Source of the DNA: Syntrophales bacterium
Lineage (GTDB): Bacteria > Desulfobacterota > Syntrophia > Syntrophales > UBA4778
Direction of reading: 5' to 3'
Length of the DNA: 48,957 bases
Assembly (NCBI GenBank): GCA_028712885.1
Contig: JAQTPK010000019.1
Coordinates: 1 to 48,957, forward strand
The notes below the pieces were generated by a model. The model was not told the DNA's origin, did not search any database, and saw only the letters and a list, made by a program, of their open reading frames with translations. The position numbers and the translations under genes were made by a program. Shown in pieces: positions 1 to 48,957 of the stretch (position 1 is the first letter of the stretch; each line of letters opens with the position of its first letter).

Positions 1-56
1 CGGCGCGCGATGCAAAGAGAACGGGGATCAAGGCCGTCTTCCCCCTTGAATTCTAA
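1..56 (+). CDS. Possible 3' end of a gene cut by the window edge
   Basis: One frame is open from the window edge to a TAA at 54-56 and ends with the residues AVFPLEF. It could be the tail of a plus-strand gene convergent with the inhibitor gene at 149-547. The piece is too short to assign a family, and the other two plus frames are also open for part of this stretch, so the call is weak. Confidence 0.25.
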   Translation, partial: ARDAKRTGIKAVFPLEF

Positions 57-63
57 ACAATCG

Positions 64-114
64 AGTTCACAGTCATCCCTGTGCAGCCGGCGGTCTTCTT
101 GATAACTGTGAACT
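64..114. repeat. Intergenic inverted repeat (10-bp arms)
   Basis: The arms AGTTCACAGT (64-73) and ACTGTGAACT (105-114) are perfect complements separated by 31 bases. The hairpin lies between two convergent gene ends. It is one of seven intergenic hairpin elements in this window whose arms are made of locally repeated short words. Confidence 0.5.
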
Positions 115-148
115 GCGAACTTACATTCAGACCTGAGACTGAGGGCAG

Positions 149-547
149 TTACTTCACGATAACTGTGAGGGTACAGCTTTTCAGAGGGGGGGCCTTTTCC
201 CAGGGCCGATGATAGATGAATTCCATGATGGCCTGTCCCGGCTTGATCGGCAGGAAAGAGAAGAAGAAAGTTCCGGGGGAACCCGGGATCGGTCTCGCAG
301 GCTCATAACGTGAGCCCGCGGATTTTAACACGCAGCCCTCTCCTGACTTCGCTTCCCATGTATATCCTGTCGTGGGATTACCTTCCAGAACAACCATGAG
401 CATATCCCCTGCGGTCGCCTCGATGCTTTTCCCGCAATCGGCTTCTGACAGTGTAACCGTGGCGGAGCACGCGCCTTCAGGAAGGGACAAAAACAGAATA
501 AGACCGACGAACAGGGCTGTTACCCGGCTCGAAAATAATCTTCGCAT
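149..547 (-). CDS. Chagasin-family (I42) secreted protease inhibitor
   Basis: Predicted periplasmic inhibitor of papain-like cysteine proteases, 132 aa. An N-terminal hydrophobic stretch (about residues 8-25) with a likely signal peptidase I site after Cys-Ser-Ala indicates export. The chagasin signature NPTTGYTW is intact, followed by a GSPG loop and the RPWE motif near the C terminus; these correspond to the three inhibitory loops of the I42 family. The ATG at 547 is chosen because an AGGAGG-type ribosome site lies directly upstream. A longer reading frame reaches back to 685, but that part is encoded by palindromic repeats. The gene is downstream of the ABC permease and on the same strand, 187 bases away, so co-transcription is possible. 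Family assignment is secure; the target protease is unknown. Confidence 0.85.
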   Translation of the reverse strand: MRRLFSSRVTALFVGLILFLSLPEGACSATVTLSEADCGKSIEATAGDMLMVVLEGNPTTGYTWEAKSGEGCVLKSAGSRYEPARPIPGSPGTFFFSFLPIKPGQAIMEFIYHRPWEKAPPLKSCTLTVIVK

Positions 548-611
548 ATCGCCTCCTGCCATAAAGTGCCTTTTTTCTTCCCCTGACGTAACTGTCTGTC
601 GTCTCCGTCTG

Positions 612-695
612 ATAGTCATACCGGCGAAAGCCGGTATCCAGAATTCACTGAAACTACTGGATTCCGTGTCGTGCTTCGCTTGCACGGAATGACGA
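612..695. repeat. Two tandem REP-like palindromes
   Basis: The first hairpin has arms ATACCGGC (618-625) and GCCGGTAT (630-637) with a GAAA loop. The second has arms ATTCCGTG (661-668) and CACGGAAT (683-690). The first recurs in inverted orientation at 2679-2698, which marks it as a dispersed element. Translation of the repeat gives the artefactual peptide WIPAFAGMT. Confidence 0.75.
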
Positions 696-734
696 AAGAG
701 GAGTTACGGCACGAAAGATGAAAACAGACTCTGG

Positions 735-1904
735 TTACGACCGGAGGGCCTTGATCGGGTCGAGTCTCGCGGCCTGGCGCGCCGGATAATAACCGAAAAA
801 AATGCCGACCGCAGTGGCAACCCCGAAACCGAGCGCGATGGAGCCGTAGGAAACCAGAAATTCCCATTTCGATAACTTTGCAAAAACCAGGGAAACCCCG
901 ATTCCAAGAAATATTCCGATGATGCCTCCGGCAAGGCAGAGGGTTACCGATTCAATTATGAATTGGGCCTGTATATCCATCTGCTGGGCTCCGAGGGCGC
1001 GCCTCAACCCGATTTCCTTGCGGCGTTCGGTCACGGAAATGAGCATCACGTTCATCACGCCGATCCCGCCCACGATCAGGGCAATGCTCCCGATTGCTCC
1101 CAGAAGCAGCGAGAAGAGCTGCATCTGCTTCTTCATGCTGGCGATGAGCTCCTCCGCCGTGTTGACAGATACCCGCAGACCATTGGACTTCTTTTCAAAA
1201 TAATCCTGAAATTCCGCTTTAACCTCCGGCGCCGCCTTGAGTCCGGCGAGGCGGACCATGAAGGTGTTTATTTCCTTGCTCTGAAACGACCTCGTCCCCG
1301 TCGTGATATGGGTGATGACGGACCTGTTAATGCCGTACGGGCGCATACCGCCTTCGGAGACTGCGCCCATTACGCCGACAATGGTATAGATCCGGTCGCC
1401 GAGGGCGATCCGGGAGCCGATTGGATCGGGGGTGCCGGCACTGTTCAGAAACTGCTCCGTTTCCGTTCCGATGACGCAGAAGTAGCGATAAGCGTCGAGA
1501 TCCGTGATGCGCCGCCCTCTTTTCATGACTATCTTGTTCAGATCGAAAAAGGACTCCGTCACGCCCATCTGCTCCATGAACATTTTCTTGCTGCCCGAAC
1601 CGTACTCCGTTCCTGAAGTCAGATACGGCGCCACTTCCGTGACGTCCCCGCGCCCTTTCAGACCGAGAATGTCCTTCAGCGCCATTTCGCTCCCTTTCTC
1701 CCCGGAATCTTTTCTCACCGTGGCGATATCCACGCCCATGTCCTTGAACTGCTTGAGCGCCTCGTTCTGCACGATGGATCCGATGGACACCATGCCGATG
1801 ACCGAGCCTATCCCGATGACGATGCCGATGAGGGCGAGAATCGTCCGCTGCTTGGCGCTGACCAGGCTTCGGAGGGCCTCCGTTATGTTGGCTTTAAGAA
1901 TCAT
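735..1904 (-). CDS. ABC transporter permease, MacB/FtsX type
   Basis: Inner-membrane permease of a tripartite exporter, 389 aa. It has the MacB-family layout: one N-terminal membrane segment (about residues 20-42), a large periplasmic domain (about 43-260), then three C-terminal segments forming the FtsX domain. The conserved stretch GGIGVMNVMLISVTERRKEI precedes the ALGA motif typical of this family. The ATPase is a separate gene 72 bases upstream rather than fused as in E. coli MacB. Together with the adaptor and TolC-like genes it completes an efflux complex that takes substrate from the periplasm or inner membrane. The ribosome site at 1904 is weak. Substrate unknown; MacAB and LolCDE-like roles are both conceivable, and MacAB is favoured by the HlyD and TolC partners. 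Confidence 0.9.
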   Translation of the reverse strand: MILKANITEALRSLVSAKQRTILALIGIVIGIGSVIGMVSIGSIVQNEALKQFKDMGVDIATVRKDSGEKGSEMALKDILGLKGRGDVTEVAPYLTSGTEYGSGSKKMFMEQMGVTESFFDLNKIVMKRGRRITDLDAYRYFCVIGTETEQFLNSAGTPDPIGSRIALGDRIYTIVGVMGAVSEGGMRPYGINRSVITHITTGTRSFQSKEINTFMVRLAGLKAAPEVKAEFQDYFEKKSNGLRVSVNTAEELIASMKKQMQLFSLLLGAIGSIALIVGGIGVMNVMLISVTERRKEIGLRRALGAQQMDIQAQFIIESVTLCLAGGIIGIFLGIGVSLVFAKLSKWEFLVSYGSIALGFGVATAVGIFFGYYPARQAARLDPIKALRS

Positions 1905-1914
1905 GAAAATAGTC

Positions 1915-2010
1915 CCGAGTTCAGAGTCCGGAGTTCAAGGTACTTTTGTTTTAGAATCCATGGGCTGACCTGATCCTCAACTCTGGACTCTGGACTCCGA
2001 ACTCTGGACT
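1915..2010. repeat. Mosaic hairpin element between permease and ATPase genes
   Basis: The left arm (about 1915-1939) and right arm (about 1978-2010) are built from the repeated words GAGTTC/GAGTCC and their complements GAACTC/GGACTC, and can fold into a long imperfect hairpin. The right arm covers the last codons of the ATPase gene, so it encodes that protein's C-terminal tail. Confidence 0.5.
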
Positions 2011-2666
2011 ATTACGCCGTCCACCATTTCCACCTGCCGCTTGCACTGTGCGGCGATTTTGTGATCGTGGGTAATTACGATAATGGTGATTCCCTCCTCC
2101 TCATTCAATTTACGGAAAAGATTCATGATCTCCTGGCCGGTCCGGGTATCGAGGGCGCCCGTCGGCTCGTCCGCCAGTACAATGGACGGATTCCCCACCA
2201 GGGCCCGGGCGACCGCCACTCTCTGCTGCTGTCCCCCCGACATCTCGTTCGGCCGGTGCCGGGCGCGATCTTCCATCTCGACTTTTTTCAGAAAGACCAT
2301 CGATTTCTCTTTTATCTCCGGTTCCCGCATCCCGCGGTAAACAAGCGGGACGCCGACGTTGTCCAGGGCCGTCAGGCGCGGCAGCAAGTGGTATTGCTGG
2401 AAAACGAACCCGATCTTCCTGTTCCTGATGGTCGAAAGCACCCGGTCATTGTCGTAGCTGATTTTTTCCCCTTCGATGAAATAATCTCCGGAAGTGGGCT
2501 GCTCCAGCAGCCCGATCATGTGCATCAGGGTTGATTTCCCGCTGCCGGATGCGCCGATGACCGCGAGGAGTTCCCCTTTCCCCACCTCCATGGAAATACC
2601 CTTGAGAACTTTCACCTCCGTCGGGCCGACCGCATAATTTTTATGTACATCGATAATTTTCAGCAT
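1977..2666 (-). CDS. ABC transporter ATP-binding protein, MacB/LolD type
   Basis: ATPase of the exporter, 229 aa from the ATG at 2666. Walker A GASGSGKST, a Q-loop in FQQYHLLP, the ABC signature MSGGQQQR and Walker B IVLADEPTGALD are intact, with the H-loop in VITHDHKI. The sequence type (EVKVLKGISMEV, MIGLLEQPTSG) matches ATPases partnered with MacB/FtsX permeases. The reading frame continues 21 codons upstream, but that part runs through a REP-like palindrome and is unlikely to be translated. The ribosome site at 2666 is poor, so translation may depend on coupling or on an unrecognised start. The final residues (SSESRVQS) come from the mosaic hairpin at 1978-2010. Confidence 0.9.
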   Translation of the reverse strand: MLKIIDVHKNYAVGPTEVKVLKGISMEVGKGELLAVIGASGSGKSTLMHMIGLLEQPTSGDYFIEGEKISYDNDRVLSTIRNRKIGFVFQQYHLLPRLTALDNVGVPLVYRGMREPEIKEKSMVFLKKVEMEDRARHRPNEMSGGQQQRVAVARALVGNPSIVLADEPTGALDTRTGQEIMNLFRKLNEEEGITIIVITHDHKIAAQCKRQVEMVDGVIVQSSESRVQS

Positions 2667-2821
2667 TGTTTTTACTGGATACCGGCTTCCGCCGGTATGA
2701 CCATTTACCGGCATTTTCCCATACGACACAGCCTCTCCCGGAAGAGGGAGAACTGAGCAGTTCCAAGTTATTCTCTCTCCCCTCCCCTCGTGGGAGGGGA
2801 TTAAGGGGAGGGGGCTTGCAC
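2667..2821. repeat. REP-like palindromes in the adaptor/ATPase gap
   Basis: The stretch holds a copy of the element seen at 618-637, inverted (arms 2679-2686 and 2691-2698, loop TTCC). A G/C-rich hairpin follows at about 2786-2815, with CCCTCCC pairing to GGGAGGG. Such stem-loops between operon genes often stabilise upstream mRNA, here the segment encoding the channel and adaptor. Confidence 0.65.
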
Positions 2822-4561
2822 CTACTGCAGCATGACCTCGTCGCCCGCCTGGACTCCCTTGAGGATCTCCACGGAATCTACCGTGGTGATTCCAGTCTCC
2901 ACTTTGACCTTCTTCGGCTGCTTGGACTGCTTGTCCCTGACCATCACCACCCGGTCCGCCCCCTCGGTGCGGACGGCGCCGACCGGAATGAGAATAGTGT
3001 TGGGCTTGTTCAGGATCATGATGGAGATATTCGCCGACATTCCGAGTCGGAGCATTTCCGCTTCCTCGCGGGACAGCTTGTCCACCGTGATCGTAATCTC
3101 GAAAGAGGCCGTCCTCCGCCCCCCCATGTCACCGCCTTTGCCGCCCGCCTGAGAAGAAAGGTGATAGACTTTCCCTTTCAGGGTGACCCCGGGAAAGGCA
3201 TCGCCCGTGATCACGACTTCCTGGTCCTTCTTGATCTTCATGATCTCCATCTCGTCCACTTCGGCGGAAACGGATATACCTTCCGTATCGCCGATGGAAA
3301 GCAGGATGTCTCCCTGAGAGAAAGAAGTCCCCTTTTCGGCGACCTTTCCTTTCTTGTCCTTTTCGGCGGCCAGTTCGGAGAGGATGATCGTTCCGGAAAC
3401 GGGCGCATAGACATTGGCGTTCCTGAGCTGCGCCGCCAGATCGTTCATCTTCACTTTGGCATTCTCGAATTTAAGCTTCTCCAGGGTAAGCTTCTCCCCT
3501 TCGCCCTTGGCCTTCTCGGCCCGGTACGCCTGGAGCTCGTCTTCATATGCCTTCTTTTTGGATTCGTAATCGTTGGCCGACTCGATCCCCTTTTTGAACA
3601 AAAATTCCGATTCCTGAAAACTTCGCTTCGCCTGGGCCAGATTGCGGTTCGCCTTTCCCATCTCATCGCTGGCGGACCAGTTGAGCACCTGCCTCAATTT
3701 CTCATTCGCCTCGATAAATGCGGCTTTGGCGTCGCGGTACTTCTGCTCCGTCTCCCCCGCATCCATTCGGAGCAGCAGTTGTCCCTTGGCGACCGCCTGC
3801 CCGTACTCGAACAGCTTCTCTTTCACCGTTCCCGAAAAGGGACTGGTCACGTTTACTATCTTTATCGGCTTGAGGGTGCCCTTGAGGGAAATGCTGTCTG
3901 TGAGCGTCGACGGCGCCGCGATAAACGATGCCGGACCGCGGTCGTCCCTTCCGCGCGGCGGAGAGGGCGCGCTCTTCCCGGGGGAGGCCTTGATCCAGGT
4001 GATCACTCCGACGGCCAGGAACAGGACGATGACGAAGGCCGTCGCCGCGATGCGGATCATGTGGACTTTCTTCAGAGCCGTCTGAAGACTGGCATTGGTA
4101 TCTTCGAGCTCGAGGTATGAATCCTGCAGCTGTTTGTGCTGCGTCTTGATTTCCTCGGACAGTTTCGACTCGGTTTCGCGGAGTTTCTCCACTTCCGTCC
4201 GGTCGCTGAAAACGACGATGACCGCCTCGTTCTTTTTCCCTCCCGCCTCATCGGTACGGAGAAAAGAGGTGGTGACGGAGAGAGTAAGATTTTTTCTCCC
4301 GTTGAAAAATCCCACGGTGCTGTTATGGGCAGTGGCCGCGTCATAGACGGCGTTCAGGATGGTCTGGTTGAAATCGTCATTACCTTCCATCGCCAGGAAG
4401 ATTTCGCCGAAAGGCCGGCCGAGGACTTCATCCCTGCCGAGGTTCAGTATTTTCGCCGCCGCCTCGTTGAAAGTTATTATGCGGCCGTCCAGACCGATCG
4501 TCATGACCCCGTCGGTCATGTTCTCGAGAATGCCTTTGTAGATAATCCGGTCCTGGCTCAT
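2822..4561 (-). CDS. PAS domain fused to HlyD/MacA-type membrane fusion protein
   Basis: Adaptor linking the inner-membrane ABC pump to the TolC channel, 579 aa, with an added cytoplasmic sensor. Residues 5-122 form a PAS domain (LENMTDGVMTIGLDGRIITFN...). Residues about 123-165 are a charged coiled coil, 169-190 a membrane segment (IAATAFVIVLFLAVGVITWI), and 220-579 a MacA-like periplasmic part: split lipoyl/barrel-sandwich halves (around 235-268 and 383-430), an alpha-hairpin (272-380), beta-barrel and membrane-proximal domains. Ordinary MacA proteins have only a few cytoplasmic residues before the anchor, so about 165 extra residues are unusual. The start overlaps the channel gene stop as ATGA, so the fusion is translationally coupled to it. 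The frame is continuous, so this is not an assembly join between genes. Inference: a cytoplasmic ligand or redox state may tune the exporter. Confidence 0.88.
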   Translation of the reverse strand: MSQDRIIYKGILENMTDGVMTIGLDGRIITFNEAAAKILNLGRDEVLGRPFGEIFLAMEGNDDFNQTILNAVYDAATAHNSTVGFFNGRKNLTLSVTTSFLRTDEAGGKKNEAVIVVFSDRTEVEKLRETESKLSEEIKTQHKQLQDSYLELEDTNASLQTALKKVHMIRIAATAFVIVLFLAVGVITWIKASPGKSAPSPPRGRDDRGPASFIAAPSTLTDSISLKGTLKPIKIVNVTSPFSGTVKEKLFEYGQAVAKGQLLLRMDAGETEQKYRDAKAAFIEANEKLRQVLNWSASDEMGKANRNLAQAKRSFQESEFLFKKGIESANDYESKKKAYEDELQAYRAEKAKGEGEKLTLEKLKFENAKVKMNDLAAQLRNANVYAPVSGTIILSELAAEKDKKGKVAEKGTSFSQGDILLSIGDTEGISVSAEVDEMEIMKIKKDQEVVITGDAFPGVTLKGKVYHLSSQAGGKGGDMGGRRTASFEITITVDKLSREEAEMLRLGMSANISIMILNKPNTILIPVGAVRTEGADRVVMVRDKQSKQPKKVKVETGITTVDSVEILKGVQAGDEVMLQ

Positions 4562-6504
4562 GGCCCTTTCCTTTCGGCGCTGCCGGGAGCGAGATTCAGT
4601 TCCAGCAGCTTCTGATCCGCCCCACTCTTGTCAGTCTCGTTGAGCCTGATGACGTCGTCCTCTTTTCTGATCGCAATGCCCCAACGGTTGAGTGTCACGC
4701 CCAGTTTGCTGTCGAGCGTGTCAATAGCGCCCAGATAAGCGGTGAGGGCCGCTAATTCCGAATCCTGCCTGCTCTTTAGATCGTTCTGGAAACTCACCAA
4801 CTGGAAATTAGTCGTCCTCCCCAGTTTGAGTTTCACGTTTTCTATCTCGAGTTTCTGTTCGGATAACTTACGGGCTTCGCGGGCAAGCTCGAGCGCCTTA
4901 TATTTCATCCCTACTTCGCGAATCGCGTTCTGCACTTCTATTTCGATATCGGAGCGTTTTTTTTTCAGGCTCCACTCGCCCTTTTCGACCTCGTTTTTGG
5001 CGACCAGGTAAGCCTTCCTGTCTTCCGTAAGCCAGGTCAGCGGAATAGTAAGGCTCAGGTTAAGATTCCAGTCCCTCTTCGAGAGACTCTGGTTTCCGAA
5101 TGCCTGGACATAGGTCTCGCCGTCGCTCGTTTTGCCTTCCGCTGTGCCGCCCGTCAGGTCGAGGGCCCACATCCTGTTCCGCGTCGCGGTCTTCAGGGTC
5201 AGCTTCCTGACTTCGTGATCGTAGAGGGCGCCGAGATAATCCGTCCTGTTCTTAAAAGCTATCTCCAAAGCTTCCTGCAATGGCGGGGGGGGCAATCTGA
5301 TCTCCTTCTCATCCACCGGATCGAATACGAAATTTTTGTCGATATTCAGGAACGACAGGAGAGTCAGCCGCGCCGAATCCAGGCTGTTCCTCGCGCTGAT
5401 GAGGTCGTACTCCCGACTGGCGATATCTGCCTCCGTCTGGACCAGTTCGGTCCTGGCCACCCTTCCCGCAGCCACCATGGCCTTGTTTATCTCATAAGTC
5501 TGCCGTGCATTTTCGAGCGCTTTTTCACTGTTCTCCAGCGTCTTGATGGCGGATGCATAGGCCCGGAAATTAGTGATTGCCTGTCCGATTGTCGTTGAGA
5601 CGGTGTCTCTTAATGACAGGATGTTCTTCTCCTCCGTGATCCTGGCGGTCTTCACGGCGTAGGTGGCATTGTCGATCCCTCCACCTTTCAGAAGCGGCTG
5701 GGTAAATGTGGCGCTCCATCCTGAGGTGTATGCGTAAGCCACCCCTATATCTCGCCGGTACGCACTATTATCCCAAGTTACATCGATTTTTGCGCCTGTC
5801 GGAAGACCCAACTGAGATACGAACATACCCCCTGGTCGCAAACTCTGCGATCGTCCGGTATCGCCGTACGTGGAATTTGATGCGGCAGAGAGCTTAAGGT
5901 AAGGATCCGTGGGCAGCCAGTATCTCTGCTCGGCCTGCTGCAGGGTGAACCGGTTTATGATCCGGTCGAGATAGGCGCCCTTCACGTCCAGGTTGTTCAT
6001 GAGGGCAAGGATGACACATTCGTGCAGGGTCATTTTGACGCGGGGCGGCTCCGGCTGCTTCGGCTCACCCTGTTTTCCGGTCTGTTGCGTCTGCAGGACC
6101 TGCAGTTTAATCTCCTGATCGAGCGGGGCTTGTGCCGCGGGCGCCGCGACTTGGCCGGGTTGCTGCTGTCCAGGCTTCTGCTCTGCAGGCGAAGTGACTT
6201 GCTGAATCTGATTCCGCTCGTTCTGTCCCGCCGGCGATGGGACTTGTTTCTGCTGCTCGGACCCGGTTTGCGCCGGGGATGGTGCGGCCTGCGGCGCTCT
6301 CTGCTGCTCAGGATCCTTCCCGGCGGACGGGGATGCCTGCTGTTCTTGAGGCTGTTGCCGGACAGGAGAGGGCTGGGCCTGCTGTGTCAGCGCCGGACCG
6401 GCGGACAGAAAGATAAAGGCAGAAATGATAAAAACGGCAGGACGAAAAAAACGCCTCAGCCGGATTGATTTCTCCGGGACCGTGCTCCTCTGCTTCTTCT
6501 CCAC
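4558..6504 (-). CDS. TolC-family outer membrane efflux protein with Q/P-rich extension
   Basis: Outer-membrane channel of the exporter, 648 aa. A signal-like segment (about residues 20-40, VFIISAFIFLSAGPA) is followed by a low-complexity region (about 41-155) of glutamine, proline and alanine with repeated SPA and QQ words. The TolC/OEP domain then begins at MTLHECVILALMNN, with two long helical repeats and a C-terminal half containing LARRARKLSEQKLEIE-like helices typical of the family. Standard TolC homologues are 420-500 aa, so the extra length is the linker. The start is GTG with a weak ribosome site. It is the first gene of the operon and overlaps the adaptor start by four bases. Confidence 0.88.
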   Translation of the reverse strand: MEKKQRSTVPEKSIRLRRFFRPAVFIISAFIFLSAGPALTQQAQPSPVRQQPQEQQASPSAGKDPEQQRAPQAAPSPAQTGSEQQKQVPSPAGQNERNQIQQVTSPAEQKPGQQQPGQVAAPAAQAPLDQEIKLQVLQTQQTGKQGEPKQPEPPRVKMTLHECVILALMNNLDVKGAYLDRIINRFTLQQAEQRYWLPTDPYLKLSAASNSTYGDTGRSQSLRPGGMFVSQLGLPTGAKIDVTWDNSAYRRDIGVAYAYTSGWSATFTQPLLKGGGIDNATYAVKTARITEEKNILSLRDTVSTTIGQAITNFRAYASAIKTLENSEKALENARQTYEINKAMVAAGRVARTELVQTEADIASREYDLISARNSLDSARLTLLSFLNIDKNFVFDPVDEKEIRLPPPPLQEALEIAFKNRTDYLGALYDHEVRKLTLKTATRNRMWALDLTGGTAEGKTSDGETYVQAFGNQSLSKRDWNLNLSLTIPLTWLTEDRKAYLVAKNEVEKGEWSLKKKRSDIEIEVQNAIREVGMKYKALELAREARKLSEQKLEIENVKLKLGRTTNFQLVSFQNDLKSRQDSELAALTAYLGAIDTLDSKLGVTLNRWGIAIRKEDDVIRLNETDKSGADQKLLELNLAPGSAERKGP

Positions 6505-6591
6505 TATTAATTAAACCATCCGATCAGACCCGGCGGACAGCCCGGTTGCATCTATTCAGGACAACTTCCGCCTTCTTAAGGCCGCCCGTAC

Positions 6592-6616
6592 GTTCAGAAC
6601 GTGTGCTGTTCCTGAA
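6592..6616. promoter_or_regulatory. Inverted repeat upstream of the exporter operon
   Basis: The arms TTCAG and CTGAA flank a 15-base centre about 90 bases upstream of the channel gene, in the only gap (6505-6643) that could hold the operon promoter. It may be an operator, but the arms are short and no clear -35/-10 pair was found. Confidence 0.2.
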
Positions 6617-6643
6617 CTTGATTATTTCAAAGTTCGATATTTT

Positions 6644-8683
6644 TCAAGGCAAATCGCCCCGTTCCGTTCTTCCCTCCCGATTTCCCTTTTCGCGTCCGGC
6701 TCCTTCCGCCTTTCCCGCTCGCAACTGTTCTCCCCTGTACAGTAAAGCGAGCATGGTTATATCGTCCGACTGCGGCGCATCGCCTGCAAAATGCTGCACG
6801 TCCGCGACGATCTCCCGAACCATGTGCTCCGGGTGGGAATTCGCTAAAGCCCCTGAAAATTCGTACAATCGCTCTTCGGTATAGACCTTTTCCCCGGAAT
6901 TCATCGCCTCCGTTACGCCATCCGTGTAGAGCAGGAGGGCATCGCCGGGTTCCAGGCGCGTAGTATAAGTGAGATACGGGGATTCTTCAAAAACTCCGAG
7001 AAAGATTCCCTCCGGAAGAGGAAGCCACTCCGGCTTTCGGCCCGCGCGCAGCAAAAGCGGAGGGTTGTGGCCCGCGTTGGAATACTTCAGCTCGCCGGTC
7101 CGGAAATTCAGGATGCCGCAAAAATAGGTCAGGAACATTGTCGCTTCGTTTTCGATGCAGAGCTCTCTGTTCACCCTGGCGAGAGTTTCCGCAATATCCA
7201 CGTCCCGGCTGATGCTGCCCTTCATCAGGATTTTGGCCGCGGCCATGAACAGGGCGGCCGGCACTCCCTTTCCGGACACGTCCCCGATGGCGAAAAAGAG
7301 CTTTTCCTCGTCCAGCAGGAAGAAATCATAGAGGTCGCCTCCGACCTCGCGCGCCGGGACGAGCGTTGCGAATATATCGAATTCCTTCTTCTCGGGGAAA
7401 GGCGGAAACCGCTTCGGCAGGAAACTCATCTGGATCGTCCGGGCGATCTTCAGTTCGCTTTCCATCCGTTCCTTGGCCGCGGTCGCCTCCTTTAGATTGG
7501 CTATATACTCCTTCAGGGCCGCCTGCATGTTCTCGAACGACTCCGTCAGCTCGCCGACCTCATCCCCGGACCTCTCGCACGGCAGATCGACATCGAGATT
7601 CCCCTTTGCTATCTCGGACGTCGTCTCCGCGAGCCGCCGCAATGGACGCGTAATCTTATGGGAGATGGAGGTCACGACAAAAAACAGGAAGGCAAATCCG
7701 CCTATTCCTATTACCAGCACGATCCAGCTCAGGTTGCGGACGTCTGCGAAGAGCTCGTCCCCGGGAATGACGACGCCGATGGACCAGCCCGCCGAAGGGA
7801 GGGGAGCGTAATACATCCAGGCCTTTTTGCCCGTGAAATATTCCGGCACGGAAACAAACCCCTCCCCTCCGCGGATCATTTTCCTGCCTATCTCCCGAAG
7901 CTCGGTGTCGCCGGCATTTTCAGCCACGCTGAAGATGCTCTCCCGCATGATCATATCCTTATTGGGGTGGCTGACGAAGACGCCGTTGCGCGAGATGAGA
8001 AAAGCGAACCCGGTCCGGTAAATCTTCACCTTTGCCATTGTCTCCTTCAGCCAATCGAGAGACATGTCGGCCGTCACGACACCGGCAAACATCCGCCTCC
8101 CCCCTCCATTGCGGTAGAACGGCACGGAATAGGTGGACATCACAACGTTTCCGCCGCCCTCGTCGAAGTACGGCTCGCTCCATGCGGGCGCGCCCAATTC
8201 CCTGGGGATGAGATACCAGTCCCAGAGGGGATAATGGTAACCTTTCCCGCCCAGGTAGGATAATTTAAGACGATCCATATCCCGGCAATAGTACGGCGCA
8301 AAATATTGCCGCCGGGGGTCGCGGGAATAGGGTTCGAAGGCGACAGTCGACCCGAAGATATCGGGGTTCAATTTCACGATCCCCTCTATCTGCTTCAAAA
8401 GCTCCTTATCGCTGCAGTCGATGTATTCAAGGGAAGATGCAAGATATCGGGGCGCGTCGTCCACGCCGCGCAGGACGTTTTCTATCTGATGAGAGGTTGA
8501 CAGGGCAAGATTCTTCGCGTTTTCCTCGACATTTTTCATGACGAGATAACGGGATTCGCCGTAATTATACCCGAAAGCGATGAGGAAGATCATCGTCGTG
8601 CTCGCCAGGATGAACAGCGAGAGCTTGAAGGCGAGGCCCCTTTTTCTATTTTTTTCCGCTGCTCCCTGCATAAAACTCTTCAT
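6644..8683 (-). CDS. Cache-HAMP-SpoIIE (PP2C) phosphatase, RsbU-like
   Basis: Membrane sensor with an output serine phosphatase, 679 aa. There is a membrane segment at about 20-40, a periplasmic double-Cache domain (about 45-312; contains WSEPYFDEGGG and the SHPNKDMI region), a second segment at 318-340, HAMP (341-395), a short coiled coil, and a SpoIIE/PP2C domain (about 415-650). Metal-binding motifs GGDLYDFF, IGDVSGKGVPAALFMA and LLYTDGVTEA are intact, so the phosphatase should be active. Its expected substrate is the phosphorylated STAS protein encoded divergently at 10657. The start overlaps the end of the solute-binding-protein gene by 38 bases, which argues for co-translation. ATG at 8671 is an alternative start; neither has a strong ribosome site. 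Confidence 0.9.
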   Translation of the reverse strand: MKSFMQGAAEKNRKRGLAFKLSLFILASTTMIFLIAFGYNYGESRYLVMKNVEENAKNLALSTSHQIENVLRGVDDAPRYLASSLEYIDCSDKELLKQIEGIVKLNPDIFGSTVAFEPYSRDPRRQYFAPYYCRDMDRLKLSYLGGKGYHYPLWDWYLIPRELGAPAWSEPYFDEGGGNVVMSTYSVPFYRNGGGRRMFAGVVTADMSLDWLKETMAKVKIYRTGFAFLISRNGVFVSHPNKDMIMRESIFSVAENAGDTELREIGRKMIRGGEGFVSVPEYFTGKKAWMYYAPLPSAGWSIGVVIPGDELFADVRNLSWIVLVIGIGGFAFLFFVVTSISHKITRPLRRLAETTSEIAKGNLDVDLPCERSGDEVGELTESFENMQAALKEYIANLKEATAAKERMESELKIARTIQMSFLPKRFPPFPEKKEFDIFATLVPAREVGGDLYDFFLLDEEKLFFAIGDVSGKGVPAALFMAAAKILMKGSISRDVDIAETLARVNRELCIENEATMFLTYFCGILNFRTGELKYSNAGHNPPLLLRAGRKPEWLPLPEGIFLGVFEESPYLTYTTRLEPGDALLLYTDGVTEAMNSGEKVYTEERLYEFSGALANSHPEHMVREIVADVQHFAGDAPQSDDITMLALLYRGEQLRAGKAEGAGREKGNREGRTERGDLP

Positions 8684-9647
8684 ATGGAGGAATTCTGCTG
8701 ATCAGACCGCGTAAGCGTAGCTCCCGGGCAACAGTCATATAGTCCTTCTCGGAGAGCGTCCCTATTGACGTTCCCCTGTCCGCCGGAACGATTATTTCCT
8801 TGATCCGGCCCAGCATCCATTTCTGGTGAGGCCGGCTGGTGTTGATTCTGGCTTCCTCGACATACTTCATGACTATGTTGAGGGCCTCTTCCGGGTGGGC
8901 GAAGGCGTAATTCCATCCTTCGATGGACGCCCTGGCGAAACGGCGGACCAGGTCCGGATTCTTTTTCCAGGTCTCTTCCAGGCAGTAGATGCCGTCCTCG
9001 GGAAAATTGAAATCATTGCCGTTGAAAAAGAACGTCGTCAGCTCGTCTTCATTGACCCCGGCGCTCATGATGGAATGGTATTCGTTGTACCACATTGCGG
9101 AAGCCGCATCGACGCCGCCCCTCAGAAACAGGTTCAGGGTGTAAGCTTGGGGAATTATTTTGACTTTAATATTCTGTTTCCTGAAAAAGGCCAGCGGCTG
9201 CAGACTGAAATTCGGCCAGAGGCTGACCCTTTTCCCCTGCAGGTCCCCGGCGTTCTGAATGCCGCTCGATTTTTTCGCCACGATCATAAAACCGGAGCGC
9301 TGCACTATTTGCGCGATATTGACCAGTCTGGGTCCCTTTGAAGACTGCTGGACGGCTTCCGCGAGGAACATCGTGGCGAACATGGTCTTTCTCCCGGACA
9401 GCATCGTGTCGGAGGGCATTTCGGGACCTCCGCGCAGGATCGTCACGTCAAGACCGTATTTCTCGTAAATTCCCTTTTCCTTGGCGGTGTAGTAGCCCGC
9501 AAACTGTGCCTGGGGGAACCATTGGGGCAAAAAAGTCACTTTCTGAAGGTGCGCGGCCGAAGCCGGCGAGGCGAAGATGAAAAAGGCCGTAAAGAATAGA
9601 ATCCAGCCAAAGCTGTACTGCGGGTTGAACCTTCGGGACAATCTCAA
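8646..9647 (-). CDS. NMT1/SsuA-like periplasmic solute-binding protein (no cognate transporter)
   Basis: Predicted exported binding protein, 333 aa. A signal peptide (about residues 12-31, ending ASPASAA) precedes an NMT1/THI5-like domain: the VTFLPQWFPQAQFAGYYTA motif is a hallmark of this subgroup, followed by EKGIYEKYGLDVTI and a GGPEMPSD loop. Transporters of this type normally carry permease and ATPase genes next door; none is present here. Instead the gene overlaps the Cache-SpoIIE phosphatase, so the protein may present a ligand to that sensor. The start is TTG with GGAAGGAA upstream. It lies 34 bases after the DsbC-like gene on the same strand, consistent with a three-gene operon. Confidence 0.85.
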   Translation of the reverse strand: MRLSRRFNPQYSFGWILFFTAFFIFASPASAAHLQKVTFLPQWFPQAQFAGYYTAKEKGIYEKYGLDVTILRGGPEMPSDTMLSGRKTMFATMFLAEAVQQSSKGPRLVNIAQIVQRSGFMIVAKKSSGIQNAGDLQGKRVSLWPNFSLQPLAFFRKQNIKVKIIPQAYTLNLFLRGGVDAASAMWYNEYHSIMSAGVNEDELTTFFFNGNDFNFPEDGIYCLEETWKKNPDLVRRFARASIEGWNYAFAHPEEALNIVMKYVEEARINTSRPHQKWMLGRIKEIIVPADRGTSIGTLSEKDYMTVARELRLRGLISRIPPYEEFYAGSSGKK

Positions 9648-9681
9648 TTCCGTAACTGTTCCTTCCGGATATTTAGATTTT

Positions 9682-10401
9682 TTATGGAAAATACGTTGCC
9701 GGCGGAGGATTATCCGGCCCGAGCAGTCTCTCGAGCATCTCCATATCCGCGCCCATGACCGCCTGTCCGTTGATAAGAAAATAAGGCGTACTCCGTACTC
9801 CGGCCCGCGCCAGGATTTCCTGATCGGATCTGATTTTCTGCTTCACCTCTTTCGCGCCGCACGCCTTGAACTTCATGTCGTCCAGCCCGCCGGTCATAGC
9901 TTTATCATAAGCCGCCGCCTTATCTTTGGCGCACAGAATATACTCGATCTTTGCTTCCGATTCCGGAGAGAAGGGCATGAAGAAGATGTAACGGGTCAGA
10001 TCCTTTTTCCGGGAAAGGAAATCGGAGCTTTTGCGACAATACTGGCAGTCGGGATTTGTAATTTCCACCACGATCGTCTTGCCTTCTCCGATCTTCAAAG
10101 CCTTATCCAGCGGAAGCTGTCTGAGACGGGCGGCGATCAGAAGGCTCATTTTCTCCCGCGTGAGGTTTTTCATCTCTTTTGAAACGATGTCTCCGACGAT
10201 GATCTTTTCCGAATCGGGGCTGTAGTACAGAATTCTCCCCGGCACTACTACTTCGTAAAGCCCCTTGATTTCAGACGGCGAAATGCTCTGGAAGGGGATA
10301 TCGGGAAAATTCTTTTTTAAAGATTCTTCCGGGGTCATGGCGGCGGCGACGGTCGAAACCAGGAGGGCCAGAACCGTCAGAACGACGGCTGATATTTTCA
10401 T
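9682..10401 (-). CDS. DsbC-like periplasmic thiol:disulfide isomerase
   Basis: Exported thioredoxin-fold protein, 239 aa, predicted to reduce or isomerise disulfides in the periplasm. A signal peptide (residues 1-20) ends at VAAA. The N-terminal part (about 22-85) resembles the DsbC/DsbG dimerisation domain. The redox motif is CQYC in TNPDCQYCRKS, and a second cysteine pair (LCAKD and KACGAK) matches the structural disulfide of DsbC. The cis-proline loop RSTPYFLINGQ is present. The ATG at 10401 has AAAGGA eight bases upstream; an in-frame extension to 10857 covers the region divergent to the STAS gene and is rejected. No DsbD-like partner is in the window. The solute-binding-protein gene follows. 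Confidence 0.85.
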   Translation of the reverse strand: MKISAVVLTVLALLVSTVAAAMTPEESLKKNFPDIPFQSISPSEIKGLYEVVVPGRILYYSPDSEKIIVGDIVSKEMKNLTREKMSLLIAARLRQLPLDKALKIGEGKTIVVEITNPDCQYCRKSSDFLSRKKDLTRYIFFMPFSPESEAKIEYILCAKDKAAAYDKAMTGGLDDMKFKACGAKEVKQKIRSDQEILARAGVRSTPYFLINGQAVMGADMEMLERLLGPDNPPPATYFP

Positions 10402-10480
10402 TTGAAGTCCTTTCCTTGGATGTCGCAAAGCGGACCAAATGTATAGGTAATGCAGCCATAATGCAAACAGAAGATTGGGA

Positions 10481-10565
10481 CGGGCATCCAAGGCATTGGG
10501 CATCAGGAGCTTAAGGTGTAATCTGATTGTTGACCTGAAGCCCAACGCCCGACACCCAACGCCCG
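10481..10565. repeat. Mosaic hairpin element in the divergent dsbC/STAS gap
   Basis: The left arm (10481-10507) and the complement of the right arm (10534-10565) share the words CGGGC, TTGGG and CATCAGG/CTTCAGG, giving an imperfect 26-30 base stem. A short T run follows the right arm on the plus strand. It lies between the two divergent halves of the partner-switching module, so it may also influence their promoters. Confidence 0.5.
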
Positions 10566-10656
10566 TTTTTCGCAGTCTTGACACTGTTTCGGAACTGTGA
10601 GAAAGAAAAGCCGCCGTATTACAGCTGCGTTTCCAGCAAACCGGAAGGGAGAAATC

Positions 10657-10989
10657 ATGGAGATCAACTCGGAAAAAATCAGGAATTGCGTAGTAGTTTC
10701 CGTAAAGGGAAAAATCGATGCCGTGACTTCCCCGGATTTTGAAAAAAGCCTTTCCGAACTTATTGGAAAAGGCGAAAAGATCATCGTCATGGATCTGGGA
10801 TCGCTTGAGTACATCAGCAGCGCAGGCCTTCGCAGCATCCTGGCTACGGCAAAACACCTGAAACCCATAGACGGCAAGCTGCTCTTTGCCGGTCTTCAGG
10901 GTCCGGTTAAAGACGTGTTCAGAATCTCCGGATTCGCGTCTATTTTTCAGATATTCGACAGCCGGGACGAAGCCCTCCAGCAGCTCTGA
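10657..10989 (+). CDS. STAS-domain anti-sigma factor antagonist (RsbV/SpoIIAA-like)
   Basis: Cytoplasmic partner-switching protein, 110 aa, covering a single STAS domain. The region around the phosphorylatable serine reads LEYISSAGLRSIL, matching the conserved site of SpoIIAA/RsbV. When unphosphorylated it should bind the kinase encoded three bases downstream and release that kinase's target. The divergent SpoIIE phosphatase is the obvious enzyme to remove the phosphate. The ATG at 10657 is preferred because GGAAGGGAG precedes it; an upstream ATG at 10597 would add 20 residues outside the domain. A TTGACA at 10578-10583 could be a -35 box, but no good -10 follows. Confidence 0.92.
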   Translation: MEINSEKIRNCVVVSVKGKIDAVTSPDFEKSLSELIGKGEKIIVMDLGSLEYISSAGLRSILATAKHLKPIDGKLLFAGLQGPVKDVFRISGFASIFQIFDSRDEALQQL

Positions 10990-10992
10990 CCC

Positions 10993-11436
10993 ATGCGGAC
11001 CTCCGCCGTTAAATCACTGATTTTGCCGGCAAAAATCGAAAACCTGCACGGGTGTATCGATTTCGTGGCTGCCTGCGCCGCCGGACAGGGCTTCGGCAAG
11101 CGCCGCATCAGCGAAATCCGTCTGGCGCTGGAGGAGGTCCTGGTCAACATAATCAATTATGCCTACTCCGACCGTCCGGAAACCGGCGACATAGAAATCG
11201 CCTGCCGCCGGACCGGCGAAAACGCCCTGGAAATTGAAATAATCGATTCAGGCGCACCGTTCGACATGCTGGCATCCAAAGAACCTGATACAGAGGCGGA
11301 GATCCCGGACCGGCAGATCGGGGGTCTGGGCATCTTCTTTGTCAAGCAGATCATGAACGGCATCCGTTACGCGCGTGAGGGCGGCAGAAACAAATTGACG
11401 CTCACGGCCGAAAGCGCGGGACAGCTGTCCGCCTGA
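10993..11436 (+). CDS. RsbW-like serine kinase/anti-sigma factor (HATPase)
   Basis: GHKL-type kinase, 147 aa, of the RsbW/SpoIIAB family. It phosphorylates the antagonist when ATP is high and otherwise sequesters a sigma factor or other target. The N box EEVLVNIINYAY, the G1 motif IIDSGAPFD and the G2 motif GGLGIFFVKQI are intact. It begins three bases after the STAS gene stop, so the two form an operon. No sigma factor of the SigB/SigF type is adjacent; the nearest sigma gene is the RpoD-like gene at 16489, which is not a usual target. The controlled partner may be elsewhere or may not be a sigma factor. Confidence 0.9.
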   Translation: MRTSAVKSLILPAKIENLHGCIDFVAACAAGQGFGKRRISEIRLALEEVLVNIINYAYSDRPETGDIEIACRRTGENALEIEIIDSGAPFDMLASKEPDTEAEIPDRQIGGLGIFFVKQIMNGIRYAREGGRNKLTLTAESAGQLSA

Positions 11437-11461
11437 GAAAACAATTCGTCATCCGCGGTGA

Positions 11462-11476
11462 GTCCGGATTCCGGAC
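11462..11476. terminator. Short hairpin between convergent genes
   Basis: GTCCGG and CCGGAC pair around an ATT loop in the 76-base gap between the convergent kinase and AAA+ regulator genes. There is no clear T tract, so terminator function is only suggested by position. Confidence 0.3.
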
Positions 11477-11512
11477 AGGCGGACACGGCTGCGGCGGAAA
11501 GTGATGGGGATT

Positions 11513-12757
11513 TTATTCCCGGCCGGACGCTTCAAGCAGGTCGAGCTGCTTCATTTTCTTGCGCAGACCCTCGCGGCTCATCCCCAGAATGCGTGCGGCT
11601 TTCGATTTGTTGCCCTGCGATTCCTGCAGCGCCCTCTCGACGGCGGTACGCTCAGATTCCCGCAGGGTGAGGCCTGCGCCTTTTGCCGGTGTGCCCGCGC
11701 CGGCATTCCTTACCTCTTCGGAGAGGTCCTCTTTCGAGATAACGTCGCCGTAAGCCAGCGCCACCGCCCTTTCCACTTCATTTCTGAGCTCCCGTACGTT
11801 TCCGGGCCATTCATAGTCTATCAGGGCTGCCAGTGCTTCCGGACTGAATCTCAGCGGTCCTTTGCCCATTTCCCTGGAGAAATTTTCGAGAAAGGATTTC
11901 AGAAGAACGGTTACATCCCCCCTGCGTTCCCGCAAGGGCGGAATGTTAAGGTGCACGACATTCAGACGGTATAGAAGATCTTTGCGGAAGCGCTTCTTTT
12001 CCAACTCTTCTTTCAGGTCCCGGTTGGTTGCCGCGACGATGCGCACGTCGACGGGGATCGTTTTCCTCCCCCCTACTCTCTCAAACTCCCTCTCCTCGAT
12101 GACGCGGAGGATCTTGGCCTGGCAGGAAGGCGCCAGTTCCCCGATTTCGTCCAGGAATAACGTTCCTCCGTCAGCCGATTCTATCCTGCCGATTCTTTTC
12201 TCCACGCCGGTGGCCACCCCCTTTTCGATCCCGAAGATCTCGCTTTCGTAAATTGATTCGGGAATGGCCGAGCAATTTACCGCGACAAAAGGCTTGTGGC
12301 TCCTTCCGCTGTTATAATGGATCGCCTTAGCAATCAGTTCCTTGCCCGTGCCGGTCTCTCCGGTAATCATCACATTGATGGGAAGATCCGCTATTTTTTC
12401 AACCTGCTCCATTATCTGTTTCATCTGCCGGCTTGCCCCCAGGATCCGGGACGGAGAAAACCTCTCGCGCAGACCCTTCTTGAGGACGATATTCTCCCGC
12501 GCAAGTATTTCCTTGGCCCGGGACAGATCCGCCTGCGCCGCCCGGAGGTTCTCGATAATGCCGGACAGATGGAATTCCCTTGCCTCCACCTGGACCATCA
12601 TCATCCCGAATGCTTCCGCCAGATCGCTTATGGTTTCCGGGTACGATCCTGTTTTTGTGAGCTCGAACAATTCGTTCGCCTTGGCATAGCGGCCGCTGGA
12701 AATAAGATTGCATAATTCCAGGAGGTACTTCAGAAGCTCTTCCGTTTTGCGGTTCAT
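11513..12757 (-). CDS. AAA+ sigma54-activator-like regulator with altered GAFTGA loop
   Basis: NtrC-family protein, 414 aa. An N-terminal region (about 1-115) of unknown type with coiled-coil character precedes the AAA+ domain: Walker A GETGTGKE, Walker B GTLFLDEIGELA, and sensor/arginine regions RIVAATNRDL and FRKDLLYRLNV. A Fis-type helix-turn-helix (NKSKAARILGMSREGLRKK) closes the protein. The L1 loop that contacts sigma54 normally reads GAFTGA; here it is GVATGV in FGIEKGVATGVEKRIG. There is no receiver domain. The ATG at 12757 is chosen because AGGAGGG lies between it and the upstream in-frame ATG at 12781. It follows the hybrid kinase gene on the same strand by 167 bases, suggesting a functional pair. 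Confidence 0.88.
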   Translation of the reverse strand: MNRKTEELLKYLLELCNLISSGRYAKANELFELTKTGSYPETISDLAEAFGMMMVQVEAREFHLSGIIENLRAAQADLSRAKEILARENIVLKKGLRERFSPSRILGASRQMKQIMEQVEKIADLPINVMITGETGTGKELIAKAIHYNSGRSHKPFVAVNCSAIPESIYESEIFGIEKGVATGVEKRIGRIESADGGTLFLDEIGELAPSCQAKILRVIEEREFERVGGRKTIPVDVRIVAATNRDLKEELEKKRFRKDLLYRLNVVHLNIPPLRERRGDVTVLLKSFLENFSREMGKGPLRFSPEALAALIDYEWPGNVRELRNEVERAVALAYGDVISKEDLSEEVRNAGAGTPAKGAGLTLRESERTAVERALQESQGNKSKAARILGMSREGLRKKMKQLDLLEASGRE

Positions 12758-12924
12758 GTCGAATTTTTTCCCTCCTGTCATTTCCCGATCCCGGCTTTGC
12801 CGCAGGACAGTCCTTTCTTTTTGCCCACTCGTTCCCGCCCGTTTCTTCCGTGCCGATTTCTTAATACAGAACCGAAGGGGATGCAATTCGAAACAGCTTC
12901 CGCAGGGACCGGGTAATTTGTCAA

Positions 12925-15762
12925 TCAAGGGCTCGGCATAACCTTTTGCGGGACGCGATCGAGGACCTCCCGGATTTTCCTGGACAGTTCGGAGATTGAG
13001 AATGGTTTCTGGATGAACGCGGCGGCTTCCGCCCGAATCAGCCCGGATATTTCAGAATCCACGCTGTATCCGCTGGCGAACATCGCCCTTGCTCCCGGCT
13101 TCATCTTCCTGATTTCCTTCAGGACTTCTATTCCCCCCAGGCCCGGCATGATCACATCCATCATGATAAGATCGATTTCGCGGCCGGCTTCCCTGTACAG
13201 CCTGATTGCTTCCATGCCGTTTTTCGCGCATTTGACGGTGTAACCCAGCGACTCCAGCATCCCCCTCTCCACCTCCAGAACGGCGGCTTCGTCGTCCACA
13301 AGCAGGATCGTCCCCTGCCCGCTGATGGGAACCTCCTCGGTCCGCATGCCGGTCTGGACTTTTTCCCCGGTTGCGGGCAGGTACATCGAAAACGTGCTGC
13401 CGCGGCCCTTCAGGCTTTCCACGGCAATAAAGCCCCCGTGCCCCTTTACTATACCGTAAACCATGGCAAGACCCAGGCCCGTTCCCCGTCCCTTCTCCTT
13501 GGTCGTGAAGAAAGGCTCGAAAATGCGGTCGATAATTTCCTTGTCCATGCCGGTCCCGGTGTCTTTTACGGTTATCAGCACAAAACGGCCGGGGACTGCT
13601 CCGTGGAGCTTCGCTTCCTGCTCCTTAAGAATTTTGTTTTCCAGGGAGACATACAGTTCTCCTCCGTCGGGCATCGCCTGCCCGGCATTGACATACAAAT
13701 TGAGAAAAACCTGCTCCATCTGGCACCTGTCGGCCGTTACCGTCCAGATGTCGTCTGCGTACTTGTGATTGATTGTTATCTGTTTTTTTGTCCGGCCGAA
13801 CATGGCAAGGCTTTTTTCCACTATCTCCTTCAGATCGGTCGGAATCATCTCGTATCCGCCGCCGCGGGCGAACCCGAGCATCTGCTTTGTCAGGGAGGCG
13901 CCGCTGCGGACCTGCTCTTCGATGCTCCTGAGTTTTTCGAGATGGGGATGCCCCGGCTCGATACCTCTCAGCATGAGAGAGGCGCAACCCTGGATGCCCA
14001 TGAGGAGGTTATTGAAATCGTGGGCAATTCCGCCCGCCAGGGTTCCAAGTGCCTCCAGCTTCTGAGCCTGCAGCAGTTTTTTCTGGAGCTCATAGCTCTC
14101 CGTGATGTCGCGAAAAATCCCCACCACACCGATCACGTCCCCGTCATCGTTCAGATTCGGGCCTCCGCTCAGGCTGAAATACCTGGGGGTTCCGTCTTTG
14201 TGAATCATTGTCCCGGTCAGATCCATGACCGTCTTCCGCCCGTCCCGTGCTTTTTTGAAATTCCGCATGTACTCAGGAACAGCGTCTTTCGACACGAACT
14301 CGGTAAAATTCCTGCCGATCACGTCTTCCCGGAGATGGCCGAGGATCCTCTCCCAGGCGGGATTCACGTATGTAAAATTGCCCTGCCGGTCGGTCATGTA
14401 TATTATGTCCGGAGCGGATTCACTCAGAGAACGGAAGCGTTCCTCGCTTTCTCGGACTTTGCGATATGCCAGCGAAAGATGGATATTCGAGGCGACCTGG
14501 GGCGCTATGCCCATCAGCAGGCTGATATCGCTCTGGGCAAACTTGCCCGACCCGCTCCGGCTGGCGATCATGACCCCGAGGGATTCCTTCCCGAACACTA
14601 TCGGAATGCAGATGAAGGCAGCGGTCCCCGCCAGCGCGGCAAACTCCCGGTCACGCTCGGAGCAATTCGCCGCGGTTGAATCGAGCAGCTTCGGGAGCCG
14701 GCTGTTGAAAGCCCTGCTGAGAGAGCATTGCCCTTCCGGCCCTTCCAGGGTAAATTGAATGCGCCGCAACTGCCCATCCCGGCCCGGATCGAGCCCGTGT
14801 CCCTCCACAAACTCAAGGCCGCCCCGGCGGTCCGCCAGCAGGATCAGGACCCTGTCGAAAGACAGATATCGGCCCAGGGCCTTCGTTACGAGCTTGAGAA
14901 GATCGTTAACCGGGAGGACAAAGGCCGCCGACTGGCCGATTTCGCGAATAAGTTGAATTTCATTATATCTTTCATTCATCTGCTCAATGAGCTGTTCCGC
15001 CGCGTCGCTCTGGGCCTCGATGCTCGACAGCCATTCATTCTTCTCTGTCATCTCCTTGGCAAGACTGAATAAAATAAAAGCAAACAAGACGGCTGTCAGG
15101 GCCGGAAGTCCCCAGGACGGGAAGAAAATAAAGGAGACCGTAACCAGGATCAGGCCGAAGGGGACGGTCAGGTTGCGGACGCGCCTCCATTTCGAAGACA
15201 GGGGTTCGTGCCAGCTGAGTATGTACCGGCATAGATCGCCTCCCCGGTGAATGCACTCCGGGTGTTCGATATCAGCTTTTTTATTCAGAAAAATATTGGG
15301 TACGCTCTCCAGTATCCCCATCCGGTTCCGGCACTGGTAATTTTTCTCTTCTATGCCGGGGAAGGGGACAGCCCTTACCTCGATACTGTTGCTGGAGAGC
15401 TTTCGGATTTTCAGTGAAGAGGACCGGGTGACGGTTGAGGCGAATTTTTCGAGAATGCTGTAAGCGGCAAAAGGCGTCAGGAGCCCCAGAAGATATTTCC
15501 GAAGCAGTCCGTAGCTTTCCGCCTCCGACGTATATCGGCCCGCTTTCCTGGCGATCTCCGGATCGCCGGTCATCTCGTCCAGGGCCTGGTGAAACCGGTC
15601 CGCCTGGCCCTGGGTGAGCCAATGCGCATGGTCTTCTATTTCGAAGGAAGTGATCCCCGCGCGCTTCAGTAATATTTCAATATCGACACCGGGATGATGA
15701 GCGCGGAGATACTCGATGTACGATCTGAAAACCCTGCTGTTGTATAGAGCCTTCTCGTCCAG
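12925..15762 (-). CDS. Hybrid sensor histidine kinase (cysteine-motif sensor-TM-GAF-PAS-HisKA-HATPase-REC), probable CTG start
   Basis: Membrane-linked hybrid kinase, about 945 aa if started at the CTG at 15762. The N-terminal sensor (about 1-175) ends in a cysteine motif [18 protein letters not shown] that resembles V4R/4-vinyl-reductase-like ligand domains (tentative). Two membrane segments follow (about 190-235), then GAF (about 285-435), PAS (about 440-555), HisKA with phospho-acceptor H581 in GGIAHDFNN, a HATPase with DTGTGM and GTGLGLAMV, and a receiver with MMDVIMPG. The first ATG (15573) would cut into the sensor: coding-like sequence ([17 protein letters not shown]) continues 63 codons upstream with no ATG, GTG or TTG. 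A GGGAGG sits six bases before CTG at 15762. The likely partner is the AAA+ regulator downstream. Confidence 0.85.
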
Positions 15763-15805
15763 AACCGACCTCCCCCCGGGCTGTCGCGGGAAACAGGAAT
15801 CTGCT

Positions 15806-15822
15806 ATTCTTACTTAAAGAAT
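15806..15822. promoter_or_regulatory. Candidate operator between hybrid kinase and YgbA-family gene
   Basis: ATTCTT and AAGAAT form an inverted repeat around ACTTA in the 85-base divergent gap. It is well placed to control one or both genes. It does not match the NsrR, HcpR or DNR consensus as I know them. Confidence 0.3.
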
Positions 15823-15847
15823 CGGTAATCCGGGGGAAATATTGAGT

Positions 15848-16180
15848 ATGGACAGGCGCGCCGCAAGGGAAATCAAAACGGTGCGGGCCATGATAGAAAT
15901 TTTCTGTGCGGGAAGGCACGGCCGGAAAACCCTTTGCCTTGATTGCGCGGGACTGCTCCGGTACGCGGAGAAAAGGCTTGCCCTCTGCAGGTGGGGCGTA
16001 AACAAGCCCGCATGCTCCGAGTGTACGATCCATTGCTACAAACCGGAGATGAGGGGAAAAATTCGCGAAGTAATGCGGTATTCCGGACCCCGGATGACTT
16101 TACGGCATCCGGTCCTGGCCGCCCTCCACTTTGCAGACAAAAAAAGAGGCGCAGGGCAAAAGCGGAAATTGAGAAGATAG
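15848..16180 (+). CDS. YgbA-family (nitrous oxide-stimulated promoter) cysteine-rich protein
   Basis: Small cytoplasmic protein, 110 aa, of the YgbA/NO-induced family (Pfam PF11756). It shows the family cysteines in LCLDCAGLL and SECTIHCYKPEMR and the conserved block KIREVMRYSGPRM. In enterobacteria ygbA belongs to the NsrR regulon and responds to nitric oxide; the biochemical role here is not known from sequence. The ATG at 15848 lies 11 bases after a GGGGGA run; a TTG at 15842 is an alternative start two codons earlier. The gene diverges from the hybrid kinase. Confidence 0.85.
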   Translation: MDRRAAREIKTVRAMIEIFCAGRHGRKTLCLDCAGLLRYAEKRLALCRWGVNKPACSECTIHCYKPEMRGKIREVMRYSGPRMTLRHPVLAALHFADKKRGAGQKRKLRR

Positions 16181-16488
16181 GGACAGGACCAGGATATCGG
16201 GATGGAGAGGTGATACAAGCCTGGAAAAATTCTCCACCCCCTCAAAGGAAGTAAACCTGTCCGATCCTCAACACGAAAATCCCGTCCGGTCTTCCGGCTG
16301 CTCAACCCCGCCCGGGATTTTATCCAATTGCCACTGCAAAAGGATACTGTTAAAGTATTTGTACATTTGCCGAGCCTTGGTCCCTTTCGGACCGGCTTTA
16401 TCCACGTCCGATTTCTCTACTCTTTCCAGGATTTCTCCTCTTCCCCAACTTAGAACCAGGCAGGAAACAGCGCAGGGGATTTACCTAT
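16181..16488. other. Non-coding gap upstream of the sigma factor gene
   Basis: This 308-base stretch has no open frame with coding character on either strand and no hairpin with a T run. It must contain the sigma gene promoter, but I could not place -35 and -10 boxes with confidence. Confidence 0.5.
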
Positions 16489-17538
16489 ATGGCTGAGATT
16501 ACGTCCGAACTGATAGAGATAGGGCGGAAGCGGGGATTTCTCACCTACGGGGATATTCTGGAACGGATTCCCGAAGCGGGACAGGATATCGACCAGCTTG
16601 ACGAGCTCTATGACGCCCTTTCCGAACGCGGAATCGACGTGGTCGAAGATGCGAAAGCCGCCGTCGAGACTGCGGAAGAGGCTGCGGAAGAAAAGCCCCC
16701 CGCGGAAGAGGCCCCCTCCGAGGACCCCCTCAGGATCTACATGCGGGACGTCGGCAGGATATCGCTGCTTACCCAGGCCCAGGAGATTGAATTGGCAAAG
16801 AGATCGGAAAAGGGTGACCCGGATGCGCGCCGGCGGCTTATCGAAGCCAATCTCCGCCTCGTCATCTCCATTGCGCGTCGGTATATTAACCGGGGGCTCT
16901 CTCTTTCCGATCTGATCCAGGCCGGAAATATCGGCCTCATGCGCGCGGTAAAGACTTTCGACTGGCGCCGGGGATTCAAGCTCAGCACATACGCGACCTG
17001 GTGGATCCGCCAGTCCATCACCAGAACCATTGCCGACCAGGGGCGAATAATCCGCATACCGGTTCACATGAAAGAGACGGCGGGTAAAGTGGCTCGCGCA
17101 ACGGAACAGCTGGCGCAAAAGCTGGACCGGGAGCCGAGTCCCGAAGAAATTGCAGGCGAAGCCGGAGTCCCGGTCGAGCGCGTGCGCCGGGTGCAGAAAA
17201 TGGTGCAGGAGCCGGTATCGCTGGACACTCCCTTCACCGAAGACGGGGAGAGAAGCCTCTTTGATATCGTGCAGAACAGGGATGCGCTGTCCCCCGCCGA
17301 TTCCGCCGGAAGGAGCAGGGTCCGGGAACAGATCGAGGCGATGCTCGAAACGCTGAAGCCGCGTGAACAGGAGATACTTAAGCTCCGTTTCGGCTTGAAG
17401 GACGGCCGGACTTATACCCTTGAAGAGATCGGAAAAACCTTGGGCGTGACCCGCGAAAGGGTCCGCCAGATTGAGGCCAAGGCGCTGAAGAAGCTTCGCC
17501 TGCCCGGGCGCAGGAAACTGCTCGAAGAGATATATTAA
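16489..17538 (+). CDS. rpoD: RpoD-like sigma-70 factor (compact, SigA-sized)
   Basis: RNA polymerase sigma factor, 349 aa. A region 1.1-like N terminus ([20 protein letters not shown]) is followed by an acidic Ala/Glu linker (about 55-82), region 1.2 ([11 protein letters not shown]), region 2 with [20 protein letters not shown] (core-binding and -10 recognition), region 3 ([19 protein letters not shown]) and region 4 with the helix-turn-helix [19 protein letters not shown]. It lacks the long non-conserved insert of proteobacterial RpoD (about 600 aa) and so resembles Gram-positive SigA in size. PVHMKET instead of the usual PVHMIET, and the compact form, leave open that it is a group 2 paralogue. 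The ribosome site is weak (GGGGAT). Confidence 0.85.
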
Positions 17539-17540
17539 TG

Positions 17541-17690
17541 GCTTCAGGCTTCTGGCTTCGTGCCTTGGGAGTCAGGCGTTGGGCTGGGCGGGAAGTGCGG
17601 GACGGGCGGGAAAAGCGCGAAAGGATTTCAGGGGTGATGGGTAATAGGGAAGGCAACATCTTACGCCTGAGGCCTTGGGCCTTACGATCT
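17541..17690. repeat. Mosaic hairpin element downstream of the sigma gene
   Basis: The 301-base gap 17539-17839 holds no gene. Its left part repeats GGCTTC and CAGGCGTTGGGC words; its right part (17661-17690) carries the complements ACGCCTGA and GGCCTTGGGCC. TCAGGCGT and ACGCCTGA are perfect 8-base complements within a longer imperfect stem. Confidence 0.45.
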
Positions 17691-17839
17691 TGATTTGATT
17701 TCCCCTTCATGGTTATCTTTTCATGAAATATTATTATTCACTATTTTTCGTTTACAGTTTAATATACCTCCAGAGCAGGCAACCACCCTCACGCACTCGC
17801 TGAAATGATGCCGCGGGGAAAACACATCGGGAGGACTTC

Positions 17840-18397
17840 ATGAAGCCCATCGGGCCGCTCATGTGGGAGCATCGTCTGATCGAGAGGATGGTCAAGCTGC
17901 TGAACGCCGAGGTTGACCGCATTGCAGGGAAAAAAGCGGTAAACGCCAGACTGCTCGACCAGGCCGTGGATTTTTTCAGGATTTACGCAGACCGGACTCA
18001 TCACGGCAAAGAGGAGGAGATCCTTTTCCGCGATCTGGCGAAGAAAAAACTCTCTCCCGAACACCGCTCCATGATGGGCGAGTTGATCAGTGAGCATGTC
18101 CGCGGCAGAGAAATGGTCGGCAGACTTCTTCGCGCAAAAATCGACTATTCGCGGGGAGTATCCGGCGCCCTGGCGGAAATCTCGTCGGCGCTGAACGAAC
18201 TGATTATTTTTTATCCCCGGCACATTGAAAAGGAGGACAAAAATTTCTTCTTCCCCTCCATGGATTATTTCACTCCGGAGGATCAGAATAAAATGCTCAC
18301 GGAATTCCGGGAATTCGACCGGAAGATGATCCATGAGAAGTACTGCGAGATGGTCGAAAACTTTCTCGGAAAACCGGTCCCCCGGCCGCCCTCTTGA
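17840..18397 (+). CDS. Hemerythrin HHE-domain protein
   Basis: Cytoplasmic four-helix-bundle protein, 185 aa, likely binding a non-heme di-iron centre. Metal-ligand candidates are seen in WEHRLIERM, THHGKEEEILF, SEHVRGREM and PRHIEKEDKNFFF, in the order expected for the HHE family. Such proteins bind or sense oxygen or nitric oxide, or handle iron. The ATG at 17840 has GGGAGGA nine bases upstream. It is followed by a convergent chemoreceptor gene. A link to the NO-related YgbA gene 1.7 kb away is possible but not shown. Confidence 0.88.
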   Translation: MKPIGPLMWEHRLIERMVKLLNAEVDRIAGKKAVNARLLDQAVDFFRIYADRTHHGKEEEILFRDLAKKKLSPEHRSMMGELISEHVRGREMVGRLLRAKIDYSRGVSGALAEISSALNELIIFYPRHIEKEDKNFFFPSMDYFTPEDQNKMLTEFREFDRKMIHEKYCEMVENFLGKPVPRPPS

Positions 18398-18400
18398 AGA

Positions 18401-18480
18401 AGAAGCTGAGAAGATAGGCGGCTCTTATCTTTCCAGGTTATAACGCCCGTCTCGGTCTGCCAACCTTTTCTCAGCTCCGT
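18401..18480. repeat. Hairpin between convergent hemerythrin and chemoreceptor genes
   Basis: The arms AGCTGAGAA (near 18402) and TTCTCAGCT (near 18469) pair across about 60 bases, with imperfect extension on the inner side. By position it may terminate transcription from both sides. It belongs to the same class of long-loop intergenic hairpins as the others listed. Confidence 0.4.
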
Positions 18481-18485
18481 CCTTT

Positions 18486-20024
18486 TCAGCCGCCCAGACC
18501 TGCCCTTTTCAGAAGACCGAAGCCGGAAATTCTGCTTCGCTCCGGAGCCGGTGCGGTCTTTACGGATTTCGCATCTTCGAATCTTCGCACCTTCTCATCA
18601 TCCGTTTTTCCGGCTCCGCTGATGGCTGAAACAAGGTCTTGAATGTTGTTTCTGATTTTCCCGATCTGATCGTTAAGCCGGTCCGAGGCGTCCGCGGACT
18701 GCTCCGCGTGCGAGGCCGTCTGCTGGGTAACTTTATCTATCTCCGCTATCGCCTTGTGGACGTTTCCGATTCCTTCCGCCTGCTCTTTCGAAGCCGCCGC
18801 AATCTCGTTTACAAGCTGGCTGACCTTGGTCGAAATTTCCATGTTCTCCTTGAATGCTTCCTTGGCGGTCTGCGTCAATTCGCTTCCGTTCACCACGGCC
18901 TTTACCGTATTTTCGATCAGCTCGTTCGTCGTTTTTGCCGCCTCCGCCGCTCTCATGGCAAGGTTCCTGACCTCGTCGGCGACCACGGCGAAGCCCGCCC
19001 CGATTTCTCCCGCGCGGGCCGCCTCAACCGCTGCGTTAAGCGCCAGGAGGTTGGTCTGAAAAGCGATCGCCTCTATGGTCTGAATTATCTTCCCCGTTTC
19101 GGCATTGGAGTCCCTGATCTCGGAAATCGCCTCCGACATCCTGTCCATCTGCTGATTGACATTCTCCACTATCCTGTTGACTTCCTCCATGATGACCCGT
19201 GCATGGTCGGCATTCTCCGCATTCTGCTTGGTCATTGCCGACATCTCGTCGAGAGAGGAGGCGGTCTCTTCAAGAGAACCGGCCTGTTCGCCTGCCCCCC
19301 TGGCCAGCTGCTGGGCGGATGAAGAAACCTGGGCCGATGCCGAAATCACCTCGTCAACGCCGCCGGTCAGGCCCGTGATTACGCGGCCCACGGATCCGGT
19401 GATGGAGCGAACGATGAAATACCCAAGGGCAAAGACGATCAAGATTCCCACCAATCCCATAATGGAAAGTTTTTTGATTATTTCCTCCACGATCTGGTCA
19501 TACCGGGTATTCGGCACTCCTACGTAGAACATCCCGATCACCTGCCCCTGCTCGTCCCGGATCGGCTCATACGCGGTCTGATTCCATATTCCGACGACCT
19601 GGGCCTTGCCGATATATGATTTGCCCTCTTTCAGCACCTTATCGATGACGTTCCGGGCGGCTTTCGTCCCCACCGCACGCTCTCCCGACGCATTCTTGAC
19701 GTTTGTGGCAATCCGGGTGCCGTCCTGAAAAATTGTGACCGTATCCCCGGTCAGCTCCCCGATGCGGTCTACCATGCCGAAATTGCCGTTCATCTCCGTC
19801 TCGCCCTTGAAAAGCTTTCCCTCCCTGACCGCCCATGCCCCGGGATGCTTGTCTTCGAGGAGACTTCGTCCCATAGCGATATCTCCCTTGAGCTTTTCGT
19901 GAGCCGTCAGAATTACCTTTTCCTGGATGGTGAGTATTGTAAATGCGCCCATTATCGCGAAAAGGAGTATAAAAATCGTTAACAGCGAGAACATTTTTCC
20001 CCTTAATCCCATATTGCGAAACAT
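18486..20024 (-). CDS. Methyl-accepting chemotaxis protein (single Cache sensor)
   Basis: Transmembrane chemoreceptor, 512 aa. Membrane segments lie at about 12-32 and 188-208. They bracket a periplasmic Cache domain (about 35-185; [36 protein letters not shown]). After a short linker the signalling domain contains the invariant hairpin tip [17 protein letters not shown], where CheA and CheW dock. Glu/Gln pairs in the flanking helices are possible methylation sites. The start at 20024 has AAGGAGG seven bases upstream. A sigma28-type promoter lies at 20062-20088, tying expression to the flagellar regulon. It ends with [12 protein letters not shown], without a CheR-docking pentapeptide. Confidence 0.93.
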
Positions 20025-20061
20025 GCCTGATCCTCCTTGTGCGGCAGTAATTCCAATTAAT

Positions 20062-20088
20062 CAATCGGCAGCAATCCCGAAAAATTTA
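20062..20088 (-). promoter_or_regulatory. Sigma28 (FliA-type) promoter for the chemoreceptor
   Basis: Read on the minus strand, TAAA (20088-20085) is followed by exactly 15 bases and GCCGATTG (20069-20062), close to the FliA consensus TAAA-N15-GCCGATAA. Transcription would start near 20055, giving a leader of about 30 bases to the ATG at 20024 with its strong ribosome site. Confidence 0.7.
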
Positions 20089-20108
20089 TGCTCAAATCGA
20101 CATAAATT
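20083..20108. promoter_or_regulatory. Inverted repeat in the chemoreceptor/kinase divergent gap
   Basis: AATTTATG (20083-20090) and CATAAATT (20101-20108) are perfect complements with a 10-base spacer. One arm overlaps the -35 of the sigma28 promoter, so a bound regulator could block it. Confidence 0.35.
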
Positions 20109-20252
20109 CTTTCCGAACCGATATATTAATAAGGAAAAACCTTGTTGCCTTGCACCTGTCGTGATAATTAAAAAAACCCTCGCTGAGATCATCCCCTTGC
20201 GGATGGAAGCAGGTCAGACATCTCCCGGAGATTACGTCCGCACTCAGACGCT

Positions 20253-22646
20253 ATGGAAACCGAAAAATCCCTCAAAAAAGAACTCCTTATAGAAAATGAA
20301 ATCCTTCGGGCCAGGGAAGAAAGATACCTTCATCTCATTGACGGTACGAACGACGGAATTTATGAGCTGGATACCGACGGATATTTCACGTTCGTCAACA
20401 AAACGATCTCGGACAGGACGGGCATACCCCAGGAGGCCTTCCGCGGGCTTCACTATTGTGAATTGATAATGCCCGAGGACCATGAGCTGGCCCAGAGAAA
20501 TTTCGAAAAAATCGTTCAGGGGGAGACCTTACCGCCTTATGAGATTCGCGGGCGAACGCTGGGCGGCCGGCTCATGACGCTCGAAGTTAATGCCTCCCCA
20601 ATCTATGGCGGGCGGAGCGTCATCGGGGTCATGGGGATCATCCGCGACGTGACCGAGAGAAACCTGGCCGTAGCGGCCCTCCGGAAGAGCCAGGAACGGT
20701 TGCGCCGGATCACCAGCATCATGGTGGATCTGGTCGCCCAGATCGATCTTCAGATGGTCCTTCAGTACATTACCCCAAACGTCGAATGGATCCTCGGATT
20801 CCGGGTTGAAGACGGCCTGGGGAAATCCGCCCTGGAGTTTATCCATCCCGACGATCACACCCTGGCGGCCGAATCCCTGCAGAGGGTCTTGAGGTCCGGC
20901 AACCTCGAGATCGAACTCCGCATCCGGCACAGCGACGGCCGCTACATCTGGATGGAATTGCTAGGCAATGTCCTTATCGGAGACGACAGAAAGCTGGCGG
21001 GAGTAATCATCAGCTGCCGCAACGTAACAAACCGCAGGAGGGCTGAAGAAAAGATCCGCCTGCTCCACCAGGAACTGGAAAAAAGGGTGACGGACAGGAC
21101 GGCCCAGCTCGAAGCCGCCCACCGGGACCTCGGGGTCGAATCGGCTGACCGTATGCGGGCGGAGGATGAACTGCGGGAAAGCGAAAGGAAATACAAAGAG
21201 CTGGTTGATTTTCTTCCCATACCGGTTTTTGAGATGGATCAGCACGCATATATTATTTCCGGAAACCCCGCGGTCCATGAACTTTTCGGAGTCACTCCCG
21301 AGGACGTGGAAAACGGACTTAACGCATACCGACTGATAATTCCCGAAGAAGTTGAAAAGGCAAAACAGACCGTGATGAAACGGTTCGCCGGAGAAAAAGA
21401 AATCGGAACTGAATTTACGGGGGTCAGGAAAGACGGCAGCAGGTTTCCCATGATCATCTACGGAAGCCCTATTATCCGCCGGGGCAGACCGGTGGGTTTA
21501 AGGGGAGCGATAATCGATTTGACGGAACGGAAGAAAGCGGAGGAATCGCTTCGGAAAAGCAGCGCCAGCCTCGCAGATGCCCAGAGAATAGCCCATATCG
21601 GGAATTGGGAATGGGACATTCGCACCGGCGAAACAAGCTGGTCGGACGAAATATACCGGATCCTGGGGGTGGCCCGGGATTCTTTCGGGAGGAGGTACGA
21701 AGACCTGCTCGACCTTATTCATCCCGAAGACAGGGCGGTGGTGAAAGGCGCGGTCAACAGGGCCGTCCATACCGGGGCGCCTGCGGAAAACTCCTACCGG
21801 ATTTCGCGGGCAGACGGATCCATCGCGGAAATCGCCGAACGGATCGAAGCGATTCCCGGCGGGGACGGAAGGACCGCAAAACTGCTGGGCATCATCCAGG
21901 ACGTCACGGAACGCAAGAAGGCCGATAAAAAACTGCAGAAGGCGAAGGATGCTCTGCTCCAGGCGGAAAAGCTGGCTTCCATCGGGCTTCTATCGTCCGG
22001 CGTCGCGCATGAAATCCTGAATCCGATCAACATTATCTACATGACGCTGCAGGTGCTGCAGATGTCCGAGGATCTCTCGCACGAAGCCCACACGGAGATC
22101 GCCATCGCCATCGAGCAGGTAAACCGTATCGTCTCCATCACCAAGGACCTGGGCCGCTTTGCGCGCACCGCCAAGATGGACAAAGAGCGCCTTGACCTCA
22201 ACGAAATCGTCCGGAACGCCCTGGCCCAGCTGGGTGCGCAATTCAAATTTTCCGGAATAAGGACCGAAACCGGCTTCGCGTCCGGGCTCCCTTCAATCAA
22301 GCTCAGCAAGGAAGGGATAGAGCAGGTGCTTTTCAATCTGTTCTCGAACGCAGTCTGCGCGATGGAGAATTCCGGGACGAAAATCTTGAAAGTGGAAACG
22401 GAAAAAGCAAATTCGGAAGGGAAGGATTTTGCCCGGGTCAGGATCTCCGATACGGGATGCGGGATCAAAGAGGAGAACCTCCCGAGGATATTCGAGCCAT
22501 TCTTTACGACGAAGGAGCCCGGAAAAGGGATAGGTCTCGGTCTGTCCATATCGTATGGAATCGTCCGGGACCACGGCGGGCGTATCTGGGCGGAGCACAG
22601 GAACGGGGGGGGCGCAGCAGTCATTTTCGAGCTGCCGATCGGGTAA
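20253..22646 (+). CDS. Four-PAS soluble sensor histidine kinase
   Basis: Cytoplasmic kinase, 797 aa, with no membrane segment. Four PAS/PAC units can be followed by their closing motifs IRDVTER (about 135), CRNVTNR (about 260), IIDLTER (about 430) and IQDVTER (about 555), with a coiled coil at about 268-310 between the second and third. HisKA follows, with the acceptor H586 in SGVAHEILNP, then a HATPase with N box, DTGCGI and GKGIGLGLSIS. The AHEILNP form is typical of NtrB-like kinases. A receiver-only gene starts 20 bases downstream, and an Mla lipid transport operon follows. The ATG at 20253 lacks a strong ribosome site. Confidence 0.92.
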   Translation: METEKSLKKELLIENEILRAREERYLHLIDGTNDGIYELDTDGYFTFVNKTISDRTGIPQEAFRGLHYCELIMPEDHELAQRNFEKIVQGETLPPYEIRGRTLGGRLMTLEVNASPIYGGRSVIGVMGIIRDVTERNLAVAALRKSQERLRRITSIMVDLVAQIDLQMVLQYITPNVEWILGFRVEDGLGKSALEFIHPDDHTLAAESLQRVLRSGNLEIELRIRHSDGRYIWMELLGNVLIGDDRKLAGVIISCRNVTNRRRAEEKIRLLHQELEKRVTDRTAQLEAAHRDLGVESADRMRAEDELRESERKYKELVDFLPIPVFEMDQHAYIISGNPAVHELFGVTPEDVENGLNAYRLIIPEEVEKAKQTVMKRFAGEKEIGTEFTGVRKDGSRFPMIIYGSPIIRRGRPVGLRGAIIDLTERKKAEESLRKSSASLADAQRIAHIGNWEWDIRTGETSWSDEIYRILGVARDSFGRRYEDLLDLIHPEDRAVVKGAVNRAVHTGAPAENSYRISRADGSIAEIAERIEAIPGGDGRTAKLLGIIQDVTERKKADKKLQKAKDALLQAEKLASIGLLSSGVAHEILNPINIIYMTLQVLQMSEDLSHEAHTEIAIAIEQVNRIVSITKDLGRFARTAKMDKERLDLNEIVRNALAQLGAQFKFSGIRTETGFASGLPSIKLSKEGIEQVLFNLFSNAVCAMENSGTKILKVETEKANSEGKDFARVRISDTGCGIKEENLPRIFEPFFTTKEPGKGIGLGLSISYGIVRDHGGRIWAEHRNGGGAAVIFELPIG

Positions 22647-22666
22647 TAAAGGAGAGGATCGGATTT

Positions 22667-23041
22667 ATGGAAAAGATTCTGATCGTGGATGACGAAGTGC
22701 ATGTCCTTAATCTACTTAGGAAATTTTTTGCATCGAGAGGATATGACGTCCATACGGCGACAACGGGAGAAACCGCCATCGAGATTGTCAGGAGCGAGCA
22801 TCCGGAGATCGTTCTCCTGGACATCATTATGCCGGGGATGGGGGGGCTCGAAGTGCTTCAGGAAATCAGAAAAATAGATCCGGATATCGGGGTGATCATG
22901 GCCACGGCCGTGCTGGATCAGAAAACCGCAAAAGTCGCGCTGGAAATGGGGGCCTACGATTATGTAACCAAGCCTTTTGATTTTGACTATATGGAAACCG
23001 TCCTGCTTGTCAAGCTGGCGGGAATGAGGTTCCGTAATTGA
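22667..23041 (+). CDS. Single-domain response regulator (CheY-like)
   Basis: Receiver-only protein, 124 aa. The acidic pocket is in IVDDE, the phospho-acceptor aspartate in VLLDIIMPG, the conserved Thr in ATAV and the Lys in VTKPFDFDY. It starts at 22667 after GGAGAGG, 20 bases behind the four-PAS kinase, so it is the expected phosphorylation partner. There is no DNA-binding domain, so it must act by protein contact or in a phosphorelay. A longer frame from 22457 overlaps the kinase gene and is rejected. Confidence 0.92.
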   Translation: MEKILIVDDEVHVLNLLRKFFASRGYDVHTATTGETAIEIVRSEHPEIVLLDIIMPGMGGLEVLQEIRKIDPDIGVIMATAVLDQKTAKVALEMGAYDYVTKPFDFDYMETVLLVKLAGMRFRN

Positions 23042-23256
23042 GGTTCTCCGGCCGGGACGGAAGCACCCCGCCGGCCCCGGTTCCGGATAGTCCTTGTCCG
23101 CTGCCGATTCAGATTTCGTTTCCCCTTCCCTGAAGATGCCGTAAATGGTTTTCAGCACTAAATATCTTTGTTTTTCCTGCCGATATAACAGTGGGCAACT
23201 CCCGCAGCGTTCACGGACCGGCGGGCATCATCTTATTTCCTGAAAAACTGCGCCGC

Positions 23257-24396
23257 ATGAATTCTTCCATCGAAAATGCAACCAGGTATTCTCTCCGGTC
23301 TGAAGAGTCCGGACCGGGAAACCTGATTCTGCATGTTTCGGGCGCAATCGCCCTCGGGACCGTGAAGGATTTCACCCGGGACATTGAATCGCACCTGCGC
23401 GGAAGGAACTTCCGGGAGGTGATCTTCGATCTTGACGGGATCGAATATCTCGACAGCGCGGGTGCGCTTGCCCTGATCAGGTACCGAGACATGGGTTCCC
23501 GCGAATCTTTCCCGGTCCGCATGACCGGCATGAACGCGGCCACGGAACGCATGATAGGCCTCATCGACCGCAATCCTCTCCCGCCGCCGCAGCCGTCAAG
23601 AGAAGCGCCCGGTCTGCTGGAAAGAGCCGGAGAGGCCGGGATTCGCTTCTATCATGATGCAGCCCTGCTGCTGCTCTTTATCGGCGATATTGCCGGCTCC
23701 CTGGCCGGATCCGCATTGAGCCCGCGGTCCATCCGGTGGGAATCCGTTACCTTTTACATGAAGAAAGCGGGGCTTGACGGATTGCCGATCGTCGGACTTA
23801 TCAGCGTTCTCCTGGGGATGATTATGGCCTTCATGGCGTCCCTCCAGCTCCGCCTTTTCGGCGCAAACATCTATGTCGCGTCTCTGGTGTCCATTGCCAT
23901 TGTCAAAGAGCTCGGCCCCATTATGACGGCTATAATTTTCGCCGGACGGTCCGGCTCGGCCTTCTCCGCCGAAATCGGGACAATGCTGGTGAATGAGGAG
24001 ATAGACGCCCTTTCAACCATGGGTTTCGATCCCGTCAGATTCCTTGTCGTTCCGAAAGTCATCGCCTCGATGCTTGTTGTGCCGATTCTCACGCTCTATG
24101 CCGATTTACTCGGAATATTGGGAGGCCTGGTCGTGGGTATAATGGGAATGGACTTGACGGTCCACTCGTACATGCAGCAGACGATGACCAGCATCCAGAT
24201 GTTCGACCTTGTTTCAAGTATTTTCAAGTCGGTATGCTTCGCCGTGCTGATTGCGGCAATATCGTGCCACCGCGGATTCCAGGCCAGCGGGGGAGCGGAA
24301 GCCGTCGGCTCCGCGACAACTTCCGCCGTAGTATCTTCTATTTTCCTCATCATCACCGCCGATTCGGCTTTTGCGATCATGCTGCACTACATATGA
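23257..24396 (+). CDS. mlaE: MlaE-type lipid ABC permease with N-terminal STAS (MlaB-like) domain
   Basis: Inner-membrane permease of an MCE/Mla phospholipid transport system, 379 aa from this start. Residues about 10-110 form a STAS domain (IEYLDSAGALALI), equivalent to MlaB fused to the permease. The MlaE domain follows with about five membrane segments and the conserved block KELGPIMTAIIFAGRSGSAFSAEIGTM, then the EEIDAL coupling motif. A GTG at 23191 would add 22 residues; neither start has a good ribosome site. ATPase, MCE-domain and lipoprotein genes follow in order. A TAAA-N16-GCCGATAT sequence at 23159-23186 resembles a sigma28 promoter, but its spacer is one base too long. Confidence 0.9.
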   Translation: MNSSIENATRYSLRSEESGPGNLILHVSGAIALGTVKDFTRDIESHLRGRNFREVIFDLDGIEYLDSAGALALIRYRDMGSRESFPVRMTGMNAATERMIGLIDRNPLPPPQPSREAPGLLERAGEAGIRFYHDAALLLLFIGDIAGSLAGSALSPRSIRWESVTFYMKKAGLDGLPIVGLISVLLGMIMAFMASLQLRLFGANIYVASLVSIAIVKELGPIMTAIIFAGRSGSAFSAEIGTMLVNEEIDALSTMGFDPVRFLVVPKVIASMLVVPILTLYADLLGILGGLVVGIMGMDLTVHSYMQQTMTSIQMFDLVSSIFKSVCFAVLIAAISCHRGFQASGGAEAVGSATTSAVVSSIFLIITADSAFAIMLHYI

Positions 24397-24420
24397 AGAA
24401 GGGGAAGACGGTCGCGACTG

Positions 24421-25194
24421 ATGAATACTCCTGCTGACAAGAAATACAGACCGGCTGTCATCGAAGTGGAGGGGATCTCAGCCTATTACCGCGACAACTC
24501 CGTCCTGGAAAATATCTCGCTCAAGGTGTTCCAGGGAGAAATTTTCGTAATCGTCGGGGAGAGCGGCTGCGGGAAATCGACCCTGCTCAAGTGCATGATA
24601 GGGCTGTATCGTCCCGACGACGGCAGGATCTCGATCCGGGGGACCGATCTTGTTTCCGCCGAAGATGAGGAGCTCCAGCAGGTCAGAAAAGGATTCGGCG
24701 TGCTCTTTCAATCGGGCGCCCTTATCGGCTCCATGACGCTTGCGGAGAATATCTCTTTGCCCCTCCTCGAGCATACCGACCTGCCGGCGGAAATGATCGA
24801 CGAAATCGTCAGGATGAAGCTTCGCCTCGTGAATCTTTCCGGCTACGAGGACTACCTTCCGTCCGAGCTTTCGGGGGGAATGAAAAAAAGGGCCGGCATC
24901 GCCCGCGCCCTGGCGCTCGACCCGCAGATCCTTTTTCTGGATGAGCTGTCGGCGGGCCTGGATCCCGTTACGTCCGCAGGGCTGGACCGGCTCGTCAAGG
25001 ATCTGAACGCTGTTATGGGCACCACGATGGTGATCGTCAGCCACGAGTTAAATTCGATTATGAATATTGCCGATAGGGTGATCATGCTGGACAAGAGCAC
25101 CCGGGGAATAATCGCCGAGGGAAATCCGCGGGAAATCAGGAAGAATTCCGCGGATCGGAGGGTATACAACTTCTTCAACAGGGAACCGCACTGA
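24421..25194 (+). CDS. mlaF: MlaF-type ABC ATPase
   Basis: ATPase driving the Mla-type lipid transporter, 257 aa. Walker A GESGCGKST, signature LSGGMKKRAG, Walker B ILFLDELSAGLD and the switch histidine in IVSHELNS are present. The MKKRAGIARA form of the signature is characteristic of MlaF/Mkl ATPases. It begins 24 bases after the permease gene and ends 12 bases before the MCE gene, so it is in the middle of an operon. Confidence 0.92.
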   Translation: MNTPADKKYRPAVIEVEGISAYYRDNSVLENISLKVFQGEIFVIVGESGCGKSTLLKCMIGLYRPDDGRISIRGTDLVSAEDEELQQVRKGFGVLFQSGALIGSMTLAENISLPLLEHTDLPAEMIDEIVRMKLRLVNLSGYEDYLPSELSGGMKKRAGIARALALDPQILFLDELSAGLDPVTSAGLDRLVKDLNAVMGTTMVIVSHELNSIMNIADRVIMLDKSTRGIIAEGNPREIRKNSADRRVYNFFNREPH

Positions 25195-25206
25195 GGATGG
25201 AGAAAA

Positions 25207-26082
25207 TTGGCTAAAAAGAAAACTTCCAGGATCCTGATCGGGCTGTTTGTCGTCATCGGCTCCGCAATCGGCGTAATCGCGGTGGTATGGCTCGGAGCTT
25301 CCAAGTATTTCGAGAGCGGCGCCCCGTACGCGGCATACTTCGATGAATCGGTGCAGGGATTGAGTCCCGATTCGAGCGTGAAGCTCAGGGGCGTAAGTAT
25401 CGGCAGGGTGGAGACGATCGGAGTCGTCCCCGGAAGCGCCTTTGTTGAAGTCATCATGAAGCTGAATATGAAAGATCTGCCGGCAGATCGCCTCTGCGCC
25501 GAGCTGAAATCCGCAGGACTGACCGGGATCATGTTCATCGATCTCGATCTGATACAGAAAGGGGAAGCGGTGGACTCGTCTCCTCCGGGCTGGGATCCCC
25601 CACATCCCGTAATCCGGTCCCGGCCGTCGCGGACAAAGCATATCCTGACGGGCATAGACACGCTGATAGAAAAAGTGAATCAGATCCATACCGGCGCGAT
25701 CACAAAAAATCTGGAATCGGCTACGGCCCGCCTCGATATAGTCCTGCGCAGGACCGACCGGATTCTTGCAGACGAGAGGATAGAGCAGATCCTGACCGGC
25801 ACCAGGGATACTATCGCCGAGGCAAGGACGGCATTGAACAGCGTCAAATCCGAGATCCAGGGGATGAGGCTGAAAGAGACGTCGGGGCAGGCCCATAACA
25901 TTCTCGAAAGCCTGGGGAAAGACTCCCGCAAAATATCAACGGATTTGAAGATAACCGGCGAGAACCTCCGCCAAGTGTCGGAAAATCTCGAAACGCTGGT
26001 GCAGAGGCTGCAGACTGATCCATCAGAAATTCTCTTCAGCAGCCGGCCTCCCCCCCGGCAACGACAGGAGTACAAGCCATGA
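25207..26082 (+). CDS. mlaD: MlaD-type MCE-domain protein
   Basis: Periplasmic lipid-binding component anchored to the inner membrane, 291 aa. An N-terminal membrane segment (about residues 8-30) is followed by one MCE domain (about 38-120; SVQGLSPDSSVKLRGVSIGRVE is typical), then a helical C-terminal region (about 150-280) that could build a tube or bridge toward the outer membrane. The start is TTG with GGAG upstream. The last codons overlap the lipoprotein gene start (ATGA). It has a single MCE domain, as in MlaD, rather than the multiple domains of PqiB. Confidence 0.9.
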   Translation: MAKKKTSRILIGLFVVIGSAIGVIAVVWLGASKYFESGAPYAAYFDESVQGLSPDSSVKLRGVSIGRVETIGVVPGSAFVEVIMKLNMKDLPADRLCAELKSAGLTGIMFIDLDLIQKGEAVDSSPPGWDPPHPVIRSRPSRTKHILTGIDTLIEKVNQIHTGAITKNLESATARLDIVLRRTDRILADERIEQILTGTRDTIAEARTALNSVKSEIQGMRLKETSGQAHNILESLGKDSRKISTDLKITGENLRQVSENLETLVQRLQTDPSEILFSSRPPPRQRQEYKP

Positions 26083-26726
26083 AAAGGACCGTAATTCTTT
26101 TGTGGTCGGCGCTTCTCATCCTGAACGGCTGCGCCGGCGCCAAATTTCCGCCGGAGGTCAATCAATACACGCTCGAATACGCGTCTCCCGCATTCGGGGA
26201 TATGAAGCCTGTGGACGCCTCCATTCGCCTTGAGCCCTTTTCCATTGTCCGCGCATATAGTACGACCTCTATGGTTTACAGGACAAAACCTTTCCGGTAC
26301 GGCGACGACGCCTACAACCGCTGGCGGGTGAAACCTTCGGATATGCTGTCCGACCTGCTGCTGCGGGACATGAGAAACGCCGGTCTCTTCCGGGGGGTTT
26401 TTTCCTATAACGACGCAGATAACGGCTGTTACAACCTCGGTGGGGTCATTGAGGAAATATACGAACGGGAGAGCAAAGACTGCAATCAGGCGGTTCTGGG
26501 CGTGAATGTCACGCTTGTCGGCAGCAGTCAGGAAGCGCCGGGACAGATATTATTCCAGAAAGGATACCGTTCCGTTCAGGATATGGAAAGGAGAGACGCC
26601 GAATCGCTGGCCCGCGCCATGAGCAGGGCCATGGAAGCGGTATCCAGAGAAATCATCCTGGACGCGTACAATGCGGCGAAAAAAAACAAGCCGCGATCAA
26701 AGAAAGAGTGCCTGACGTCCCAGTAA
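26079..26726 (+). CDS. ABC-type transport auxiliary lipoprotein (PqiC-like)
   Basis: Predicted outer-membrane lipoprotein, 215 aa, of the ABC_trans_aux family (Pfam PF03886) that accompanies MCE systems. The signal peptide ends in the lipobox LNGC, giving a lipidated Cys at about residue 18. The remaining region resembles PqiC/YmbA proteins (SIRLEPFSIVRAYSTTSMVYR). It overlaps the MCE gene by four bases and is the last gene of the operon. It probably docks the MCE tube at the outer membrane; no MlaC or MlaA gene is seen here. Confidence 0.85.
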   Translation: MKRTVILLWSALLILNGCAGAKFPPEVNQYTLEYASPAFGDMKPVDASIRLEPFSIVRAYSTTSMVYRTKPFRYGDDAYNRWRVKPSDMLSDLLLRDMRNAGLFRGVFSYNDADNGCYNLGGVIEEIYERESKDCNQAVLGVNVTLVGSSQEAPGQILFQKGYRSVQDMERRDAESLARAMSRAMEAVSREIILDAYNAAKKNKPRSKKECLTSQ

Positions 26727-26836
26727 GTCAGGCCGATTACCCTGTTACGGGCGCCGTTCTGCATCCGGCAGTCCCGGTGATATCCAGGAACGTCATCGCG
26801 GTTTAATCGGCTCTACTGAGTAATCGGAGCTGCAGC

Positions 26837-27037
26837 TCAGATGGGTACTACGTTTTCCGCCGCCGGACCTTTCTTGCCCTGGGTTACTTCAAACCGCACC
26901 CTCTGACCTTCCGTCAGAGTTTTGAAACCGCTGGCCTGGATCGCGCTGTAATGAACGAATATATCCCCTCCCCCGTCCTGCTCGATAAACCCGAAGCCCT
27001 TCTGCTCATTGAACCATTTCACTGTTCCTTCCGGCAT
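26837..27037 (-). CDS. Cold-shock domain protein (CspA family)
   Basis: Single-stranded nucleic-acid-binding OB-fold protein, 66 aa, acting as an RNA chaperone. RNP1 (KGFGFIEQ) and RNP2 (DIFVHYSAI) are intact. AGGAGG lies eight bases before the ATG. It is about 80% similar to the second cold-shock protein at 29461-29661, so the window carries two paralogues within 3 kb. No promoter was placed with confidence. Confidence 0.95.
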
Positions 27038-27074
27038 TACCTGAATCCTCCTTTTTGTTCCAGTTCCGGATCAG

Positions 27075-27695
27075 TCATTTTCGCCTGTCCAGAACTCTGT
27101 TCCATTCTTCGAGCTGATCCTTGTAACCGGCTGCCAACTCCTTATAATCGCCTTCGATTGTAATCGATTTGATCCTGTCTCCCTGAACAATACTGTCGAC
27201 TACTTTCCGGTCTCCGGCTCCCTCCACCGATCCGAAAACGGTGTGTTTACCGTCCAGCCACGGCGTAGGGACATGCGTTATGAAGAACTGGCTTCCGTTG
27301 GTGTCGGGTCCCGCATTGGCCATGGAAAGGATGCCGGGCCTGTCGTGTTTCAAATCCGGAGAAAATTCGTCGCGGAAATCATAACCCGGACCTCCCGTTC
27401 CCCTTCCCTTGGGGCATCCGCCCTGGATCATGAAGTTCGGAATGACCCTGTGGAAAGTCAAACCGTTATAAAATCCCCTTTGGGACAGATTAACAAAATT
27501 GAGAACGGTGAGGGGGGCCTTGTCCGGGTAAAGATTGAGTCTGATATCTCCCTTTGCAGTGTGGATCACGGCCTTCAACGATGCGAACGTCATTTCACCT
27601 CCAATACTGCGCGCTTTACCGGCGGCAGCGACATTCGCGGCGCACAGACAAATGCAGAGCAGCAACGCCGAAAGTGCAAGAGTAATGTCCTTCAT
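27075..27695 (-). CDS. Exported cyclophilin-type peptidyl-prolyl isomerase
   Basis: Periplasmic proline isomerase, 206 aa. A signal peptide (residues 1-25, ending AAAG) precedes a cyclophilin domain with [13 protein letters not shown], the NGSQFFIT motif and GKHTVFG. The catalytic arginine (in FHRVI) and the Phe/His positions of the active site are present. GGAG is eight bases upstream of the start. It lies upstream of a cold-shock gene on the same strand, 37 bases apart, and diverges from the Fur-family gene. Confidence 0.92.
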
Positions 27696-27833
27696 CTGCC
27701 GTTCTCCGTAATTGATAGCTTACAGGCAATCGCCTCGGATTGCCATCAAAAAACAGGCCCTTCCCCGCCTGTTTCCGGTAAAAACACTCCGGAGCAAGCT
27801 CAGGTGAGTCCCCGATCCTTAATGAAAAAAAAC

Positions 27834-27863
27834 TTGACACTATGCCTGTTTGACTCCTAAACT
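27834..27863 (+). promoter_or_regulatory. Sigma70 promoter of the Fur/PerR-family gene
   Basis: TTGACA (27834-27839), an 18-base spacer and TAAACT (27858-27863) form a plausible promoter. Transcription would start near 27870, at the edge of the palindrome at 27871-27885, so a bound regulator could block initiation. Confidence 0.6.
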
Positions 27864-27870
27864 CGACTTA

Positions 27871-27885
27871 ATCAGGAATCATTCC
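27871..27885. promoter_or_regulatory. Candidate PerR/Fur-family operator, copy 1
   Basis: ATCAGGAATCATTCC contains the palindrome GGAAT-C-ATTCC at 27875-27885. The same 15 bases recur exactly upstream of the selenoperoxiredoxin gene (28373-28387). It lies just downstream of the promoter and 10 bases before the Fur-family start codon, which suits autoregulation. Confidence 0.65.
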
Positions 27886-27895
27886 GATTTATTTT

Positions 27896-28342
27896 ATGTT
27901 CACAAAAGAATTCTTTATCAGCAGACTGAGGGATAAAGGGCTGAAGGTCACAAGCCAGCGGCTTGCCATAATAGACGTGATGCTCGAAAAAGGACATCTG
28001 CATCCCGGCGCCGCGCTCGTATTCGAAGAGGCCAGGAAGCGGGTAAGGGGACTGAGTTTGTCCACGGTGTATGCAACTCTTCACGAATTTTACCGCCGCG
28101 GCATTTTCAAGATGATCGAGTTCGACCGGATGGAGAACCGCTTCGACAGAAATATCGATGAGCACCTGCACCTTATCTGCCGGAAGTGCGGAAAAATCAT
28201 CGATTACCCTTCTCCCGGAACACTCCGCCGCGCCGAGTTGGAAAAGAACGCAGGATTCCGCATCACCGACAGCCGGCTTGAGTATTACGGCTATTGCCGG
28301 GAGTGCGGCGAGAGGCCTGAACCGGCAAAGGGCCTGAAGTGA
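27896..28342 (+). CDS. Fur-family metalloregulator, PerR-like
   Basis: DNA-binding metal or peroxide sensor, 148 aa. A winged helix (KGLKVTSQRLAIIDVML, STVYATLHEF) is followed by a dimerisation domain with HLHLICRKCGK. Two CXXC pairs (CRKC and CREC) would hold the structural zinc. The adjacent peroxiredoxin and shared upstream palindrome favour a PerR (peroxide) role over iron or zinc sensing. There is no ribosome site before the ATG at 27896, and the leader is only about 25 bases. Confidence 0.9.
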   Translation: MFTKEFFISRLRDKGLKVTSQRLAIIDVMLEKGHLHPGAALVFEEARKRVRGLSLSTVYATLHEFYRRGIFKMIEFDRMENRFDRNIDEHLHLICRKCGKIIDYPSPGTLRRAELEKNAGFRITDSRLEYYGYCRECGERPEPAKGLK

Positions 28343-28372
28343 TCGTCAGGCATGTCTTTTTTTTGCCGTCTT

Positions 28373-28387
28373 ATCAGGAATCATTCC
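28373..28387. promoter_or_regulatory. Candidate PerR/Fur-family operator, copy 2
   Basis: An exact 15-base repeat of the site at 27871-27885, again centred on GGAAT-C-ATTCC, 77 bases upstream of the peroxiredoxin start. It falls between the regulator stop codon and the peroxiredoxin gene, implying a second promoter controlled by the same protein. Confidence 0.65.
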
Positions 28388-28463
28388 AGTTTAGTATGAC
28401 GTCTGTTCCAGATAACTCCCGCCTGCAAGGCCGGGAGAATAAAATCAGAAAGGAGAAAAGCAG

Positions 28464-29186
28464 ATGGCGGAAGAGATAAAAGCCGGATGTGCAAGGCCGA
28501 CGGGAGGTCCCGTGGGCGAAACGGAAACCGAAGAGAAAAAAACCGCACAACAGGGTGTGCAGAAAGAGAGCAGATCCATGATCATGGTCGCAAGAAAGGC
28601 CCCCGATTTTTCCGCGCCCGCATATTTCGAAGGCAAATTCATTAATGTCCGCCTGTCCGAATACCTCGGTAAGTGGGTGCTCCTGTGCTTCTATCCGGGC
28701 GACTTCACCTTCGTCTGAGCTACGGAAATTTCGGCAGTTGCCGAAGCTTATCCTGAATTTCAGAAGCTCGGGGTCCAGGTCCTGTCCATGAGCATCGACA
28801 GCGTCTTCGTACATAAGATGTGGGTCGACCACGAACTTTCCAAGATGGTGAAAGGCGGAATACCTTTTCCCATGCTCTCGGACGCCGCCGGCAGGGTGGG
28901 AACCGCTTACAACGTTTTCGACGATATGGCGGGCGTCGAGACAAGGGGACGTTTTATCATAGACCCTGACGGAGTTATTCAAGGCTACGAAGTTCTGACT
29001 CCGCCCGTGGGAAGAAATGTTCTCGAATCGATACGGCAGGTGCAGGCTTTCCAGCATGTGCGACAGAGCGGCGGGACCGAGGCTACACCCTCGGGATGGC
29101 GCCCCGGAAAGCTCACGCTGAAACCCGGACCGGGCCTTGTCGGAAAGGTCTGGACAGTGTGGAAGACAAGCATGGCCCTCGACTGA
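28464..29186 (+). CDS. Selenocysteine peroxiredoxin (in-frame UGA at the peroxidatic site)
   Basis: Thiol-type peroxidase of the AhpC/Prx1 family, 240 aa, when the TGA at 28716-28718 is read as selenocysteine (residue 85). The frame is continuous across it, and the context GDFTFV-U-ATEI is the peroxidatic motif of typical peroxiredoxins with Sec replacing Cys. A hairpin starting 12 bases after the UGA supplies a bacterial SECIS-like signal. No cysteine follows residue 85: the usual C-terminal resolving-cysteine region reads EATPSGW. This looks like a 1-Sec enzyme unless C9 or C75 resolves it or another thiol protein does. An N-terminal tail of about 38 residues (AGCARPTGG) is added before the domain. 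The start at 28464 has AAAGGAG upstream. The gene follows the PerR-like regulator. Confidence 0.88.
28730..28745 (+). promoter_or_regulatory. Bacterial SECIS-like hairpin
   Basis: TTCGGC and GCCGAA form a six-pair stem with loop AGTT, beginning 12 bases after the UGA; the loop is 18 bases after it. A guanine within the first two loop positions and this distance fit the bacterial SECIS model recognised by SelB. The stem lies inside the coding region, as it must in bacteria. Confidence 0.65.
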
Positions 29187-29211
29187 CGCTTCCCTCCGGG
29201 TAAATCGGAGC

Positions 29212-29247
29212 CCCAGGCAGGCAGCCGCCTTTTTCTGCCTGCCTGGG
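29212..29247 (+). terminator. Strong hairpin downstream of the peroxiredoxin gene
   Basis: CCCAGGCAGGCAG (29212-29224) pairs perfectly with CTGCCTGCCTGGG (29235-29247): 13 pairs around a 10-base loop. No T tract follows, so it may be an mRNA-stabilising structure or a weak terminator. Confidence 0.55.
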
Positions 29248-29282
29248 ATCAAAACAGCATCACAGCAAGGTACAAACAAAGC

Positions 29283-29311
29283 TTGACATGAAAAACAAAG
29301 AGGGGTAGTAT
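29283..29311 (+). promoter_or_regulatory. Strong sigma70 promoter for the second cold-shock gene
   Basis: TTGACA (29283-29288), a 17-base spacer and TAGTAT (29306-29311) match the consensus closely. Transcription would start near 29318, leaving a leader of about 140 bases before the cold-shock ATG at 29461. Confidence 0.75.
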
Positions 29312-29370
29312 TCCCGGCCAAGAAATACATAGCATTAAAGTTAGGAAGGACATTTGAAGGTGCAAGGTAG

Positions 29371-29406
29371 AACCACCGTGCTCTTTGGAGTTCTGGTGGT
29401 TTTTTT
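29371..29406 (+). terminator. Terminator-like hairpin inside the cold-shock leader
   Basis: AACCACC (29371-29377) pairs with GGTGGTT (29395-29401), with CTC/GAG pairing inside the loop, and a run of T follows (29400-29406). It lies between the promoter at 29283 and the cold-shock gene, so it could act as an attenuator or end a small RNA of about 90 bases. Confidence 0.6.
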
Positions 29407-29460
29407 CTGCCATAAATGCCGTCCGACTTTGATAAATATTACAGAAAGGAGGGTGCGGTA

Positions 29461-29661
29461 ATGGCAGAAGGCAAAGTTAAATGGTTTAACGAGCAAAAAG
29501 GCTTCGGATTTATCGAAAAAGACGAGGGCGGCGACGTTTTCGTTCATTACAGCGCGATACAGTCCAGCGGCTTCAAGACGCTGACGGAAGGCCAGCGCGT
29601 AAGCTTTGATATCGAACCGGGCAAAAAGGGTCCGGCCGCTGCGAACGTAAAACCTCTGTAG
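29461..29661 (+). CDS. Cold-shock domain protein (CspA family), leader-controlled copy
   Basis: RNA-binding OB-fold protein, 66 aa, with RNP1 (KGFGFIEK) and RNP2 (DVFVHYSAI) intact. GGAGG lies seven bases before the ATG. Unlike the copy at 26837, this gene has a near-consensus promoter, a long leader with a terminator-like hairpin, and a strong terminator after it. This suggests expression controlled at the RNA level, as known for E. coli cspA. An in-frame ATG at 29416 is rejected because it lies in the leader and before the ribosome site. Confidence 0.95.
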
Positions 29662-29671
29662 GCATTTTTAG

Positions 29672-29718
29672 AAGCGGCGCTACCCCGGTCGGAACAGACC
29701 GGGAGCGCCGCTTTTTTC
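29672..29718 (+). terminator. Rho-independent terminator of the cold-shock gene
   Basis: AAGCGGCGCT and CCCGGTC pair with GACCGGG and AGCGCCGCTT, giving 17 pairs with a small internal bulge, followed by six T at 29712-29717. It lies 11 bases after the stop codon. Confidence 0.9.
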
Positions 29719-29790
29719 TTGCTTTATAATCCGACGCGGCTGCGCCCCTCCAGGATTCCTCACCCCCCGCGTATAAACAATCAGGATACA

Positions 29791-31647
29791 ATGAGAAAAC
29801 AAAACATACGAAACATAGCCATTATTGCGCATGTCGATCATGGAAAGACAACCCTGGTTGACGCCATGCTGAAACAGACGGGCACGTTCAGGGCAAATCA
29901 GAAAATCGAGGAGCGCGTGATGGATTCCATGGACCTGGAGCGGGAGCGCGGCATCACCATCATGTCGAAGAACACCGCAGTGGTTTACAAGGGGATAAAA
30001 ATCAATATCGTCGATACGCCCGGGCATTCGGACTTCGGCGGTGAGGTCGAGCGGAGCCTGAACATGGTGGACGGCGCGATCCTGCTGGTTGACGCAAGCG
30101 AAGGCCCGCTGCCGCAAACCAGATTCGTCGTTAAAAAGGCGCTTGCCAGGCGGTTGCCGATAATCCTGGTCATCAATAAAATCGACCGGAGGGACGCCCG
30201 CATAGAAGAAGTAACTAACGAAGTCTACGATCTTTTTATCGACCTTGACGCCGGTGAAGACCAGATCGAATTCCCCATTCTTTACACGAACGCGAAGCTC
30301 GGAATCTCCCACAGGAATCCGGGAGATGACTCAACAAACCTTGTCCCGCTGTTTGAAGAGATCCTCAAGGAAATACCCGGTCCCGAAGCGGACGACGGCG
30401 AAGTCCCGCAGTTCCTGGTTACTAATCTGGATTACGACTCATATGTGGGCCAGATCGCCATCGGACGTCTGATGAACGGATCCCTGGAAATGAACAGCAC
30501 CTATACCCTCTGCGGAGAATCCGGGATGACCGCGGGAGTGAAGTTCTCGTCGCTTTATACCTTCCTGGGACTGGGAAAAAGCCGGACGGAACGGGCCGAA
30601 GCCGGAGATATTATCGCCCTGGCGGGAGTAGAAAATGTTGAAATCGGCGATACGATATCATCCTCGGAAAACCCTCGTCCTCTTGAGCGCATCAGGGTCG
30701 ATGAGCCGACCCTTTCCATGTTTTTTTACGTGAACAACGGTCCCTTCGCCGGCAGAGAGGGAAAATTCCTTACTTCGCGCCACCTTCGATCGCGCCTGGA
30801 AAAGGAAACCCTCAAAAACATGGCACTGAGGATAAGGTACATGGACCGCGCCGACGCCTTCGAAATCTGCGGGCGGGGCGAATTGCAGATGGCCGTCCTG
30901 ATCGAGACCATGCGCCGGGAGGGGTATGAGTTCATGGTATCCAAACCGCGCGTCATAACAAAGCGGGAGGACGGGATAATACTCGAACCCGTAGAGCGCG
31001 TATTTCTGGATGTGCCCGAGGAATTCATCGGGATTGTCACGGACAAATTATCCACCCGCAAGGGCAGGATGATGAACCTCGCCAACAAAGGAAGCGGGCG
31101 GGCGGGCCTGGAATTCGTCATCCCTTCGCGCGGGCTGATCGGGTTTCGGAGCCATTTCCTCACGGACACCAAGGGCGCAGGCGTCATGAATTCCCTGAAT
31201 GAAGGATACGAGTCATGGTTCGGTCCGATCCCGCAGCGTTCGAGCGGTGCGCTCGTTTCGGACAGGCTGGGCAGGGTTACATCATACGCAAGCCTCGCCA
31301 TGGTGGACCGAGGCGAACTGTTCGTCGAGGTCGGGACCGACGTTTACGGAGGAATGATCGTCGGCGAGCGGAACAGAACCGGCGATCTGGAAGTAAATAT
31401 CACGAAAGAGAAGAAGCTGACCAACCTGAGAAGCTCCTCATCGGAAGCAACCGTTGTCCTGAGGCCCCCCCGGCCGCTTTCCCTCGACCAGTGCATTGAA
31501 TTCATCGCCGAAGACGAACTGGTCGAAATCACTCCCGACAACATCCGTCTGCGTAAAATGGAGCTGGATGCGGGGAAACGGGCATCCCGGAGAAGAGAGG
31601 AGAAATACGGATCAGGCTCTGGAAAGGAACAGAGGGGCGCAGGATGA
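29791..31647 (+). CDS. typA: TypA/BipA ribosome-associated GTPase
   Basis: Translational GTPase, 618 aa, involved in ribosome assembly and stress or cold adaptation. G1 AHVDHGKTT, G2 region RERGITIMSKN, G3 DTPGHSDF and G4 NKIDR are intact. EF-G-like domains II, III and V follow, with the BipA-specific C-terminal domain (VIPSRGLIGFRSHF, RSSSEATVVL). The ATG at 29791 begins the conserved MRKQNIRNIAII start. The preceding terminator separates it from the cold-shock gene. It overlaps the next GTPase gene as ATGA. Confidence 0.95.
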   Translation: MRKQNIRNIAIIAHVDHGKTTLVDAMLKQTGTFRANQKIEERVMDSMDLERERGITIMSKNTAVVYKGIKINIVDTPGHSDFGGEVERSLNMVDGAILLVDASEGPLPQTRFVVKKALARRLPIILVINKIDRRDARIEEVTNEVYDLFIDLDAGEDQIEFPILYTNAKLGISHRNPGDDSTNLVPLFEEILKEIPGPEADDGEVPQFLVTNLDYDSYVGQIAIGRLMNGSLEMNSTYTLCGESGMTAGVKFSSLYTFLGLGKSRTERAEAGDIIALAGVENVEIGDTISSSENPRPLERIRVDEPTLSMFFYVNNGPFAGREGKFLTSRHLRSRLEKETLKNMALRIRYMDRADAFEICGRGELQMAVLIETMRREGYEFMVSKPRVITKREDGIILEPVERVFLDVPEEFIGIVTDKLSTRKGRMMNLANKGSGRAGLEFVIPSRGLIGFRSHFLTDTKGAGVMNSLNEGYESWFGPIPQRSSGALVSDRLGRVTSYASLAMVDRGELFVEVGTDVYGGMIVGERNRTGDLEVNITKEKKLTNLRSSSSEATVVLRPPRPLSLDQCIEFIAEDELVEITPDNIRLRKMELDAGKRASRRREEKYGSGSGKEQRGAG

Positions 31648-32705
31648 AAATCGGACTGATCGGCCTTGCTGCATCCGGGAAAACGACGGTTTTCCAGGCG
31701 TTAACGGCCCTGGACAGCGGGGCGGCTCTCCGCCGCGGCAAAAAATCGGACAATATTGCGGTCGTGGAAGTCCGGGACGAGCGGGTTTCACGTTTATCAA
31801 CGATGTACAACCCGGCAAGGACGACATACGCAACGATAGAGATCGTGGATTTCGCCGGAGCTGAACGGAATGGCGCCAATAAAAGTGAGATCTACCGGCC
31901 GCCATCGGCCATCACCGGGAACATTGACGCCCTTGCCGTCGTACTCGGCAATTTCAGCGGCGCGCAGGGCGAGCCGGATCCGGTCGGAGATCTGAAAAAG
32001 ATCGAGGCGGAAATGCTGCTCGGGGACATGGTGATTGCGGAGAACCGTCTGGAGAGAATCAGGGATGGATATAAAAGGGGCCGGAACGGAAACGGAACCG
32101 AAAGGGAAGATGCTTTGCTTCGCAGAATCGTTTCGGAGATGAACGATGGCAGGCCGATCCGGGCCCTGGAGCTCGACTGTGAAGAAAAAAAGATAATACG
32201 GGTTTTTCAGTTCCTGACGATGAAGCCACTCATGGCTGTATTGAATTCGGAGGAAACCCGATTTGGAAAAAATTCCGTGATGCTCAAAGAGATCGCGGGC
32301 GCTTGCGAGGCGATAGAATTCGCCGGCCGTTTCGAGATGGAGCTGTCGCATATGCAAGAGGAAGAGGCAAGGGACTTCATGAATGACATGGGAATCGGCA
32401 AATCGGCCTGCGACCGGCTGGCTGAGATTGCGTACCGAACCGTCAACTACATCAGCTTTTACACCGTCGGCAGCGATGAAGTGCGCGCATGGCCGCTGCG
32501 CAGGGGCATGACCGCCGTTGAAGCAGCCGGGACAATCCATTCCGACCTCGCGCGGGGCTTTATCCGGGCCGAGTGCTTTTCCTACGATGACCTTGTCGAA
32601 TGCGGCAGTGAGAAGAAAATCCGCGAGCGGGGCCGGTTCCGGCTCGAGGGGAAAAACTATATCGTCCGGGACCGCGACATACTGAGCATCCGGTCCGGGC
32701 TGTAG
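31644..32705 (+). CDS. YchF-like GTPase (DUF933/TGS C terminus)
   Basis: Obg-superfamily GTPase, 353 aa, similar in length and layout to YchF/EngD. The P-loop is GLAASGKTT rather than YchF's GXPNVGKS, G3 is DFAGAE, and the G4 position reads LNSEE, which fits the NxxE type that binds ATP in YchF. The C-terminal part (about 270-353; YRTVNYISFYTVGSDEVRAW, then IHSDLARGFIRAE) is the TGS-like DUF933 domain. The changed P-loop suggests a divergent paralogue rather than the housekeeping YchF. It is translationally coupled to typA by a four-base overlap. Confidence 0.85.
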   Translation: MKIGLIGLAASGKTTVFQALTALDSGAALRRGKKSDNIAVVEVRDERVSRLSTMYNPARTTYATIEIVDFAGAERNGANKSEIYRPPSAITGNIDALAVVLGNFSGAQGEPDPVGDLKKIEAEMLLGDMVIAENRLERIRDGYKRGRNGNGTEREDALLRRIVSEMNDGRPIRALELDCEEKKIIRVFQFLTMKPLMAVLNSEETRFGKNSVMLKEIAGACEAIEFAGRFEMELSHMQEEEARDFMNDMGIGKSACDRLAEIAYRTVNYISFYTVGSDEVRAWPLRRGMTAVEAAGTIHSDLARGFIRAECFSYDDLVECGSEKKIRERGRFRLEGKNYIVRDRDILSIRSGL

Positions 32706-32883
32706 AAAAAATCCTTAATCCTTTAAAACTCCAACGCAAAACTTCAGACTTGCAGCCTGAGGGCTGTGCCCGGCGCAGATCAGACTTGTCGGAATGCCTT
32801 CTCAGGTTCTTCATATTGCGCCATAGGCAGTCCCCTGATTGCATTTCCATCCTGCCAAATCGAAAATATACGGGGAGGCCGGC

Positions 32884-34473
32884 GTGAAAACAGAGAAATT
32901 TCAGGAGCAGAATGCCGAATTCGAAGCCTGCAGGAAGGAACTGGATAGACTTCGCGGCGACACAAGGGAGCTGGATCTTGCGTTCGAAACCACCCTGAAG
33001 GCGGTGCCGGCCGGCATAGGCCTGGTAAAGGACCGCGTTCTCATCTGGATTAATGAGCAAATGACAGCGATGACCGGCTATGCAGAACGGGAACTTATCG
33101 GGAAGTCATCACGGATCCTGTATGCCTCCGGCAAAGAATTCGAAAGGGTGGGTAAAATAAAATACGGCCAGATAGAGCTGACCGGGATCGGCTCCATCGA
33201 GACGCGCTGGCGGAAGAGGGACGGATCCGAGATAGATGTATACTTGCAGACCCGCGCGCTCAAGGTCGGACGTCCCACGGAAGCAATTTTCACGGCCATG
33301 GACATTACCGAGAAGAAGTTCCTGGAAAATGAATTACGGAAAAACCAGGAGCGGCTCCAGATGGCCTTCATGGCCGCCCATGAGGCGATCTGGGATTGGA
33401 ATCCCTCGACAAAGGACTTTATCGTCAACGAGACTTTCAAGGATTTATTCGGCATTCCTCCAAAGAATAAAGCATGCAGATCCTGGTGGTTCGAAAAAAC
33501 CCACCCGGAGGATCGGGACCGGATTTTTTCGGAATTCCGCCGGGCCTGCGCAAGCGGCGCTCAGAGTCACGCATGCGAATACCGTTTTCGCAAGCGGGAT
33601 GAAAGCTATGGATTCATCTTTAATCGCATGCTTTTCTCCCGTGCCGGCAACGGCTCTGTTCGGCGGATCGTAGGCGCGGTGCTGGATATTACCGAATTGA
33701 AGCAATCCGAAGCGGATCTCAAAAAAAAATCGCTCCTGTTACAGGACAGCGTGCAGGAGCTCGAGAGCTTCAGCTACTCCGTGGCTCACGATTTTCGCGC
33801 GCCCCTCCGTGCAATCGACGGCTTCACGGGGATGATTCTGGACGATTTCGGAGACCGGATGGAGGAAGACCTCAAGGCCAAGTTCAGGAAAATTCGTCAG
33901 AATACCGGGCGCATGAACCGGCTGATCGACGATCTCCTCGCCATCTCGAGACTGCAACGGCATGTCCCGTCTCGTAAACGGGTCGATATGGAACAGCTCT
34001 TTCATGAAGCGTGGTCCGAACTTGTTCCCGTTTATCCGGGGCGCGCTCTTGAGTTCCATATCCAGGCGCTGCCTCCCTCGACAGGAGATCCGGTGATGCT
34101 GAAACAGCTCGCGACAAATCTCCTCTCCAACGCCATAAAGTTCACGCAAAACAGCCGTCCGGGCATAATAAATATCGGAAGCCGCACAGAAGGGGGGCAG
34201 CCCGTCTACTACATTCGCGATAACGGGGTCGGTTTCGACATGCGCTTCAAAGACAAGCTGTTTCAGGTTTTTCAACGGCTCCACAGCCCTTCGGAATTCG
34301 AGGGAACGGGTATAGGCCTGGCCATCGCGGAGAGAATCGTCAGGAAGCATGGCGGGCGGATCTGGGCTGAGGGAAAGATCGATAAAGGAGCGACCTTTCA
34401 TTTCAGCCTGTCCCGGGAATCCGAGCCGCCGGACAGGCAGAAACGGCAGACCGCGTCAGGCCGCCGGGAATGA
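32884..34473 (+). CDS. PAS-PAS sensor histidine kinase (phytochrome-type kinase core)
   Basis: Soluble kinase, 529 aa. A short coiled coil is followed by two PAS units (about 25-145 and 150-275; closings MDITEKK and VLDITELK), then HisKA with SYSVAHDFRAPLRAIDG, the form seen in bacteriophytochrome-like kinases. A HATPase follows with NLLSNAIKF, DNGVGFD and GTGIGLAIA. The GTG at 32884 is chosen because GGGGAGG lies five bases upstream; the ATG at 32839 lacks a ribosome site. It has no adjacent response regulator. Its end overlaps the end of the convergent acyltransferase gene by 18 bases. Confidence 0.9.
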   Translation: MKTEKFQEQNAEFEACRKELDRLRGDTRELDLAFETTLKAVPAGIGLVKDRVLIWINEQMTAMTGYAERELIGKSSRILYASGKEFERVGKIKYGQIELTGIGSIETRWRKRDGSEIDVYLQTRALKVGRPTEAIFTAMDITEKKFLENELRKNQERLQMAFMAAHEAIWDWNPSTKDFIVNETFKDLFGIPPKNKACRSWWFEKTHPEDRDRIFSEFRRACASGAQSHACEYRFRKRDESYGFIFNRMLFSRAGNGSVRRIVGAVLDITELKQSEADLKKKSLLLQDSVQELESFSYSVAHDFRAPLRAIDGFTGMILDDFGDRMEEDLKAKFRKIRQNTGRMNRLIDDLLAISRLQRHVPSRKRVDMEQLFHEAWSELVPVYPGRALEFHIQALPPSTGDPVMLKQLATNLLSNAIKFTQNSRPGIINIGSRTEGGQPVYYIRDNGVGFDMRFKDKLFQVFQRLHSPSEFEGTGIGLAIAERIVRKHGGRIWAEGKIDKGATFHFSLSRESEPPDRQKRQTASGRRE

Positions 34474-35045
34474 CTTTTCGGGGCGTTTGCCGCTGATTCC
34501 GGCGTAGAATGCGCGGATCCCCGACATATCGTATTCCAGGTCGCCGGTCGGGTTAATCACCTTCCCGAATCCGCCCGTCTTCCTGCGGTAATCGAGAAAA
34601 GCAAGGACGATCGGAACGCCTGCTCCCTGTGCGATGTGATAGAAGCCGGTTCTCCATTCTTTGACTTTCCTCCGCGTACCTTCCGGCGAGATCATCATCA
34701 CGAGTTTCGGTATTTCCCTGAATGCCTGGATCGATTGCGCCACGGCATTCATGGACTTCGTGCGGTCGATCGGAATTCCCCCCATCAATCTGAAAAACCA
34801 GCCGTACGGCCGGCGGAAAAGGGTGTGCTTTCCCATCCAGTAGACTTTCATTTTCCAGGAAAAAATGAAAGCCAACTGGATGGGAAATCCCAGTTGGATG
34901 TATGGGGAGCGGCGACCACCACGTACTGCAGGATGTCGGGAGGACCGCATTCCCTCTTCCAGCCGAGCGTTTTCAGGAAAATAAGCGAGATTATCTGGAG
35001 AACAGTCTTGAAGCCGGGGATGTCGGAAATCGTAAAACCTGTCAT
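34456..35045 (-). pseudogene. Frameshifted 1-acylglycerol-phosphate acyltransferase-like gene
   Basis: PlsC-like membrane acyltransferase of about 196 aa if repaired. The first part (35045 down to about 34883; MTGFTISDIPGFKTVL...) contains the catalytic HX4D motif as HTSNWD. The reading then shifts frame and continues as QLAFIFSWKMKVYWMGK with the SPEGTR motif and GGIPIDR. The break lies in the CCC run at 34882-34884: restoring one base joins WDFP to IQLAF in frame. As written, the upstream piece stops at FFPGK, 65 residues in. It may be a real disruption or a single-base assembly error; the intact motifs on both sides suggest the change is recent. Confidence 0.8.
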
Positions 35046-35090
35046 AAATTCAACCGGCGCAACTGTAGCATATCTCCCGTAAACCGTAAA

Positions 35091-35226
35091 GAGTAAGGAG
35101 TAAGGTGTTTCAATTTATGGGTAATGGGCAATAGGTTATGGGTTTTGGGTTTTGAGCAGATCCATGTGGAAGAGTAATTTTCTCATGAGGACCAACACCC
35201 AATACCTAATACCTATTACCTATTAA
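35091..35226. repeat. Mosaic hairpin element upstream of the TetR gene
   Basis: The left part repeats AAGGAGTAAGG, GGGTAATGGG and ATAGGTTATGGG; the right part (about 35192-35226) repeats CCTAATACCTATTACC. Their complements match imperfectly (TAATAGGTAATAGG against GGGTAATGGGCAATAGG), so the region can fold into a long irregular stem. There is no coding frame. Confidence 0.45.
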
Positions 35227-35243
35227 ATAACCCAATTTTGACA

Positions 35244-35272
35244 TTGACTTATTAAAATTCATCTTCTAATAA
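35244..35272 (+). promoter_or_regulatory. Promoter and candidate operator of the TetR gene
   Basis: TTGACT (35244-35249), a 17-base spacer and TAATAA (35267-35272) form a promoter whose start would fall at about 35279-35280, on the ATG at 35280. TTATTA (35249-35254) and TAATAA (35267-35272) are inverted repeats that could bind the regulator itself. Confidence 0.5.
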
Positions 35273-35279
35273 CCCGTTC

Positions 35280-35855
35280 ATGGGAAGAAAAGCACATTTC
35301 AGCAGGGATACTTTTCTGAGCGCCGCCATGAAGATCCTGACGGAGCACGGACCGGGCGGAATCACTGTCGCGGCTGTCGCCGAAAAGGCGGGGGCGCCTA
35401 TCGGCTCCGTTTATCACCGTTTTTCATCGAGGGATTTGATGCTGGGCGAGTTATGGCTGAGCCTCGCAGAGGAATTCCAGCGCGGTTTCTATTCGGCCCT
35501 GAAGGACGGCGGTTTAAAAGCGGCGCTCTTCACTCCCGGCTGGGCGCGTGCAAATCCGCATAAGGCAAAAATCCTTCTCCTTTACCGGCGCGAGGAGCTG
35601 ATGTCGAAAAATTGGCCGCGTGAATTTCATCTGCGCGCACGCCGCCTGGCGCAAGAGCTTCGAAGAGAGATCCTCGCTTTCATGGAGGATGCGGCGGCAG
35701 GATGCTCCGCTGAAGATTACGAAAGGACCGTCTTCGCGCTGATCGATGCTCCGCTCGCCATTGTGCGGCGCCACCTCGAAACCGGCCGGAAGCCGCCCCC
35801 GTTCATGGACAAACTGGTTGAGACGACTTATAGAGCCGTCCTGGAGAAAGGTTAA
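35280..35855 (+). CDS. TetR-family transcriptional regulator
   Basis: DNA-binding repressor, 191 aa. The N-terminal helix-turn-helix (FLSAAMKILTEHGPGGITVAAVAEKAGAPIGSVYHRFSSRDLM) is typical of TetR proteins. The C-terminal ligand domain is not assignable from sequence. No ribosome site is present and the promoter places the transcription start on the ATG, so the mRNA may be leaderless. It precedes the flavodoxin-fold reductase gene by 70 bases on the same strand, a common pairing for electrophile or quinone response. Confidence 0.9.
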   Translation: MGRKAHFSRDTFLSAAMKILTEHGPGGITVAAVAEKAGAPIGSVYHRFSSRDLMLGELWLSLAEEFQRGFYSALKDGGLKAALFTPGWARANPHKAKILLLYRREELMSKNWPREFHLRARRLAQELRREILAFMEDAAAGCSAEDYERTVFALIDAPLAIVRRHLETGRKPPPFMDKLVETTYRAVLEKG

Positions 35856-35925
35856 TAAGAAGAACTCCCGCATCTGAGGGTTTTTACACTTTTCACTTTT
35901 ACTTTTTATTTTTCCCTTTTACTCA

Positions 35926-36549
35926 ATGAAGATCGTCGTAATCCTTGCCCATCCCGATCCGAAGAGCTTCAATCACGCGATAGCGCGCGCCGCGGTCGCG
36001 GCGTTGAAGTCGAACGGGCATGATGTCGTGATACACGATCTCTACGCTGAAAAATTCGACCCGCTCCTGCCCGCCCGGGAGATCCCGAAAGACGGCGAGG
36101 TCGCGCCGGATGTGAGCGCCTGCTGCGATGAAATCAGCGCCGCCGGCGGGATTGTGATAGTGCACCCGAACTGGTGGGGACAGCCCCCGGCGGTTCTCAA
36201 GGGATGGATCGACCGGGTTATCCGGCCCGGAACCGCCTACATGTTTGCGGAAGGAGATCAGGGGGAGGGAGTTCCCGTCGGACTGTTGAATGCAAGTGTC
36301 GCGGTCGTCTTCAATACCTCCAACACGCCTGCGGAGCGTGAGAATTCCGTGTTCGGCGATCCGCTGGAAGCAATTTGGAAAAATTGCGTGTTCGGGCTCT
36401 GCGGCGTTTCCAGTTTCCACCGCAAGGTTTTCAGCGTCGTGGTTACGAGTACAGAGGAAGAGAGGAGGGCCTGGCTTTCGGAAGTCGCCTCCACCATTAA
36501 CGGATTATTCCCCCAGGCAAAGAACGCAGCTGAGAAGTTCAGGGATTAA
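35926..36549 (+). CDS. Flavodoxin-fold NAD(P)H:quinone oxidoreductase-like protein
   Basis: FMN- or FAD-dependent reductase of the Flavodoxin_2 family (MdaB/KefF/YwrO-like), 207 aa. The N terminus KIVVILAHPDPKSFNHAIA binds the flavin phosphate. The HPNWWGQPPAVLKGWIDRV block and GTAYMF are conserved in this family. It is likely a detoxifying two-electron reductase under control of the upstream TetR protein. It ends within 11 bases of the convergent response regulator gene end. Confidence 0.88.
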   Translation: MKIVVILAHPDPKSFNHAIARAAVAALKSNGHDVVIHDLYAEKFDPLLPAREIPKDGEVAPDVSACCDEISAAGGIVIVHPNWWGQPPAVLKGWIDRVIRPGTAYMFAEGDQGEGVPVGLLNASVAVVFNTSNTPAERENSVFGDPLEAIWKNCVFGLCGVSSFHRKVFSVVVTSTEEERRAWLSEVASTINGLFPQAKNAAEKFRD

Positions 36550-37288
36550 ACAGGTATCCGATGCCCCTGATGCTCTTGAAGTGGACCGGGTTCTGCGGGT
36601 CGTCCTCGAAATACTTGCGGAAGCGGACGATGAAATTATCGACTGTGCGCGTCGGGGTCCCGGGAGCGTACCCCCAGCACAGCTCGAGGATTTCAGAACG
36701 GGACAGCGGCCTCCCCGGATGAGCGGCGAAGAGTTTAAGCAATTTGATTTCCTGTTCGGTAAGATTCACCTTACCCTGCCTGCATTCAGCCTGAAAGCGG
36801 TCGAGGTCGATCGTATTTACCCCGAATACGTAAATCCCGCCGATTGAATCAGGCGCGCCGGAATTCTCTCCCCCTTCCCTGCTTTCGCTGCTCCAGGCCG
36901 CACGCTTAAGAAGGCGCTCCACCCTGAGAAGAAACTCCTCCAGGTTGAACGGCTTCGAGAGGTAATCGTCGACCCCGTAAGCGAGGCCCTTTACCTTGTC
37001 ATCGGCTTCGCTCCTGGCGGACAGGATCAGGACAGGCAGGCGTTCGTCTTCGAGACGGATGTTTCTGAGCACGGAAAAACCGTCCATGCCGGGCAGCATA
37101 ATGTCGAGCACGATGAGCCCGGGCCTCCATTCTTTCCAGATCTTCAGCCCCGAAGCTCCGTCCGCGGCAATCTTCGCGTCATATCCCTTCAGAAAGAGAT
37201 TAAGTCTCAACCCTTCCGCAATATGGTTTTCGTCTTCGATAATGAGAATTCTCTTCCTGTCGGGATTCACAGATACCTCTGGTCTCAT
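36539..37288 (-). CDS. OmpR-family response regulator
   Basis: Two-component DNA-binding regulator, 249 aa. The receiver (about 13-130) has IIEDE, the phospho-acceptor in IVLDIMLPG and the Lys in LSKPFN. A linker follows, then a winged helix (about 165-248; NLTEQEIKLLKLFAAHPGRPLSRSEIL, RTVDNFIVRFRKYF, GIGYLF). It overlaps the kinase gene stop as ATGA, so the two are translationally coupled. It ends by overlapping the convergent reductase gene by 11 bases. Confidence 0.95.
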   Translation of the reverse strand: MRPEVSVNPDRKRILIIEDENHIAEGLRLNLFLKGYDAKIAADGASGLKIWKEWRPGLIVLDIMLPGMDGFSVLRNIRLEDERLPVLILSARSEADDKVKGLAYGVDDYLSKPFNLEEFLLRVERLLKRAAWSSESREGGENSGAPDSIGGIYVFGVNTIDLDRFQAECRQGKVNLTEQEIKLLKLFAAHPGRPLSRSEILELCWGYAPGTPTRTVDNFIVRFRKYFEDDPQNPVHFKSIRGIGYLFNP

Positions 37289-38343
37289 TCAGGGTTTTGG
37301 GCGGCCATAGGCTTTCCCGAATTGAAAAGCTCTTTGCCTTCCGCGGGAGCAGTCTCCTTTACTGTCTTGCCCGCATGCCTTTCTTTCCGTCCGGCCGCAA
37401 GCGGCAGAGTAAGCATGAAGGAAGTTCCCTTTCCCGGCCCCTCGCTTTCCGCCCGGATTTTTCCGCGATGGATCCTGGTGATGTTCTGGACAAGGTAGAG
37501 CCCCAGCCCGCTCCCCCGCGCCGTCATGTTGTCGGCGTAGCCCACCTGATAAAATTTACGGAAGATTCTCTTCAGCTCCTTTTTTTCTATGCCGATTCCG
37601 TTATCCGAGATGATAATGCGGATCTGCCCCGGCGCGCTTTCGAAGTTGATGCGGACCTCCGGTTTTTCCGCGCCGCCGTACTTGACGGCGTTCGTCAGCA
37701 GATTCATCAGCAGCATATCCATCAAGGCCGGATGCACCAGGCAGAAATAAGGCCCGCCGGGAGGAATGTCAATCCGGATATCGCAGTTGCGGAATAAGGA
37801 AGCCTGGTGACGGCAGAAATCCTCCACCCCCTCCACGATATTTATTTCGACAAATTCTTTCCGGTAACTTCTGGTCTGTATTCGGGCCAGGCTCAGAATG
37901 CCGTTGATATTATCCACAAGCCGGTCCACGTCGCGGATCATGAACTCTATGTACCTGAGCTGCTCTTCCCTCGGCAGGTCGTGTTTCGCAAAGGTTTCCA
38001 GATAAAGTTTCAGAGAGGTCACCGGCGTTTTCAGCTCATGGGTGAAACCGCTGATGAAATTCCGCTGAACGCGATAGAGGCGGAGCGCCTTCTGGTTATA
38101 AAGAAAAATTATGAAGATTCCCACGAGGATGATCCCCACCAGGATTGACAGGACGAGGATCACCACCCACGTCCGCACCTCAAAAAATTCCGAAGAGTCA
38201 AGACCGTATCTCTCGACGACGCGCGTCAGGCCTGTGCTCACCTCGAGATACCAGTAGATATAAAGGAAGAGAGATGCGCCGAGCGCGATTATGGAAAAGA
38301 TGAAGATGGAAATCGATTGATACAACCCTTTGATTTTTTCCAT
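37285..38343 (-). CDS. Membrane sensor histidine kinase
   Basis: Kinase partner of the coupled OmpR-type regulator, 352 aa. Two membrane segments (about 10-31 and 58-85) flank a short periplasmic loop of about 27 residues with no recognisable domain, and there is no HAMP. HisKA has the acceptor in GFTHELKTPVTSLKL; the HATPase has NLLTNAVKYGG, DNGIGI and GSGLGLYLV. The short loop suggests sensing within the membrane or through a partner. The C-terminal tail (about 320-352) is charged and probably disordered. The region upstream (38344-38697) holds a mosaic hairpin. Confidence 0.93.
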   Translation of the reverse strand: MEKIKGLYQSISIFIFSIIALGASLFLYIYWYLEVSTGLTRVVERYGLDSSEFFEVRTWVVILVLSILVGIILVGIFIIFLYNQKALRLYRVQRNFISGFTHELKTPVTSLKLYLETFAKHDLPREEQLRYIEFMIRDVDRLVDNINGILSLARIQTRSYRKEFVEINIVEGVEDFCRHQASLFRNCDIRIDIPPGGPYFCLVHPALMDMLLMNLLTNAVKYGGAEKPEVRINFESAPGQIRIIISDNGIGIEKKELKRIFRKFYQVGYADNMTARGSGLGLYLVQNITRIHRGKIRAESEGPGKGTSFMLTLPLAAGRKERHAGKTVKETAPAEGKELFNSGKPMAAQNPE

Positions 38344-38384
38344 GGACTTTAAGGTACACCCCCCGCACCTGCGATGTCAAATAT

Positions 38385-38527
38385 AAGGCGAAGGGGCAAG
38401 GGCGAAAGGTGAAAGGACTTCGAAGACAAATCTTCTGCAGCCCTTTACTGTAAGCCCAGTGCCCTTAGCCTTTTGCCTTTAGCCCAGTGCCTTTAGCCTT
38501 TTGCCCTTCGCCCTTCGCTTTTGCCCT
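38385..38527. repeat. Mosaic hairpin element in the kinase/radical SAM divergent gap
   Basis: The left arm (about 38385-38414) repeats AAGGGCGAAAGG-type words; the right arm (about 38455-38527) repeats GCCTTTAGCC and TTGCCCTTCGCCC. AAGGGCGAA (38398-38406) and TTCGCCCTT (38507-38515) are exact complements. The longer right arm looks expanded by slippage. There is no coding frame. Confidence 0.5.
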
Positions 38528-38697
38528 CCAAATGTAAAAGAATTGTAAAAACAATCCCAGGGGACTGTTTATTCGGCTGTGTTTCCTGTAGTTAAATGAA
38601 AGTTTACAGTTTCTGATTTCCCGTTTCTATGTTTCACGGGGAAGCCGTCCGCTGCAAACCGGAAACTGGACGAATTTTGAGCTCGGAGGTGCTTAAA

Positions 38698-40422
38698 TTG
38701 AAAACAGAACACGACATTCACCCCAAGGGCAAGAAAGCCCGGGTTCTGCTCACAAGCGTTTTCGGTCCTTACGGAAGGGACGATGAGTTCGGAAGCCGCC
38801 GGATAAACCCGATGGAGCTCTATCAGAACCAGGTGACACGCGAGCAGGGAGGATTTTCGCTGCGCATGTTCCACCGCTCCTTCGGCCTGCTGATGCTTCA
38901 GGCAAATATAGCCAACCCGTGCACCGTCCTGGACTTCCCCGGCCTCGAGCGTTTCATTGAAGAGATCCGGACAGGCAACTACGATGTCGTCGGAATCAGC
39001 GCGATCAATCCCAATGTGGAAAAGGTCAGGATAATGTGCGGCCTCGTCCGCAGGCATCTCCCCTCGGCGACCCTGGTCGTCGGCGGGCACGTCGCAGCCC
39101 GCCCCGACCTCGAGCGGACCGTCGAAGCCGACTATATAGTCCGGGGCGAGGGCATCTCCTGGCTCCGGAAGTTTCTCGGCCAGGACCCGAAGGCTCCGAT
39201 CCGCCACCCGGCCGTGTATTCCGGTTTCGGGGGAAGGGTCATGGGCATAAACCTGCACGGCGGAAATGACAGGACCGCGGCGATCCTGATTCCTTCGGTC
39301 GGCTGCCCCGTCGGCTGCAATTTCTGCTCGACTTCCGCCTTTTTCGGGGGGAAGGGAAACCACTTCAATTTCTTCGAAACAGGAGACGAGCTTTTTTCCG
39401 TGATGAGCGGCATAGAGAAAAAACTGAAGGTAGCCTCCTTTTTCGTCCTGGATGAAAATTTCCTTCTGCACCGGAAAAGGGCCCTCCGGCTCCTCTCGCT
39501 CATGGAAGAGAACAAGAAAAGCTGGGCGCTGTACATATTCAGTTCCGCCCGGGTAATCCAGTCTTATTCGGTCGAACAGCTCCTCGGATTGGGCATCGCC
39601 TGGGTCTGGCTCGGCATAGAGGGAAAAGACAGCAGCTATCGGAAAGTTAATGACGTCGACACCCGCATGCTCGTCAGAAAGCTCCAGTCGCACGGCATTC
39701 GCGTCCTCGGGTCGACTATCATCGGCCTCGAAGAACACACGCCGGACAACCTGAGCGAGGCGATCGAGTATGCGGTCAGCCACAACACCGATTTCCACCA
39801 GTTCATGCTCTATATCCCAAACCCGGGGACGCCGCTTTACGCCCGGCATATCGCGGAAGGCACTTTTCTCCCGGAAAGCGAGTTTTCCGCATGCGAAGCG
39901 CATGGACAGTATCGCTTCAATTACCGCCACTCCCATATTCCCGCCGGGTTGGAAGAAAAGTTTCTGATTGAAGCGTTCCGCCGGGATTTCGAAGTCAACG
40001 GCCCCAGCCTCTACCGGCTGATCCGGACCATGCTTGAAGGGTGGAGGAGGCATAAGAACCATCCGAACAGGCGCGTTCAAAAACGCTTCCGGTGGGATGC
40101 AGTTCCGCTGCGAACCGCTTATGCAGGGGCCGTCTGGGCCATGAGGAAATGGTATGAAGAAAATCCCTCCATGGCGGACAGAATGGACGCTCTGCTGGAT
40201 GACCTCTATGATGAATTCGGATGGAAAACGCGGATATCGGCCCCGCTCATCGGGCGTTTTGTATTGATGAGATTAAGAGCGGAGGAGCGCAGGCTCGCTT
40301 CCGGATGGAGTTACGAACCGAAGACCTTCCGGGAGGGACGAGGGGTATCGGTTGCTCCGGAGAGAGCGCCCGAGAGTGAGGGAATCCCCGTTTTTCAGAA
40401 GGCGACGGCAGTGCAGAAATGA
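38698..40422 (+). CDS. B12-binding radical SAM protein
   Basis: Cytoplasmic radical SAM enzyme with an N-terminal cobalamin-binding-like domain, 574 aa. Residues about 10-150 resemble the B12-binding fold (YDVVGISAINPN, VVGGHVAA). The radical SAM domain carries the [4Fe-4S] motif CPVGCNFC, followed by a TIM-barrel (VWLGIEGKDSSY, GSTIIGLEEHTPDN). The typical B12-binding DXHXXG motif is not evident, so cobalamin binding is uncertain. The C-terminal 170 residues are unassigned. The TTG at 38698 is chosen because GGAGG lies eight bases upstream; an ATG at 38629 has no ribosome site. Possible methylation or lipid/cofactor modification; substrate not inferable. Confidence 0.85.
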   Translation: MKTEHDIHPKGKKARVLLTSVFGPYGRDDEFGSRRINPMELYQNQVTREQGGFSLRMFHRSFGLLMLQANIANPCTVLDFPGLERFIEEIRTGNYDVVGISAINPNVEKVRIMCGLVRRHLPSATLVVGGHVAARPDLERTVEADYIVRGEGISWLRKFLGQDPKAPIRHPAVYSGFGGRVMGINLHGGNDRTAAILIPSVGCPVGCNFCSTSAFFGGKGNHFNFFETGDELFSVMSGIEKKLKVASFFVLDENFLLHRKRALRLLSLMEENKKSWALYIFSSARVIQSYSVEQLLGLGIAWVWLGIEGKDSSYRKVNDVDTRMLVRKLQSHGIRVLGSTIIGLEEHTPDNLSEAIEYAVSHNTDFHQFMLYIPNPGTPLYARHIAEGTFLPESEFSACEAHGQYRFNYRHSHIPAGLEEKFLIEAFRRDFEVNGPSLYRLIRTMLEGWRRHKNHPNRRVQKRFRWDAVPLRTAYAGAVWAMRKWYEENPSMADRMDALLDDLYDEFGWKTRISAPLIGRFVLMRLRAEERRLASGWSYEPKTFREGRGVSVAPERAPESEGIPVFQKATAVQK

Positions 40423-40435
40423 AACCGGAATAAGC

Positions 40436-40795
40436 TTACCCGCGTTTCATCTTCGATTCCAGAAACAGTTTCAGCGCGACCGCGTTGTTGAAATTCTGTT
40501 CCTTCGAGCTGTATAGCAGCGTCACGGTCCCTTTTCGGGAAAGCCTGATCAGCTCGTCGACAAGCTCGGGTCTTTGCTTCAGCTCAGCCCCGTAGCGGGA
40601 ACGGAACTCGGGCCACTTTTCCCGGGCGTGTCCGTACCAGCGGCGCAGCTCATGGGAGGGGGCGATCTCCTTCAGCCAGCGGTCGATACCTGCTTTCTCC
40701 CTGGAAATCCCGCGCGGCCAGAGCCGGTCCACCAGGATCCGGATTCCGTCTTCCTTCTCCGGCTTTTCATAAGCGCGTTTGATGCGGATAGTCAT
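40436..40795 (-). CDS. DUF488-family protein (YeaO-like)
   Basis: Small cytoplasmic protein, 119 aa, of the DUF488 family. Conserved features include DGIRILVDRLWPRG, the KEIAPSHELRRWYGH block and TLLYSSKEQNFNNAVAL. The biochemical function is unknown; members are often near stress or metal genes. It is convergent with the radical SAM gene. The upstream bases carry a short tandem repeat of TTTCCGG. Confidence 0.88.
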   Translation of the reverse strand: MTIRIKRAYEKPEKEDGIRILVDRLWPRGISREKAGIDRWLKEIAPSHELRRWYGHAREKWPEFRSRYGAELKQRPELVDELIRLSRKGTVTLLYSSKEQNFNNAVALKLFLESKMKRG

Positions 40796-40939
40796 ATTTA
40801 TTTCCGGTTTCCGGTTTCCGGTTTAAAGAGATCTTGACAAGCCTACAATGCGCCTTACTCAAGCATCCCCGATTCTGGAAAAAGGGAATCTCCCTCACCT
40901 GTGCAACTCCCGCGAGGGGAAAGGGAATTTGGAAGTGTC

Positions 40940-41467
40940 CTATTTAAGGCCCTTTGCCTTGAAGAAAGTATAGCAGAAAGTTCCGTCTTTTTCCGCAGCC
41001 CTGTACAAATCGCGGACACCTTTATCCCACACGGCCTTTTCTATCAATCCCGTTTCGACCGCCTGGGACTTAACGCCTTCCACCATGGCGATAAAGGTCT
41101 GGATCGTGAAACCTTCGACGAGATCCGGTTTGCTCGAATCCACATAGATCATCCGCGGAGAGACCGAGACGTTTTTGAATCCGGCATTTGCCAGCAGGGG
41201 AAAGAGGCGGCGTCCGATCAGGGCATCCCCTCCCAGGCGGGACTGCAGATCAATAAGACACCGGACCGCCCTGTATGCTTCCCGGCTCTCCGGATGCGAA
41301 AAGTACGAACCGTGGTCACCCTCGATAACCGTCACTGATCCCCCCGGCCGGATGTATCTTTTTAATCCAAGGAGCGCATTTGGCGGATCGGCGAGGTGTT
41401 CCAGGACGAAGCAGATGAAGAGGTGATCGAATTCACCGGTAACAAAGGGCAGATTGATTCCCGTCAA
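40940..41467 (-). pseudogene. 5'-truncated SAM-dependent methyltransferase
   Basis: Remnant of a class I methyltransferase, about 175 codons. It begins at a TTG immediately after a stop codon (TAA at 41471-41473, minus strand) and already at the FDHLFICFVLEHL region (motif II/III). The glycine-rich SAM-binding motif I and about 80 upstream residues of the fold are missing. The rest (LGLKRYIRPGGSVTVIEGDHG, YTFFKAKG) is typical of methyltransferases that modify small molecules or quinones. I found no missing part in the 200 bases upstream. Without motif I it should be inactive, so it is called a pseudogene. Confidence 0.7.
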
Positions 41468-41720
41468 TTCTTACAGTGAAAAGAAAAAAGTAGCCAGCCT
41501 TTATCTCCCTCAGTTTATTCTCTTTCGGCCTTTCCTCCTGAAATATCAGGGTTTCCCCGATGGACAGGGCGGGGTTTTCCGCCTGTTAATATATGGGAAT
41601 TCGAACCCCCTTTCCTTTCTCTCATCCTGAATACGATCGAGGGGACAGGGATAACGGCTGCCGAACGAATCCGCCTTGACATACCGGCCTGATCCGCCCA
41701 TCAAGCCACGGGAGAGTTCC

Positions 41721-42521
41721 ATGAATATCATCGTCTGCATCAAGCAGGTGCCGAATACCACGGAAGTCAAAATCAACCCTGAAACCGGCACGCTGATGAG
41801 AGAGGGCGTCCCGAGCATAATCAATCCTTTCGACACCTATGCGCTGGAAGAGTCGCTGCGGCTGCGGGAAAAATTCGGCGGGGCAGTCGCCGTTATTTCC
41901 ATGGGTCCCCCCCAGGCGGTGGAAGCCCTGCGGGAAGCGCTTGCCATGGGAGCGGACCGGGCCTACCTTCTATCAGACCGCAAATTTTCAGGATCCGATA
42001 CGTGGGCAACCGCTTATACGCTGGCGCACGCCGTCAGGAAAACAGGCCCCTTTGACATGATAATTTGCGGGAAACAGGCCATCGACGGCGACACGGGCCA
42101 GGTCGGACCCGGAGTAGCCGGACAGCTTGGAATCACCCAGCTTACGTATGTCTTCAAAATACGGCGTCTCGACCCGGAGGGCGGGACCATCATCGTCGAG
42201 CGGCTGCTGGAGGAAGGACGGGAAATCGTAGAGGCAAAAATCCCCGTCCTGCTCACGGTGGTCAAGGACATCAATCAGCCCCGCTTTCCCAGCCTGGCCG
42301 GGATCCGCCGCGCCGCACGCGCGGACATTCCCACGTGGACGGCCGCCGATATCGCCCCAGCGGACCCTTCCCGCCTGGGATTGGACGGCAGTCCCACCCG
42401 GGTCGTCACAATCTGCAGCCCTCCTCCGCGCGCGGGAAAGGCGGAAATGATCCAGGCCGACAGCGTCGATGCCGCCGCCGCTGTTCTGGCCGGCAGAATT
42501 TTTTCCAGAAAGGTCCTGTAA
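41721..42521 (+). CDS. etfB: Electron transfer flavoprotein, beta subunit
   Basis: EtfB, 266 aa, pairs with EtfA to carry electrons between acyl-CoA dehydrogenases and other redox partners. The N terminus NIIVCIKQVPNTTEVKINP and the motif GKQAIDGDTGQVGPGVA, which binds AMP or FAD phosphates, are canonical. Many syntrophs use such complexes in butyrate or benzoate breakdown. The ATG at 41721 follows GGGAGAG. The alpha-subunit gene begins two bases after the stop. Whether the pair bifurcates electrons cannot be decided from reading alone. Confidence 0.95.
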   Translation: MNIIVCIKQVPNTTEVKINPETGTLMREGVPSIINPFDTYALEESLRLREKFGGAVAVISMGPPQAVEALREALAMGADRAYLLSDRKFSGSDTWATAYTLAHAVRKTGPFDMIICGKQAIDGDTGQVGPGVAGQLGITQLTYVFKIRRLDPEGGTIIVERLLEEGREIVEAKIPVLLTVVKDINQPRFPSLAGIRRAARADIPTWTAADIAPADPSRLGLDGSPTRVVTICSPPPRAGKAEMIQADSVDAAAAVLAGRIFSRKVL

Positions 42522-42522
42522 T

Positions 42523-43725
42523 TTGCCTCTTCTGAAAATCGACAAAGACGAGTGCGCCGGCTGCGGCGCGTGCATCGATGCCTGCCCCTTCGGAGCGATC
42601 GTCATGGTCGGGGACAAGGTTGAGGTATCGGAACAGTGTACGGGCTGCGGCGCATGCGTCGATATCTGCCCGATGGCGGCGCTTTCCCTGCCCGAGCGCG
42701 CCCAGGAAACTTCGGAAGACCTGGCTTCCTACCAGGGAGTGTGGGTCTGGATCGAGCAGTTCAGGGGGGAGGCGCGCGGAATTTCATGGGAAATGATGGG
42801 ACAGGGCCGCAGGCTGGCCGACGCCAGGAGGACCTCCCTCACGGCTTGCGTACTGGGCCGCAATGCGCGGCAGATCGCCGATGAAGCCGTGACATTCGGC
42901 GCGGACCGGGTATTCCTGGCGGATCACCCGGAGCTCGCCGAATACCGCACCGCCCCTTACGCCGGTATTTTATCAGGCCTGGTGCGCCGGTACAGACCCG
43001 AGATATTTATTCTCGGCGCGAGTTCCCGCGGACGCGACCTGGCGGGATCCGTCGCGACGGAGCTGTATACGGGGCTGACCGCGGACTGCACCGGGCTCGA
43101 TATCGACCCGGACAGCGGCCTTCTGCGTCAGACCCGCCCGGCTTTCGGCGGAAATATCATGGCGACAATCATATGTCCGAACCGCCGCCCGCAGATGTGC
43201 ACCGTGCGCCACCGCGTTTTTGAGACGCCCGCGCCCGATCCGGACCGCCGGGGACAGATTATCGAAATAAACCCGGCCCTCGGAAAAGAACCCATCGCCT
43301 CCAGGGTGGTGGATTTCATCATGGAGGAAGGAGAAGTAAACCTCGCGGACGCGCGGATCATCGTTTCCGGCGGACGAGGCGTCGGCGGTCCGGAAGGATT
43401 CGAGCCGATCCGGCGGCTGGCCGAGGTCCTGGGGGGCGCGGTCGGAGCATCGCGCTCCGCCGTGGACGCGGGCTGGATACCTTATGCCCATCAGGTAGGC
43501 CAGACCGGGCGAACGGTGCGCCCCGATCTGTATATTGCCTGCGGAATCTCCGGCGCGATACAGCACCTCGCGGGCATGATCACGGCGAGGATCATCGTCG
43601 CGATCAATAAGAATCCCGAGGCGCCCATCTTCGGGGTGGCCGATTACGGCATCGTGGGAGACCTGTTCGAGATTGTTCCTGCATTAACGGAGCAGTTCAA
43701 AAAAAGGCTGGGGGGAAAGAGATAG
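42523..43725 (+). CDS. etfA: EtfA with N-terminal two-[4Fe-4S] ferredoxin domain
   Basis: Electron transfer flavoprotein alpha subunit, 400 aa. Residues 5-60 carry two CxxCxxCxxxCP motifs (ECAGCGACIDACP and QCTGCGACVDICP). The EtfA N-terminal domain and the FAD-binding C-terminal domain follow, with SGGRGVGGPEGF, GQTGRTVRPDLYIACGISGAIQHLAGM and INKNPEAPIF. The ferredoxin part should connect the flavin to iron-sulfur or quinone redox partners. The start is TTG at 42523, two bases after etfB, with AGAAAGG upstream; an ATG at 42469 lies inside etfB and is rejected. Confidence 0.93.
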   Translation: MPLLKIDKDECAGCGACIDACPFGAIVMVGDKVEVSEQCTGCGACVDICPMAALSLPERAQETSEDLASYQGVWVWIEQFRGEARGISWEMMGQGRRLADARRTSLTACVLGRNARQIADEAVTFGADRVFLADHPELAEYRTAPYAGILSGLVRRYRPEIFILGASSRGRDLAGSVATELYTGLTADCTGLDIDPDSGLLRQTRPAFGGNIMATIICPNRRPQMCTVRHRVFETPAPDPDRRGQIIEINPALGKEPIASRVVDFIMEEGEVNLADARIIVSGGRGVGGPEGFEPIRRLAEVLGGAVGASRSAVDAGWIPYAHQVGQTGRTVRPDLYIACGISGAIQHLAGMITARIIVAINKNPEAPIFGVADYGIVGDLFEIVPALTEQFKKRLGGKR

Positions 43726-43790
43726 TTTCAGGTTTCAAGTCTCAGGTTCGCGGTTCGTTCGGACCGGGAGGAGCTGCGGGGAGCATGAAT

Positions 43791-43821
43791 AAAAAAGGCC
43801 CGGTCGGATGACCAGGCCTTC
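43791..43821 (-). terminator. Rho-independent terminator after tRNA-Asn
   Basis: On the minus strand, GGCCTGGTC and GACCGGGCC form the stem, followed by a T run. It lies immediately downstream of the tRNA 3' end. Confidence 0.8.
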
Positions 43822-43824
43822 AAA

Positions 43825-43900
43825 TGGCTCCCCAGCGCGGACTCGAACCACGGACCCAGTGGTTAACAGCCACTTGCTCTGCCGACTGAGCTACTGGGGA
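43825..43900 (-). tRNA. tRNA-Asn (GUU)
   Basis: A 76-base tRNA with genome-encoded CCA. The acceptor stem TCCCCAG/CTGGGGA, D arm, anticodon stem AGTGG/CCACT with loop CTGTTAA (anticodon GUU) and T arm CGTGG/CCGCG all pair. Discriminator base G. It is transcribed toward the terminator at 43791. Confidence 0.97.
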
Positions 43901-43920
43901 ATATTCTTTTTAAACTAAAA

Positions 43921-43985
43921 TTGATCCCCTCGAGGATCAATGGGGTGTTCTAATTCATAAGACCTCTTTTGTCAAGAGGTCTTAT
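43921..43985. repeat. Two perfect hairpins upstream of tRNA-Asn
   Basis: TTGATCC/GGATCAA (43921-43940, six-base loop) and ATAAGACCTCTT/AAGAGGTCTTAT (43957-43985, 12 pairs, five-base loop) stand side by side in the gap between the tRNA and the phosphate acyltransferase operon. The second could be a factor-independent terminator for plus- or minus-strand readthrough, or part of the tRNA promoter region. The role is not clear. Confidence 0.5.
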
Positions 43986-44035
43986 ACACTCTAAAATAAT
44001 TACCGCTTCGGAACAAGTCCGAAATCCGTAGATCA

Positions 44036-44070
44036 ATAAAGAAAGGCAGGGGAACAGCCCCTGCCTTTGT
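44036..44070 (-). terminator. Terminator of the phosphate acyltransferase operon
   Basis: AAAGGCAGGGG (44042-44052) pairs with CCCCTGCCTTT (44058-44068), an 11-pair stem with a T-rich tail on the minus strand, 22 bases after the stop codon of the second acyltransferase. Confidence 0.75.
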
Positions 44071-44090
44071 ATTTAAAACCTGCTCCCGAG

Positions 44091-44996
44091 CTATTTCCCC
44101 GGACAGAGCAGAACCGCCAGCGCGGCCTCAACAGGTTTGCTTTCTATGGATACCCACGGCAGGTCCAGGATCACGGGGTGGCTGGTTCCCATCAGGACGC
44201 CCGCCATGGGCATTCCGGCAATAAATACGTTCAATTGCGCCGTCAGGTGACCCGATTCCACGTTAGGGGTCAGGTATATGTCGGCCCGGCCGGTTACGGG
44301 GCTCTGCACGCCCTTTCGCAACGCCGCCCCCGCGCTGACCGCGCAGTCTATATCCAGAGGGCCTTCGATTACCGCGGCGCCGAACTGTTTTCTTTCCGAC
44401 ATCTTTGCAAGAACGGCCGCATCAAGCGTGGACGGGATCGCCGGGTTCACCTGCTCGATCGCGGACAGTGCGGCGATTTTCGGAGCGTCTATCCCGAGGA
44501 CGCCCGCCAGCCGGATCGCATTTTCCACAATTCCGATCTTCTCCTCGAGGGTCGGGAAATTGTTTATGTACGTATCCGTGATCATTGTCAGCTTCGGGAC
44601 CTTTTCGGGATCGAAAACCGACACGAAGCTCGCCGTCTTCCCGTTGCGCAGCCCCTTTTCCCGGTCGAGGACCCGGTTAACGAAGGCTTCGTGCGGCGCC
44701 GCCCCCTGCATCAGAATATCCGCTTTCCGGCTGCGCAGCAGTTCGAACGCCCTGTCCAGAACATTTTCGGCATTTTTCTCTTCCAGGATTTCCCCTTCCG
44801 AGGCTGCGATGCCGCACCGTTCGAACTGCTTTTTTCCCTCTCCGGCATCCCCTATCCAGATCGGAAAAGCCAGTCCCTCCCGCACCGCCGACGAGAGCGT
44901 TTCCATGCAGCATCCCCCGCTGCCGGGCAGGACGAATCTCCTCCGTCCCAGTTTTGCCGCCTCTTTGATCGCCTCTCTGAAATTCGTTATTTTCAT
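44091..44996 (-). CDS. Phosphate acetyl/butyryltransferase-family protein, paralogue 2
   Basis: Member of the PTA/PTB family, 301 aa, expected to swap CoA for phosphate on a short acyl-CoA. Typical blocks are TDTYINNFPTLEEKIGIVENAI, ALSAIEQVNPAIPSTLDAA, VEGPLDID-like EGPLDIDCAVS, and GMPMAGVLMGTSHPVIL. It matches the phosphate butyryltransferase subgroup in length. It starts by an ATGA overlap with its upstream paralogue, so both are made from one mRNA. No acyl kinase gene follows; the operon ends in a terminator. It could work with the paralogue as a heteromer. Substrate uncertain. Confidence 0.85.
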   Translation of the reverse strand: MKITNFREAIKEAAKLGRRRFVLPGSGGCCMETLSSAVREGLAFPIWIGDAGEGKKQFERCGIAASEGEILEEKNAENVLDRAFELLRSRKADILMQGAAPHEAFVNRVLDREKGLRNGKTASFVSVFDPEKVPKLTMITDTYINNFPTLEEKIGIVENAIRLAGVLGIDAPKIAALSAIEQVNPAIPSTLDAAVLAKMSERKQFGAAVIEGPLDIDCAVSAGAALRKGVQSPVTGRADIYLTPNVESGHLTAQLNVFIAGMPMAGVLMGTSHPVILDLPWVSIESKPVEAALAVLLCPGK

Positions 44997-45916
44997 GATG
45001 CGGCCTCCTTGATGCGGTCGGCCACGACGACGCCGGTGGCGATCTCTCCCGTGATGCTTTCCCGGAAATCTGACCGGGAAGGAATAATAACCGGACCGCG
45101 CGAGGTCATGACAAGCGAGCGCCGGCGCACGCGGGGAATGGCGAAATCCAGCTTGACCAGAATATTCCCCGTAGTCAGGTCGGGCACCACCATGATCTCG
45201 GGGAAATCGACCTTCCCCATGCTTATGTCGTTCCGGGAATACTTCTTCAGACCCGGAATAAAAATATCTCCGAACGAGGCGGCGTCGACGACTTCGCAGG
45301 CCCCCAGTTCCCCCGCCGCGCACGCCTCCCGCAATTTCCTCCCGACCTCCCAGGAAGGAATCGATCCCCCGATTTCCCGCCGGCCCGAAAGGATCGATAC
45401 CCTGGGCCGGGGGTATCCCAGGACATGAAACAGGTAAACGGCGTTATTTATTATCTGCTTCTTGGCATGAAAATCGGGGCTGATATTGACACCGGTATCG
45501 GTGAAGGACGTCAGGCCGCGCAGGCCTTCGATGTCCCAGAGGCTGATGACGCTGACATTGCGCTTCCGGCCGCGGGCCTCTTCGCGGATGATCGCACGGT
45601 AAATATACGCCGTAGGTATCTGGCCCTTGCCGGCGATATCCACTTCGCCGCTGAAGAGCATGTTTATGCCTTTGTCCGCTATCGCCTGCCGGTCCGTCTC
45701 ATAAATCTTTTCGACCCGCGAGATGTCTATTTCCAGCTTTTCCGAGAGCTGCTCCATTTTCCGGCGGCTGCCGATGAGGACCGGTTCTATGTACCGCCTG
45801 ACCATCGATTCCTTCACGGCCTCGATGAATTCCTCGTCCTCGGGAGCCAGGACCACCAGCCTCTTGGGGCCTTTCTCCACCGCCGTTTTGTCTATTTCGG
45901 CAAAAGACCTCAGCAT
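44993..45916 (-). CDS. Phosphate acetyl/butyryltransferase-family protein, paralogue 1
   Basis: PTA/PTB-family protein, 307 aa, first gene of the pair. Family features include LAPEDEEFIEAV, the EPVLIG strand, FTDTGVNISPDFHAKKQIINNAV, and SILSGRREIGGSIPSWEVG; the C terminus ends with GPVIIPSRSDFRESI, corresponding to the PTB motif for the acyl-phosphate site. It is clearly diverged from the downstream copy and may have a different substrate or a structural role. The ATG at 45916 has AAGGAGGTG eight bases upstream. The gene diverges from a LysR regulator across an AT-rich 126-base gap. Confidence 0.82.
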   Translation of the reverse strand: MLRSFAEIDKTAVEKGPKRLVVLAPEDEEFIEAVKESMVRRYIEPVLIGSRRKMEQLSEKLEIDISRVEKIYETDRQAIADKGINMLFSGEVDIAGKGQIPTAYIYRAIIREEARGRKRNVSVISLWDIEGLRGLTSFTDTGVNISPDFHAKKQIINNAVYLFHVLGYPRPRVSILSGRREIGGSIPSWEVGRKLREACAAGELGACEVVDAASFGDIFIPGLKKYSRNDISMGKVDFPEIMVVPDLTTGNILVKLDFAIPRVRRRSLVMTSRGPVIIPSRSDFRESITGEIATGVVVADRIKEAAS

Positions 45917-45990
45917 GACACGACACCTCCTTGGCTGCGCCTGGAATCCCGAAAAATCTTGCATTAGCCGGGCTGATTATATATTAAAGG

Positions 45991-46027
45991 ATTAGTATTT
46001 AAAATATTTTATTTGTTATGTACTAAT
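45991..46027. promoter_or_regulatory. AT-rich inverted repeat in the acyltransferase/LysR divergent gap
   Basis: ATTAGTA (45991-45997) and TACTAAT (46021-46027) are inverted repeats flanking a 23-base AT-rich centre. Their position between a LysR gene and its divergent operon suggests a LysR-binding region, though spacing exceeds the usual T-N11-A core. Confidence 0.4.
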
Positions 46028-46042
46028 ACGTAAAACAAATCA

Positions 46043-46972
46043 ATGGAACTGAGACACCTGATTTATTTCATCGCCGTGGCGGAAGAGCTCCATTTCGGCA
46101 GAGCGGCAAGGCGGCTCAATATCTCCCAGCCGCCGCTGAGCCAGCAGATCCGCCAGCTCGAGGCGGAAATCGGGGTCCGGCTGTTCGAGCGCACGAAGCG
46201 CCGCGTCGAGATCACCCAGCCGGGCCTGATATTTCTGGAAGAGGCGCGCAAGATCGTCCGCCTCTCGGAAGAGGCCGTGCGCAGGACGATTCGCGCCGGC
46301 AAAGGGGAAATAGGAAAGCTGACGATCGGGTACGTGGGATCGGCGAATTACAGCCTCCTTCCGCCCGTAGTGCGGGGGTTCCGGAAGCGCTTCCCGAAAG
46401 TAGATCTCGCGCTGATGGAGCTGAACACCAGCCATCAGATCGAAGCGCTGCAGGACGGGCGCATCCAGATCGGCTTTCTCCGCCCGCCGAAGGGGAGCGA
46501 ACGGAACGGCCTCTCCATCGAACCTCTGATCAGGGAGTCTCTCCTGGCGGCGCTTCCCCAAAGCCATGCCCTTGCCGGAAAGAGGCGCTTGTCGTGGCGA
46601 ATGCTCTCCGGAGAGCAGTTTATCATGATCCCGAGACAGAGGGCCCCGGGGTTTTACGACCAGATAATCAATCTGTGCCAGCAGGAAGGCTTCAGCCCCG
46701 ATATCGTGCTGGAGGCTTCCCAGTTCCACACGATCATCGGCATGGTTTCCGCCGAGATCGGCATAACGATCGTGCCGAGTTCCATGCAGGCAGCCAGTAT
46801 CCAGGGCGTCGTCTTCCGGCCGGTGGGGAGGGAGAATATAAAAACAGAACTTGCGATGGCCTGGCAGAAAAAAAATCCTTCCCCCGTCCTCCTGCAGTTT
46901 ATCGAACTTGCCCGGGAAACCGCCAAAACAGTTCAGAGGCATGACCCTGTTGCTTTTGCGCCGGGTCGATGA
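46043..46972 (+). CDS. LysR-family transcriptional regulator
   Basis: DNA-binding regulator, 309 aa. The winged helix-turn-helix (ELRHLIYFIAVAEELHFGRAARRLNISQPPLSQQIRQLE) is textbook LysR, close to the BenM/CatM subgroup. The C-terminal effector domain (about 90-300) has the LTIGYVGSANYSLLP start. Divergent orientation to the phosphate acyltransferase pair suggests it controls them, perhaps in response to an acyl or aromatic metabolite. No ribosome site precedes the ATG. Its stop overlaps a possible start of the next gene (ATGA at 46969). Confidence 0.93.
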   Translation: MELRHLIYFIAVAEELHFGRAARRLNISQPPLSQQIRQLEAEIGVRLFERTKRRVEITQPGLIFLEEARKIVRLSEEAVRRTIRAGKGEIGKLTIGYVGSANYSLLPPVVRGFRKRFPKVDLALMELNTSHQIEALQDGRIQIGFLRPPKGSERNGLSIEPLIRESLLAALPQSHALAGKRRLSWRMLSGEQFIMIPRQRAPGFYDQIINLCQQEGFSPDIVLEASQFHTIIGMVSAEIGITIVPSSMQAASIQGVVFRPVGRENIKTELAMAWQKKNPSPVLLQFIELARETAKTVQRHDPVAFAPGR

Positions 46973-47037
46973 TAGCTAAGGGGTTCCGGCCGTTCCCGGT
47001 CCGTGACCGCTCAAGAGAAAGATGGACAGACCGCAAA

Positions 47038-48630
47038 ATGAGAAAGACTTCCATTCAGAAATATGATCAGCTTCTCCGTACTCTGACCGAGAAATCCCTG
47101 GCCGGAATCTACCTGGTGCAGAACGGAAAATTCGTTTTCCTGAATACCAACGCCGCCTCATATGCAGGCTACCGGACCAATGAGATGATCGGCCTCACCT
47201 CCGACAGCGTCATCCATCCCGAAGACCGGGCGAGGGTAAAGGAGGAAGCCCGGGCCATGCTCCGTGGGGAGAGGCTTTCCCCTTACGTCTTCCGGATCAC
47301 CACCAAGCAGGGGCGGATCCGGTGGATTATGGAGACCGTGACACCGATCGAGATAGACGGGACGCCCGCCCTGCTCGGGAACTCCATGGACATTACGGAC
47401 CGGATGGAAGCGGAGGAGCGGCTGCGCGAGTCGGAAATTCTCTACAGGACGATTTTCGAGACGACGGGCACGGCTACCATTATCGTCGAGGAAGATACGA
47501 CGGTGACGCTGGTCAACTCGGAGTTCGAGAAATTGTCCGGCGCCTCCAAGGAGTACTGGGAGGGTAAACGGAGCTGGACGGAATTTCCGCACGAGAAGGA
47601 CCTCGAGCGGATGATCGGCTACCACAGGGCGCGGCGGATCAACCCGGACAGCGCGCCGCGAAATTATGAATTCAGCCTCGTGGACAAACAGGGGAACGTC
47701 AAGGAGGTGATCATCACGATATCAATGATACCGGGAACCGGACGGAGCGTCGCTTCCTTCGCCGATTTTTCGGAGCGCAGGAGGTCCGAGGAGCTGCTGC
47801 GGCAGTCCGAAGACCTGTACCGGACGATATTCGAGACGACGGGGACGGCGATGATCATCATTGAGGAGGACACCACGATCGCTCTGGCGAACTCGGAATT
47901 CGAGAAGCTGTCGGGGGCCCCGAAGGAGTACTGGGAAGGGAAAAGGAGCTGGACCGAATTTGCCCACGAGAGCGAGCTTGAGCGGACGATGGACTACCAC
48001 AAGGCCAGGCGGATCGATCCTGCCGGCGCGCCGGGTCAATACGAATTCAAAATGGTCGACCGCCAGGGCAACATCAAGGACGTGATGGTCACGATTTCCA
48101 TGATCCCCGGGACGAAGAGGAGCGTTGCCGCGTTCGCCGACATATCCGGGAGGAAGAGGGCCGAAGAGATCCTGAAGGCAAACGAGCGGGAACTCAAGGA
48201 CAAGACCCACGAGCTCGAGGAGCTCAACGCCGCTCTCCGGGTCCTGATAAAGAGCAGGGAGGAGGATAAGATAGAACTCGAGGGGAAGGTCCTGTCGAGC
48301 ATAAAGAAACTGGTCATGCCCTATATTGAAAAAATGAAGGAAAGCCGCCTGGAGCCGGCGGACCAGATATGCCTTAAAATAATAGAATCCAACCTGAACG
48401 ATATCGTCTCCCCCTTTGCCTACAAGCTGTCTTCGGAATATCTGAGCTTCACCCCCAAGGAGCTCCAGGTAGCCAACCTGATCAAAGAAGGAAAATCTAC
48501 CAAGGAAATAGCAAGTTTCATGAATGTTTCCCTGGCCACGGTAGAGGTGCACCGCTACCACATCCGGGAAAAACTCGGACTCAGGTCCAAGAAAACAAAC
48601 CTGAGGACCTATCTGACCTCCATAATGTAA
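47038..48630 (+). CDS. Triple-PAS sensor with C-terminal LuxR-type DNA-binding domain
   Basis: One-component regulator, 530 aa from this start. Three PAS domains lie at about 10-118, 130-250 and 255-375. The second and third are recent duplicates: their DNA aligns with a 375-base offset and shared blocks YRTIFETTGTA and KEYWEGKRSWTEF. A coiled coil (about 380-425) and a LuxR/FixJ-type helix-turn-helix (LSFTPKELQVANLIKEGKSTKEIA, VEVHRYHIREKLGL) end the protein. An alternative ATG at 46969, overlapping the lysR stop, would add 23 residues and couple the two genes. It probably regulates neighbouring acyl-CoA genes; the 3-hydroxyacyl-CoA dehydrogenase follows. Confidence 0.9.
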   Translation: MRKTSIQKYDQLLRTLTEKSLAGIYLVQNGKFVFLNTNAASYAGYRTNEMIGLTSDSVIHPEDRARVKEEARAMLRGERLSPYVFRITTKQGRIRWIMETVTPIEIDGTPALLGNSMDITDRMEAEERLRESEILYRTIFETTGTATIIVEEDTTVTLVNSEFEKLSGASKEYWEGKRSWTEFPHEKDLERMIGYHRARRINPDSAPRNYEFSLVDKQGNVKEVIITISMIPGTGRSVASFADFSERRRSEELLRQSEDLYRTIFETTGTAMIIIEEDTTIALANSEFEKLSGAPKEYWEGKRSWTEFAHESELERTMDYHKARRIDPAGAPGQYEFKMVDRQGNIKDVMVTISMIPGTKRSVAAFADISGRKRAEEILKANERELKDKTHELEELNAALRVLIKSREEDKIELEGKVLSSIKKLVMPYIEKMKESRLEPADQICLKIIESNLNDIVSPFAYKLSSEYLSFTPKELQVANLIKEGKSTKEIASFMNVSLATVEVHRYHIREKLGLRSKKTNLRTYLTSIM

Positions 48631-48829
48631 CCCTTATTCTCTCTAAGTATTATTTTAGTAATCTTTTAATATTGCAATCTCCTCCTAAATTCCTAATACA
48701 CTATTCCCGCACGTGGAAAATCGCGCGTGAAAACGGCTGCCAGATAAGTAAAACTTGCTGATCAAATCCGGATCCCGGTGCATTGCATCGACCTCGAGAA
48801 CCGGCAACAACTTTAAAGGAGGCGTATTT
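48631..48829. other. Gap upstream of the 3-hydroxyacyl-CoA dehydrogenase gene
   Basis: About 200 bases with no coding frame. The first half is AT-rich and likely carries the promoter of the downstream gene, but no -35/-10 pair stands out. An AAAGGAGG ribosome site is at 48816-48823. Confidence 0.4.
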
Positions 48830-48957
48830 ATGGAAATCAAGAAAATATGCGTATTGGGTGCGGGCCTGATGGGCAACGGCATCACGCAGGTATGCGCGCA
48901 GGCGGGCTACCAGGTAGCGATGCGGGACATAGAGCAGCGCTTTGTGGACGGCGGGAT
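48830..48957 (+). CDS. 3-hydroxyacyl-CoA dehydrogenase, N-terminal part (cut by window end)
   Basis: First 42 codons of a 3-hydroxybutyryl-CoA dehydrogenase-like enzyme, which oxidises 3-hydroxyacyl-CoA with NAD. The Rossmann motif [20 protein letters not shown] is intact, where GxGxxG binds the cofactor. A strong AAAGGAGG precedes the ATG. It fits beta-oxidation together with the EtfBA genes and the PTA/PTB pair. The rest of the gene is outside the window. Confidence 0.85.

Follow-up and report, generated by a model that had tools for sequence, protein, structure and literature searches.

The selenocysteine (Sec) peroxiredoxin PrxU encoded in the window, by which we mean the whole 48,957-nt stretch of DNA analyzed here, probably recycles its peroxidatic Sec85 through Cys9, a cysteine on an N-terminal tail that would stand in for the missing C-terminal resolving cysteine. 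In most relatives, a second translation start nested inside the same gene predicts an additional form of the enzyme that lacks this tail. We place the probability of this mechanism as a whole, including PrxU-type chemistry, resolution by Cys9 and dual starts in relatives, at roughly 0.6.

With UGA read as Sec, the prxU frame (28464-29186, + strand) encodes 240 aa, and its sole internal TGA is codon 85. The full-length start at 28464 is preceded, at a distance of 8 nt, by the Shine-Dalgarno sequence AAGGAG (28450-28455, + strand; anti-Shine-Dalgarno duplex energy -8.0). The original prediction held that the TGA at 28716 interrupts a peroxiredoxin frame at the catalytic cysteine, and this is borne out: the protein matches Pfam AhpC-TSA (4.9e-37) as well as Redoxin, and scores 407.8 bits against the NCBIfam equivalog model for PrxU, NF040737 (curated cut-off 270 bits), with the TGA falling exactly at the TxxC/U position of both the AhpC-TSA and PrxU matches. 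PrxU and AhpC models score highest for this protein, and the PDB matches listed are all of the Prx1/AhpC type, the best by sequence being 4fh8 (2.6e-48), with PrxA (5zte), Prx2 and AhpC among the fold matches. A Prx1/AhpC fold is likewise predicted for its peroxiredoxin domain by fold search and by an AF2 structure model, whose alignment comprised 29 rows without the Peptoclostridium acidaminophilum (P. acidaminophilum) and Chloroflexota sequences.

In translation, the protein contains only two cysteines, Cys9 and Cys75, and none after Sec85. The canonical C-terminal resolving position, within EATPSGW, is occupied by Thr208 (29085-29087, + strand). Both the lack of a downstream cysteine and the EATPSGW sequence had been noted correctly from the start, yet they are typical of PrxU rather than peculiar to this copy; the second cysteine before Sec, the invariant Cys75 within LCFYPGDF, had been overlooked. 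By its model score, this is an unremarkable member of an already named family, PrxU (NF040737), so that a "1-Sec peroxiredoxin" as such is no novelty. What goes beyond the descriptions we found is the tail Cys9 as a putative substitute resolving thiol, and the predicted nested internal start.

Insertion of Sec at residue 85 (28716-28718, + strand) can be regarded as close to certain, because selA, selB, a Sec-type selD and tRNA-Sec all occur in the organism's own genome (2.93 Mb, 99% complete). SelA, SelB and SelD score 590, 371 and 380 bits, and the tRNA-Sec carries the anticodon TCA; a search for selA, selB, selC and selD, proposed together with the original prediction, thus found the whole set. 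These genes lie on four separate contigs (L004, L012, L020, L021), and selD has an in-frame TGA and probably encodes a selenoprotein itself. Downstream of the UGA, a predicted bacterial SECIS hairpin (28730-28745, + strand) with the apical loop AGUU at 28736-28739 lies at a distance of 17 nt (MFE z -2.57), in agreement with the stem-loop (loop AGTT, at SECIS distance) initially proposed. Across 41 diverged sequences, its helix is 97.6% paired and shows 69 double-changed cells against 24.9 expected from shuffles, scored on seven pairs including the innermost A-U/G-C pair; slid controls collapse. Most relatives carry AGUU or GGUC in the loop at the same 17-nt spacing. An Rfam scan gave no SECIS match and a single chance match to a miRNA.

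The identification of this protein as a Sec peroxiredoxin, supported by the complete machinery and the covarying hairpin, is further supported by recurrence of the same TGA in relatives. It occupies the peroxidatic codon in 80/80 database loci translated, from records labelled as many phyla. Among 100 relatives, PrxU matches listed above cut-off come from 40 genomes and all have a TGA inside the frame, as does nearly every above-cut-off match when 395 genomes of the phylum are included. SelA was found in 93 of the 100 relatives; two of the 40 PrxU genomes (G065 and G078, assemblies 88% and 77% complete) are among those where it was not. Homologues with Cys at the Sec position also exist (L173, L176). 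An ATG-started 132-aa ORF follows the TGA, as might be expected were this codon a genuine stop in a broken or split gene. Purifying selection on both sides of the TGA, its presence in many labelled phyla, the SECIS covariation and the full Sec machinery argue against such a stop, to which we give next to no chance. A restart after the TGA was also rejected; none is seen at this site.

The N-terminal tail consists of an 11-residue motif (28485-28517, + strand) containing Cys9 (28488-28490), the candidate resolving cysteine, followed by a variable linker that is predicted to be disordered (28518-28577, + strand). The tail cysteine is invariant in 110/110 distinct relatives, as the alignment of N-terminal tails suggested at the outset now reveals. 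Within the motif (GCARPTGG), we counted 0.627 synonymous versus 0.067 nonsynonymous differences per codon pair, a tighter constraint than in a stretch of the catalytic domain (nonsynonymous 0.185). The linker varies in sequence and is nearly fixed in length, with 74-80 residues separating the tail Cys from Sec in 111 relatives. Together with a strong Shine-Dalgarno sequence at M1 in 92% of relatives (anti-Shine-Dalgarno energy -8 or lower), the motif constraint counts in favor of the tail being translated. AF2 assigns the tail no position, with pLDDT below 50 for residues 1-39.

Several other roles for the tail were considered and rejected. A lipobox at Cys9 would require a hydrophobic stretch before it, which is absent. 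Nor does the tail seem to be a tag that further proteins in this genome also carry, as the motif is no commoner elsewhere than chance (26 occurrences versus 27 in the control). An EncB-like ferritin gene, of an encapsulin-cargo family, lies just upstream of prxU in L064, L065, L067, L074 and L085 and suggested an encapsulin cargo tag; none of the 100 relatives searched has an encapsulin, and the tail is therefore no cargo tag.

We compared the tail with the C-terminal resolving cysteine in ~170 relatives, comprising close relatives and additional order- and phylum-level loci that were chosen deliberately among weak, stop-free, tail-less and full-length matches. Tails were scored by their Cys motif, and no Cys-less tail was seen. 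The C-terminal resolving cysteine is missing in 139 of 141 tail-bearing proteins (exceptions L048 and L193), while tail-bearing L215 has a cysteine three residues past the canonical position. All 29 tail-less relatives have a second cysteine, in the contexts EVCPAGW-type (15), KAC/KVC (7), TPCGW (5) and CVU (2). In a quick maximum-likelihood tree of 58 rows, some of whose forks are weak, the tail state changes three times, such that the exclusion rests on few independent gains or losses. One of these cases is instructive: the Sec lineage L181 branches next to PrxU of P. acidaminophilum, inside the tail-bearing clade (support 93), yet is tail-less, carries AEACPAGW and starts directly after its own Shine-Dalgarno sequence behind another gene. 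L213, from the same family, is likewise tail-less with AEACPAGW. Conversely, L173, which has Cys in place of Sec, retains the cysteine of the tail and has none at the C-terminal resolving site, so that Sec itself does not account for the exclusion.

Because the tail and the C-terminal resolving cysteine are nearly mutually exclusive, we infer that Cys9 is probably the substitute resolving thiol, which is the simplest reading of this pattern. The original suggestion that a Cys-bearing N-terminal tail implies a different recycling route thereby gains indirect support, from the invariance of the cysteine and the near-perfect exclusion. Its "1-Sec" label, however, probably does not fit the full-length form, which would be a two-residue Sec/Cys enzyme, and would suit a tail-less isoform alone. 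By the criteria for 1-Cys (Prx6) enzymes, the protein has no Cys downstream of Sec but does have the invariant Cys9 and Cys75, and its best match is not of the Prx6 type.

Other arrangements of cysteines occur in this group. L141 and L142 are tail-less Sec peroxiredoxins with TCVU, a Cys two residues before Sec, and have no other candidate resolving cysteine besides that of strand beta3; they possibly recycle differently. In the tail-less Sec or Cys peroxiredoxins L184-L187, L174, L175 and L177, a C-terminal KAC/KVC pair replaces the usual resolving cysteine. L136 and L149, Cys peroxiredoxins, combine a C-terminal resolving Cys with a Cys-bearing N-terminal tail (MACD, MPCD) and perhaps represent an intermediate state.

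Two further roles for the cysteines of PrxU bear on this assignment. Cys75 (28686-28688, + strand), ten residues before Sec, could itself be the resolving thiol, and is invariant in 80/80 database homologues. It is also found, however, in 2-Cys relatives of both Sec and Cys type that keep the C-terminal cysteine (L149, L182, L183, L192), is replaced by Tyr in tail-bearing L197, and sits in the core strand beta3; we rejected a special resolving role for it as highly improbable. Alternatively, Cys9 could form tail-to-tail disulfides that fix or link oligomers. Human PRDX4 has an N-terminal extension whose Cys51 plays such an oligomer-linking role, and it retains its C-terminal resolving cysteine. 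The fold search matched PRDX4, for which C51A mutants are deposited, but a C245A mutant of its C-terminal resolving cysteine is listed as well, whereas in PrxU this residue is lost where the tail is gained. We consider a purely oligomer-linking tail very unlikely.

The gene also appears to contain a second start in most relatives. An ATG 46 codons before Sec is present in 104/107 relatives, within the variable linker, preceded at 8 nt by AAGGAGG or a close variant; tail-less relatives start at this same place with the same signal. An internal Shine-Dalgarno sequence of at least 6 matching nt occurs in 102 of 110 relatives versus 33 expected (maximum 43) from 200 synonymous shuffles using each gene's own codon usage. 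Anti-Shine-Dalgarno energies of -8 or lower are found at 95% of internal sites, 92% of M1 sites and 8% of controls, with medians of -12.1 for the 110 internal sites and -3.55 for controls. Wobble entropy falls to 0.41 and 0.34 bits at the internal AAG GAG codons, with neighbors mostly at 1.3-1.9. Selection at the nucleotide level for this start is thus strongly indicated in ~95% of relatives and predicts a second, tail-less isoform. Since signals at both M1 and the internal ATG are conserved, both starts appear to be maintained, and we regard dual isoforms in most relatives as quite probable.

This claim concerns the family and not the window copy, in which the internal Shine-Dalgarno sequence is lost. 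The corresponding site (28563-28580, + strand; M39 at 28578-28580) has the degenerate sequence AAAGAGAGC in place of the signal, and AAAGAGAGC-AGATCC-ATG is the weakest of the 110 internal sites at -4.1 kcal/mol. Mainly the full-length form is therefore expected here, and dual isoforms in the window's organism are unlikely.

Taken together, we propose that SelB would decode UGA 85 as Sec at the SECIS hairpin, both machinery and signal being present, and that Sec85 would attack peroxide to give a selenenic acid. Such a step is established peroxiredoxin chemistry. Because Thr occupies the C-terminal resolving position, resolution would fall to Cys9, carried on the disordered 38-residue tail of either the same subunit or a neighboring one; it would swing in and form an Se-S bond that may then be passed to thioredoxin or a related reductase. 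In most relatives, the internal Shine-Dalgarno sequence and ATG, located where AhpC ancestrally started, would additionally yield the tail-less isoform without the Cys9 thiol, and oligomers would presumably mix resolving and non-resolving subunits. A more tentative extension, on which we would not yet bet at even odds, is that the resolving cysteine was added on a tail upstream of the ancestral AhpC start while the old ribosome-binding site survived within the extended gene. One mRNA would then provide long, resolving and short, non-resolving subunits, whose ratio in mixed oligomers might set the speed of recycling or peroxide signaling, with the window's organism having switched to long subunits alone.

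The surroundings of prxU fit peroxide control: a PerR/Fur-type regulator gene lies directly upstream (27896-28342, + strand; NCBIfam PerR 89 bits, below the equivalog cut-off), and PerR-like genes are near prxU in ~8/80 other loci, making regulation by a PerR-like protein likely. Further upstream of this pair, the window contains MlaE/MlaF/MlaD-like lipid transport genes and an auxiliary lipoprotein gene (23191-26726); downstream of prxU come a Csp-like gene, typA and a ychF-like gene. Elsewhere, a gene for a CoA-disulfide-reductase-like flavoprotein, which is not near the window copy, lies close to prxU in ~20/80 loci, mostly upstream (in L085, 2100 to 399 bases before it). The one such protein read has a rhodanese-like C-terminus. 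This flavoprotein is a candidate redox partner of PrxU.

Such a partner would also suit a true 1-Sec peroxiredoxin, in which thioredoxin or a low-molecular thiol reduces the selenenic acid directly and the tail serves as a peptide for docking or targeting to a partner. Thiols and selenenic acids react with each other readily (PMC8533274), and the short isoform expected in most relatives would carry no resolving thiol; were such isoforms abundant, the thiol we propose would be missing from many subunits. Direct reduction does not, however, predict the mutual exclusion of tail and C-terminal resolving cysteine, and a targeting role sits poorly with a tail motif at chance level elsewhere and with the absence of encapsulin noted above. 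We therefore judge a true 1-Sec mechanism rather unlikely and favor resolution by Cys9.

Sec peroxiredoxins are known, and the exclusion pattern offers a directly testable answer to how one without the usual resolving cysteine is recycled. Nature supplies variants for such tests: the long-only window copy, the tail-lost L181 and L213 with a C-terminal resolving Cys, and L173 with Cys for Sec. A further prediction of the nested start is that the tail cysteine is missing from any protein purified, or any gene annotated, in the short form, and enzymology of that form could therefore misjudge the mechanism.

Sec peroxiredoxins with a TxxU site, from the same lineages as the window or related ones, are listed for Syntrophus, Syntrophobacter and Desulfococcus in passages of PMC1794560, PMC5109826 and PMC13188914, and these passages make no mention of a tail, a resolving cysteine or internal starts. 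Our literature searches found nothing useful on an N-terminal resolving cysteine, on PrxU or on the 22-kDa protein, and, in the library searched, no report of an internal in-frame start in a peroxiredoxin. Bacterial genes with internal in-frame starts that produce N-truncated isoforms are nevertheless comparable, as the PrxU family shares with them a nested Shine-Dalgarno sequence and in-frame ATG. With typical 2-Cys Prx1/AhpC enzymes, the window PrxU has the fold, sequence and TxxC/U site in common, but it differs in its peroxidatic Sec, the Thr in place of the C-terminal resolving cysteine and the Cys-bearing tail. Human PRDX4 (3tkp) shares the Prx1 fold and, unlike PrxU, keeps that cysteine and is not a selenoprotein. 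The closest known system is prxU of P. acidaminophilum (Eubacterium acidaminophilum) DSM 3953, the type case of PrxU, from the species in which the Sec peroxiredoxin was described; given this gene and the published lists, the enzyme type is already known. It is 64.2% identical over residues 1-240 (tblastn) and shares the tail Cys (GCARP), the Sec (its Sec84) and the missing C-terminal Cys. Its internal Shine-Dalgarno sequence and ATG are not among the weak sites, whereas the window copy has lost this signal. The PrxU protein was reportedly described by Soehling et al. in 2001 as 203 aa long with Sec47, a size and position that would agree with initiation at the internal ATG of the P. acidaminophilum gene.
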